A stretch of 46,858 nucleotides of DNA, taken from the NCBI GenBank assembly GCA_028684955.1, contig JAQUEY010000005.1, positions 1-46,858 of the forward strand, in the 5' to 3' direction. This stretch comes from Eubacteriales bacterium. Its GTDB lineage: Bacteria > Bacillota > Clostridia > Saccharofermentanales > UBA5734. The position numbers were made by a program, and so were the translations under genes. Below the pieces are notes generated by a model. That model was not told where the DNA came from, did no database searches, and saw only the letters and a program-made list of their open reading frames with translations. Each line of letters opens with the position of its first letter. Within the stretch, counting starts at the first letter, position 1. This document shows positions 1 to 46,858 of this stretch, one piece after another.

Positions 1-556
1 GAATCCCGGCTGCCAGGGCTGCCAGTTGCGGCCGAAGATTTCTGACAAGCAAGTCAAACGTCAGGTTTTCCACGATCCGGCCACGGCTCAGGCTAAGGCC
101 ACCGGAAAACGTGCCCGGCTCTGTGGATAGGTCCCACCCTTTGCCCAGGACAGCCACCACGTCCTGCATCAATGCCAGGTCTGCAGCGTTGGCTGTGACA
201 GTGCCACCGGAAGAACCGGTTGCCTGGATCATCCTGACATACAGATCCTTTTTCTCGGGGTCACTGAGCTCACCCAGCTGGTGGGTCGCATCAGCAATCA
301 CCTCATCAATCAAGTTCTGCCGGGCTTCGAGCAAAACACGCCGTGCCTCCAGGGCAGCCTGGCTGCTGGCCCGGTTGATCACGGCAGCTGCAGCCTGCTG
401 GCCTTTGTGGTCAGCATCCTGCCGGATCGAGGCACACGCCTGATCCGCCTGGGTTTTGATCTGGTCGATCTGCTCCGCTGCGCCTGCCTCGATCTGGGCA
501 GCCTTTTCACGGGCATCAGCCAGGATATGTTCGACAATGGCTTCAATTCCGTCCAC
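1..556 (-). CDS. ntpE: V-type ATP synthase subunit E (3' end beyond window)
   Basis: Peripheral-stalk subunit of a V/A-type ATPase; with the F/H-type subunit it forms the coiled-coil stator that ties the catalytic head to membrane subunit I. The frame is open from a GTG at 556 to the left edge (about 185 codons, beginning VDGIEAIVEHILADAREKA). The first ~90 residues are an Ala/Glu/Gln-rich heptad-type helix, followed by a compact C-terminal domain with SGGLSLSRGRIVENLTFD, which matches the family's globular end (usual length about 190-200 residues, so only a few codons are missing). The GTG start is set by an AAAGGAG site at 565-571, eight bases upstream. It lies 52 bp after ntpK in the order I-K-E, as in Enterococcus-type operons. 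Identification rests on the sequence pattern plus this context. Confidence 0.85.
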   Translation of the reverse strand, partial: MDGIEAIVEHILADAREKAAQIEAGAAEQIDQIKTQADQACASIRQDADHKGQQAAAAVINRASSQAALEARRVLLEARQNLIDEVIADATHQLGELSDPEKKDLYVRMIQATGSSGGTVTANAADLALMQDVVAVLGKGWDLSTEPGTFSGGLSLSRGRIVENLTFDLLVRNLRPQLAALAAGI

Positions 557-608
557 TGCGAGTGCTCCTTTCACCGGGATGGTCTGCTGGTTTTTTCATC
601 AGCAACGA

Positions 609-1097
609 TCAGACCGGCTTGATGTTGAGGACGGACAGCACGGTCGCCAGCAGGGCCAGGATGGCATAGGTTTCGACCATGGCAGCCAGGACGAGGGCTT
701 TGGACTGTTCCTGGGGGCGCTTGGCAACGAGGGCGATGCCGGCTTCGGCAACGCGGCCCTGGTAGACAGCCGAGAACAGACCGACAAAAGCGATCGGCAG
801 CGAAGCCATCAGGTACGCCATGCCCGTCTGCCAGGACAAGCTGGCTGAGCCGGAAAGAAGGCCTGACGAGTTCATGATCATGAACCAGGACAAGAGGCCG
901 TAGATACCCTGGGTGCCCGGCAGAGCCTGGAGAATCAGGACTTTGCCGAATTTGGCCGGGTCTTCGGTCAGGACGCCAGTGGCGACTTCACCGACGCGGC
1001 CAACGCCTTTGGCGGAGCCGATGCCGGGGAGCAGGGCGGCCAGCGCGCCAGCGAGCAAGGTCAGGCCTGGGCCCATGAGGCTGATGAGTTCGTTCAT
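609..1097 (-). CDS. ntpK: V-type ATP synthase subunit K (rotor ring proteolipid)
   Basis: Membrane rotor subunit carrying the translocated ion. The 162 residues form four membrane helices in two hairpins, the length of the duplicated 16-kDa proteolipids. GIGSAKGVG (25-33) is the family loop motif. Residues L59, T62 and Q63 (in LPGTQGIYG), Q113 (YQGR) and E142 (MVETYAIL) line up with L61, T64, Q65, Q110 and E139 of the Enterococcus hirae Na+-ATPase, the known sodium ligands. This favours Na+ rather than H+ as coupling ion; that is an inference from family knowledge. The ATG follows an AGGAGG site with nine bases between. It sits 48 bp after ntpI and 52 bp before ntpE. Confidence 0.95.
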   Translation of the reverse strand: MNELISLMGPGLTLLAGALAALLPGIGSAKGVGRVGEVATGVLTEDPAKFGKVLILQALPGTQGIYGLLSWFMIMNSSGLLSGSASLSWQTGMAYLMASLPIAFVGLFSAVYQGRVAEAGIALVAKRPQEQSKALVLAAMVETYAILALLATVLSVLNIKPV

Positions 1098-1145
1098 GTT
1101 TGGATACCTCCTGAAATTGGATCGATTATTTTTAGATCGTTTGGA

Positions 1146-3104
1146 TCAAGGTTTGTGGTCAAACTGGATGAAACGGGTGCGGATGCGCAAGGGTTTGAAC
1201 AAGCGGCCGCCGCCCTCGTAGAATTTGCTGAAAAACTCGACATAATGCAGACGGCTGGTGTGTACGTAGGCAGACAAGGCAGACAGGGCCAGGTTCAGGG
1301 TGTGGCCGATCAACGCAGTCACTGTGAAGACCAGATAGCCGACCGGTGTCGGACCAAGCATGAAGCCGAGCTTGTTGAAGACCATGGCAATGACGCTGGT
1401 GGCCAGGACCAGAGCCAGGATACGGGTGTAGGACAAGATGTCGCTGAAATAGGCGGTGATGTTGTAGAGTGACAAGAGCCCCTTGACCAGGCGCAGGATC
1501 GGATTTTTCGAATCTCGTCCCCCAAACAGGAGCAGGACAACTGCCCCCGCGATGGCCATCACCTGGCCGGCGAATTTCAAGGATACACCGGGAATGAGGC
1601 TGTCACCTCCAAGCATCAGGCCCAGGCCGGTGATCACCAGATACCAGGGAACGACATCCACCAGGGCATCAAACAGCTTGCCGGTTTTGGCCAGCAGGTA
1701 GATCTTGGCGCCCATGGCGGTGAACAGGTGGAGAACACCGAACACCATGCTCCAGACCATGAGGGTCATCGGTTCGACCATCGGGTTGAACCACAGGGAG
1801 GGGACTACGATCTTGCCCTGGCTGAGCACGGTCAGCATGTCACCGAAAAAGCCGCCGAACAAAAAGCCCCAGATGATCGAGCCAATGCCGCTGATGAAGA
1901 GCATGCGCGACATGCGGCCCATCTCTCCAGTTGCCTTTTTCTTGAAGGCTAAGTAGCCGGTCAATCCTGTCAGGACCAGGCCATAGCCAACATCACTGAG
2001 CATCATGCCGAAAAACAGGAAGAAAAATGGCGCCAGCAAGGGAGATGGATCGACATCCTCATGCGAGGGAGGGCTGAACATCTCGACGATGATCTCGAAT
2101 GGCTTGACCAAGGTGTGGTTGTTAAGCTGGACGGGTGGGCTCTCACCCTCAGCAGGAGGCCGGGCCTCGGCTGCTACCAGAAAGCGCTGTTTCAAGGCGC
2201 GTGTGATTTCAGCCGCCAGTTTTTTCGGAACCCAGCCAGTGAGATAGAACGTGTTGGCAGTACCAGGCAGACAACTGAGCGCGTCGATTTTGTCGCTTTG
2301 CAGCAGGTAGTAATCATGCAGCAATTCGAAATCCTTGCCGAGGATAACAAAGTCCTGCAATTCTTTTTCCAAACGTTCAAGCCGACGCTGATTGTCGTCC
2401 GAGTGGTCTGCGATGTCCGCGAGGATCTGGCGCGGCTTGCCAGAAAGGCCCAGGGCAGGTAACAGGTGGAAACCATGCTGGCGCAGGCCAGTGTGGACCA
2501 GGCCTTCACGGAATTTCAACGTAATAACGACCACGCGCACGCTGGCAGAATCTTCGGAGAAAACCTCCACATGGGTCTCAGGGGCTTCTTCCCTGGCCTG
2601 AGCTAAAAAAGCCTCCAGAGTATCCCGTGACGGGAAAGCACCGGCGAAAACCACGGTCTCACGGGTGGCTGTTGTGGCCAGATCGAGTTCGAGACCATCC
2701 CACGGCGTCAAGACCTCTCGGACTGTTTCATCCTGGGCCATGCTGGTGCGTAACTGGGCAATCTGGGACTGGATGTGCTCAAACGAATGGAGCTGTCCCA
2801 TGATTTCTTGCTCACGCTGACCGGCCAGGATGAAATCCTCAGCCCGGGCCAGCCTTTTGGCAGACCCCATGTGATGGCTTTGTGGATCCTGCAGACGGCA
2901 ATACTCAGCAGCGGCTTCCAGGCGCGAGACAGAATTGAGGGATAAAAATCCCCTTTCATCGTAAGGCTCAAGGGATTCCGGTGTAGGCTGGGGCGGCATT
3001 TCATCCAGTTCAACGGCACCGAGGCGGATCAGGGACTCCATGATGTCCGCCTTCTGGGTGGCCAGTCCGACCAGGGTGAGCCGGCTCATTTCAATGACGG
3101 ACAC
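1146..3104 (-). CDS. ntpI: V-type ATP synthase subunit I
   Basis: The a-type stator subunit: an N-terminal cytoplasmic arm that binds the peripheral stalk and a C-terminal membrane domain that supplies the ion half-channels against the K ring. At 652 residues it has the usual family length (about 640-660). Residues ~1-330 are soluble and mixed alpha/beta; from about residue 350 (LLAPFFFLFFGMMLSDVGYG) there are around seven to eight hydrophobic helices, with FSDILSYTRILALVLAT near the end typical of the channel region. The open frame starts at a GTG (3104) that overlaps the preceding gene by 14 bp, with AAAGGA 12 bases upstream; an ATG at 3089, one base after the upstream stop, is the alternative start and would shorten the protein by five residues. 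Confidence 0.93.
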   Translation of the reverse strand: MSVIEMSRLTLVGLATQKADIMESLIRLGAVELDEMPPQPTPESLEPYDERGFLSLNSVSRLEAAAEYCRLQDPQSHHMGSAKRLARAEDFILAGQREQEIMGQLHSFEHIQSQIAQLRTSMAQDETVREVLTPWDGLELDLATTATRETVVFAGAFPSRDTLEAFLAQAREEAPETHVEVFSEDSASVRVVVITLKFREGLVHTGLRQHGFHLLPALGLSGKPRQILADIADHSDDNQRRLERLEKELQDFVILGKDFELLHDYYLLQSDKIDALSCLPGTANTFYLTGWVPKKLAAEITRALKQRFLVAAEARPPAEGESPPVQLNNHTLVKPFEIIVEMFSPPSHEDVDPSPLLAPFFFLFFGMMLSDVGYGLVLTGLTGYLAFKKKATGEMGRMSRMLFISGIGSIIWGFLFGGFFGDMLTVLSQGKIVVPSLWFNPMVEPMTLMVWSMVFGVLHLFTAMGAKIYLLAKTGKLFDALVDVVPWYLVITGLGLMLGGDSLIPGVSLKFAGQVMAIAGAVVLLLFGGRDSKNPILRLVKGLLSLYNITAYFSDILSYTRILALVLATSVIAMVFNKLGFMLGPTPVGYLVFTVTALIGHTLNLALSALSAYVHTSRLHYVEFFSKFYEGGGRLFKPLRIRTRFIQFDHKP

Positions 3105-3420
3105 TGTCGGTCACAATCCTTTCCCTGACTGCTGCAACAGCAGTAGCTCGATTGGTTTGGGCGTCCTGCTGGATCGCCGCACTGTCAGCCTTTGCTTGTT
3201 GGTGGCTCTTGGCCAGCAACTCGTTGGCTTCCACGCGGGCTTTGGCCAGGCGTTCCTGAACCATCTGCTCAGCTTCACTGCGGCAGGTCGCAAGAGACTC
3301 CTGGGCTGCCTGCCGGGCCTGCTCCTGACGGAGGCGGCCCTGCTCGACAGCCTGGGCAATGATCTGCTCAGCTTCTTGTTCAGCTGCTTGGATACGAGTG
3401 AGAAAATCCTGATCGGGCAT
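3091..3420 (-). CDS. ntpF: V-type ATPase stalk coiled-coil subunit (NtpF / subunit H-like)
   Basis: First gene of the ATPase operon. The 109-residue product is almost one continuous helix rich in Ala, Gln, Glu and Arg (heptads from about residue 8 to 100, e.g. AAEQEAEQIIAQAVEQGRLRQ), with no membrane segment. This is what is expected of the small stalk partner of subunit E, called F in Enterococcus and H or G in archaeal-type enzymes. Low-complexity coiled coils are hard to assign by sequence alone, so the call depends mainly on length and on its place directly before ntpI. The ATG has a GGGAGG site eight bases upstream and lies about 75 bp downstream of a good promoter. Confidence 0.8.
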   Translation of the reverse strand: MPDQDFLTRIQAAEQEAEQIIAQAVEQGRLRQEQARQAAQESLATCRSEAEQMVQERLAKARVEANELLAKSHQQAKADSAAIQQDAQTNRATAVAAVRERIVTDSVRH

Positions 3421-3498
3421 CGGGCAAACCTCCCAGGGAACTGGTTCTTATGTCCTGCGTCATGGAAGATCCAGACGCTTTTGGACACATACGGAAGG

Positions 3499-3507
3499 AT
3501 TATAGCA
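3499..3507 (-). promoter_or_regulatory. Extended -10 promoter of the V-ATPase operon
   Basis: On the minus strand the sequence TGTGCTATAAT gives a perfect -10 hexamer (3499-3504) with the TG of an extended -10 element at 3506-3507. No good -35 hexamer is present at 16-18 bp, which fits an extended -10 promoter. Predicted start is near 3492, leaving a leader of about 70 nt before ntpF. The same eleven bases occur before the solute-binding protein gene at 25353-25363. Confidence 0.65.
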
Positions 3508-3574
3508 CAGGAATTCAAAATCAAGCAGGTGATTTATGGCAAAAACAATAAATTTACAACTGGAATCCTGCGGA

Positions 3575-5299
3575 TCATGGTGATATTGCTTGCATCCGGG
3601 CCGGAATCAGGCGGCGCAGCAAGATCAACAATCCTGCGGAAAGCACCAATGGCAGAGCAACCAGGAGAATCACCGCTGCCGGAAGGGTCAGCTGGAGCAC
3701 AATAACCGGCGCAATGGCCAGTCCAGCGAACACCAGTGCGGCAACCATGCCATACAAGACATTCAGGTTCTGTTTGACAGCCTTCTGCTCATTGTCCCAG
3801 TGGAGTTTGGGCCAGTAGAGTTCGAAGATGATCCCGGAAAGGTTGGGCAGGAGCAGGGCCCCAGGGATGGTCAGCGCACAAAGGGCGAAAAACCACAGAG
3901 GCAGGCGCAGCAACACGACGAGCAGGACCAGGCTGATGCCGGTTCCAGCCAGGCCCATGGCACCGGCCACCGCCAGCTTGGCGGCGATCTGGCGGCTGTA
4001 GCTCATCGGGATGATCTTCATGATGTAGAACTGGCTACCCTCGCGGGACAGGGCACTCTCGGCAATGCCATTGGTACCGTTGACAAAGACTATAAGGCCG
4101 AACAAGATCGCTAGAAACAGCGGTGCAGCCTGAGGATCCGTGCCATCGACCAGCCCTTGGACGAGCCCCTGCAGCTGGCGGATATCCTCATCCTGAGTGC
4201 CGGCGCCCAAGATCGGGAGAGCCAGAAACAGTGGGAACAGGAAATTCATGATCACATTATTCATCAGGAAGATGGGCGTGCGCACCAGGATCCGGAAATC
4301 TTTTTGCATGTAGACCGCAAACGCGGCAATCGGGTGGGGCTGGGCGTGAACTCCCAGTTGCCGGTCGAGCTCGTCACCGGAGAGGGCTTTGCGCCGGCTG
4401 GCAGCGGTTGATAGTCCGATGACCCCTTTGAAATACAACAGGCGGCCGGCAGCCAGCAGGAATAAAAGGGCCGCGCCCGAAACCAGAGCCAGCAGGGCCA
4501 GCTGGCCGAAGGAGCCCAGTGTGCTGCGCTGGGTCAGGGCACCGACAGCAAAAGCGGTCCCCGGAAATACAGCAGCAGTCAGACGGGCGGTCTGTTCCAC
4601 CCGGGCAGAGAAGAAGGCAGCAAGGTCTGCTCCGGACCTTGTGCTCAGGCTGGAACTGACATAGGAGAATCCAATCGAGACGAAAAGCAGCAGCACACCG
4701 GCAATCACCTTGAACCGGTCTTTGTTTTTTGTCAGCGGGGTGAACCGCATGATCATCATGGTCAGGATCGTGGCCAGCGCCAGCGGAATCAGCGGCAGCA
4801 GGAGATAAACACCCAGCAACAGTCCATAATAGGACCAGGCTGCCTGGTTTTTGACACCATAAACCAGCAGGGGTGGCAGCAGGACACCTGCGACAAACAC
4901 GTATTCGTAGGCTGCGACCACGAGGAATTTGGCGCCGATCACTTCTTCAGGATGAAACGGCAGGGGCAAAATCTTGTCGACATCACTGGCATAGTAGAAG
5001 ACACTGAGCACGTACAGGGCACCAAAAATGAAAACCACCAGGACCGAGGAACTGACATAAAGGCCGGGCAGCAGGCTCTGCACCTGCAAGGGTGCGAGCA
5101 AATCGTATAGGGCCAAGGCCGAACCACCTGTCATGAAGGCGAAGTAGCCGGCCAGGAAGACAAACAGCAAGACACTGCCCAGGCCGCTCAGCCGTTTCTT
5201 TTTTGTCTGGGCATCCCCGGCAAAATTGGCAAAGCTGTTGCCTCGGAAAATCGCCAGGGCGAGGAGCAGGATCCGGCGCAAGGTCGGCAGGGCGTTCAT
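3575..5299 (-). CDS. ABC-2 type transporter permease
   Basis: Membrane half of an ABC transporter, 574 residues with roughly twelve strongly hydrophobic segments (from about residue 40, LLFVFLAGYFAFMTG, to the C-terminus) and no ATPase motifs. The size and the pattern of two six-helix blocks resemble large ABC-2-type exporter permeases of Firmicutes. The start ATG overlaps the stop of the ATPase gene by four bases (ATGA), so the two are translationally coupled and surely work together. The substrate is unknown. The pair is the last of the paaK-aro operon, only 19 bp after pheA, so it is probably co-transcribed with aromatic amino acid synthesis. No clear terminator was seen between its stop and the ATPase promoter at 3499. 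Confidence 0.85.
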   Translation of the reverse strand: MNALPTLRRILLLALAIFRGNSFANFAGDAQTKKKRLSGLGSVLLFVFLAGYFAFMTGGSALALYDLLAPLQVQSLLPGLYVSSSVLVVFIFGALYVLSVFYYASDVDKILPLPFHPEEVIGAKFLVVAAYEYVFVAGVLLPPLLVYGVKNQAAWSYYGLLLGVYLLLPLIPLALATILTMMIMRFTPLTKNKDRFKVIAGVLLLFVSIGFSYVSSSLSTRSGADLAAFFSARVEQTARLTAAVFPGTAFAVGALTQRSTLGSFGQLALLALVSGAALLFLLAAGRLLYFKGVIGLSTAASRRKALSGDELDRQLGVHAQPHPIAAFAVYMQKDFRILVRTPIFLMNNVIMNFLFPLFLALPILGAGTQDEDIRQLQGLVQGLVDGTDPQAAPLFLAILFGLIVFVNGTNGIAESALSREGSQFYIMKIIPMSYSRQIAAKLAVAGAMGLAGTGISLVLLVVLLRLPLWFFALCALTIPGALLLPNLSGIIFELYWPKLHWDNEQKAVKQNLNVLYGMVAALVFAGLAIAPVIVLQLTLPAAVILLVALPLVLSAGLLILLRRLIPARMQAISP

Positions 5300-6093
5300 T
5301 TGAGCTTACCCCAGGGAAAGCGCGGCTTTCGGGCTGCTGGTTCGCTGGGGGTCGGGACGGTGTGCTCTGATTCCTGCTCGACCAGTCTCAGGAACATCGC
5401 CTCCAGGGATGCATCTTCGGTCGTCCGGGCGCGCAGATCGGCTAAAGTCCCACACAAAAGGATCTTGCCATGGTCGATGATCGCCACCCGGTCGCAGATT
5501 TTCTCTGCTACATCGAGCACATGAGTTGAGAAAAAGACCGTGTTGCCCGCGGCTGCGTGTTCGCGCATCATTTCCTTGAGCTCGAAGGCCGCCTTGGGGT
5601 CGAGGCCCGTCATTGGCTCATCGAGGATCCAGACGGCCGGCTGGTGCAGGAGTGCGCCGATGATGATCAGTTTCTGGCGCATGCCATGGGAAAAGCTCTG
5701 GATCCGGTCGCCCAAGGCGGAGGATAGGCCCAGGCGATCAGCCAGCTGGCTGATCCGCTGACGCCGCACGGCCGGTTCCACTTCATAGATCTCGCCGATG
5801 AAACGCAGGTATTCGATCGCTTTGAGGCGGGGGAAGACATTCGGGTCGTCCGGGACGAACCCAAACGAGCGCTTGGCCCGGATCGGGTCCTTGACAATGT
5901 CGTGGCCGTTGACCAGGATGCTGCCTGTGTCTGGTTCGAGAATGCCGGTGATCATCTTGATCGTGGTCGTTTTGCCGGCTCCGTTCGGGCCGAGAAAACC
6001 GAAGATTTCACCCCGCTGCACCGACAAGTCAATATGGTCGACGGCCTGGATCTTGCCGTTGTAACTTTTGCTGACGTGCTGCAAATCGATCAT
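5296..6093 (-). CDS. ABC transporter ATP-binding protein (exporter type)
   Basis: Cytoplasmic ATPase that powers the permease encoded next. The 265 residues contain Walker A GPNGAGKTT (about 35-43), the Q-loop region, the signature FSHGMRQK (variant of LSGGQ seen in ABC-2 exporters), Walker B VWILDEP followed by MTGLDP (D-loop) and the switch histidine in FFSTHVLD. The C-terminal 30 residues are a Pro/Lys-rich extension. The ATG has AGGAAGG eight bases upstream and lies 19 bp after pheA. The motif set puts it with the drug/lipid/natA-like exporters rather than importers; the cargo cannot be told. Confidence 0.93.
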   Translation of the reverse strand: MIDLQHVSKSYNGKIQAVDHIDLSVQRGEIFGFLGPNGAGKTTTIKMITGILEPDTGSILVNGHDIVKDPIRAKRSFGFVPDDPNVFPRLKAIEYLRFIGEIYEVEPAVRRQRISQLADRLGLSSALGDRIQSFSHGMRQKLIIIGALLHQPAVWILDEPMTGLDPKAAFELKEMMREHAAAGNTVFFSTHVLDVAEKICDRVAIIDHGKILLCGTLADLRARTTEDASLEAMFLRLVEQESEHTVPTPSEPAARKPRFPWGKLK

Positions 6094-6112
6094 CGGTCGT
6101 ACCTTCCTATCG

Positions 6113-7315
6113 TCAGTCGTCTCCTGCCGGCTGGTTGCCGGTTTCGGCCGGGTACCAGCCCAGAAGCTGGAGATAGCTCATTTCCCGGCTCAACTGGTAG
6201 AGCGTTGCCAGGGCCTGGGGATCGTTGGCCGGACAATCGACGTCGAGGTCGAACAGGTAGGACCAGGGTTCCTCCGGGTTGGCCCGGGAATGGATTTTGG
6301 AGAGATTGAGATTGCGGTCTGAAAACAAGGCCAGAGTGGCTGCCAGGGAGCCGCTGGCGTGCGGTGTTTTCAGGACCAGGCTGAGGCGGTTGGCGGCGGG
6401 TGTGATCACGAGTTCGCGCCCGACCACGACGAACCGGGTCAGGTTTTCCCGGCTGTTGCTGATATCATCCGCCAAGACGTGCAGGTGGCTGGTGCGGGCT
6501 GCATCGAGGGAGGCAATGGCAGCCCGGGACGGATCGCCCTCCTGGGCAATCTGGGCAGCGGCGAAGGCCGTGTTCAGGGATTCGATGGTATGCCAGCCCT
6601 GGCGGCGGATGAAATCTGAGCACTGGGCCAGAGCCTGGGGATGGGAAATGACGGTGTGGATCTGCTTGAGGGTGGCACCCGGCACGGCCATCAAATGGTG
6701 ATGCACGGGCAAATCGTAGGAACGCCAGATGAAGAGGCCATGGCTTTGCAGCAGCTGGTAAACATCACCGACACTGCCGGCGGTGGAATTTTCAAGTGGC
6801 AGGACTGCGACATCAGCTTCCTTCCGGGCTACCAGCAGGCAAGCTTCGGCAAAGGTCTGCACGCTGCGTACTGGCTGGCCCGGGAACAGGATCGCACAGG
6901 CTTTACCTGAGTAGGAGGCGGCCGATCCTTGGTGGATGATGCGGCTGACAGCTGGTTCGACCGTATGAGCCGCTGCCATTTGCTGGCCCAGGCCAAAGTT
7001 GCGGTCGTGAGGCAACAGCAGGTCATACTGGACACCGCGGGACAGGCGCATCAGGCTGCGGAGCAATTTCTCGGCCCGGATGCCATCAGCGCCTTTAACC
7101 GCATCGCGCGCACTGGCCGCGATCTGGTCTTCCCGCAGCGGGTCGAAAACCGCCGCGCCAGAGATGGCCTTGGTCCGGGCGACATCCCGGGCCAGCTCCA
7201 TGCGTTCGGCAAACAAAGCTAGAAGCTGGCTGTCGATCGCATTGATCCGCTGGCGCAGGTAGCCAAGATCCGGCAGTGCGGCAGATGGTTGTGCGGCTTG
7301 GACGGGGTCTTTCAC
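6113..7315 (-). CDS. pheA: Chorismate mutase / prephenate dehydratase (P-protein)
   Basis: Bifunctional enzyme of phenylalanine synthesis: chorismate to prephenate, then prephenate to phenylpyruvate. Residues ~15-100 are an AroQ-type chorismate mutase (LRQRINAIDSQLLALFAERM, with the expected Arg and Glu pattern). Residues ~130-305 are the dehydratase domain, with ENSTAGSV and the catalytic-site motif TRF (NLTRFVVVG). Residues ~315-390 are an ACT domain with LSKIHSR and WSYLFDLD, matching the phenylalanine-binding IESRP region, so feedback inhibition by Phe is likely. The usual GPxGTFS at the start of the dehydratase domain is changed to GSAASYS. The gene starts at a GTG that overlaps the aroQ stop (GTGA), with GGGAGA eight bases upstream. 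Length 400 is slightly above the usual ~380. Confidence 0.93.
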   Translation of the reverse strand: MKDPVQAAQPSAALPDLGYLRQRINAIDSQLLALFAERMELARDVARTKAISGAAVFDPLREDQIAASARDAVKGADGIRAEKLLRSLMRLSRGVQYDLLLPHDRNFGLGQQMAAAHTVEPAVSRIIHQGSAASYSGKACAILFPGQPVRSVQTFAEACLLVARKEADVAVLPLENSTAGSVGDVYQLLQSHGLFIWRSYDLPVHHHLMAVPGATLKQIHTVISHPQALAQCSDFIRRQGWHTIESLNTAFAAAQIAQEGDPSRAAIASLDAARTSHLHVLADDISNSRENLTRFVVVGRELVITPAANRLSLVLKTPHASGSLAATLALFSDRNLNLSKIHSRANPEEPWSYLFDLDVDCPANDPQALATLYQLSREMSYLQLLGWYPAETGNQPAGDD

Positions 7316-7869
7316 GGTATGATTCTCCCTTTTTCAAGGATAGCGGCCAGTTCCTTCACCCCGACAACGTAGCTCTGAAGGCCGAGGCCTTTGACCTGGC
7401 CGGCACAGACTGGATGGATGACGGAGTGCTGGCGGAAGGGCTCGCGCATGGCAATATCCGAGATATGGATCTCCATGACCGGGAGGCGGCAGGCATCGAT
7501 GGCATCGCGCAAGGCGTAACTGTAGTGGGTCAGGGCACCGGCATTGAGCAGGATGCCAGCATAACGCGCGGAGGATGCCTGGATCAAGTCGACCAGTTCA
7601 CCTTCGTGATTGGACTGGAAACAGTCGAGGGCATACCCTGCTTCATGGGCAGCCTCCCGAGTGCGTGATTCGACGTCAGCGAGGGTGAATGTGCCATATT
7701 GGGTCGGATCGCGCCGGCCCAGCAGGTTGAGATTGGGTCCGTTGACCAGGAGCAGGCGAAGGGCGAAGGGCATGTCCTGGGCAAGTTCTGCCGCCGAATC
7801 ATCGGGACGGAAAACAGCCGTACTGGCAGCGCGCAGGCCGCAGGTCCAGTCCATTTCATGATCCTGCAT
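7312..7869 (-). CDS. aroQ: 3-dehydroquinate dehydratase, type II
   Basis: Third step of the shikimate pathway, dehydroquinate to dehydroshikimate. The catalytic core is complete: LLLVNGPNLNLLGRRDP, the active-site Tyr in TQYGTFTL, NAGALTHYSYALRDA and the histidine motif EIHISDIAMREPFRQHSVI. I placed the start at the ATG at 7869, which has AAGGAGG six bases upstream; a longer open frame to 8115 lies inside aroC and has no such site. The 185-residue product has about 35 residues before the usual N-terminus (family about 145-150 residues). An internal ATG just before the core (MPFALRLLL) would give the standard length but lacks a ribosome site. It overlaps aroC by 14 bp and pheA by 4 bp. Confidence 0.93.
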   Translation of the reverse strand: MQDHEMDWTCGLRAASTAVFRPDDSAAELAQDMPFALRLLLVNGPNLNLLGRRDPTQYGTFTLADVESRTREAAHEAGYALDCFQSNHEGELVDLIQASSARYAGILLNAGALTHYSYALRDAIDACRLPVMEIHISDIAMREPFRQHSVIHPVCAGQVKGLGLQSYVVGVKELAAILEKGRIIP

Positions 7870-9046
7870 CGGCCGCCTCCTTGCCATTGGCAGTCTTGGG
7901 GCTGGCTGATGGATGTGCTTTCTGGTCCGAAGCTGCGCTGACCGCTTGGGAAAGCGGCAGACGGCCTTCGAATTCAAGAAGCAAGTCGAGGGTGGCAATC
8001 GCCGCAGCCGCTTCGACAACGGGGACGGCCCGAGTGACGATGCAGGGGTCATGGCGACCGCGGACCACCAGTGTGTCAGGCTGCAACGTGCGCAGATTGA
8101 TCGTGGATTGTTCACGCCCTATCGATGCCGTCGGCTTGAAAGCAACTTTGAACACGACCGGCATGCCATTGCTGATGCCGCCATCGACCCCGCCACCGTG
8201 GTTGGTGGCAAAACGGATCGCCTGGCCTTTGAAAACCGGCGAGTCGTTATTGGTCGAACCGCGTCGCTTGGCCATGGCAAAACCATCGCCGAACTCGACG
8301 CCTTTGACAGCCGGAATCGCAAACAGGATGCTGCCCAGGCGCGATTCGATCCCGTCGAAAATCGGGTCGCCGAGCCCGGCCGGCAAACCGACAATCAGGC
8401 TCTCGACGATGCCACCAACCGAATCGAGGGTGTTCTTGGCTTCGAGTACGGCTGTCTGCATCGCTTCGGAGACGGTATCAGACAAGACGGGCAGGGGCTT
8501 GTGCTGCAGGCTTTTGAGCAGGGCCAGGTCTGGCGCAGCCGTATCGACGGGCAGATCGCGGATCCCGGCAATTTCCAGGATGTGGGAGACAATTTCAATC
8601 TTTTTGGCCTGGAGGATCTGGCGGCAGACCGCACCGGCAAAAACCAGCGGCGCAGTCAGGCGGCCGGAGAAATGGCCGCTGCCGCGTGGGTCATTGAAAC
8701 CCTGGTAGCGGGCCATTCCGGTCAAGTCGGCGTGGCCAGGGCGAGGTTTGGTCAACAATTCGCTGTAGTCACCCGAGCGGGTATCGGTGTTCTTGATCAC
8801 AGCCATCAGAGGGGTGCCTGTCGTGCGGCCTTCGAACAGGCCGGACAGGATCTCGGGCTCGTCCTTTTCCTGGCGCGGCGTCGACCAGGCCGTCTGGCCC
8901 GGCGCACGGCGGCGCATGAAAGCCCGGATGTCCTCGAGGTCCAGGATATGACCGGACGGCAGACCTTGGATCACGACGCCAATGCCGGGGCCGTGGGATT
9001 CGCCAAAAATACTGATTTCCAGAAGGTTACCCCAGGTTGAGCTCAT
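7856..9046 (-). CDS. aroC: Chorismate synthase
   Basis: Last common step of the pathway: 5-enolpyruvylshikimate 3-phosphate to chorismate, requiring reduced FMN. The 396-residue protein begins MSSTWGNLLEISIFGESHG, the conserved family start with the catalytic His, and has GRLTAPLVFAGA, the RGSTNNDSP region and the C-terminal GRHDPCIVTRAVPVVEA motif with the second active-site histidine region. The frame extends 11 codons upstream, but the ATG at 9046 is chosen because GGAGG lies eight bases before it and because it matches the family start. It overlaps the end of aroA by 20 bp. The last ~30 residues (after PLSQAVS) are a polar, Ala/Ser/Lys-rich tail of no recognised function. Confidence 0.97.
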   Translation of the reverse strand: MSSTWGNLLEISIFGESHGPGIGVVIQGLPSGHILDLEDIRAFMRRRAPGQTAWSTPRQEKDEPEILSGLFEGRTTGTPLMAVIKNTDTRSGDYSELLTKPRPGHADLTGMARYQGFNDPRGSGHFSGRLTAPLVFAGAVCRQILQAKKIEIVSHILEIAGIRDLPVDTAAPDLALLKSLQHKPLPVLSDTVSEAMQTAVLEAKNTLDSVGGIVESLIVGLPAGLGDPIFDGIESRLGSILFAIPAVKGVEFGDGFAMAKRRGSTNNDSPVFKGQAIRFATNHGGGVDGGISNGMPVVFKVAFKPTASIGREQSTINLRTLQPDTLVVRGRHDPCIVTRAVPVVEAAAAIATLDLLLEFEGRLPLSQAVSAASDQKAHPSASPKTANGKEAADAGS

Positions 9047-10259
9047 CGCAGATACCTCCGAGGCGGGAAAATTCGGCAAAAAATTCAGGATACGATTTGC
9101 GGACGGCTTCAGCTTGGGTGATGATGACGCCCTTGGCTGATTTCAAGGCTGCAATGGCCAGGGCCATGGCAATGCGGTGGTCACCATGCGAATCCGCCTG
9201 GCCGCCTGTTAGCTCGGTCTGGCCATCAATAACCAGGCTGTCGTCCTCGACCCGGATCTGGGCACCGATTGATGCCAGGATGTCCGCAGTCACCGCGAGG
9301 CGGTCGCTCTCCTTGAGACGCAGCCGGGCGGCATTGGTAATCCGGGTCTGGCCCGGGGTCAGGCTGGCCGCAACGGCCAGGACCGGAACCAGATCCGGAA
9401 TCTGGGCGGCATCGATGATGAAGGGCAACTCTGACGCTTGATGCTTGGCCAGGCTGGCTAAAATCGGCAGGATGGCCCGGTCGCCTTGGGCCGAATGATC
9501 GGACAAGCCTGAAAGCTTGATCTCGCTGCCGAGGTAATTGGCCACGAGCCAGAAAGCCGCCTGGGAGTAGTCTTTTTCCACGGTGTAGTCGACCGGCAGG
9601 AAGCGCTGGCGACCTGCGACCTGATAGCCGGAAGGCGTGGTGTGCACAACGACTCCGAATTCACCCAGCGTCCGGCGGGTCATTTCGACATAGGGGGCCG
9701 ATTCCAGCGGCGAGGTCAGGACGATCTCTGAATCACCGTCGAGCAGAGGCAGGGCCAGGAGCAGGCCGGACAGGTACTGGGAGCTGACATGGCCGGGCAC
9801 GTGGAAAAGGCCCGGGGTCAACTGGCCGCGCACGGAAAGAGGCAGGCTGCCCTCAGCTGGAAAATCCAGATCAATGCCATGTCCGGCAAAAATCGTGCGG
9901 TATTCCTGGAGCGGACGCTGGGGCAGGCGGCCCCGGCCAGTAAAGGTCGCAGGTACACCGAGGGCGGCAACCACAGGGATCAGCAGACGCAAGGTCGTAC
10001 CGGATTCATGGCAGTCGAGCGTCAGCTGGGTCTTTGTGGGTGCCTTGCCGGAGCGGCGGGCTGTGATCGCATCGCCGAGTGCCTGAAGGCAGCGGCGCGT
10101 AGCAAGGATGTCGTCCGAAGGGTGGGATCCGATTCCTTTGATCCGGCTTTCTTCGCCCGCCAGAGCTGCACAGATCAAGGCCCGGTGCGCGTCACTTTTA
10201 GACGGGGGTGGGACGAGCGAGCCATGCAGTGCAGAAGGCCGGACGTGTCGATCAGCCAT
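9027..10259 (-). CDS. aroA: 3-phosphoshikimate 1-carboxyvinyltransferase (EPSP synthase)
   Basis: Transfers enolpyruvyl from PEP to shikimate 3-phosphate. The 410 residues carry PPPSKSDAHRALICAALA (shikimate phosphate binding, ~17-35), CHESGTTLRLLIP (the PEP-site loop), GRGRLPQRPLQEY, SSQYLSGLLLALPLL, DYSQAAFWLVA, the catalytic-aspartate stretch around AAQIPDLVPVLAV, RLRLKESDRL and DHRIAMALAIAAL. All motifs needed for activity are present. The ATG overlaps the aroB stop by 8 bp, with GAGG nine bases upstream. It is slightly shorter than E. coli AroA (427). Confidence 0.97.
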   Translation of the reverse strand: MADRHVRPSALHGSLVPPPSKSDAHRALICAALAGEESRIKGIGSHPSDDILATRRCLQALGDAITARRSGKAPTKTQLTLDCHESGTTLRLLIPVVAALGVPATFTGRGRLPQRPLQEYRTIFAGHGIDLDFPAEGSLPLSVRGQLTPGLFHVPGHVSSQYLSGLLLALPLLDGDSEIVLTSPLESAPYVEMTRRTLGEFGVVVHTTPSGYQVAGRQRFLPVDYTVEKDYSQAAFWLVANYLGSEIKLSGLSDHSAQGDRAILPILASLAKHQASELPFIIDAAQIPDLVPVLAVAASLTPGQTRITNAARLRLKESDRLAVTADILASIGAQIRVEDDSLVIDGQTELTGGQADSHGDHRIAMALAIAALKSAKGVIITQAEAVRKSYPEFFAEFSRLGGICDELNLG

Positions 10260-11313
10260 GGCCGACGACCTCGTCGAGGACTTTTTCGAGATCAGCCGGA
10301 TCCATCGGGTTGAGGACAGCTTCGCCGACTTGCTTGAGCAGGATGTAGTAGAGCTTGCCAGCCAGGCGCTTTTTGTCCGAATGGATGGCGCCCATCAACT
10401 GGCTGGCCGGCCACTGGCAGTGCGTTGGCAAGCGGTAATGTTCGAGGACTTTGCTCAGGCGATCAGCGGTACCAGCCGGTGTTCGGCCAATCTTTTCACC
10501 GATTTTACAGGCCACGACCATGCCGATCGCGACAGCTTCGCCATGGGACAGCTGGGTGTAGCCGGTGATTTTTTCGATGGCGTGTCCTACGGTATGGCCA
10601 AAGTTGAGCAACATGCGCTCACCCGTGTCGCGCTCATCGGCGGCGACGACGGTGGTCTTGATCCGGGCACAGCGCTCGAGGACCCATTCCAAGTCATAGG
10701 TTTGGCTTTCAATCTGTAGAAAAAGCTGCAGATCGCGGATCAGACCGTATTTGATCACCTCGGCCATGCCCTCGGACATGCGTCCACGGGGCAAGGTGCG
10801 CAGCACGGTGGGGTCGAGGATGACTGCCTTGGGCTGATAGAATGCACCGGCCAGGTTCTTGCCAAAGGGCAAGTCGATCGCGGTCTTGCCACCAATCGAG
10901 GAATCCACCTGGGCCAGCAACGTGGTTGGGACTTGGAACAGCGGTACCCCGCGCAGGTAGGTGGCTGCTGCAAAGCCGGTGACATCCCCGACAACACCGC
11001 CGCCCAGGGCGATGATCAGGTCGGAGCGAGACAGTCCGGCCGCATGGAACTGGCTGTAAAGGTCCAGCAGCGTCGCGGCGGTTTTCGAGCCTTCACCAGC
11101 GGCAAAGGCATAGCCCGAAACCGTGAAGCCCGCACTCTGGAGCGACCGGGCTACCGGTTCATAGTAGAGCGGGTAAACCGTGTCATCGCTGACAATGAAT
11201 GCTTTGCGGCCGACGACCGCTTCGCTGGCCAGGCTGCCGATGCTGTTGAGCGCACCGTTTTTGATCAGGATCGGGTAATCACCGCTGGATGTGCTGGCAA
11301 TCAGTTCAGGCAT
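10252..11313 (-). CDS. aroB: 3-dehydroquinate synthase
   Basis: Second shikimate step: DAHP to dehydroquinate, using NAD+ and a divalent metal. The 353-residue protein shows GGGVVGDVTGF (NAD-binding loop, ~104-114), QVPTTLLAQVDSSIGGKT, the metal ligands Glu in EGMAEVIKYG and His in NFGHTVGHAIE and LSHGEAVAIGM. Length and motifs are those of the standard bacterial enzyme. The ATG follows AGGAGG and lies 25 bp after the aroF stop. Confidence 0.97.
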   Translation of the reverse strand: MPELIASTSSGDYPILIKNGALNSIGSLASEAVVGRKAFIVSDDTVYPLYYEPVARSLQSAGFTVSGYAFAAGEGSKTAATLLDLYSQFHAAGLSRSDLIIALGGGVVGDVTGFAAATYLRGVPLFQVPTTLLAQVDSSIGGKTAIDLPFGKNLAGAFYQPKAVILDPTVLRTLPRGRMSEGMAEVIKYGLIRDLQLFLQIESQTYDLEWVLERCARIKTTVVAADERDTGERMLLNFGHTVGHAIEKITGYTQLSHGEAVAIGMVVACKIGEKIGRTPAGTADRLSKVLEHYRLPTHCQWPASQLMGAIHSDKKRLAGKLYYILLKQVGEAVLNPMDPADLEKVLDEVVGHG

Positions 11314-11338
11314 AAGGGGTACCTCCTGTTTGTTGGTG

Positions 11339-12355
11339 TCAGATGGTCCGGCCGACGGCCTCAGCCACGGGGCGCAGGCGACCCATCAGGTCGGAAAACG
11401 CTTCTGGCGTGAGGGACTGCGGGCCATCGGACAGGGCATGCTTGGGATCGTTGTGGACTTCGATGATCAGGCCATCGGCACCGGCCACAATCGCGGCCTT
11501 GGCCAGGGGTTCGACCAGCCAGGCGATGCCGCCGGCATGGCTTGGGTCAACAAAGACCGGCAGGTGGGTCTTGCTCTTCAAGACCGGGATGGCACTGATG
11601 TCGAGTGTGTTGCGGGTGCTGGTTTCAAACGTGCGGATGCCCCGTTCGCAGAGGATGACATTCTGGTTGCCGCCACTCATGATGTATTCGGCCGACATCA
11701 GCAATTCATCGACGGTGTTGGCAAAGCCACGCTTGAGCAGGATCGGTTTTTTGACCCGGCCAAGTTCCTTGAGCAGTTCAAAATTCTGCATGTTGCGCGT
11801 GCCTACCTGGATCATGTCGACAAATTCCATGAACAGTTCGAGCTGCGATGGGTTGGTGATCTCGGACACAACCGGAAGACCCGTGGCCTGGCGGGCCCGT
11901 TTCATATACATCAGGCCTTCAGCTTTGAGTCCCTGGAAGGCATACGGCGAGGTGCGCGGCTTGAAAGCTCCGCCACGCAGCAGCAACGCACCGGCAGCCT
12001 GGACTTGTTCGGCGACCAGGCGGATCTGGTCTTCCGATTCGACCGAGCAGGGTCCGGCTGCGACGACGATGCGGTTTTCACCGACCTTGACACCATTGAT
12101 GTCGATGATCGAATTGTCCGGGTGAAATTTGCGGTTGGCCCTTTTGTAAGGTTCCTGGACTTTCATCACCCGCTCGACATCATCGTTCTGCTCCAAAGCA
12201 TCGAGTTCGATGCTGGATGTGTCACCCACCAGGCCAACGATGGTTGTCCCCTGACCGAAAATCGGGCTGGTCTGCACACCATAAGTCGTTTGCAGCCAGT
12301 TGCACAGCTCGTCTACTTTGTCGCGGGTGGTCCCCTGTTTCAAAATCAAAATCAT
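11339..12355 (-). CDS. aroF: 3-deoxy-7-phosphoheptulonate synthase (DAHP synthase, type I-beta)
   Basis: Commits PEP and erythrose 4-phosphate to the shikimate pathway. Residues 1 to ~70 form a ferredoxin-like/ACT-type regulatory domain (MILILKQGTTRDKVDEL to the DVERVMKVQEPYK junction), as in the Thermotoga maritima and Bacillus-type enzymes, where it mediates feedback control by aromatic end products. The catalytic barrel follows: AAGPCSVES, RGGAFKPRTSPYAFQG, QVGTRNMQNF, KPILLKRG and PVFVDPSHAGG. Length 338 is normal for this subtype. The ATG overlaps the aroE/aroK stop by four bases (ATGA), with GGAGGAG seven bases upstream. Confidence 0.96.
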   Translation of the reverse strand: MILILKQGTTRDKVDELCNWLQTTYGVQTSPIFGQGTTIVGLVGDTSSIELDALEQNDDVERVMKVQEPYKRANRKFHPDNSIIDINGVKVGENRIVVAAGPCSVESEDQIRLVAEQVQAAGALLLRGGAFKPRTSPYAFQGLKAEGLMYMKRARQATGLPVVSEITNPSQLELFMEFVDMIQVGTRNMQNFELLKELGRVKKPILLKRGFANTVDELLMSAEYIMSGGNQNVILCERGIRTFETSTRNTLDISAIPVLKSKTHLPVFVDPSHAGGIAWLVEPLAKAAIVAGADGLIIEVHNDPKHALSDGPQSLTPEAFSDLMGRLRPVAEAVGRTI

Positions 12356-13764
12356 TCGTTTACTCCTCCAAGTCCTAATGTGGTCATGATTGTGTCGAGC
12401 TTTTCTTCCAAAGGCAGGTCGGCGTTGACCACCAGGTCGGCCAGCCTGCTGTAAATAGGTCGGCGTTTGTCATAAAGCAAGGCCAGGCGGGCACGGTCCT
12501 GACCGGCAATCATCGGGCGTCCGGTTCCGTCACCCACGCGCGCTTCGATCGTCTCCAGGCTGGCAGACAGATAGATGACCAGGGCCGGATGGCTGTACAG
12601 GATGGCCTGGGCTGCAGCACTCATAAGGGCCCCGCCTCCGGTGGCCAGGATCTGGCAGCGATGGTTCGAAAGAACCTCGTCGAGGGCTTGCTCTTCCAGT
12701 TTCCGGAACGCTGCTTCACCCCCGGTGTTAAAAATTTCCGGGATGGTACGGCCTGCCTTTTCCTCGATCCAGTGGTCGAGGTCAACCAGAGGCCAGCTGG
12801 TCCGAAACGCAAGTTCGCGGCCGACCCGGCTCTTGCCGCTGCCCATGAAGCCCATCAAGACCAACGTCACGGGTGACTGGCGATAGATCTCCCCCGCCAG
12901 GCCCTTTAAGACTTGCTCCTTGGTGTCGGCCGGGAAAATGGCTGCCGGATTCCAGATCTGCTGGGCCAGGAGTGCCTGGTTGACCAGCATGCCGAGACCG
13001 CCCCTGGCCGGGATACCGCGGCTTTGGGCCCTGAGCACCAGCCGTGTGGCAAAAGGATTGTAAATCGTGTCGTAGACCGCTTGGACATGGTCGAACAGTT
13101 CATCGGGAATCGGAACGTTACCGGTATGAGGCCACATGCCAGCTGGTGTGCCGTTCAAAACGACCCAGCGTTTCTGCCAGGGGGTGGTCTGGTCTTCAGT
13201 ATAGCAGCTGCTGGCCTCGGATGTGACATCGACGGCACAAGCCGGATACGCTGCGGCAATTGCCTTTGCCAGTGGCAAGGCTTTTTCGGGGTGGCGAACC
13301 AGGAAACGGATCTGGATGGCGCCCTTGAGCCCTGCAGCAAAAGCCAGCGTCCGGCAGACGCCTCCGGCACCCAGGATCAGGACCCGGCGGCCAGAAAGTT
13401 CCGGAGCGTCACTGAGGAAACCCTCCAGGTCGGTGTTGTAGCCGGATACCGGGCCTTCTGACGGGCAGGTGATGGTGTTCACCGCCCCGATCATTTCAGC
13501 CAGAGGGTCGACCTGGTCCAGGCTGGCCTTGACGACCTGCTTGTGTGGGATGGTGACATTCAGGCCGTCAAACGCTTCCAGAAACCCGGACATGCGTCCT
13601 GCAATCTCCTCCGGAGGTATGGCCAGGAGCTCATACGTGCCCGCCAGGCCAGCCAGTGCCATCAGGCGTTGGTGGATCTGGGGCGACAGGCTATGTCCCA
13701 ACGGATAACCCAGCAGGCCATAACGAGACGGGCGCGTGCCCACGCCCGTTTTAGTCGCATTCAT
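12352..13764 (-). CDS. aroE-aroK: Shikimate dehydrogenase - shikimate kinase fusion
   Basis: A two-domain enzyme covering consecutive steps, dehydroshikimate to shikimate and shikimate to shikimate 3-phosphate. Residues ~14-285 are AroE: GYPLGHSLSP, NVTIPHK with the catalytic Lys75, NTITC, NTD with the catalytic Asp112, the NADP loop LGAGGVCRT (131-139) and NGTPAGMWP. Residues ~297-470 are AroK: Walker A GFMGSGKSRVG (305-315), DLD (328-330), the shikimate-binding Arg in EAAFRKLE, ATGGGAL (374-380) and GRPMI of the lid. Both halves look active. The ATG at 13764 lies inside the first copy of a 50-bp tandem repeat and follows GGAGG by six bases; it overlaps the stop of a 17-codon frame by four bases. 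Fusions of these two enzymes are uncommon in bacteria. Confidence 0.95.
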   Translation of the reverse strand: MNATKTGVGTRPSRYGLLGYPLGHSLSPQIHQRLMALAGLAGTYELLAIPPEEIAGRMSGFLEAFDGLNVTIPHKQVVKASLDQVDPLAEMIGAVNTITCPSEGPVSGYNTDLEGFLSDAPELSGRRVLILGAGGVCRTLAFAAGLKGAIQIRFLVRHPEKALPLAKAIAAAYPACAVDVTSEASSCYTEDQTTPWQKRWVVLNGTPAGMWPHTGNVPIPDELFDHVQAVYDTIYNPFATRLVLRAQSRGIPARGGLGMLVNQALLAQQIWNPAAIFPADTKEQVLKGLAGEIYRQSPVTLVLMGFMGSGKSRVGRELAFRTSWPLVDLDHWIEEKAGRTIPEIFNTGGEAAFRKLEEQALDEVLSNHRCQILATGGGALMSAAAQAILYSHPALVIYLSASLETIEARVGDGTGRPMIAGQDRARLALLYDKRRPIYSRLADLVVNADLPLEEKLDTIMTTLGLGGVNE

Positions 13765-13814
13765 AACCGGCCTCCGAGGAGCCGCGTGCCCACGCCCGTT
13801 TTAGTCGCATTCAT
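13761..13814 (-). CDS. Repeat-derived 17-codon leader frame 2
   Basis: Second small frame (MNATKTGVGTRLLGGRL) from the middle repeat copy, preceded by GGAGG six bases upstream. Its TGA overlaps the aroE-aroK start codon by four bases, so ribosomes reaching aroE may do so by re-initiation from this frame. Same caution as for the other copy: translation is inferred from the start context only. Confidence 0.5.
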   Translation of the reverse strand: MNATKTGVGTRLLGGRL

Positions 13815-13864
13815 AACCGGCCTCCGAGGAGCCGCGCGCCCACGCCCGTTTTAGTCGCATTCAT
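13811..13864 (-). CDS. Repeat-derived 17-codon leader frame 1
   Basis: Minus-strand frame of 17 codons (MNATKTGVGARLLGGRL) created by the tandem repeat. It starts at an ATG 14 bases inside the end of tyrA, with AAGGAGG six bases upstream, and its TGA overlaps the ATG of the next small frame by four bases (ATGA). Its first ten codons repeat the true N-terminus of the AroE-AroK protein. It is probably translated because its start context equals that of aroE; whether the peptide has any role is unknown. Confidence 0.5.
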   Translation of the reverse strand: MNATKTGVGARLLGGRL

Positions 13865-15092
13865 AACCGGCCTCCTTGAGGAGCCACGCTGCACGGGCTG
13901 CCTGAGCCGAGTCTGGCAACAGCAATTGCAGGCTGCCGCCTTCGTAGGTGCGGAATTCGCGGATGCGGAGGTTGGTGATGTTGATGGCATGGTTGCCCAG
14001 CAGCGTCGTCACCTCTCCGATGACGCCTGGCTCGTCCGGGATGTAGACATTCAGGATGCTCTGGGTCAGCAAAGCACCCCGGCCATCGACCGGCAAAGAT
14101 CCGCGGTACTGGGAAGCCTGGAAAAAATACTGGCGCAGGTGGTCGAGATCTCCGTCGGACAACTCGTCCCGGAATTCCTGCAGGATGGTGATGTACTGGT
14201 CGATCAGGGGCAATAGCTGGTCGCTCGACTCGAGACTGATCTGGGACCAGAGACCGGCATCCGAAGAAGCGATGCGGGTGATGTCGCGAAACCCTCCGGC
14301 GGCCAGGCGGGTCAGGTTGTTGTCCCCCTGGCGGGCAGCCAGCAAGGACAAGGCAGCTGCTGCGACATGAGGCAAATGGCTGACTGCTGCGACAGCTTTG
14401 TCGTGCGTCTGGGGATCGAGGCTGAGCGGCGAAGCTCCGATCGAACGGACCAGCTGCTCTAGCTCGCGGTACTCCAGGACGGTGATGGCGGAGTGTTCTG
14501 GCAGGCACAGGACATAGGCCGCATTTTCAAACAGGTTCTCCCGGGCATTGGCGTAGCCGTGCTTTTCCGAGCCCGCCATGGGATGGCCGCCGATAAAACG
14601 GTCATCGGGAATCTGGTCCAGGACCGGCTTCTTGACACTGGCGACATCGGTCAGGATGGCCTTTGTGAAGGGGCGAATCTGCCTGACCAGATCGGGAATC
14701 GTGGCGGGCGGGGTGCACAGGAAGACGACCCGGCAGTCAGACAACAACGAAAAGACGGAGTCAGACTGGGCGAGAGCTTGTGAATCGACGCCAGAAGCTG
14801 CCTCCTGTGTTCCCGTTCTGGTGTTGAAAGCGGTGATGATCGAACGGCCAGACTGGGGCTGACCGGTTCTTTGGCCTTCAGCCTGCAGCGGCATCACGCC
14901 CCCCCGGGCCAGGACTTGGTCCGACAGAGCGTGTTCAACCACAGCCGGATCAGGGTCGATTCCGACAACCAGGACCTTGGCCCGGCCAGCGAGAGCCTTG
15001 GCCAGCGAGCCGCCGATCAGTCCCAGGCCAACGACACCGATTGGCATCGGGGCCAAGCCAGGGTTTTCAGCGGGCAAGTCAGTGGTCTGCAT
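13851..15092 (-). CDS. tyrA: Prephenate dehydrogenase with ACT domain
   Basis: Makes 4-hydroxyphenylpyruvate, the tyrosine precursor, from prephenate with NAD+. The Rossmann motif GLGLIGGSLA is at 22-31, the catalytic-histidine motif HPMAG at ~170-174, the helical-domain motif THDKAVAAVSHLPH follows, and residues ~335-413 are an ACT domain (ILNVYIPDEPGVIGEV). The open frame begins at a TTG (15098), but GGAG abuts it directly; the ATG at 15092 has GGAG six bases upstream and is the likelier start (413 residues). About 50 residues between the second Rossmann strand and FLCTPP (roughly 65-115, Gly/Gln/Ser-rich) have no counterpart in the usual ~365-residue enzyme. The last codons lie in the third repeat copy. 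Confidence 0.93.
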   Translation of the reverse strand: MQTTDLPAENPGLAPMPIGVVGLGLIGGSLAKALAGRAKVLVVGIDPDPAVVEHALSDQVLARGGVMPLQAEGQRTGQPQSGRSIITAFNTRTGTQEAASGVDSQALAQSDSVFSLLSDCRVVFLCTPPATIPDLVRQIRPFTKAILTDVASVKKPVLDQIPDDRFIGGHPMAGSEKHGYANARENLFENAAYVLCLPEHSAITVLEYRELEQLVRSIGASPLSLDPQTHDKAVAAVSHLPHVAAAALSLLAARQGDNNLTRLAAGGFRDITRIASSDAGLWSQISLESSDQLLPLIDQYITILQEFRDELSDGDLDHLRQYFFQASQYRGSLPVDGRGALLTQSILNVYIPDEPGVIGEVTTLLGNHAINITNLRIREFRTYEGGSLQLLLPDSAQAARAAWLLKEAGYECD

Positions 15093-15111
15093 GTTCAACT
15101 CCAGTCATCGG

Positions 15112-16419
15112 TCAGAATGTGCGGTTGTCGATCACCCGTTTGGCTTTGCCTTCGCTCCGCGGCAGGGAACGAGGTTCGACGAGGGTGATTTTGGCAGCAA
15201 TGCCCAAGGTGGATTGGATGTCTGCGGTCAGGCGGCGTTCAATTGTTTCGATCTCGCGCACCGAGTCGGAGAAGAAAGCTTTGGTCATTTCGATCTGGAC
15301 CTCCATGCGGTCCATGTTATTGATCCGGTCAACGTGGATCATGTAATGCGGCTCGAGTTCGCCATACGTCAGCAAGATCGACTCGATCTGGCTCGGGAAG
15401 ACATTGACCCCGCGGATGATCAGCATGTCGTCGGCCCGCCCGGTGACCTTTTCCATGCGCACGGTTGTCCGGCCACAGGCACAAGGCTCGTAATAGAGGC
15501 GGGTCAGATCGTGCGTGTTGTAGCGCAGGAGCGGTGTTCCGGTTTTGGTGACACTGGAAAAGACCAGTTCACCCAGTTCACCCTCACCGAGCACCTCGTG
15601 GGTGTCTGGATCGATGACCTCGGCGATGAAATGGTCCGACTGGATATGGAGCAGGTCGCTGTGCTCACAGCTCATGGCCACACCCGGACCCAGCGTCTCG
15701 GACAAGCCGTAGATGTCAAACGCTTTGAGGCCGAGCCTGTCTTCGATCTGGCGTTTCATCTCCAGCGTCCATGGCTCAGCTCCGAAAATGCCCACTTTGA
15801 GGTTAAGCTGGTGTTTGCTGATGCCATGGGCATCCATTTCATCCGCCAAGTGAAGGGCATAACTGGGTGTGCAAGCCAGCGCTGAAGGCTGGAAGTCGAG
15901 CAGGATATCGAGCTGGCGTTTCGTGTTGCCGGATGAAACCGGGATCACCATCACACCCATCCGCTCGGCACCATAATGCAAGCCCAGGCCGCCGGTGAAC
16001 AAGCCATAGCCATAGGCCACGTGCAGGGAATCCTCTTCGGTCATCCCGGTCATGGCCAGGGAACGGGCGATGCACTCTGACCAGAGGTCGATGTCTTCTC
16101 TGGTATAGCCCACGACTTTTTGCTTGCCGGTGGTCCCGGACGATGCATGGACACGGACGATCTTGGACAGCGGAACGGCAAACGTGCCGAAGGGATAGTT
16201 GTCGCGCAGATCCTGTTTATCGGTCAGAGGCAATTTTCTCAAATCATCGAGCGAGGTGATGTCATCTGGGGTCAGGCCGCTGGCCTGCATCTTTTCCGTA
16301 TAAAAAGGGACCGTCCCGTAAATGCGCCGGACACAGTCAGCCAGACGCTGCCCCTGAAGCTCGCGCAGGTTTTCGTAGGACAGGGTTTCCATTTCCTTGT
16401 TCCAGATATAACCACTCAT
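15112..16419 (-). CDS. paaK: Phenylacetate--CoA ligase family protein
   Basis: AMP-forming ligase that activates an aryl acid such as phenylacetate to its CoA thioester. The 435 residues match family length. Visible motifs are the ATP loop SSGTTGKQKVVGYT (~93-106), YGLFTGGLGLHYG, the FDIYGLSETLGPG motif, LLRYNTHDLTRL, CACGRTT and the C-terminal GRADDMLIIRGVNVFPSQIE hinge. No Lys is missing in SEGKAKRV near the end. It is the first gene of the aromatic amino acid operon, 19 bp before tyrA. In anaerobes this enzyme often serves with indolepyruvate ferredoxin oxidoreductase, either degrading aromatic amino acids or making them from aryl acetates; no such oxidoreductase is in the window. The true substrate (phenylacetate, hydroxyphenylacetate, indoleacetate) is not settled by sequence. 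Confidence 0.92.
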   Translation of the reverse strand: MSGYIWNKEMETLSYENLRELQGQRLADCVRRIYGTVPFYTEKMQASGLTPDDITSLDDLRKLPLTDKQDLRDNYPFGTFAVPLSKIVRVHASSGTTGKQKVVGYTREDIDLWSECIARSLAMTGMTEEDSLHVAYGYGLFTGGLGLHYGAERMGVMVIPVSSGNTKRQLDILLDFQPSALACTPSYALHLADEMDAHGISKHQLNLKVGIFGAEPWTLEMKRQIEDRLGLKAFDIYGLSETLGPGVAMSCEHSDLLHIQSDHFIAEVIDPDTHEVLGEGELGELVFSSVTKTGTPLLRYNTHDLTRLYYEPCACGRTTVRMEKVTGRADDMLIIRGVNVFPSQIESILLTYGELEPHYMIHVDRINNMDRMEVQIEMTKAFFSDSVREIETIERRLTADIQSTLGIAAKITLVEPRSLPRSEGKAKRVIDNRTF

Positions 16420-16557
16420 CGATCAAAAACCTCCTGGAATCTGTTTCACCTCAGGCCCGACTGTACGGGCTATCCTTTAAACAATAAAGGGTTCAGGTGT
16501 TCGGCGGCAAGTCCTGGATTCAGGGAAAAATGGCCGGATTTCCGACGATTTTGCCAA
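16420..16557 (-). promoter_or_regulatory. Leader of the paaK-aro operon with two small hairpins
   Basis: The 138-bp gap between tex and paaK. Two inverted repeats follow one another in transcription order: CCTTTA-N5-TAAAGG (16474-16490) and GCCCG-N6-CGGGC (16455-16470), then GGAGG ten bases before paaK. A weak promoter candidate is TTGCCG with TATTGT 18 bp downstream, just overlapping the first hairpin. Neither repeat is followed by a T run, so they are not clear terminators; they could be an operator or leader structures. No T-box or other known riboswitch sequence was recognised. Confidence 0.35.
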
Positions 16558-18687
16558 TCAGGCCAGCCCCTTCATGCTGAGGGCAATCCGTTTGCGCGGG
16601 AGGTCGACCGACAGGACACGCACCGTGACAGCCTGGCCGATCCGGACGACAGTCAGGGGGTCCTTGACAAAGCGGTCCGACAGCTCGGAAACATGGACCA
16701 GTCCGTCCTGGTGCAGGCCGAGGTCGACAAAGGCGCCGAAGTCGGCGACATTGCGCACCACGCCGCGAATCACCATGCCGGGCTTGAGATCCTTGATGTC
16801 GAGGATCTCCTGGTCCAGCTCAACCTGGGGCAGATCATCGCGCGGATCCCGGCCCGGGCGGGCCAGTGCATCCAGGATATCCACCAGTGTGTAGGGGCCC
16901 AGGCTGAGCTGACCGGACAGCTGGTCCAGGTCGAGGCTGCGGGCTCGTTCTGCCAGCTCGGGTGAAACGGGCACCTTGAGCAAATTGGCGAGGGCCTTGA
17001 CCTTGGCATAGCTCTCGGGGTGGACAGATGTGTTGTCGAGGGGTTCTGCAGCGCCCGGAATGCGCAGGAATCCTGCGGCCTGTTCAAAGGCGCGCGGACC
17101 CAGGCGGGGGACTTCCAGCAGTTGCCGGCGGGAGTGAAACGCTCCGTGTTTCTCGCGCCAGTCAACGATCGCCTGTGCCAGCGAAGCGGTGATGCCTGCG
17201 ACATAGGATAGCAAGGCCGGCGAGGCGGTGTTGAGATCGACACCGACCTCATTGACACAAGCCTCGACCACTCCGCCGAGTGCCGTTGCCAGGCGTTTCT
17301 GGTTCATGTCATGCTGGTACTGGCCCACACCGATGGCCTGAGGTTCGATCTTGACCAGCTCCGCCAGGGGGTCCTGGACCCGCCGGGCAATCGACACGGC
17401 GCTGCGGACATTGACGTCAAGATCCGGGAACTCGGCAGCAGCCTTGGGTGAGGCGGAATAGACGGACGCGCCTGCTTCACTGACCACCAGGCAGCGGACG
17501 GGCAAATTGTCCGTTTTGACCAGGGCCCGGACAAACTGTTCCGTCTCGCGCGAGGCGGTGCCATTGCCAATGGCAATCAGGTCGATGGCGTACAGTCCTG
17601 TCAGTTTCCGGATCGTCGCCGCGGCCTCGTCCTGACGATTGAGTGGTGGTGTCGGATAAATGACGCCTGTTGTCAACACAAGCCCGGTCGGATCGACGAC
17701 CGCCAATTTGCAGCCATTGCGAAAGCCCGGATCGAGTCCGAGCACCGTCTTGCCGCGGATTGGCGGAACCATCAGCAGGCTCCGGAGGTTTTCGGCGAAG
17801 ACCGTGATCGCTTTTTCCTGGGCCCGGGTGGTCAGTTCACCACGGATTTCATTTTCGAGGGAAGGCGCTATGAGGCGTTTCCAGGCATCGGCCGCGATGG
17901 TCCGGATCAGCTCGGGGCATGCGCTCTGCGGCCGCAAGGCCCTTGCTTCCAGGATGTCTTGGGCAGAGCCTTCCGGAACCTCCAGGGAGACCGCGAGGAA
18001 CTCCTCCCGTTCACCCCGATCAACGGCCAGGACACGGTGGCCTGCGATGCGCTTGACCGGTTCGGAAAAATCATAATACTGGCGATAGACACTGTCTTCC
18101 TTCTTTTTAGCTTTGCTGACCAGGACGCCTTCACGCCCGAACAATGCTCGCAAGGCGGCTCGGATGGCGGCATCGTCGGCTAGCTGTTCGGCGACGATGT
18201 CCATGGCGCCCGCGAGGGCAGCTTCAGCAGTGGGCAGCTCCGGGACTTCTGCCGCCTTGGCCGCGGCCACTTTTTCCAGAGTTGCCCGTGGTGTCTTCTG
18301 GTTCCAGATCAGGGTCGCCAGATCCCCCAGCCCGAGAGCCCGGGCGACGGAAGCACGGGTTTTGCGCTTGGGCCGGTAAGGCCGGTAGAGGTCCTCCAGA
18401 CGAGTCAGCGAGTCCGCTGCAGCCACCTGGGCCAGCACCTGTGGATCGCTGACCCCCTGCTCACCGAGCAGGCGGAGGATATCCGACCGGCGCGTCTCGA
18501 GGCTGCGCAAGGACTCCAGCTGCTCAGCAAAGGCCCGCAAGACCTGGTCGTCGAGATTGCCAGTGACTTCTTTGCGATAGCGGGCAATGAAAGGGATCGT
18601 TGCGCCATCATCGATCAGGGCGATGATTCCGTCCACCTGGCTGGGTTTGAGGTTAAAGTCGGCGGTCAGTTTTTCCGGTATGGTCAT
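16558..18687 (-). CDS. tex: Tex-family RNA-binding transcription accessory protein
   Basis: Nucleic-acid-binding protein related to Spt6, thought to act on transcription complexes. The 709 residues show the standard order: N-terminal helical region (LTADFNLKPSQVDGIIALIDDGATIPFIARYRKE), YqgF/RNase H-like domain (VLGLDPGFRNGCKLAVVD, mid-protein), tandem helix-hairpin-helix region (VDLNTASPALLSYVAGI) and a C-terminal S1 domain (LKPGMVIRGVVRNVADFGAFVDLG to RKRIALSMKGLA). Length is normal for the family. The frame opens 17 codons earlier, but the ATG at 18687 has AAGGAG five bases upstream and matches the family start. It is divergent from the zinc-ribbon gene at 18818 and probably ends before the paaK leader. 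Confidence 0.96.
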   Translation of the reverse strand: MTIPEKLTADFNLKPSQVDGIIALIDDGATIPFIARYRKEVTGNLDDQVLRAFAEQLESLRSLETRRSDILRLLGEQGVSDPQVLAQVAAADSLTRLEDLYRPYRPKRKTRASVARALGLGDLATLIWNQKTPRATLEKVAAAKAAEVPELPTAEAALAGAMDIVAEQLADDAAIRAALRALFGREGVLVSKAKKKEDSVYRQYYDFSEPVKRIAGHRVLAVDRGEREEFLAVSLEVPEGSAQDILEARALRPQSACPELIRTIAADAWKRLIAPSLENEIRGELTTRAQEKAITVFAENLRSLLMVPPIRGKTVLGLDPGFRNGCKLAVVDPTGLVLTTGVIYPTPPLNRQDEAAATIRKLTGLYAIDLIAIGNGTASRETEQFVRALVKTDNLPVRCLVVSEAGASVYSASPKAAAEFPDLDVNVRSAVSIARRVQDPLAELVKIEPQAIGVGQYQHDMNQKRLATALGGVVEACVNEVGVDLNTASPALLSYVAGITASLAQAIVDWREKHGAFHSRRQLLEVPRLGPRAFEQAAGFLRIPGAAEPLDNTSVHPESYAKVKALANLLKVPVSPELAERARSLDLDQLSGQLSLGPYTLVDILDALARPGRDPRDDLPQVELDQEILDIKDLKPGMVIRGVVRNVADFGAFVDLGLHQDGLVHVSELSDRFVKDPLTVVRIGQAVTVRVLSVDLPRKRIALSMKGLA

Positions 18688-18817
18688 GGCTGCTCCTTGG
18701 CTGGCGCAAAGAACGTCTAGGCACCATCTGAAGGGCATATTGTTCTTGCTTTGGTCACATTATGATAACATATTTGCTGTAATCTGAACCAAAATGCTTC
18801 AGGAGGCTGCCCGCTGG
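18688..18817. promoter_or_regulatory. Divergent promoter region of tex and the zinc-ribbon gene
   Basis: An AT-rich stretch at ~18740-18785 lies between the two starts. On the plus strand, TATGAT (18762-18767 region) and TTGTTC or TTGCTT upstream are possible -10/-35 elements; on the minus strand the same block gives CATAAT. None has both good hexamers at 16-18 bp, so the exact promoters are uncertain. Confidence 0.4.
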
Positions 18818-19780
18818 ATGGCTCGCTATTGTTTTTACTGTGGTCGTGAATTGGCATCAGGTGAAAAGTGCAACTGCAGGTCTCACGCCGCAGGCGGATC
18901 CCATCAGGAGCAGGTCAGGCAAACACACAGCTCGGCTGGACCTACCCAGGCCAAAACCAGCCAGAGCTCGAGTTCACAGACGAAAACCACCACGGGCCCA
19001 CACGCAACTGGGTCTCGGACTGGCAGCACGAAAGCCAAAGGGCCCGGTTTCTGGTCTCGCTTTCAGTCAGCCACCACAAATAGCCAGCCTTTCGGACAAA
19101 AAAAGCATCGTTCTGGCAGCTTTGGCCCCAAAAAGACGCTGGACACAGCCGCGATCCTGGCTGGTTTTGGCCAGTATCTCCGTTATCTGACCCGCCCAGT
19201 CGACTCCATCCGCCAAGCAGTCCAGTACCTGAATCCACACCGTCTTCTGGTGGTTTCGTTGATCCATGCGGCACTGGGTGGCTTTGCCATGGTCAGAGTC
19301 GACCAGCTTGGGACCCTCGACCTGCTCCTGCAATTGACTCAAGTCCAGCTTACTGCCAATCCATTCCTCGCTGGGCTGTTCCTGTTCATCCAGGGTGCAG
19401 GCGTGGCACTTGTCTTTGATTGGCTCTTGATCCTGGTCACCCACCTGACGCTGCAATACGTCTTCAAAACCCCCTACGCCCTGACTCGAGTGGCGGCAAG
19501 TTTTGTCCCGGTGATCTTCTATCTGGCTTTGTTCCAGCTTTTAGCTCTGATGTCCCTGACCTTGGTCCCTGTGGCCAGCCTCCTGACCCTGGCAGCAGGC
19601 CTGGCTATAGCCCTGCTGGTGCTCTATCTGGCGATCCGCCAGCTGACCGGGTTTGATGAGAACCGCTGCTTTGTCCTGGTCACCTTTGTCATCGTTGTCT
19701 TCACATCCCTCATGAGTCTGGTCATCAACCTGGCCCTGCCGGTGCTCACGCTTCTTCTGGAGCAGTCTCTGCCGCTGTGA
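18818..19780 (+). CDS. Zinc-ribbon, Ser/Thr-linker, multi-spanning membrane protein (Yip1-like)
   Basis: Function unknown. Residues 1-15 form a short zinc-ribbon-like motif (CFYCGRELASGEKCNC, four Cys), residues ~20-95 are a low-complexity Ser/Thr/Gln/Lys linker, and residues ~115-320 contain five to six membrane helices starting at about LLVVSLIHAALGGFAM. The layout resembles Firmicute proteins annotated as zinc ribbon plus YIP1-family domain. The ATG at 18818 is chosen because AGGAGG (18801-18806) precedes it; the earlier ATG at 18794 has no ribosome site. The gene's last 35 bp overlap the 3' end of the CpXC gene on the other strand, so the two are tail to tail with no terminator between. 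Confidence 0.75.
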   Translation: MARYCFYCGRELASGEKCNCRSHAAGGSHQEQVRQTHSSAGPTQAKTSQSSSSQTKTTTGPHATGSRTGSTKAKGPGFWSRFQSATTNSQPFGQKKHRSGSFGPKKTLDTAAILAGFGQYLRYLTRPVDSIRQAVQYLNPHRLLVVSLIHAALGGFAMVRVDQLGTLDLLLQLTQVQLTANPFLAGLFLFIQGAGVALVFDWLLILVTHLTLQYVFKTPYALTRVAASFVPVIFYLALFQLLALMSLTLVPVASLLTLAAGLAIALLVLYLAIRQLTGFDENRCFVLVTFVIVVFTSLMSLVINLALPVLTLLLEQSLPL

Positions 19781-20450
19781 AGGCATCCAGGCAGCGGGCC
19801 GCAAATGTCTGATCAATCAGCATGAATGTTGTGTCATCTTCGAGCTCAGTCAGCAGACCGGTATCGGTCAGCCGGTCGAGCAGCTGGGCAGCATTGTCAT
19901 AGGCTTGGCCGGGCAGGGCGTACTGGAACCAGCCTTCGCCATTTCTGATGACAAAACTGAGTTCATCGCCAGCAGCCCCGACGAAGCGCAACTCCTCGAT
20001 CGGAGACTCGGTGGATCCATGCCGCAAGACGGCCAACTTGACGATTTCCAGCACCTGGTCATCGAGCTGTTGTTCCCGGACGTGGATCTTTTCAATCAGG
20101 TCGTTCATCGAGCAAACCAGGCGCAGGCAGGAATCTCCGCTGAGCTCCCCGGCCAGCTCCGGGCTTTGCCGGAGCTGGCTGAGGCGGTTTTCCAGGTCAG
20201 CCGGGCTGAGGTCGGGCCGGCATTCGATTTGCAACCCGTGATCAGGATCCAGGTAGGTCAAGGGAGACGCGATCAAAGTCGCGTTGCCGCAGTTGCGGCA
20301 GTCCAGCGACTGCAGCGTCTTGCGCAGGAGCTTCTCCCTCAGGTCCGGATCGGTGCTGGCATCGATCACGTCCCAGATTGTCAGGGTTTCTTCATTGAGG
20401 CAGACCGGGCATTGGGCCAGGACCTGGTGAAACGATGTTTCGAGACTCAT
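19746..20450 (-). CDS. CpXC domain protein, last gene of the ctsR-clpC operon
   Basis: 234 residues with a CPVC motif (14-17) and a CRNC motif (~51-54), which together fit the N-terminal two-Cys-pair zinc site of the uncharacterised CpXC family. The rest is acidic and helical, with an LDRLTDTGLLTELED stretch near the end; there is no membrane segment or signal peptide. The ATG overlaps the clpC stop by a single base (TGATG), so it is translationally coupled to clpC and must be under the same CtsR control. A role in protein quality control, for example recognising damaged or metal-stripped substrates, is only a guess from context. Its 3' end overlaps the convergent membrane protein gene by 35 bp. 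Confidence 0.8.
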   Translation of the reverse strand: MSLETSFHQVLAQCPVCLNEETLTIWDVIDASTDPDLREKLLRKTLQSLDCRNCGNATLIASPLTYLDPDHGLQIECRPDLSPADLENRLSQLRQSPELAGELSGDSCLRLVCSMNDLIEKIHVREQQLDDQVLEIVKLAVLRHGSTESPIEELRFVGAAGDELSFVIRNGEGWFQYALPGQAYDNAAQLLDRLTDTGLLTELEDDTTFMLIDQTFAARCLDAFTAAETAPEEA

Positions 20451-23149
20451 CAGGATTCACCGCCCACCGCTGCTTCCGGTGTGGGGCCAGACGGTGCTGC
20501 TGGTTCATTGGTTTCTGGCGAAGCGGGCGGCTGTGGCACAGAGCCGTCGCCCCGGATGACGATCTTGTCTTCCTCGGCATCGACGATCGCCTTGCCTCCG
20601 GCATGGACAACACCGTCCAGCATGGCTTCGGAGAACTGGTCTTCGACCATTGACTGGATCAGGCGACGCAAGGGACGGGCACCATACATCGGGTCATAGC
20701 CTTTTTCGGCAAGCAGTTTTTTGGCTGCATCGGTGACCGTAATTTCGAGACCAACCTCGGCAATTCGCTTGTGCAGACCAGAGAGCATGATTTCGACAAT
20801 CTTGAGCATGTCGTCTCGGCCGAGCATGTGGAAGAAAATGATCTCGTCGACGCGATTGACAAATTCCGGGTTGAAGGTTTTCTTGAGTTCGTCCATGACC
20901 AGCTGGCGAGCTTCACTGTAGGTTTTGCCGCCATAGAGATGCCCATTTTCCTTGTCATCATCTGCTTTGCTGCCAGCGACATCAAACCCGATCCTGCGGC
21001 CAGCAGAGGTCGTCAGCAGGCGAGCTCCGATGTTGGAGGTCATGATGATGATCGTATTGCGGAAATTGATGGTGCGGCCCTGGCCATCGGTCAGGCGGCC
21101 GTCCTCCAGGATCTGGAGCAGGGCATTGAACACGTCAGGGTGAGCTTTTTCGATTTCGTCGAACAAGACCACTGAATAGGGACGGCGGCGGACTTTTTCA
21201 GTCAGCTGGCCGCCTTCTTCATAGCCAACATAGCCAGGCGGGGAACCGATCAGCTTGGAGACGTCGAATTTCTCCATGTATTCGGACATGTCGATCCGGA
21301 TCATGGCATTTTCATCGCCAAACATGACCTCGGCCAAAGCCCTGGCCAGTTCGGTTTTACCGACACCGGTGGTACCGAGGAAAATGAAGGAGCCGGTCGG
21401 ACGCTTGGGGTCCTTGAGGCCGAGACGGCCGCGGCGGATCGCCTTGGCCACGGAATGAACAGCGGCTTCCTGCCCGATGACCCGCTTGCTGATTTCTCCC
21501 TCGAGGTTTTTCAGTTTCTCATTATCGTCTTCCGTCAGTTTTCTGACCGGAATCTTGGTCCAGGCAGCCACAACGTCGGCGATCATGTCTGCATGCAAGA
21601 CGCGGTGGATCTCGCGCTCTTCCTGCTCAAAGCGGGCTTTTTTCTGTTCAATTTCGGCTTGCAGCGCCAGCTCTTCCTTGCGCAACGTTGCTGCTTCCTC
21701 AAACGCTTCGCGGTCTGCAGCTTCTTTCTTGCGCTCAGCCAGCTCGGCCAGTTTCTTTTCCAGCTCAGCCATGCTCTCCGGCTGGCTGTTTCTGGACAGG
21801 CGCAGTTTGGATGCAGCTTCATCGATCAGGTCAATGGCCTTGTCCGGCAGGAAACGGTCCTGGATGTAGCGGGTCGAGAGGGTAACGGCTGTCTCAAGCG
21901 CTTCGTCGGTGATCCGGACGTTGTGGTGCGCTTCGTACTTTTCACGCAGGCCCTTGAGGATCAGGATGGTCTCCTCAGGCGTCGGCTCACCGACCGTGAC
22001 CGGCTGGAAGCGCCGTTCCAGCGCCTTGTCCTTTTCGATATGCTTCCTGTACTCATCAATCGTCGTGGCACCGATGATCTGGAGTTCACCGCGGGAGAGC
22101 ATGGGCTTCAAAATGTTGGCCGCATCCATCGCCCCTTCGGCACTGCCAGCTCCGATGATGGTGTGCAGCTCATCGATGAAAAGGATGACATTTTCGCTGT
22201 TGATGGCTTCGTCCAGGCCCTTTTTCAAGCGTTCTTCGAACTCGCCGCGATATTTGCTGCCGGCCAGCATGCCAGCCATGTCGAGCGAAACGATGCGCTT
22301 GCCTCGCAGCGGCTCGGGGATGGCCCCGGCAATGACATGCTGGGCCAGGCCCTCGGCGATGGCAGATTTGCCGACGCCCGGTTCACCGATCAGGCATGGG
22401 TTGTTCTTGGTCCGCCGGCACAGGATCTGCATGACGCGATCCATCTCCTCCTGGCGACCGATGATCGGGTCAAACTTGCCGTCCCGGGCCATCTGGGTCA
22501 GGTCACGGCTGAATTTGTCGAGGGTCGGCGTGTTTGATTTTTTCTTGCCTTTGCCACCTTTGTCACCATCACCGCGCAAAGCGGCGTTGATTTCATCCAG
22601 ATCACCATCACCCGGCGTAGCTTGGCCGCCTTGCGGTTGTTGACCCGGTTCATCAGCATCAGGAATGCTGCCGGAAGCCATTTCGGCCAGGGCTTCGGTC
22701 ACTTGGCGGGCCAAGGCTTTGATGTCGACATTGGCAGCTTTGAGGACGCGCATGGCAACGCTTTCGCCTTCGTTTAGAATCCCAAGCAGCAGGTGTTCCG
22801 GCTCAATCACGTTGGAAGAGGCACCCGGGTGGTTGCGGGCGGCCAGCGCGGCCAGATCGACCACACGGCGGGTGCGGGGCGTGAACATGTTCATGATCTT
22901 GTCGCCATCGATTTCGCCCTTGAGTTCAACTTCCTCAGGCTCACGGCCGGTGAGCTGGATCAGGGCTTCCCGGATGATGTCCGCGTTCAGGCCGCCGGTG
23001 ACCAGGGCTTCATAGCAAGCCCCACTACCCTCTGCCATCAGGCCAGCCAGCAAATGTTCGGTGCCGATATAGCTCAGCTTGTATGCCTGGGATAATTGGT
23101 AAGCGGTGCCCAGCACGGCTCCCATCCGTTCGGAAAATCGCATCATCAT
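20450..23149 (-). CDS. clpC: ATP-dependent Clp protease ATP-binding subunit ClpC
   Basis: AAA+ unfoldase that feeds substrates, including arginine-phosphorylated ones, to ClpP. Domains: Clp N repeats at ~1-155 ([36 protein letters not shown]), a Gly/Lys-rich linker at ~160-210, AAA-1 with Walker A GEPGVGKS (255-262) and Walker B VILFIDE, a middle coiled-coil domain at ~455-520 containing the short M-domain and UVR-type helices of ClpC, and AAA-2 with Walker A GTTGVGKT (592-599). The C-terminal ~35 residues are a Pro/Glu/Ser tail. Length 899 exceeds the usual ~815-820 because of the linker and the tail. Three ATGs lie in a row at the start; the first has GGAGG nine bases upstream. Confidence 0.97.
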
Positions 23150-23164
23150 GTCTTCTTACCTCCA

Positions 23165-24190
23165 TTATTTTCTGAACAGGCTGCGAATGGACTCAGCCCG
23201 TGCGGCGTCTCTTTCTTCTGGATTCATTGGCTGACCGTGGCTTTTCTGGATACTGGCTGGTCCCAGCGAGGCCACCAGGCGATTGATGTCGGATTCGGCA
23301 TATCCCTGGACCAGGCCCAGGGACAGGCCAAGCCGCAAGTCGGATATCAAGCCCAGAGCCTCTTCGGCGGATACCAGCCGAGCCTGCTGCAGCAGCCCGA
23401 AGGAGCGCATGATCTTGTCTTCGACAAACAGGCGGCGGGTCTGGATCAAAGCCTGCCTGGCTTTCCTTTCTTGCTCGATCAGCTGGTCCAGGATGCGCTT
23501 GAGGTCGGTGATCAGGTCTTCTTCAGACAGGCCCAGGGTCAGCTGGTTGGAAATCTGGAAAATGTTGCCCTGGCTCTTGCTCCCCTCGCCGTAGTAGCCA
23601 CGCACGGCAAAGCTCATCTTGCCCAAGCTGTCCACGATGGTCCGGATCTTGCCCGTCATCACCAGACCGGGCAAATGGGCCATGGCCGAAGCTCTCATCC
23701 CTGTACCGGTGTTCGTCGGACAAGCGGTGAGAAAACCGTAAGTGTCACTGTAGGCCACCCCGAGTTTTTCCTCAAACAGGCGCGAGGCATCCGAAGCCAG
23801 GGTGTAGCAGCCATTCAGGTCGAGTCCGGCTTGCATGGCCTGGATCCGGATGTGGTCTTCTTCATTGATCATGATTGACAACGACTCATCCCGGCTGATG
23901 ATCACGCGGTGATTCTTGCCAGGACGGGCCAGGTCTTCGCTGACCAGATGCTTCTCCACCAGCGCCAGCCGGTCGATTTCGCCCAGGGTATCCAGGTCAA
24001 TGGCCAGGAACGCGTGATGACGTTCGGGGTCATCGCCGAGGAAGGCAGCGATCACCTCATCGGCAGCCTTTGCAGCCTGGTCGGCGGCCATCCGGTGCGG
24101 GAAGGGGTATTGGACCAGATTCCTGGCCAGACGAATCCGGCTGGAAATGATGACGTCACTTTCCGGGCCTTTGTCGATGTACCAGCTCAT
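23165..24190 (-). CDS. mcsB: Protein-arginine kinase McsB
   Basis: Phosphorylates arginines on damaged proteins and on CtsR, marking them for ClpC. The 341 residues are homologous to guanidino kinases: SSRIRLARNL at ~17-26, the LVEKHLVS motif, SIMINEEDHIRIQ, YGFLTACPTNTGTGMRAS and the ATP-site stretch GEGSKSQGNIFQISNQ. RDAARA at 327-332 is the RDxxRA phosphoarginine-sensing motif, so allosteric self-activation is probably retained. The ATG overlaps the mcsA stop by four bases (ATGA). Confidence 0.97.
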   Translation of the reverse strand: MSWYIDKGPESDVIISSRIRLARNLVQYPFPHRMAADQAAKAADEVIAAFLGDDPERHHAFLAIDLDTLGEIDRLALVEKHLVSEDLARPGKNHRVIISRDESLSIMINEEDHIRIQAMQAGLDLNGCYTLASDASRLFEEKLGVAYSDTYGFLTACPTNTGTGMRASAMAHLPGLVMTGKIRTIVDSLGKMSFAVRGYYGEGSKSQGNIFQISNQLTLGLSEEDLITDLKRILDQLIEQERKARQALIQTRRLFVEDKIMRSFGLLQQARLVSAEEALGLISDLRLGLSLGLVQGYAESDINRLVASLGPASIQKSHGQPMNPEERDAARAESIRSLFRK

Positions 24191-24741
24191 TCTTTGCCGC
24201 CCCCTTCCTGTTCAGATTCGCGGGACTCCAGAGTGTGGATTTCGTCCCTCAGCCGGGCAGCTTTTTCATAGTTCTCTTCCTTGACAGCCTGCGAAAGCTC
24301 CTTGCGCAACTCTGTGACCCGGCTGGCCAGGAGTTTCTTCTCCTGGATCTGCGGATTTTCCAGAAGCTTATGCCCGACGTGGCGGGTGCCACCCTGGACA
24401 CGGCGGAACACGGGATCCAGGCGGTCTGCAAAGGCCTCATAACATTTGGCACATCCAAACAAACCGGAACTCCGGAATTCGTCAAAAGACAGGCCGCAAT
24501 TCGGGCAGACCAGGTTGTGCTGGGCCGGTTTGCCAAAAACAGGAATACCGCCGGTCGGATTGAAAACCGATGATCCGAAAACGGACTGGTTGAAGAAATT
24601 GTCAAACATGGACTCGATGTTGGTTTCCAGTCCCAGCTCCCTGGCACAGACCTCGCACAGGTGATGTTCAACGGTCTGGCCATTGACAGTCTGCGACACG
24701 TGGATGGTCGCTTCGCGCTTGTGGCAACGTTCACACAACAT
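24187..24741 (-). CDS. mcsA: McsA, activator of McsB (UvrB/UvrC-motif zinc protein)
   Basis: Zinc-binding partner that activates McsB and modulates CtsR. The 184 residues carry four CxxC pairs (C3/C6, C29/C32, C79/C82, C95/C98), all intact, and a C-terminal UVR motif (LRKELSQAVKEENYEKAARLRDEI). Length and motif order match the Firmicute family. The ATG follows GGGAGG and lies 21 bp after ctsR. Confidence 0.96.
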   Translation of the reverse strand: MLCERCHKREATIHVSQTVNGQTVEHHLCEVCARELGLETNIESMFDNFFNQSVFGSSVFNPTGGIPVFGKPAQHNLVCPNCGLSFDEFRSSGLFGCAKCYEAFADRLDPVFRRVQGGTRHVGHKLLENPQIQEKKLLASRVTELRKELSQAVKEENYEKAARLRDEIHTLESRESEQEGGGKE

Positions 24742-24762
24742 TTGCTTTCCTCCCTGCTCCCC

Positions 24763-25233
24763 TCAGGCCGGCGGGACAACCAGGCTGGCCAGGGCATTTT
24801 TGAACAGTGCCATCCGGACTAGATCGCGCTGTTCAGGCTGGACAATGCGCAAAGCCTGGTCGGATGTTGCAGCCCGCAAGACGCGGGCCACAATGGGTAC
24901 GATAATATTATAATCCTGGAAATTGCGAATCAGGACATCAGCCTGGTGCTCGGAGATCTGGTCACCCAGGGAATTGATCGTGTGCATGAGGTAGCGTGTC
25001 GGTGTATCAAGCGTCACCCGTCTGATCCGGATCCAGCCTCCGCCACCGCGCCGGCTCTCCACCAGATACCCTTGCCCATTGGTAAAACGGGTAGACAAGA
25101 CATAGTTGATCTGGGATGGCACGCAGTTCACCCGGTCTGCCAGTTCACTGCGGGTGATCTCGATCACACCATTGTTTTGCTCGATCAGCTGCTTGATCAA
25201 CGTTTCGACCAGATCACTGATTTTAGCCACCAC
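24763..25233 (-). CDS. ctsR: Transcriptional repressor CtsR
   Basis: Dimeric repressor of clp and class III heat-shock genes; it senses heat through its glycine-rich wing and is inactivated with McsB. The 156 residues show the winged helix-turn-helix (ELADRVNCVPSQINYVLSTRF, about 30-50) and the wing RRGGGGWIRI at 61-70, including the arginine-glycine core. Start is a GTG (25233) with GGAGG six bases upstream; a second GTG follows at 25230. A perfect CtsR box covers its transcription start at 25276-25292, so the operon is autoregulated. Confidence 0.97.
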   Translation of the reverse strand: MVAKISDLVETLIKQLIEQNNGVIEITRSELADRVNCVPSQINYVLSTRFTNGQGYLVESRRGGGGWIRIRRVTLDTPTRYLMHTINSLGDQISEHQADVLIRNFQDYNIIVPIVARVLRAATSDQALRIVQPEQRDLVRMALFKNALASLVVPPA

Positions 25234-25275
25234 AAACCACCTCCAAATCTGAAAAGTTGCGGCCAGGACACTGTC

Positions 25276-25292
25276 TTTGACTATCTTTGACT
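25276..25292 (-). promoter_or_regulatory. CtsR operator
   Basis: On the minus strand AGTCAAA-GAT-AGTCAAA, two exact heptads with a 3-bp spacer, the known CtsR recognition pattern. It starts three bases after the -10 hexamer of the ctsR promoter and covers the predicted +1, so bound CtsR would block RNA polymerase. No other copy was noticed in the window. Confidence 0.9.
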
Positions 25293-25294
25293 AT

Positions 25295-25322
25295 ATTATA
25301 ATCCGACTTGCCTGTTTTTCAA
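25295..25322 (-). promoter_or_regulatory. Sigma-A promoter of the ctsR operon
   Basis: Minus-strand -35 TTGAAA (25317-25322), 16-bp spacer, -10 TATAAT (25295-25300). Predicted start near 25288, about 55 nt before the ctsR GTG. The CtsR box overlaps the start site. Confidence 0.85.
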
Positions 25323-25329
25323 GTCCTGG

Positions 25330-25350
25330 CCTGCCCGAATCCTGGGCAGG
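25330..25350. repeat. Inverted repeat between the divergent ctsR and solute-binding protein promoters
   Basis: CCTGCCC-N7-GGGCAGG, a perfect 7-bp arm palindrome. It lies just upstream of the ctsR -35 element and over the place where the plus-strand promoter would have its -35 element. That position suits an operator for the plus-strand gene, perhaps for the XRE regulator encoded downstream. It has no T run and is not a terminator. Confidence 0.5.
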
Positions 25351-25352
25351 TC

Positions 25353-25363
25353 TGTGCTATAAT
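25353..25363 (+). promoter_or_regulatory. Extended -10 promoter of the family-5 solute-binding protein gene
   Basis: TGTGCTATAAT: perfect -10 at 25358-25363 with TG at 25355-25356. The -35 zone is occupied by the 25330-25350 inverted repeat and has no good hexamer. Predicted start near 25370, about 36 nt before the TTG start codon. Confidence 0.7.
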
Positions 25364-25405
25364 GGGAAAATTGATTCCATTTAAGAAACCGAGGAGGAAG
25401 ACGGG

Positions 25406-26971
25406 TTGAAATCTGATCGTCCCCCCTTTGAGGCGCGTCCCGGTTCTGCAGGCATACGGTCAGTCCAGCCGCGTGAGCCGCTGACCCGCACCCAGCATCT
25501 TTATCTGGGAATTGCCCTGGTGGCTAGTCTTGTGTTGTTGCTGACACTGGCCTGGGTCGTTCGCCAATGGCAGGTCAAAACCCTCTCAAAGTCTGCCACG
25601 AGTCCGGTTCAGACGGAGTCTGCCGGACTGTCCGAATCAGAGCTCGCCAGCAATCGTTCAACAGCAGGCATTCCCGCTGCTGCCTTGGAACGGGGGTCTC
25701 ATCTGGTTGTTGGCAGCTCCAATCCAATTGTGCAGATCAATCCGCTTTACCTGGGGCATCAGGACGAGCGCGATGCCGCTGCGCTGATTTTCGAGTCGCT
25801 CCTGATGATCGATCCCGATGGCCAGAGCGTATTCGAACTGGCGGCAGATCAGTCCTATGATCCGGATTCACGACAATTGATCTTCACCCTGCGGGATGAC
25901 CATTTTTTCAAGGATGGCAGTGTTCTGACAGCTGCCGATGTGGCCTGGACCTACCAGCTGATTCTGTCACCCTCTTATGAGGGTCCTCTGAAAGCTCATC
26001 TGGCAGCAGTCAGCGGCGTGACCGCAGCTGGTCCACTTCATGTCACGTTCCAGCTGGCAGACTGGGTCACAGAGCCGGACCCGGCCTGGTTCACCGTCGG
26101 GATCCTCCACGCGAGCAGTTATCCAGCCGATCTCGACCGCGTTTTTGAGCTGGGCCAGGCATCGCCTTTGCCAGATGGCAGCGGGCCGTACCAGCTGCGG
26201 GATCTCTCGGATGGCCATGCGACACTTGAACTACGCCCTGGGTTTGCCGGCGAAGTGACCACAATCGAATTTCGCCTGATTGATTCCACTGACCAGTTCG
26301 ACCTGCTCCAGGCCGGAGCCATTGACATCACTTCGAGTGTCTGGAATGAGCGCAACCGAGAACGGCTGGATAGCCTGCCCGGCTATGAGACGGTGGTTTT
26401 CCAGCAGACTGCTGCCTATGTCCTGGTCAACCAGACAGACACTGCCTCCAGCCGCCTCAGCAAGCCGGGACTTCCAGATGCCCTGCTGGAGGCTCTCGCG
26501 GGGCATGATCTAAAGGCGGAGCAATCAGAGCTTGTGGCCAGCCTTGGCAGCGAGTCTCTGTCCTGCCCGTATTATCGCGGAATCGACACCTCCAGCGAAG
26601 CGGGTTATCTCAGCGATGCAAAGGCTAGCCTGGCTCCGCTGGCAGACCTGGGTCTTGACTTCACCTTTGAAGGGCTGGACTGGCCTGAATTAGCCAGCCG
26701 GGCTCTGGAAAAGCGCTATGATTTGATGGTGATTCCCGCACTGGCCAACGAAAAATTGCCAGCTGGTACGATCCTGTTATCCGATACATCCGGCAAAGGC
26801 TCAATCGGACAAGCCAATGCTTTGCCTGGAGCCAGTCAGGACAGGGTGCTCTTTTTTTGCCAACGCTTGAACCAGCTGACGGTCAATCCCAATGCCAATC
26901 CTCTGGCAAGGACGGCCCTGAGTTGGACAGACCGGATCGAAAATATTCGCCTGACATCCTTCGTTGAATGA
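25406..26971 (+). CDS. Membrane-anchored family-5 extracellular solute-binding protein
   Basis: Homologous to the binding proteins of peptide/nickel ABC importers (SBP_bac_5). Of 521 residues, ~30-52 are one membrane helix (LYLGIALVASLVLLLTLAWVV) with no lipobox Cys, then an Ala/Ser linker, then the binding domain: LVVGSSNPIVQINPL, AALIFESLLMIDPDG, LIFTLRDDHFFKDGSVLTAADVAWTYQ, SGPYQL. The start is a TTG at 25406, fixed by GAGGAGG at 25391-25397. No permease or ATPase gene is nearby, so it may donate to a transporter encoded elsewhere or act as a sensor-like anchored receptor. An XRE regulator follows 48 bp downstream, probably in the same transcript. The ligand is unknown. Confidence 0.82.
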   Translation: MKSDRPPFEARPGSAGIRSVQPREPLTRTQHLYLGIALVASLVLLLTLAWVVRQWQVKTLSKSATSPVQTESAGLSESELASNRSTAGIPAAALERGSHLVVGSSNPIVQINPLYLGHQDERDAAALIFESLLMIDPDGQSVFELAADQSYDPDSRQLIFTLRDDHFFKDGSVLTAADVAWTYQLILSPSYEGPLKAHLAAVSGVTAAGPLHVTFQLADWVTEPDPAWFTVGILHASSYPADLDRVFELGQASPLPDGSGPYQLRDLSDGHATLELRPGFAGEVTTIEFRLIDSTDQFDLLQAGAIDITSSVWNERNRERLDSLPGYETVVFQQTAAYVLVNQTDTASSRLSKPGLPDALLEALAGHDLKAEQSELVASLGSESLSCPYYRGIDTSSEAGYLSDAKASLAPLADLGLDFTFEGLDWPELASRALEKRYDLMVIPALANEKLPAGTILLSDTSGKGSIGQANALPGASQDRVLFFCQRLNQLTVNPNANPLARTALSWTDRIENIRLTSFVE

Positions 26972-27019
26972 ATGGATAGAAACCAGACAGACCTGTTCAG
27001 GTCAGAAAGGAGAAATGGG

Positions 27020-27391
27020 ATGACAGATTTTGCCAAAAGCAATTTTGCCATTCGCCTGGTCCAGTTGAGGCGGCGACGCAACCTGCATCAGGGTACTGTG
27101 GCTGATCTGCTCGGGATGCCTCGCAGCACGTATGCCGGCTATGAAAATGGTACGCGTGAGCCTAATCCTTCGACCTTGGTCTTTCTGGCATCGAGACTGG
27201 GTGTGTCTGTCGATTACCTGACAGGGAATTCGGATTTCGAATTGCCGGTTGAATCAGGTGTCAAATATGGGATTTTGCGCCAATTGCGCCTGATCAAGGA
27301 AGATGATCTTCAGCCCTATACGCCCCGGATGGAACAACCCCCCGCAGTGGCAGACAGCGATAACGGGCCAGGATACACCTCTGGCAGCTGA
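27020..27391 (+). CDS. XRE-family helix-turn-helix transcriptional regulator
   Basis: 123 residues. The N-terminal ~70 form a Cro/C1-type DNA-binding domain: FAIRLVQLRRRRNLHQGTVADLLGMPRSTYAGYENGTREPNPSTLVFLASRLGVSVDYLTG, read here in parts. The C-terminal ~50 residues are polar and show no domain. The ATG at 27020 has AAAGGAG seven bases upstream; an upstream in-frame ATG at 26972 has none. It lies 48 bp after the solute-binding protein gene and just before a strong terminator. It may regulate its own operon through the palindrome at 25330-25350, but that is only inferred. Confidence 0.88.
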   Translation: MTDFAKSNFAIRLVQLRRRRNLHQGTVADLLGMPRSTYAGYENGTREPNPSTLVFLASRLGVSVDYLTGNSDFELPVESGVKYGILRQLRLIKEDDLQPYTPRMEQPPAVADSDNGPGYTSGS

Positions 27392-27446
27392 TTGTCCTCA
27401 GCGCTTCACTCCGCCACAGACCCTGGCTGATTGAGGCCAGACACAA

Positions 27447-27486
27447 ATGCCGCCTCGATCCGGTCCGGATCGGGGCGGCATTTTTT
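27447..27486 (+). terminator. Intrinsic terminator of the solute-binding protein/XRE operon
   Basis: ATGCCGCC-CGATCCGG and CCGGATCG-GGCGGCAT pair as a stem of about 16 bp with one bulge-type mismatch and a 2- to 4-nt loop, followed by six T. On the minus strand the same stem is followed by TTTGTGT, so it may also help to end the rpoC transcript. Between it and the rpoC stop the 57 bp hold another possible hairpin (TTGGC ... GCCAA). Confidence 0.9.
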
Positions 27487-27543
27487 CATAATCTTATTGG
27501 CCTGCTTCTGCTTGAGGCAAGCGCCAATGGGCCGGGTCTTTGG

Positions 27544-31098
<3,555 letters not shown>

Positions 31099-31121
31099 TG
31101 CGTTGGGTCTCCTTTAGCCGC

Positions 31122-34100
31122 TTATTCGATGTCATCCGTGGCTTCCACGCCCGGTTCGGCCGTGAAATCTTCAAATTCGGCAAAAGCATCCGTGATATCC
31201 AGATCGGCTGTGATGCCACCTTCTTCGTCGAGGACCCCTTCAGTGAAGCCGGCCGACGCGAAGTCTTCTCCTGCATCGGTGTTGCCGATCAGTTCATCGA
31301 GTTTGCTGCGGTCGATTTCCGGGACATCGCCGTCTTCGTCGACCGATTCCTTGATGTCGAGGAGTTCGTTGGTGTCGGAGAAGATGCGGACGTCGAGCGC
31401 CAGGCTCTGGAGTTCCTTGACCAGGACTTTGAAGGATTCTGGCACGCCGGCTTCCGGAACGCTTTCACCCTTGACGATGGCTTCGTAGGTTTTGGTGCGG
31501 CCGGTGATGTCGTCTGACTTGACGGTCAGGATTTCCTGCAGGGTGTAGCTGGCACCATACGCCTCGAGCGCCCAGACTTCCATCTCACCGAAGCGCTGGC
31601 CACCGAACTGGGCCTTGCCGCCAAGGGGCTGCTGGGTGACCAGGGAGTAAGGACCGATCGAACGGGCATGGATCTTGTCGTCGACGAGGTGAAGCAGCTT
31701 GAGGTAGTACATGACGCCGACAGTGATGCGGTTTTCGAAGGGCTGACCCGTGCGGCCATCGTACAGGATGGTTTTGCCGTCCTCGTCGATGCCGGCCTTG
31801 AGGAAGGCATCCACGACGTCTTGTTCGGTGGCTCCGTCAAAGACTGGGGTGGCGATTTTCCAGCCCAGCTGGCGGGCAGCTCGACCGAGATGGACTTCGA
31901 GCAGCTGGCCGATGTTCATACGGGAAGGAACGCCCAGCGGGTTCAAGACGATGTCGAGCGGGGTGCCATCCGGCAGGAAGGGCATGTCTTCTTCCGGCAG
32001 AATGCGGGAAATGACACCTTTGTTGCCGTGGCGGCCAGCCATCTTGTCACCAACCGAGATCTTGCGCTTCTGGGCGATGTAGACCCGGACCAGGCGGTTG
32101 ACACCGTGCTTGAGATCGTCATCGTTCTCACGGGTGAAAACCTTGACGTCGACAACAATACCGGACTCACCGTGCGGGACGCGAACCGATGTGTCGCGAA
32201 CCTCGCGGATCTTCTCACCGAAGATGGCGCGGTAGAGGCGTTCTTCAGCAGTCAGCTCGGTTTCACCTTTCGGGGTGACCTTGCCAACAATGATATCGCC
32301 GGAACGGACTTCCGCACCGATGCGGATGATGCCATACTCGTCGAGATCCTTGAGCGCATCGTCACCAACGTTGGGGATTTCACGGGTGATTTCTTCCGGT
32401 CCGAGCTTGGTGTCGCGGGCTTCGCATTCGTATTCCTCGATGTGGATCGAGGTGTAGACATCTTCACGGACGAGGCGTTCGCTGATCAGGACGGCGTCTT
32501 CGTAGTTGTAGCCTTCCCAGGTCATGAAGCCGATCAGGACATTGCGGCCAAGCGCAATCTCACCATTGTCCGTCGAAGGGCCGTCGGCAATGATGTCGCC
32601 CGCCTTGACGGTTTCGCCACGCTTGACCAGGGGGCGCTGGTTGATGCAGGTGCCTTGGTTGGAGCGCTGGTATTTGACCAGATTATAGGTATCGCGGCTC
32701 ATCGAACCGGTCTTGATGATGATCTTGCTGGCCGAGACAAACTCGACAACGCCGTCGTTCTTGGCGATCGCACAGACGCCTGAGTCCTTGGCGGCATAAT
32801 ACTCCATACCGGTGCCGATGATCGGGGCTTCGGTCTTGATCAGCGGGACGGCCTGGCGCTGCATGTTCGAGCCCATCAGGGCACGGTTGGCGTCGTCGTT
32901 GCCAAGGAAGGGGATCAGTGCCGTGGCAACCGAGACGAGCTGCTTCGGTGAAACGTCCATCAGGTCGACCTTGGCCGGTTCGACTTCGAGGAACTGGTCG
33001 AGGTAGCGGCAAACGATCTGCTTGTCGATGAAACGGCCCTGCTCGTCGAGCGGCTCATTGGCCTGGGCAATGTTGTAGAAGTCTTCTTCGTCGGCAGTCA
33101 TGTAGCGGACTTCACGGGTGACGATGCCGTTTTCCTTGTCGTAGACGCGGTAAGGTGTCTCGATGAAGCCATAGCGATTGACACGGGCATAGGTGGCCAG
33201 CGAGTTGATCAGACCGATGTTCGGACCTTCAGGGGTCTCGATCGGGCACATGCGGCCATAATGCGAGGTGTGGACGTCGCGGACTTCGAAGTTGGCACGT
33301 TCACGGGACAGACCACCTGGGCCGAGGGCCGAGAGACGGCGTTTGTGGGTCAGTTCGGCGAGTGGATTGGGCTGGTCCATGAACTGGGACAGCTGGGAAG
33401 ATCCGAAGAATTCCTTGATTGCAGCACTGACCGGTCGGGTGTTGACGATCATCTGCGGGGTAGCGGCTGCCATGTCCGTCAGGGTGCCCATGCGTTCACG
33501 CACGACACGCTCCATACGGGAGAAACCGACTCGGATCTGGTTCTGCAGCAGTTCGCCAACCGACCGGACACGACGGTTGCCGAGGTGGTCGATGTCGTCC
33601 TTGTTGCCAACGCCATATTCGAGGCCGATCAGGTAGCTGACAGAGGCCACGATATCTTCGACCGTCAAATGCTTGGGCATCAGGTCGGAGACCTTGGTCG
33701 CCAGAAGCTGGCGCAGCATCTGGTCAGGATTGCCACTGGCCTGGACTTCGTGGATGATCCGCTGCAGGACACCCGTGCGGACCTTCTCGGTGATACCAAG
33801 GGCGGCCACATCGAGGTCTGCCACCCTGTCATCACCCAAGCGGGCACGCAGGTATTCGAAGGCATCCACCCGGTTGTTGCCGATGACACGCAGCTTGTTC
33901 TCATTCTGGATGATGGAGTCACCGACCACATTCATCGGGAAAATCGAGACGGAATTAATGCCGGCAGTCTGAATGGCTTCTGCAACGGCGAGAGTGATGA
34001 TTTCACCCTCGGCAACCAGCAATTCACCATTTTCATCAACGACATTTTCGGCAGCCTTATGACCGACCAGACGACGGGCGAGGCTGAGTTTCTTGTTGAG

Positions 34101-34922
34101 CTTGTAGATACCGACACGCGCCAGATCATAACGCTTCGGATCGAAGAACATGTTGTGCAGCAACGTCTCTGCACCTTCGACGGAAACCGGCTCACCCGGA
34201 CGCAGCTTGCGATAGAGCTCCTGCAGACCCTCCTCACGGGTACGGCAGCCGTCCTTGAGCATGGTCTGGGTCAGGCTGTTTTCCTCACCAAAGGTCTCTA
34301 TGATCTGCTCATTGGTGCCAAAGCCCAGAGAGCGCAGGAATATGGTCAGGTGGAATTTCCTGGTGCGGTCGACACGGACCCAGAGCAAATCATTGGCATC
34401 GGTTTCGTATTCCAGCCAGGCACCACGGTTGGGGATGATCTGGGAGGACACCAGTTCTTTGTCGGTCTTATCGGTGGCCTTGCTGAAATAGGCGCCCGGG
34501 GAACGGACCAGCTGGCTGATGATGACGCGCTCGGCCCCGTTGATGATGAAGGTACCATTGTCCGTCATAATCGGGAATTCGCCGATGTAAATGTACTGGT
34601 CTTTGAGAATGTCGTCACGTTTGTTGTGGAGGCGCACCTTCACACGCATCGGGGCGGCATAGTTGGCATCGCGCTCCTTGCATTCCTCGATGGAATACGT
34701 GGGGCTCTGGGTGTCAAATTCCTTGTCAATAAAAGAAAGCTCGATATCTCCGGAATAGTCCGTGATCGGCGATACATCGCGCAGGACCTCCATCAAGCCT
34801 TCATCCAGAAACCACTGGTAACTGTTCTTCTGAATCTCGATGAGATTCGGGATGTCGATGACCTCATCGATCCTCGAGTAGGACATTCTCTCGGCTCTTC
34901 CCAGCTGGACGGGACGCACCAT
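31122..34922 (-). CDS. rpoB: DNA-directed RNA polymerase subunit beta
   Basis: Second catalytic polymerase subunit. The 1266 residues run from [20 protein letters not shown] to the acidic C-terminal tail. The rifampicin pocket reads [31 protein letters not shown] in parts; the residues equivalent to E. coli D516, H526 and S531 are unchanged, so it should be rifampicin sensitive. The frame opens at a TTG (34925), but the ATG at 34922 with GAGG nine bases upstream is preferred. The C-terminal ~75 residues ([24 protein letters not shown] onward) are strongly acidic and longer than in Bacillus. rplL does not precede it and fusA or rpsL do not follow rpoC, unlike the usual cluster. Confidence 0.98.
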
Positions 34923-35011
34923 CAATGATCACCTCACGCACGTTCTAGGCCTTGTGGGGCCTGCTGGCCGGGTCATCTCGGTCCTCCCGAAAGGGATTCT
35001 TCCGAAAAAGA

Positions 35012-35039
35012 TTGACGACTACCCGGCGGATGCTATAAT
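35012..35039 (+). promoter_or_regulatory. Plus-strand sigma-A promoter inside the rpoB leader
   Basis: -35 TTGACG (35012-35017), 16-bp spacer, -10 TATAAT (35034-35039), with TGC just before the -10 as an extended element. It points away from rpoB and towards the rpoB promoter. Predicted start near 35046. There is no plus-strand gene downstream. Confidence 0.7.
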
Positions 35040-35113
35040 TGACATAAACCAAATCGGTTTGGCGCCCGTTTGAAAGCAGCGAAAACTTCCCCACCTTCTA
35101 GGCGCGTTATAGT

Positions 35114-35142
35114 ATATTATCACCGAGTCATGGGAGTGTCAA
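35114..35142 (-). promoter_or_regulatory. Probable promoter of rpoBC
   Basis: A perfect minus-strand -35 TTGACA (35137-35142) followed by an AT-rich -10 block: TAATAT at 17 bp (35114-35119), GATAAT at 15 bp and TATACT at 20 bp are alternatives. Predicted start near 35107, giving a leader of about 185 nt. The -35 hexamer sits inside one arm of the plus-strand terminator stem. Confidence 0.6.
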
Positions 35143-35161
35143 CGAAAATTGACACTTTTTT
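35135..35161 (+). terminator. Intrinsic terminator facing into the rpoB promoter
   Basis: AGTGTCAA-N6-TTGACACT, an 8-bp perfect stem, followed by T at 35156-35161 (the stem's last T included). It would end plus-strand transcription just past the rpoB -35 element. On the minus strand the same repeat has no downstream T run. Confidence 0.75.
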
Positions 35162-35304
35162 GTTGCTGTTTTTTTGGTGGGACTGGCAGAATCCTGGCAA
35201 AACCAAATGCCAAAACCAGGAAGAGGTCTGTGCGGGACAGTCCCCTCCCTGGTTATCAGTCACTCCACGTGAACACGGCCAGGCAAGCGCTCAAGCAGGT
35301 TTGG

Positions 35305-36309
35305 TCAGGCTTCCCTGATCACTTCAGGATTGACCTTGGGGGCGGCCGGACTGCGCGACGACAGCCAGCCATTGGCAGTCGCCAGCTTGCCATACCAGGC
35401 GGCGCCTTGGACCTGGATGATGAAGGCCAGGGTCACAATGAGTGCCGTGCCAGGGCCAAAAGCCGAAACAGCGATTCCGAGGGCGATGGACAGGTTGCGC
35501 AGGACCGTTGCATAGACAAAGGCGAACCCATCCTTCACGGTCAGGAATCTGCGAGCCACCAGGGTGCTGAAGACAAAGTTGAATCCATAGAAGACCGAAA
35601 TGACCAGGATCATGTACAGCAGTTTGCCAGGATCTGACAGAATGCTCTTGGCTTTCATGCTGATGCTGGCAAAGATCAGCAGCAGCAAAAACCAAGTACT
35701 GGCAGCCGGGAAATACGGTTTGATCGATTGATTGAATTGCTCCTGCGAGGTGCGGCGGCGGATCAGCATGAAAGTCACACTGCCTGCGATCATCGGCAGA
35801 ACCACTACGAGGGCAATGGTCAGGAAGGTCTGGAGGATGTTGACCTCAATCAGGCTGCCAACAAACAGGTACAGATACCATGGAGCCAGGAAAGATCCCA
35901 GCAACAGGCTGATGGCGGTGATCTTGATCGCCGCTGCGACATTGCCCTTGCTCAGCATGGTCCAGGAAATGGTCATGCCGCTGGTCGGGAAAAGCGAGAT
36001 CATGATCAGACCGACAAAAAGATCCGGCTGGCTGCCCAACAGCAAGCGGCCCATCAGCCAGGCAACCGCTGGAATAGCCACAAAGTTGGCCGCCAGGGCA
36101 ATCAGGAGTGGTTTCATGTGTGATAAGTCAACCGCTTCCTTGATTTTGAATCCAATCATGGTCGGGTAGATCATGAGGAAGGTGATGACCAGGATCCAAT
36201 TCTTGAAGAAAGCTGTATTGACAAGAAGGCCCGTCAAGAAGCCGAGCAGCAAGACAATCGGAATGACAAGAACGAGGTTCTTTGCGGGATAGAGGAAGAT
36301 TTTTTTCAT
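35305..36309 (-). CDS. BASS-superfamily (bile acid:sodium symporter / ACR3-like) transporter
   Basis: 334 residues with about ten membrane helices, from FLYPAKNLVLVIPIVLLLGFLTG to VTLAFIIQVQGAAWYG, followed by a short polar tail. SLFPTSGMTISWTMLSKGN is the substrate-crossover-type motif of the bile acid:sodium symporter/arsenite (ACR3) superfamily. The conserved Cys of arsenite pumps is not present there, so arsenite export is not supported; the substrate may be an organic anion. The ATG at 36309 has AGGAG ten bases upstream; the longer frame to 36360 lacks a ribosome site. It is monocistronic, with a palindrome upstream (36379-36395) that could be an operator. Confidence 0.75.
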   Translation of the reverse strand: MKKIFLYPAKNLVLVIPIVLLLGFLTGLLVNTAFFKNWILVITFLMIYPTMIGFKIKEAVDLSHMKPLLIALAANFVAIPAVAWLMGRLLLGSQPDLFVGLIMISLFPTSGMTISWTMLSKGNVAAAIKITAISLLLGSFLAPWYLYLFVGSLIEVNILQTFLTIALVVVLPMIAGSVTFMLIRRRTSQEQFNQSIKPYFPAASTWFLLLLIFASISMKAKSILSDPGKLLYMILVISVFYGFNFVFSTLVARRFLTVKDGFAFVYATVLRNLSIALGIAVSAFGPGTALIVTLAFIIQVQGAAWYGKLATANGWLSSRSPAAPKVNPEVIREA

Positions 36310-36378
36310 GTGGGTGGTGCTCCTGTATGAGAACGAATCAGCAGTCGATTGGCAATGCATCGAGCAGCGGGTGTTAAA

Positions 36379-36395
36379 GACAATTTATTATTGTC
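36379..36395. promoter_or_regulatory. Palindrome upstream of the BASS transporter gene
   Basis: GACAAT-N5-ATTGTC, perfect 6-bp arms, with imperfect extension (AAA ... CCTT). It lies 70 bp before the ATG in an AT-rich stretch where the -10 element is expected, a usual place for a repressor site. The binding protein is unknown. Confidence 0.5.
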
Positions 36396-36477
36396 CCTTA
36401 CCCGGGTATTTTCTGTAAGAACATCACGCATCCGGCAAATTTTCCTGGTCTCTGGCACTTGGAAAGGTTAGTCGCCC

Positions 36478-36516
36478 AAAAAAAGCCCCCTTTTCCTGAC
36501 CGGCAGGAAAAGGGGG
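36478..36516 (-). terminator. Intrinsic terminator of the PrsA-like gene
   Basis: CCCCCTTTTCCTG (36486-36498), 5-nt loop, CAGGAAAAGGGGG (36504-36516): a perfect 13-bp stem. In the minus direction it is followed by G and seven T (36478-36484). It lies 47 bp after the stop of the foldase gene. Confidence 0.93.
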
Positions 36517-36563
36517 ACATGTTGTTATTTTAAGATTTTACCCAAAAACGGGTCCAGAAACAA

Positions 36564-38090
36564 TCAGGGGACAAAACGCAGTCCAAGATCGTTCAGCTCA
36601 TAAGGATAGGCTGTCTTGAGTTCAGTCAGATAGGCCCGGTAAGCCTCGTCAGCGAGAACGGAACGGACGTTGATCTCCCATTCCACCCCAGCCGGACGGA
36701 CAAAATACATGACGTGGAAACCGTAATTGGTCTGGACCACTTCGGTGTCGCCGGTTTTGCGGGCCGGGTCGAAAATCCAGTTATTAAAGGTATCTACCAT
36801 CTGTCCCGGATAAATATCGGTGTAAATGCCGCCGTCGGCAGCATTGCCGTCCTCGGAGTTGACCTTGGCCAGTTCAGCGAAAGCATCCTCGGTCTGTTCG
36901 CCAGCCCGGTACTGGGCCAGGATATCATCAGCCTTGGCTTTGGCAGCGGCGATTTCTTCTTCTGTGGCTGTCGTTTCGTCAGCCATGATCAGGATATGAC
37001 GGACATCGACCCGTGGCTGGTCGTCGATCGAACGGTTGATAAAATACAAGACGGTGCTGCTGGCAGCGTCGGAATCATCCACCACGGTCATGTCGCCCGC
37101 TTTCCTGGCCTCGTCAAACAGCCAGGCCGACTGGGAGAGGGAACTGATGCTGTAATAGCGGGTGTCAGCCATGAGTGACGCGTCGTCATTGGTGTAGGAG
37201 TCCTTCTGGTCTTGTGCGGCGTTGGCAATGGCCTGGGCTTTGAAGCTGGCCTCATCTGTCACGAGAGTAGCCATGGCTTCGGCCTTGGCTTTGGCCTCGG
37301 CTGCTGCTTTTTCCTTGTCGGCATCGCTGGCATCTTCAGCCACATCTGCCGCAAAGGTGAACGCCCGATAACTGACCTTATCATATTCATCGCGATGCTC
37401 ATCGTAGTAGGCTTTCAGTTCGGCATCGCTGAATTCAAAGGATTCCTGTTTCTGGGCTGCATATTTCTGGGCCAGGAGCAGCCGTTCAAAGGCGGGGCGG
37501 AGGCTCTCTGTGGTGGCGCCTTTACCAAAATACTGGGCCATGAAATTGGTCATGGTCATCTGGGAGGCATCCGCCTGCTGCTGCAGCGTCTCGTAGAAAT
37601 CCGTGATTTTCTGCTGGTCGCTGTCATCGAGGGCCAGGCCAGCCTTTGAAGCTTCATCGGCCAGCATCACATTCTCCTGGACCATCTGGGCAGCAGAATC
37701 GACGAGCATGTCCTTGTAGGTATCAAACCCTTCCACCGTGCTGGGCATGGACAAGGTCACATCGGCTGTGGCCGGATCGGTCATGTCGATGCCGTAATTG
37801 CTGGCGGTCATGTAGAAATAGTAGTTCAGCTCCGCGACTTTGACGGCTTTGCCGTTGACGCTCATGGCTGACAAGGTCTGCTGGGGCAGTCCGCTGTTAA
37901 GGGCAAACCAGCCACTCGTCACCAGAATCGCCCCAATCAGGACGATTGCGAGGATGATCTTGAAAAGCGGGTTGCCAGTCTTGAGCGGCTTTTTGCCGCC
38001 GTTCTTGTCTTTCAAGCTGTTCAGGCGGGCTTTGCGTTCCGCTCTGGCTTGCTCGGAATGCCACTGATTGTCTGTTTTGGGTTCATTCAT
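36564..38090 (-). CDS. Membrane-anchored PrsA/SurA-type peptidyl-prolyl isomerase
   Basis: Extracytoplasmic foldase for secreted proteins. The 508 residues start with a positively charged cytoplasmic segment, one membrane helix at ~43-64 (FKIILAIVLIGAILVTSGWF), a SurA_N-type chaperone region, and a parvulin domain at ~370-485 (VDVRHILIMADE, DGNAADGGIY, GFHVMYFV). There is no lipobox, unlike Bacillus PrsA, so it is held by the uncleaved helix. A long Ala/Lys/Asp-rich helix (EKAAAEAKAKAEAMATL) lies mid-protein. The ATG at 38090 is chosen from the family-like start and a nearby AGGATGGAAG; upstream in-frame ATGs (38126, 38150) lack sites. Good promoter and terminator flank it, so it is monocistronic. 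Confidence 0.85.
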   Translation of the reverse strand: MNEPKTDNQWHSEQARAERKARLNSLKDKNGGKKPLKTGNPLFKIILAIVLIGAILVTSGWFALNSGLPQQTLSAMSVNGKAVKVAELNYYFYMTASNYGIDMTDPATADVTLSMPSTVEGFDTYKDMLVDSAAQMVQENVMLADEASKAGLALDDSDQQKITDFYETLQQQADASQMTMTNFMAQYFGKGATTESLRPAFERLLLAQKYAAQKQESFEFSDAELKAYYDEHRDEYDKVSYRAFTFAADVAEDASDADKEKAAAEAKAKAEAMATLVTDEASFKAQAIANAAQDQKDSYTNDDASLMADTRYYSISSLSQSAWLFDEARKAGDMTVVDDSDAASSTVLYFINRSIDDQPRVDVRHILIMADETTATEEEIAAAKAKADDILAQYRAGEQTEDAFAELAKVNSEDGNAADGGIYTDIYPGQMVDTFNNWIFDPARKTGDTEVVQTNYGFHVMYFVRPAGVEWEINVRSVLADEAYRAYLTELKTAYPYELNDLGLRFVP

Positions 38091-38152
38091 AGAGGGCTTC
38101 CATCCTTTATTCTTGTTCAAAATCATGATGTTTCGGGGTTGCACAGACAACC

Positions 38153-38180
38153 ATTATATCATCCCGTCAACCGGTGACAA
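38153..38180 (-). promoter_or_regulatory. Sigma-A promoter of the PrsA-like gene
   Basis: -35 TTGTCA (38175-38180), 16-bp spacer, -10 TATAAT (38153-38158) with TGA before it. The transcript would begin with a hairpin GGTTG-N6-CAACC (38137-38152), which may stabilise the 5' end. Leader about 55 nt. Confidence 0.8.
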
Positions 38181-38194
38181 TCAAATTCACAAGA

Positions 38195-38220
38195 TTGTCA
38201 GATTTCGCTTGTCAGATTTC
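38195..38220. repeat. Tandem repeat at the stop codon of the recombinase-like gene
   Basis: TTGTCAGATTTC occurs at 38195-38206 and 38209-38220, a 14-bp period. On the minus strand each copy gives GAAATCTGACAA, so the last two sense codons and the stop of the gene ending at 38212 are duplicated. It looks like a small slippage duplication. Confidence 0.85.
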
Positions 38221-38838
38221 ACTGGCGGCCTCACCGGTCTTGCGGTCTGTCTGTGGGCCTGTTCTTGGCGGTGCTTTGAAGCCGAGCTCGGCCGCCTTCT
38301 TGTAGAAGGACGTACTGCGCAAGCCTGCCCTGCGGGCTGCTTCACGGCCGTTGATCTGGCCGGACGTCCACTGCTGGCAGATCTCCCGGAATTGGGCCGG
38401 AATCGCAACAGGGGGACGACCGATGCGCCTGCCCTGGCCACGGGCCGCTTCGATCCCCTGCTTTTTCCGCTCGGACTGGAACAGATAATCCAGGCGGGCA
38501 AACGTCTTGAGCATTTTCAGGCTCTGCCGGCCAGCCGGGCTCCGGGTGTCAAAATTCTCTTCCAGGAGCACCAGCTCAGCACTTTTCTGTTCGAATTCAA
38601 AATAGACTTCGAAAAAATCGCGCGTCTGGTCACAAAACCGGTCCACCGCTGCAGCATAGACAACATCGCCTGCAGTGAGTCCATCGATCATTTTCTGGCG
38701 CTGTTCACGCTGGGGGCTACGGGCACTGATCCTGTCGACAAAAATCTTGTCAAAACCACCGATGGTATCCAGCTGCATGGCCTGGCGACTGACATCCTTT
38801 TCAGTTTTGTCCAGCAGCATGTAGGCATAGCGAGCCAT
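38212..38838 (-). CDS. Serine-recombinase homologue lacking catalytic residues
   Basis: 208 residues with the fold pattern of a resolvase/invertase: N-terminal domain (KIFVDRISARSPQREQ, GDVVYAAAVDRFCDQ, ENFDTRSPAGR), helix E, and a C-terminal helix-turn-helix (QINGREAARRAGLRSTSFYKKAAELG). The motif YARVST of active enzymes reads YAYMLL, so the nucleophile Ser is Leu8 and the adjacent Arg is Tyr6; the second Arg of DRLGR is Asp70. Arg44 and Arg67 remain. Recombination is therefore unlikely; a DNA-binding or regulatory role is inferred. GGAGG and the upstream HAD stop set the ATG one base after the stop. It is the last gene of a three-gene operon with the HAD and CBS proteins. Confidence 0.85.
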   Translation of the reverse strand: MARYAYMLLDKTEKDVSRQAMQLDTIGGFDKIFVDRISARSPQREQRQKMIDGLTAGDVVYAAAVDRFCDQTRDFFEVYFEFEQKSAELVLLEENFDTRSPAGRQSLKMLKTFARLDYLFQSERKKQGIEAARGQGRRIGRPPVAIPAQFREICQQWTSGQINGREAARRAGLRSTSFYKKAAELGFKAPPRTGPQTDRKTGEAASEI

Positions 38839-38839
38839 G

Positions 38840-39496
38840 TCAATCCTCCAGGAGATTCAGTAGTTCGCTGGCCTGTTCAATCCAGATCGCCGGATACGCC
38901 TGGCGCAACGTTTGCCGGGGCATCCGGGTCCATCCGACCATGACCGGCTGGCACCCTGCCCGGATAGCGCATTCCAAGTCATGGATGCTGTCACCCACAT
39001 AGAGAATCCGGTCCGGCCGGGTCAGGTTCAAACGCTTCATCGCCTCAAACAACGGTTCCGGATTGGGTTTGTGCAGCTTCGTGTCTTCCTTGGTGATGAC
39101 CAGACCGAAAAAGCGGGCCAGATCGAAATCTTCCAAGGTGGGCTCCAGGGCACTCAGGCGTTTGCTGGTCACGATTCCCAGCGGGATTCCTGTCTGCTGC
39201 AATTGCTCCAGCATCGCCGGCACTTGCCAGAAAACGGCGATGCCATGGTGCAGGTTGGCATGATTGTATTCGAGGTAGGACTCCATCAAAGCCTTGGCTT
39301 GTTCAGGTGGCCAATGACTGAAGGCTATTTCGAGCGGGGTGCCGATACCAGCCAGGATGGTAGCCTCATCCATCGGATGTCCCAGGTTAAGCCGGAAAGC
39401 GTACTGGAACGACTCGATAATGAATGGAATCGAATCGATCAGGGTCCCATCCACATCAAAGAGGATGGCGTCCCATTTTGGAGCCTCATTCATCAT
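38840..39496 (-). CDS. HAD-superfamily phosphatase (phosphoglycolate phosphatase/PpaX-like)
   Basis: 218 residues with all four HAD motifs: DVDGTLIDS (motif I, nucleophile Asp near residue 10), VTSKR (motif II), the Lys in KLHKPNPEP (motif III) and VGDSIHDLE (motif IV), and a helical cap between I and II. This resembles PpaX/Gph-type enzymes, but the substrate cannot be set from sequence. The start at 39496 has GGAGG six bases upstream; the open frame to 39676 lies inside the neighbouring gene and is rejected. It overlaps the CBS protein gene by 11 bp. Confidence 0.88.
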   Translation of the reverse strand: MMNEAPKWDAILFDVDGTLIDSIPFIIESFQYAFRLNLGHPMDEATILAGIGTPLEIAFSHWPPEQAKALMESYLEYNHANLHHGIAVFWQVPAMLEQLQQTGIPLGIVTSKRLSALEPTLEDFDLARFFGLVITKEDTKLHKPNPEPLFEAMKRLNLTRPDRILYVGDSIHDLECAIRAGCQPVMVGWTRMPRQTLRQAYPAIWIEQASELLNLLED

Positions 39497-40862
39497 CCGA
39501 AGCCTCCGATTCAGTTTCCTGCATGACAACGACCTCGATCTTGGCGATCCTCTTGTCGTCCATTTCCAGCACCTTGAACTGGAAATTGCCGAATTCGGCT
39601 GTTGCCTGTTCATTTTCGTCAGGAATCCGGCCCAAAAGACTGATAACCAAGCCAGCCAGCGTATCAAAATCGTCATCCGGGAAATCGATGCCCAGCATTT
39701 CGCCGACTTCGTCCAGCGGGGTCATGCCTTCGATGTGGTAAGTGGTTTCGTTGATGCGGGCGATGTCCGGTTCTTCTTCGTCATACTCATCCTGGATGTT
39801 GCCGACGATTTCCTCCAGCAAATCTTCTACCGTGATCAAGCCGGCAGTACCACCATATTCGTCGATGACAATGGCTATCTGGGCCTTGGCTTTCTGCATG
39901 TCGCGGAAAACAGCATCGGAACTTTTGGATGCAGGGACAAGGTGGGGCGGCCGGATGATCGATCTCAGGCTGAATGTATCCTGTGGTTCAGTCGCAAAAC
40001 GCAAGAGATCCTTGATATGGAGGATACCGATGATGTTGTCGATGCTGTCTTCATAGACCGGGATCCGGGTGTAGTGCTCATGAAGAGCGATATCAATGAC
40101 CTCCTGGTACGTGGCATCAACATCAACCGACACGATGTCCGTCCGGTGGGTCATGATTTCCTTGACTGCCATGTCGTTGAACTCGAAGATGTTTTCGATC
40201 ATCTCTTTTTCTTCTTCATGGATGCTGCCGAGCTCGCGGCCGACATCGACCATCATCCGGATTTCTTCCTCGGTGACGCTGCGGTCCACCCGGTTCGGAT
40301 CCACCCGCAACAAGCGCAGCACCAGATTGGTTGACAGCGTCAAAAGCCTGACAAAAGGGTACATCGCCTTGCCCAAGGTTGTAATGGTGCCGACAACGGC
40401 CTTGGCCAACTGCTCAGGATTGTTCTGGGCCAAACGCTTGGGTACCAGTTCACCCAGGACCAGTGAAAAATAAGCCAGGATCAAGGTGACAATCACGACG
40501 CTGGCCGTGTGGACAGCCGGCAAATCGATCCCGATCAGGGTGTAGAGCCGGTCGGCAAAATTTTCTGCTGCAAAAGCCGAAGACAGAAAACCAGCCAGCG
40601 TCACGCCGACTTGGATGGTGGCCAGGAAACGGCTGGGCTCCGACATCAGGCGGTGGATTTTGGCGGCAGATGGGTCGCCTTCCTCTGCCCTGCGGCGCAT
40701 TTTGCTATCATTCAAAGAGATAATGGCGATTTCCGTCGCGGCAAAAAAGGCATTGACCAGGATCAGGATCGCGACAACAAACAGATCAAGTGCAATCGAG
40801 TCATTGCTGCTCACCGGAGCAGCTGCAGTAGTCAGTGAGAACCATAGACTGCTGTCTTCCAC
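39486..40862 (-). CDS. CorC/HlyC-type transporter-associated CBS protein (CNNM/DUF21 family)
   Basis: 458 residues: an N-terminal DUF21/CNNM membrane domain with three to four helices (~23-190, ILILVNAFFAATEIAIISLN and GVTLAGFLSSAF), two CBS domains (~215-340, MTHRTDIVSVDVDAT; DEYGGTAGLITVEDLLEEIVG) and a C-terminal CorC_HlyC domain (MTPLDEVGEMLGIDFPDDDFDTLAGLV). The family is linked to magnesium or cobalt efflux and divalent cation balance, though many members carry the old label haemolysin. Start is a GTG with AAGGAG eleven bases upstream. First gene of a transcript with the HAD and recombinase-like genes, with its own promoter (40962-40970). Confidence 0.92.
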   Translation of the reverse strand: MEDSSLWFSLTTAAAPVSSNDSIALDLFVVAILILVNAFFAATEIAIISLNDSKMRRRAEEGDPSAAKIHRLMSEPSRFLATIQVGVTLAGFLSSAFAAENFADRLYTLIGIDLPAVHTASVVIVTLILAYFSLVLGELVPKRLAQNNPEQLAKAVVGTITTLGKAMYPFVRLLTLSTNLVLRLLRVDPNRVDRSVTEEEIRMMVDVGRELGSIHEEEKEMIENIFEFNDMAVKEIMTHRTDIVSVDVDATYQEVIDIALHEHYTRIPVYEDSIDNIIGILHIKDLLRFATEPQDTFSLRSIIRPPHLVPASKSSDAVFRDMQKAKAQIAIVIDEYGGTAGLITVEDLLEEIVGNIQDEYDEEEPDIARINETTYHIEGMTPLDEVGEMLGIDFPDDDFDTLAGLVISLLGRIPDENEQATAEFGNFQFKVLEMDDKRIAKIEVVVMQETESEASDDE

Positions 40863-40961
40863 TTTATGGGTTACTCCTTACATCAACCGGCCAGGCCGCT
40901 GGCCTTCTGTTGCCGGTCCGCCTGTAGCAGGCGGATTTTCCAGGGATCAAAGAACTTTCTT

Positions 40962-40970
40962 ATCATATCA
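40962..40970 (-). promoter_or_regulatory. Extended -10 promoter of the CBS protein operon
   Basis: Minus-strand TGATATGAT: -10 TATGAT (40962-40967) with TG at 40969-40970; no good -35. The leader of about 95 nt can fold as two stems, CCGCCTG-N3-CAGGCGG (40918-40934) and GGCCAG-N4-CTGGCC near 40885-40905. Because the gene belongs to a cation transport family, a metal-responsive leader is conceivable, but no known riboswitch was recognised. The rest of the 272-bp gap to 41134 holds the divergent promoter at 41071-41078. Confidence 0.5.
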
Positions 40971-41070
40971 GGTTTACCCTTGCCTTGCCACCTGCAAGGT
41001 CCTGGGGGGGAGTCAGAGTGATTTTGCAGGCGCTGCCAGATCCTTTGTTACGCCTCTAGCTGTATTATTC

Positions 41071-41078
41071 TGTATAAT
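41071..41078 (+). promoter_or_regulatory. Promoter of the amino acid ABC importer
   Basis: -10 TATAAT (41073-41078) in an AT-rich block; the -35 region (41050-41056) has no clear hexamer. Predicted start near 41085, about 50 nt before the ATG. A 7-bp inverted repeat (CCTGCAA at 40991-40997 with TTGCAGG at 41024-41030) lies upstream. Confidence 0.55.
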
Positions 41079-41134
41079 AAAAAATCAAACAGCAAACAAG
41101 TCTTCCACGCTTACCAGACAAGGAGAAATTCACC

Positions 41135-41950
41135 ATGAATCATAAACTCATACGTTCCCTGGCCGTTGCCCTCGTGCTGGTCATGGCCCTGATGCTGGTT
41201 GCTGCCTGCAAGCCAGCCGAATCCACTCGCCTGGTGGTGGGCATGGAACTGGCCTACCCGCCCTTTGAAACAACAGACAGCTCAAACCAGCCGACCGGTA
41301 TCAGTGTCGACCTGGCCAAGGCCCTCGGCGAGAAACTCGGCCGTGAAGTCGTGATTGAGAACATCGCCTGGTCTGGCCTGATCCCAGCCCTCGAAACGGG
41401 TAAGGTCGACCTGATCATCTCATCCATGACCATCACCGAAGAACGCCAGAAAACCATCGATTTTTCCAATCCTTATGCCATGAGCAACCTGGCCCTCCTG
41501 ATCGGCAACGATTCGCCAGTCCAGTCCTACGCAGACTTGGCACAACCGGGCCGGATTCTGGCTGTGAAAAAGGGCTCCACTGGCCATGTCTATGCTGAAA
41601 AGAACCTGCCAGCTGACAACTACCGCGTTTTTGACAAAGAAAGTGCCTGCGTGCTCGAAGTTGTCCAGGGTAAAGCCGATGCCTTCACCTATGACCAGCT
41701 GACAATTTTCCGCAACTGGCAGGACAACCCCGACAAAACCCGGGTCAATCTGGCATCTTACCAGGAAAAACCCGAATACTGGGGGATCGGGATCAAGAAG
41801 GGCAATGACCAGCTCAAGGCTGATGTCAATGCTTTCATCGCCGAATTCCAGACCTCCGGCGGATTCAACAAGCTGGCTGAAACCTATCTGACAGAAGAGC
41901 AGAAAACCTTTGCCGAACTAGGCATCCCCTTCTTCTTCGATGTCGCCTGA
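41135..41950 (+). CDS. Polar amino acid ABC transporter substrate-binding lipoprotein
   Basis: Captures the amino acid outside the cell. The 271 residues begin with a lipoprotein signal peptide; the lipobox LVAAC puts the lipidated Cys at residue 25. The mature part is a family-3 binding protein: LVVGMELAYPPFETTD, GISVDLAKALGEKLG, ALETGKVDLIISSMTITEERQKTIDFSNPY, AVKKGSTG and GIGIKKGND. The ATG has AAGGAG nine bases upstream. The downstream permease gene overlaps it by 11 bp. Family knowledge allows Gln, Arg, His, Cys or others; no specific ligand can be picked. Confidence 0.95.
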   Translation: MNHKLIRSLAVALVLVMALMLVAACKPAESTRLVVGMELAYPPFETTDSSNQPTGISVDLAKALGEKLGREVVIENIAWSGLIPALETGKVDLIISSMTITEERQKTIDFSNPYAMSNLALLIGNDSPVQSYADLAQPGRILAVKKGSTGHVYAEKNLPADNYRVFDKESACVLEVVQGKADAFTYDQLTIFRNWQDNPDKTRVNLASYQEKPEYWGIGIKKGNDQLKADVNAFIAEFQTSGGFNKLAETYLTEEQKTFAELGIPFFFDVA

Positions 41951-42701
41951 GCACAAGCCGTCGCGCCTGACCCAAGTCATCCATGCAGCCATCGTTGTCG
42001 TGCTGCTGGGCTTGTTCTTCGGCTTTGCGGCCTGGCGGCTCGATCACGACTGGCAATGGGAACGGCTCTGGACCTACCGCAACAAGTTCGCCTTCGGGTT
42101 CCTGGTTACCATCCTGCTCTCTGCAGCGTCCCTCTTCGGCAGCCTCTTGCTGGGTGTCCTCGCAGCATTCGGCCGGAAATCCCGGATCCTTTTTGTCCGC
42201 TACCTGTCCCGGATCTACATCGAAGCCATCCGTGGCACCCCCTTGCTCGTCCAGACCATCTTCTTCTTCTACTTCATCGGCACGGCCTACCGGTTGGAGA
42301 ACCGGTACTGGATGGGTGTGCTGATCCTGTCCTTCTTTGCCGGGGCCTACGTTGCGGAGATCATCCGCTCCGGCCTGGCTTCCATCCCGACTGCCCAGCT
42401 GGAAACAGCCCGCTCCCTGTGCTTCACCCCAGCGCAGACTCTGCGCTACATCGTGATTCCCCAGCTGGCCCGGATCGTCCTGCCGCCCTTGACCGGCCAG
42501 TTTGCCTCCCTGGTCAAGGACTCCTCGATCCTTTCCTTCATCGCGGTCAATGAATTGACCAAGAACGTCCTCGAAGTAGATGCCCTGACGTTCACCACCT
42601 TTGAAAACCTGGCGATCCTGGCAGTCCTTTACCTGCTCATCACGCTGCCGATCTCCCTGCTGACGCGCAGCCTGGAAAGGAAAATGTCTTATGCAACTTG
42701 A
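41940..42701 (+). CDS. Polar amino acid ABC transporter permease
   Basis: 253 residues of the HisM/GlnP type with about five to six membrane helices. The EAA loop that docks the ATPase is visible as AEIIRSGLASIPTAQLETAR, and the family motif EAIRGTPLLVQTIFFFYFIG precedes it. A single permease gene implies a homodimer. It overlaps the lipoprotein gene by 11 bp and the ATPase gene by 11 bp, so the three are translationally coupled. Confidence 0.95.
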   Translation: MSPEHKPSRLTQVIHAAIVVVLLGLFFGFAAWRLDHDWQWERLWTYRNKFAFGFLVTILLSAASLFGSLLLGVLAAFGRKSRILFVRYLSRIYIEAIRGTPLLVQTIFFFYFIGTAYRLENRYWMGVLILSFFAGAYVAEIIRSGLASIPTAQLETARSLCFTPAQTLRYIVIPQLARIVLPPLTGQFASLVKDSSILSFIAVNELTKNVLEVDALTFTTFENLAILAVLYLLITLPISLLTRSLERKMSYAT

Positions 42702-43431
42702 AATCCGGGGACTGACAAAATCCTTTGCCGGCATGCGGGCATTGGACAGTCTGGACTTGACGATCGAAGGCAGTGGATCCCTGGCCGTGATCGGTCCCTC
42801 CGGAGGCGGCAAAACCACCCTGCTACGCATTCTGGGCGGGCTGGAGACACCGGACAGCGGGACTGTCATCCTCAATGGCCGGGCGATCGATTTCTCGTCA
42901 GAGAGTGCCCTGATGGTGCACCGGCGCCGTGTGGCTGTTGTTTTCCAGGCCTACAATTTATTCCCACATCTGACAGCAGAAAACAACCTGGTCCTGCCGC
43001 TGGTCAAGACACGTGGTGTCGAACATCATGCGGCGGTTGCCGAGTCCCGGGTTTTGCTGGAACGCTTCGGTCTTTCCGAGCATGCTCACAAACACCCCAA
43101 CGAGCTCTCCGGCGGCCAAAAACAGCGGGTCGCGATCGCCCGGGCGCTGGCCCTGAAACCGGAAATTCTCTTGTTTGACGAACCAACCTCGGCCCTGGAT
43201 CCTGAAATCACAGCGGGTGTCCTCGATGTGATCAACGACCTGCGCGAGGAAAACCGCGACCTGATCCTGGTCACCCACGAGATCGGCTTTGCCCGTCACG
43301 CCTGTGACCAGGTCGCCTATGTCAGTGAGGGCCAAGTCAAAATCAGCGGCCCGAGCGAAACCATCTACAACCAGTCGGATTCCCCAGAATTCCAGCGCTT
43401 TGTCAGCCGGATCATCCACTGGAAAGTGTGA
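42691..43431 (+). CDS. Polar amino acid ABC transporter ATP-binding protein
   Basis: 246 residues with Walker A GPSGGGKTTLL (~33-43), Q-loop VVFQAYNLFPHLTA, signature LSGGQKQRVAIARAL, Walker B ILLFDEPTSALDPE and the switch His in LVTHEIGFARH. This is the GlnQ/HisP class matching the permease before it. The gene closes the three-gene importer operon and is followed by a bidirectional terminator at 43490. Confidence 0.96.
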   Translation: MQLEIRGLTKSFAGMRALDSLDLTIEGSGSLAVIGPSGGGKTTLLRILGGLETPDSGTVILNGRAIDFSSESALMVHRRRVAVVFQAYNLFPHLTAENNLVLPLVKTRGVEHHAAVAESRVLLERFGLSEHAHKHPNELSGGQKQRVAIARALALKPEILLFDEPTSALDPEITAGVLDVINDLREENRDLILVTHEIGFARHACDQVAYVSEGQVKISGPSETIYNQSDSPEFQRFVSRIIHWKV

Positions 43432-43489
43432 GGATTCACATTCAGACGGAAATTCGAAAGGCACATTCTCGAGCAGAAACAGTCAGACA

Positions 43490-43520
43490 AAGAGCCGGCA
43501 GGATCGACCTGCCGGCTCTT
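43490..43520. terminator. Terminator between convergent operons
   Basis: AAGAGCCGGCAGG (43490-43502), 5-nt loop, CCTGCCGGCTCTT (43508-43520), a perfect 13-bp stem. T residues after it are few (CTCTT on plus, TGTCT on minus), but the stem lies symmetrically between two converging genes and likely ends both transcripts. Confidence 0.75.
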
Positions 43521-43554
43521 CTCTTGGTGCTGGATGTTCTACATACGCTGGAGA

Positions 43555-45639
43555 TCAGTCTTCGTCTTCTTCCAGATGCTTCTTGGCATCGGCAATGACC
43601 TTGTCTGCGACGATCTGCGGCGCTTGTTCGTAACGGGCGAACTCGATGCTGTACCAGCCACGGCCACTGGTCATCGACTTGAGGTCGGTGGCGTATTTGG
43701 CCATTTCGGAGGTCGGGACTTCAGCGGTGACGACCTGGATGCCCTCGTCCGGATCGATGCTGACGATGCGGCCACGACGCTTGTTCATGTCGCCCATGAT
43801 GTCGCCAAGGTAGTCATCGGGAATGAAGACCTTGACCAGGCTGATCGGCTCGAGCAGGACGGGCGAAGCCTGGGGTAGACCGGTCTTGTAAGCCAGGCGG
43901 GCTGCCAGTTTGAAGGACATTTCCGATGAGTCGACGTCGTGGTAGGAACCATCGACCAGGGTCGCTTTGAGGTTGACGACGGGATACCCTGCGAGAACAC
44001 CCTTGGAAATGGCATCCTGCAGGCCTTTTTCAACGGCCGGATGGAAGGATTTCGGGACCGAGCCGCCGAAGATTTTTTCCTCGAACGTCAGGGCTTCGGT
44101 CGGGCCTGGTTCGAACTCGATCCAGACATCGCCATATTGGCCATGGCCACCGGACTGCTTCTTGTGCTTGCCCTGGACTTTGACCTTTTTGCGGATGGTC
44201 TCACGGTAGGGCACACGTGGCTCCTCAAGGGTGGACTCGACGTGGAATTTTGAACTGAGCTTGGAACGCAGCACGTCGATCTGCTGTTCACCCAGACCGG
44301 AAACAACAATCTGGTGCGTCTCAGGATCATTGCGGACCGTGAAGACCGGGTCTTCGTCCTGCAGTTTGTGCAAGCCAGTCACGATCTTGTCTTCTTCGCC
44401 TTTGGCCTTGGGCAGGATCGCCATCGACAGGCAGGGGACGGGGAATTTGATCGGCGGCAGCGTGACCACCTGGGTCTTGTCACAGAGGGTGTCATTGGTC
44501 GTGGTGACCAAAAGCTTCGTCACCGCGCCGATATCACCGGCAATGACGGCATCTGTCGGGATCTGCTTCTTGCCAACCATGAGGAAGACGCTGCCAATGC
44601 GTTCGTCTTTCTCCTTGGATGAGTTGTAAACGGTCGAATTGGCCTTGAAGCTGCCACTGTAAACGCGAAACATCGAGATGCGGCCGACGAACGGGTCGGC
44701 GATCGTTTTAAAGACAAAAGCAGCCAGCGGAGCTTTTTCATCGGGCTTGATGACAATCGTCTGGCCATCCGTGGTTTCAGCCTTGACTTCGTCTGCCTCG
44801 GCAGCAGTCGGCATGATGTCAATCAGATGGTCCAGGGTCGAGCGAACGCCCCAGTTCATCAGGCCAGAGCCGACATAGACGGGATAAACATGGCCTGTAC
44901 GAGCAGCGTCGTGCAAACCATGGTAAAGTTCTTCCTCAGTGAATTTCTCGCCAGCGAAATATTTCTCCATCAGGTGGTCTGCACTCTCGGCAACAGCCTC
45001 CATCAGGGGTTCTTCCAGTTCATCGATCATAGCCTGCATGTCTTCAGGCATGTCGATCTTGATCCGCTCGCCGGTCTTGGGATCGAAACTGTAGGCGACC
45101 TGGTCGACCACGTCGACGACGCCCGTCATTTTGCCATCCTTGATGATCGGCCAGGCAAACGGTACGACCCGGTTGCCAAAGCTGGTCCGCAGGGATTCCA
45201 GGGTTTTGCTGAAATCTGCATTGGCTTCGTCCATGCGGCTGACAAAAAAGTAGCAGGGCAGGTCTTTCTTGCGGGCCTGGCGGACGGCCTTCTCAGTTCC
45301 AACCGACACACCATCCTTGGCACTGACCAGCACCAGGACACTGTCGGCAACACGGAGGGCTTGCATGACTTCACCCACGAAGTCAAAGTCTCCGGGGGTG
45401 TCAAGTAAATTGAGCTTGACATTCTTCCATTCACAGGTAGCCACGGCAGTGTTGATCGAAATTTTGCGACGGATTTCCTCGGGGTCGAAGTCCAGCACGG
45501 TGTTGCCATCGGCTGATTTACCGAGTCGATCGGTGACCTTCGCGTTGTACAGGACAGCTTCCGCGAAAGCCGTTTTACCAGATCCACCGTGGCCGAGAAG
45601 AGCCACATTGCAGATAGTCGTTGCTGAGTAGTTTTTCAT
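43555..45639 (-). CDS. Elongation factor G-like GTPase (EF-G2-type)
   Basis: A 694-residue homologue of EF-G with all five domains in order; domain II begins near residue 300 and domain IV (VPYRETIRKKVKVQGKHKKQSGGHGQYGDVWIE) and V are complete. G1 is GHGGSGKT (16-23) instead of AHIDAGKT, G3 is DTPGDFDF (80-87) instead of DTPGHVDF, and G4 is SRMD instead of NKMD, so the GTPase histidine is absent. Such paralogues form a known group apart from the main fusA product; their role in translation is unclear and GTP hydrolysis may be weak. The open frame begins at a TTG (45645); the ATG at 45639 matches the family start and has AGGGGG 11 bases upstream. The main fusA is not in the window. Confidence 0.9.
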   Translation of the reverse strand: MKNYSATTICNVALLGHGGSGKTAFAEAVLYNAKVTDRLGKSADGNTVLDFDPEEIRRKISINTAVATCEWKNVKLNLLDTPGDFDFVGEVMQALRVADSVLVLVSAKDGVSVGTEKAVRQARKKDLPCYFFVSRMDEANADFSKTLESLRTSFGNRVVPFAWPIIKDGKMTGVVDVVDQVAYSFDPKTGERIKIDMPEDMQAMIDELEEPLMEAVAESADHLMEKYFAGEKFTEEELYHGLHDAARTGHVYPVYVGSGLMNWGVRSTLDHLIDIMPTAAEADEVKAETTDGQTIVIKPDEKAPLAAFVFKTIADPFVGRISMFRVYSGSFKANSTVYNSSKEKDERIGSVFLMVGKKQIPTDAVIAGDIGAVTKLLVTTTNDTLCDKTQVVTLPPIKFPVPCLSMAILPKAKGEEDKIVTGLHKLQDEDPVFTVRNDPETHQIVVSGLGEQQIDVLRSKLSSKFHVESTLEEPRVPYRETIRKKVKVQGKHKKQSGGHGQYGDVWIEFEPGPTEALTFEEKIFGGSVPKSFHPAVEKGLQDAISKGVLAGYPVVNLKATLVDGSYHDVDSSEMSFKLAARLAYKTGLPQASPVLLEPISLVKVFIPDDYLGDIMGDMNKRRGRIVSIDPDEGIQVVTAEVPTSEMAKYATDLKSMTSGRGWYSIEFARYEQAPQIVADKVIADAKKHLEEDED

Positions 45640-45698
45640 ACTCAATCATTCCCCCTTGCCAATTTCGAAGATCGATGTCGGGGTCGGACGTCATAAGC

Positions 45699-45720
45699 GG
45701 GTGTTTTGTGCAAAACGCCC
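45699..45720 (-). promoter_or_regulatory. Hairpin in the EF-G-like gene leader
   Basis: GGG-T-GTTTTG-TG-CAAAAC-G-CCC, a ten-pair stem with one G-T pair and a 2-nt loop, about 60 bp before the start codon and inside the predicted leader. There is no T run. Role unknown. Confidence 0.45.
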
Positions 45721-45743
45721 GGCCGGCAGGCACCGTCTTCGTC

Positions 45744-45749
45744 ATTATA
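45744..45749 (-). promoter_or_regulatory. Promoter (-10) of the EF-G-like gene
   Basis: Minus-strand TATAAT preceded by AG; the best -35 at 17 bp is TTCAAG (45767-45772), a poor match. Predicted start near 45737, leaving a leader of about 100 nt that contains the 45699-45720 hairpin. Confidence 0.6.
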
Positions 45750-45796
45750 CTATGCGTTTTGGCTAACTTGAAGGGGCAATTTTCGACACAAACTTG

Positions 45797-46858
45797 TCAA
45801 TTTACAGCCATTTGCTGCATCTCTTGCAGCCAGTCTGCCAGAAAGGCCTCCACTTCCGCCACCGTTTTCGCCCGCATCGCGATGTTCTTCCAGTGAGCTG
45901 CCTGGGGCGTGCCACGCAGATAATAGGCAAGCTGGGCCCGCATTTCTGCCACTGCAGTCCGTTCCCCCACACGTGACACCAAGCCATGCAAATGGCGCAC
46001 AATCATTGCCGCGCGGTCTTGCGGGGTCGGTTTGCCGGATTTGGGACGCCGTCCCAAATCCGGCAAACCTGCAAGTTCAGCTGCAATCTCCTGGAAGATC
46101 CAAGGGTTGCCCTGGGCGGCGCGGCCGATCATGAGGCCGTCGACGCCGGTCTCCTGGAGCATGCGGCGGGCGGAGGGGGCGTCGATGATGTCGCCATTGC
46201 CGTAGACGGGGATGGTAACCGCTTGCTTGACAGCGGTGATGATCGACCAGTCAGCTTTGCCGCTGTAGAACTGGTCGCGGGTGCGGGCGTGGATGGTGAC
46301 CGCGTCTGCTCCGGCTTCCTGGCAGAGGCGGGCAAATTCCGGGGCATTGACCGATTGGTCATCCCAACCTTTGCGAAATTTGACCGTCAGCGGTTTGATT
46401 GCAGCAGCTGAACCGCTGCCAGAGAATGGGCCTGTGTCAGCCCCGGCAGCAGCGACTTCTGCGAGCGCCCGGACTGACGCTTCGATGATCCGGCCAGCCA
46501 GAGGGGGGTCTTTCATCAGGGCACTGCCTTCGCCGCCCCGAACCACTTTGGGCACAGGGCAACCCATGTTGAGGTCGATCAGGTCGCATTGCCGGAGTAC
46601 AGGATGTTCGTGGATGCGCCGGATGGCGCGGTAAAAATCGTCCGGATCAGCACCGAACAGCTGGATCGCGACCGGGCGTTCAGCCTCCGGTGTGATCTCG
46701 AGGTAGCGCCAGCTGCGCTTCAAATCCGGGTCATAGCAAATCCCGCGGGCACTGACGAGCTCGGTTACCACCAGACCAGCGCCCATTTCCCGGCAGATCG
46801 CGCGGTAAACGGTATCTGAAGTGCCAGCCATCGGGGCCAGGGCCAGATTGTTGGGCAC
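45797..46858 (-). CDS. dusB: tRNA-dihydrouridine synthase B (5' end beyond window)
   Basis: FMN enzyme that reduces uridine to dihydrouridine in tRNA. The visible 353 codons run from LALAPMAGTSD, the FMN-binding start, to the stop; the first codon in view (GTG at 46858) is probably an internal Val, and a short N-terminus is missing. The catalytic Cys is at visible residue 100 in NMGCPVPK, followed by VVRGGEGSALMKDP; TIHARTRDQFYSGKADW and GNGDI are also family motifs. Two stretches are extra: residues ~132-153 (AEVAAAGADTGPFSGSGSAA), and ~14 residues encoded by a perfect inverted repeat (46029-46069). Both lie in positions where the family varies in length. Gap to the EF-G-like gene is 157 bp. 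Confidence 0.95.
   Translation of the reverse strand: MPNNLALAPMAGTSDTVYRAICREMGAGLVVTELVSARGICYDPDLKRSWRYLEITPEAERPVAIQLFGADPDDFYRAIRRIHEHPVLRQCDLIDLNMGCPVPKVVRGGEGSALMKDPPLAGRIIEASVRALAEVAAAGADTGPFSGSGSAAAIKPLTVKFRKGWDDQSVNAPEFARLCQEAGADAVTIHARTRDQFYSGKADWSIITAVKQAVTIPVYGNGDIIDAPSARRMLQETGVDGLMIGRAAQGNPWIFQEIAAELAGLPDLGRRPKSGKPTPQDRAAMIVRHLHGLVSRVGERTAVAEMRAQLAYYLRGTPQAAHWKNIAMRAKTVAEVEAFLADWLQEMQQMAVN
46029..46069. repeat. Perfect inverted repeat inside dusB
   Basis: 19-bp arms (46029-46047 and 46051-46069) separated by GCC: GGTTTGCCGGATTTGGGAC and its exact complement. It is read in frame within dusB and encodes LPDLGRRPKSGKP between the barrel and the C-terminal helical domain. No second copy was noticed in the window. 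It could form a strong hairpin in mRNA or single-stranded DNA. Confidence 0.95.

Follow-up and report, generated by a model that had tools for sequence, protein, structure and literature searches.

Convergent predicted promoters in the rpoBC leader of Clostridia and their putative role in transcriptional interference

The rpoBC leader and its features

In the window, by which we mean the whole 46,858-nt stretch of DNA analysed here, the gene encoding the beta subunit of RNA polymerase, rpoB, occupies positions 31122 to 34922 of the minus strand, as identified by its Pfam RNA_pol_Rpb2 domains, and its ATG at 34922 is common to the relatives. The codirectional rpoC (27544-31098, minus strand), which encodes the beta' subunit and displays Pfam RNA_pol_Rpb1 domains, lies downstream. 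The rpoB promoter (35114-35142, minus strand) is found at the same position in relatives and is composed of a -35 hexamer TTGACA (35142-35137), a spacer of 17 bp whose last bases are TGA and a -10 hexamer TAATAT (35119-35114), with a predicted start at about 35107. A 15-codon leader ORF directly upstream of rpoB in the window was considered and rejected, since its ATG is missing there in L002 and L003. The gene upstream of rpoB encodes an SBF symporter according to Pfam, likewise on the minus strand; within 35305-38150 (minus strand) it sits between a PPIase gene and rpoB. The PPIase gene is preceded by a strong promoter (TTGTCA-16-TATAAT, 38180-38153, minus strand), and a 13-bp inverted repeat (36486-36516), terminator-like on the minus strand, is located between both genes. 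A codirectional PPIase gene is also found upstream of rpoB in family f1 and in genera g11 and g13 of family f3, the families and genera of the order being referred to by codes.

On the opposite strand of the rpoB leader, a putative antisense sigma-A promoter is found at 35012-35039 (plus strand), with a -35 hexamer TTGACG (35012-35017), a 16-bp spacer closed by the extended -10 element TGC (35031-35033) and a -10 hexamer TATAAT (35034-35039). Its hexamers match the consensus in 11 of 12 positions, and its -10 hexamer lies 74 nt from that of the rpoB promoter. From the distance to the -10 and the end of a downstream T run, an antisense RNA of about 116 nt is predicted at 35046-35161 (plus strand). 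Both transcription starts are predicted from hexamers, that of the antisense RNA being unmapped, and between them a region of about 60 nt (35046-35107), consistent with the start-to-start distance in relatives, would be transcribed on both strands. By position, the predicted RNA is complementary to about 60 nt of the 5' end of the predicted rpoB mRNA; this overlap, which precedes the rpoB start codon by roughly 120-185 nt, stops short of the ribosome-binding site. No match in the window reached the gathering score of Rfam 15, and the predicted RNA folds with a z of -0.64 (RNAfold), the terminator hairpin being its sole clear structure. The exact extended -10 pattern (TTGAC-N14-TGN-TATAAT) occurs twice in the 2.7 Mb genome, and the sole other copy is found in L180, on contig C47 at 2507-2534 (plus strand).

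The intrinsic terminator (35135-35161, plus strand) consists of an 8-bp stem, AGTGTCAA (35135-35142) and TTGACACT (35149-35156), enclosing the loop CGAAAA and followed by six T through 35161. The hairpin is kept by RNAfold, and within its 5' arm lies the sequence complementary to the rpoB -35 hexamer. In f1 the hairpin likewise includes the rpoB -35 and ends 9-17 nt past it, and in an alignment of 11 f1 sequences the stem is paired in 93.9% of cells and two of its pairs show compensatory changes in both arms. The mean terminator z is -2.81 in f1, -0.87 in f3 and -0.09 in leaders without the antisense promoter. A hairpin that includes or adjoins the rpoB -35 is also found in L059, L215, L229, L247 and L254. 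In some f3 relatives that keep the promoter no short terminated antisense RNA is predicted. A reading of the TGTCAA/TTGACA inverted repeat as a GlnR/TnrA-like operator was rejected, because the spacing of its centre misses by one position and because its covariation is that of a terminator stem.

A sequence-only reading of this region had claimed a strong plus-strand promoter (TTGACG-N16-TATAAT with TGC) in the rpoB leader, an 8-bp stem with six T downstream and no plus-strand gene to serve, and all three claims held. In the window no plus-strand gene is served by the antisense promoter because the upstream symporter gene is on the minus strand; Pfam families were assigned to rpoB, rpoC and the symporter, and none matched the two mechanically called plus-strand ORFs of the leader region. 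The further claim of an RNA of about 116 nt, overlapping the rpoB mRNA in antisense by about 60 nt and ending on the rpoB -35, held as a sequence prediction. Taken by themselves, however, the sites of the window are within chance, 5 promoter-like and 14 terminator-like sites being present in the 10-kb region scanned vs 4.3 and 9.2 in shuffles; the significance of the antisense promoter rests on its conservation in relatives and not on the window sequence itself.

Conservation and distribution of the promoter pair

The regions upstream of rpoB were gathered from some 92 genomes belonging to the order, most of them fragmented. By promoter score, the antisense promoter was found in all 45 leaders examined in f1 and f3 once genera g4 and g24, respectively, are set aside, 0.35 being expected from dinucleotide shuffles, and in none of the 47 leaders of f2, f4, g4 and g24; a single genome of f1 (genus g6) was left unplaced. 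The score threshold and the search patterns were fixed after the first genomes had been viewed, and the 45 leaders are related and do not constitute independent trials, so that it is the contrast with their diverged surroundings that carries weight. The order-wide form is TTGAC[G/A/C/T]-16 bp-TATAAT (TATGAT once), with an invariable spacer of 16 bp and a TGn before the -10 in all carriers but genus g25. When 13 genera are weighted equally, the information content per site is 1.81 bits in the -35, 1.97 in the -10 and 1.23 in the TGn, and only 0.42 in the spacer and 0.19 in the first 33 nt of the RNA. Conservation across these genera is limited to the promoter elements, and the body of the RNA is not conserved. 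The start-to-start distance in relatives is mostly 59-67 nt (range 53-95). The antisense -10 is the consensus and the sense -10 usually matches it in 3-5 of 6 positions; as the total promoter scores are similar, the stronger promoter of the pair cannot be told from sequence.

The pair is specific to one locus. A search of 186 genomes of the order with the convergent-pair pattern returned 38 matches, 36 of them at rpoB (by coordinates or leader sequence) and the remaining two at G028:C1:648281 and G013:C9:248; the reversed control pattern gave no match in the same genomes. In the order of genome G211 the pattern was present in 36 of 58 genomes (39 matches), again with none for the reversed control, and in most of these matches the rpoB start sequence is present, either as AACTGCGTTATAAT or in a closely similar form. 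Among ten loci fetched from that order, eight have rpoB no more than 700 nt downstream, one (L280) is unresolved and one (L281) is not rpoB-like.

Class-wide, antisense/rpoB pairs were found in 43 of 153 rpoB leaders, where about 1.8 were expected. Carriers of the pair include the cultured Hydrogenoanaerobacterium saccharovorans (L050) and Anaerocolumna sedimenticola (L059). A strong antisense promoter, counted when its distance to the predicted rpoB start was 15-105 nt, was present in 21 of 71 named Clostridia loci (0.77 expected, with a background density elsewhere in these loci of 0.010 per 91-nt window) and in 22 of 82 leaders of an even sample of class genomes (1.05 expected). In other orders the antisense spacer is 17 bp; gaps of 31-39 nt dominate one locus group, many of whose members are labelled Ruminococcaceae or Oscillospiraceae, and gaps of 53-59 are found in families f25, f28 and f55. 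The promoter is missing in most of the Lachnospiraceae-labelled loci examined, and mapping the trait onto a 131-sequence rpoB tree requires no fewer than 15 changes. The trait is patchy and has been repeatedly gained or lost; since f2, f4, g4, g24 and most Lachnospiraceae-labelled loci are without it, rpoB can do without it. As a separate observation, the first nucleotides of the rpoB mRNA (about 35090-35108 of the window, minus strand; also L199, L056, L282 and others) are conserved across Clostridia as CTGCGTTATAATTT and CTGTATCATAATGG, and as ACGCGTCATAAGGTGG in f1, both with and without the antisense promoter, and perhaps constitute an escape or pause element.

The sequence-only reading had also proposed an antisense transcription unit, with conservation in relatives as a check. 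The promoter is kept in f1 (without g4) and f3 (without g24) and the stem covaries in f1; together with the conserved distance between the two promoters, these results strongly support such a unit facing rpoB. In the absence of an observed transcript, this is an inference from sequence evidence and not a proof.

Known systems and rival explanations

The nearest precedent comes from Bacillus subtilis, where helD and pps are governed by a convergent two-promoter rifampicin alarm that was published in 2026 and experimentally proven (PMC12802891). In it, the convergent arrangement represses the sense promoter until rifampicin arrests RNA polymerase at the antisense one. Induction of helD reaches almost two orders of magnitude. 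As in that system, two sigma-A promoters stand face to face at rpoB, with the antisense one inside the 5' UTR and provided with an extended -10. A short antisense RNA with an intrinsic terminator is also shared, of about 90 nt at helD and of about 116 nt as predicted at rpoB, even though this likeness is predicted in the window and f1 only and is undetected in many f3 genomes. The starts are 39 bp apart at helD, compared with about 60 nt at rpoB in the window and 31-39 nt in other Clostridia, and the published search for such pairs allowed 45-100 bp between promoters; the predicted spacing in the window leaves the two promoters enough room to avoid a clash. At helD and pps the authors remark on an antisense spacer of 19 bp, without stating that it is required, whereas that of rpoB measures 16 bp in this order and 17 bp in others. 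Furthermore, the rpoB pair controls, if functional, a core RNA-polymerase gene and not a protection gene, its terminator contains the sense -35, it is conserved across families at one locus, and it is without experimental support. In PMC12802891 rpoB is not discussed as a controlled gene, although the supplementary hit tables of that paper, which cover 18,798 genes, may list it uncommented. No helD copy is available for comparison in the genome of the window, where HelD gave only weak partial matches below the cut-off.

Other precedents are more distant. In mycobacteria rifampicin also raises rpoB transcription through the interplay of two promoters, but these are promoters I and II, the former being preferentially inhibited by rifampicin, and no antisense promoter is mentioned in the abstract (PMC6181997). 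The autogenous control of rpoBC in E. coli (Dykxhoorn 1996, cited in PMC4670729) shares the feedback on beta/beta' synthesis; it differs in operating by transcriptional and translational control, and to our knowledge no antisense promoter takes part in it. In the convergent promoters of phage 186 and of Shigella icsA (cited in PMC12802891) a strong promoter suppresses a weaker opposing one, although in other genes with other biological roles and no tie to RNA-polymerase supply. The literature searched, from which most subscription titles were absent, contained no description of an antisense RNA at rpoB in Clostridia.

The sequence-only reading had left base pairing and polymerase collision as alternative modes of action, and polymerase interference fits better. 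If the antisense RNA paired with the first 60 nt or so of the rpoB mRNA, it could alter its stability or early termination, and both the discrete terminated RNA predicted in f1 and the full complementarity, by position, to the mRNA 5' end speak for this possibility. Nevertheless, the ribosome-binding site is outside the overlap, in several f3 lineages the promoter is retained and a terminator at the rpoB -35 is not detectable, and positions +1 to +33 are unconserved, the latter being weak evidence since sequence conservation is not required of a cis-antisense RNA. Pairing is regarded as unlikely. Interference is preferred because the promoter elements are conserved and the RNA body is not, because the overlap misses the ribosome-binding site and because some f3 genomes keep the promoter without the short terminated RNA. 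The element could instead be the promoter of a divergent upstream gene, located by chance within the rpoB leader. Such genes do exist in f3, being Mur ligase-like in g20 and g26 (L024, L025, L126 and L136; MurT-like), ArsR-like in g25 (L028) and FemAB-like in g15 (L149), mostly without a terminator between promoter and gene; in g20 and g26 terminators at the rpoB -35 are mostly undetected, which is consistent with read-through into the divergent gene. It is conceivable that in these genera the antisense promoter also feeds that gene. As a general explanation this is very improbable, given that the upstream gene is codirectional (SBF symporter or PPIase) in the window, in those f1 genomes whose upstream neighbor was identifiable and in f3 g11 and g13, that the f1 terminator blocks the way and that the promoter is retained while the neighboring gene varies; for the window itself it is unlikely.

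Two further readings are held to be very unlikely. According to one, the conserved blocks would either be bound by an unidentified protein or belong to the rpoB mRNA as one of its elements, in support of which the -35 mostly ends in G, C or T and not in A, and the spacer, constant in the order, is more rigid than in most promoters. All three conserved blocks correspond, however, to the -35, TGn and -10 elements of sigma-A promoters, and the same blocks appear with a 17-bp spacer in other orders. The other reading invokes recycling, in which a polymerase terminating at 35161 would stay on the DNA and restart at the rpoB promoter, so that the antisense unit would load rpoB instead of repressing it. 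In support of this, post-termination polymerase of E. coli can restart in the reverse direction (PMC6978322), and the terminator overlies the rpoB -35. Yet recycling leaves unexplained the lineages without a terminator at that position, and at helD the antisense promoter represses (PMC12802891).

Putative interference at rpoBC

Based on sequence and precedent, and in the absence of expression data, we hypothesize that the antisense promoter exerts transcriptional interference on rpoBC, which we consider the best explanation and favor by a modest margin. While the sequence, geometry, conservation and locus specificity of the pair are shown, transcription from the antisense promoter and interference by it are inferred by analogy with the precedents. 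According to this hypothesis, a selected antisense sigma-A promoter in the rpoB leader would fire head-on at the rpoB promoter some 60 nt away, and in the family of the window the short antisense transcript would stop at a terminator that encloses the rpoB -35. The antisense RNA polymerases would traverse and clear the rpoB promoter, and rpoBC output would be set by the interference between the promoters, without any regulator protein dedicated to it. When inhibited or scarce RNA polymerase silences the antisense promoter, rpoBC output would rise or be protected, as at helD and pps, and the pair would act as a sensor of RNA-polymerase activity on the genes of RNA polymerase itself. That rifamycins or the level of RNA polymerase are sensed in this manner remains a hypothesis, albeit a possible one. 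The rifampicin-contact residues of RpoB appear to be wild type, and a response to rifamycins is therefore possible; in the rifampicin region near residue 514 most members of the order carry FMDQPN, and other Clostridia mostly FMDQTN or FMDQNN.

A toy stochastic simulation was run with assumed rates, antisense escape being 10 times faster than sense escape and the gap 61 nt. Without the antisense promoter, the output of 40.6 per 1000 s drops to 9.2 at 10% inhibited polymerase; with it, the output goes from 14.3 to 16.7 per 1000 s. Likewise, raising the polymerase level from 0.5 to 4 takes the output from 36.4 to 46.2 in the absence of the antisense promoter and from 16.6 to 11.7 in its presence. 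In the model the pair is thus predicted to protect rpoB output at 0-10% inhibited polymerase and to flatten the response to polymerase level, which indicates what the layout can do and not what it does.

A bolder reading, offered tentatively and in our view more apt to fail than to hold, if not by much, is that much of the class Clostridia controls its core RNA-polymerase genes through a protein-free sensor consisting of two promoters that collide, in which polymerase activity at the antisense promoter would set the amount of beta/beta' made and so provide both supply homeostasis and an alarm against antibiotics that block the polymerase. If true, interference at rpoBC would represent a direct mechanism for setting the supply of RNA polymerase in many Gram-positive anaerobes, the recently published promoter-collision alarm (PMC12802891) would sit on the drug target gene itself, and in gut Clostridia rifamycins, perhaps together with other polymerase inhibitors, would increase or protect the transcription of rpoB.
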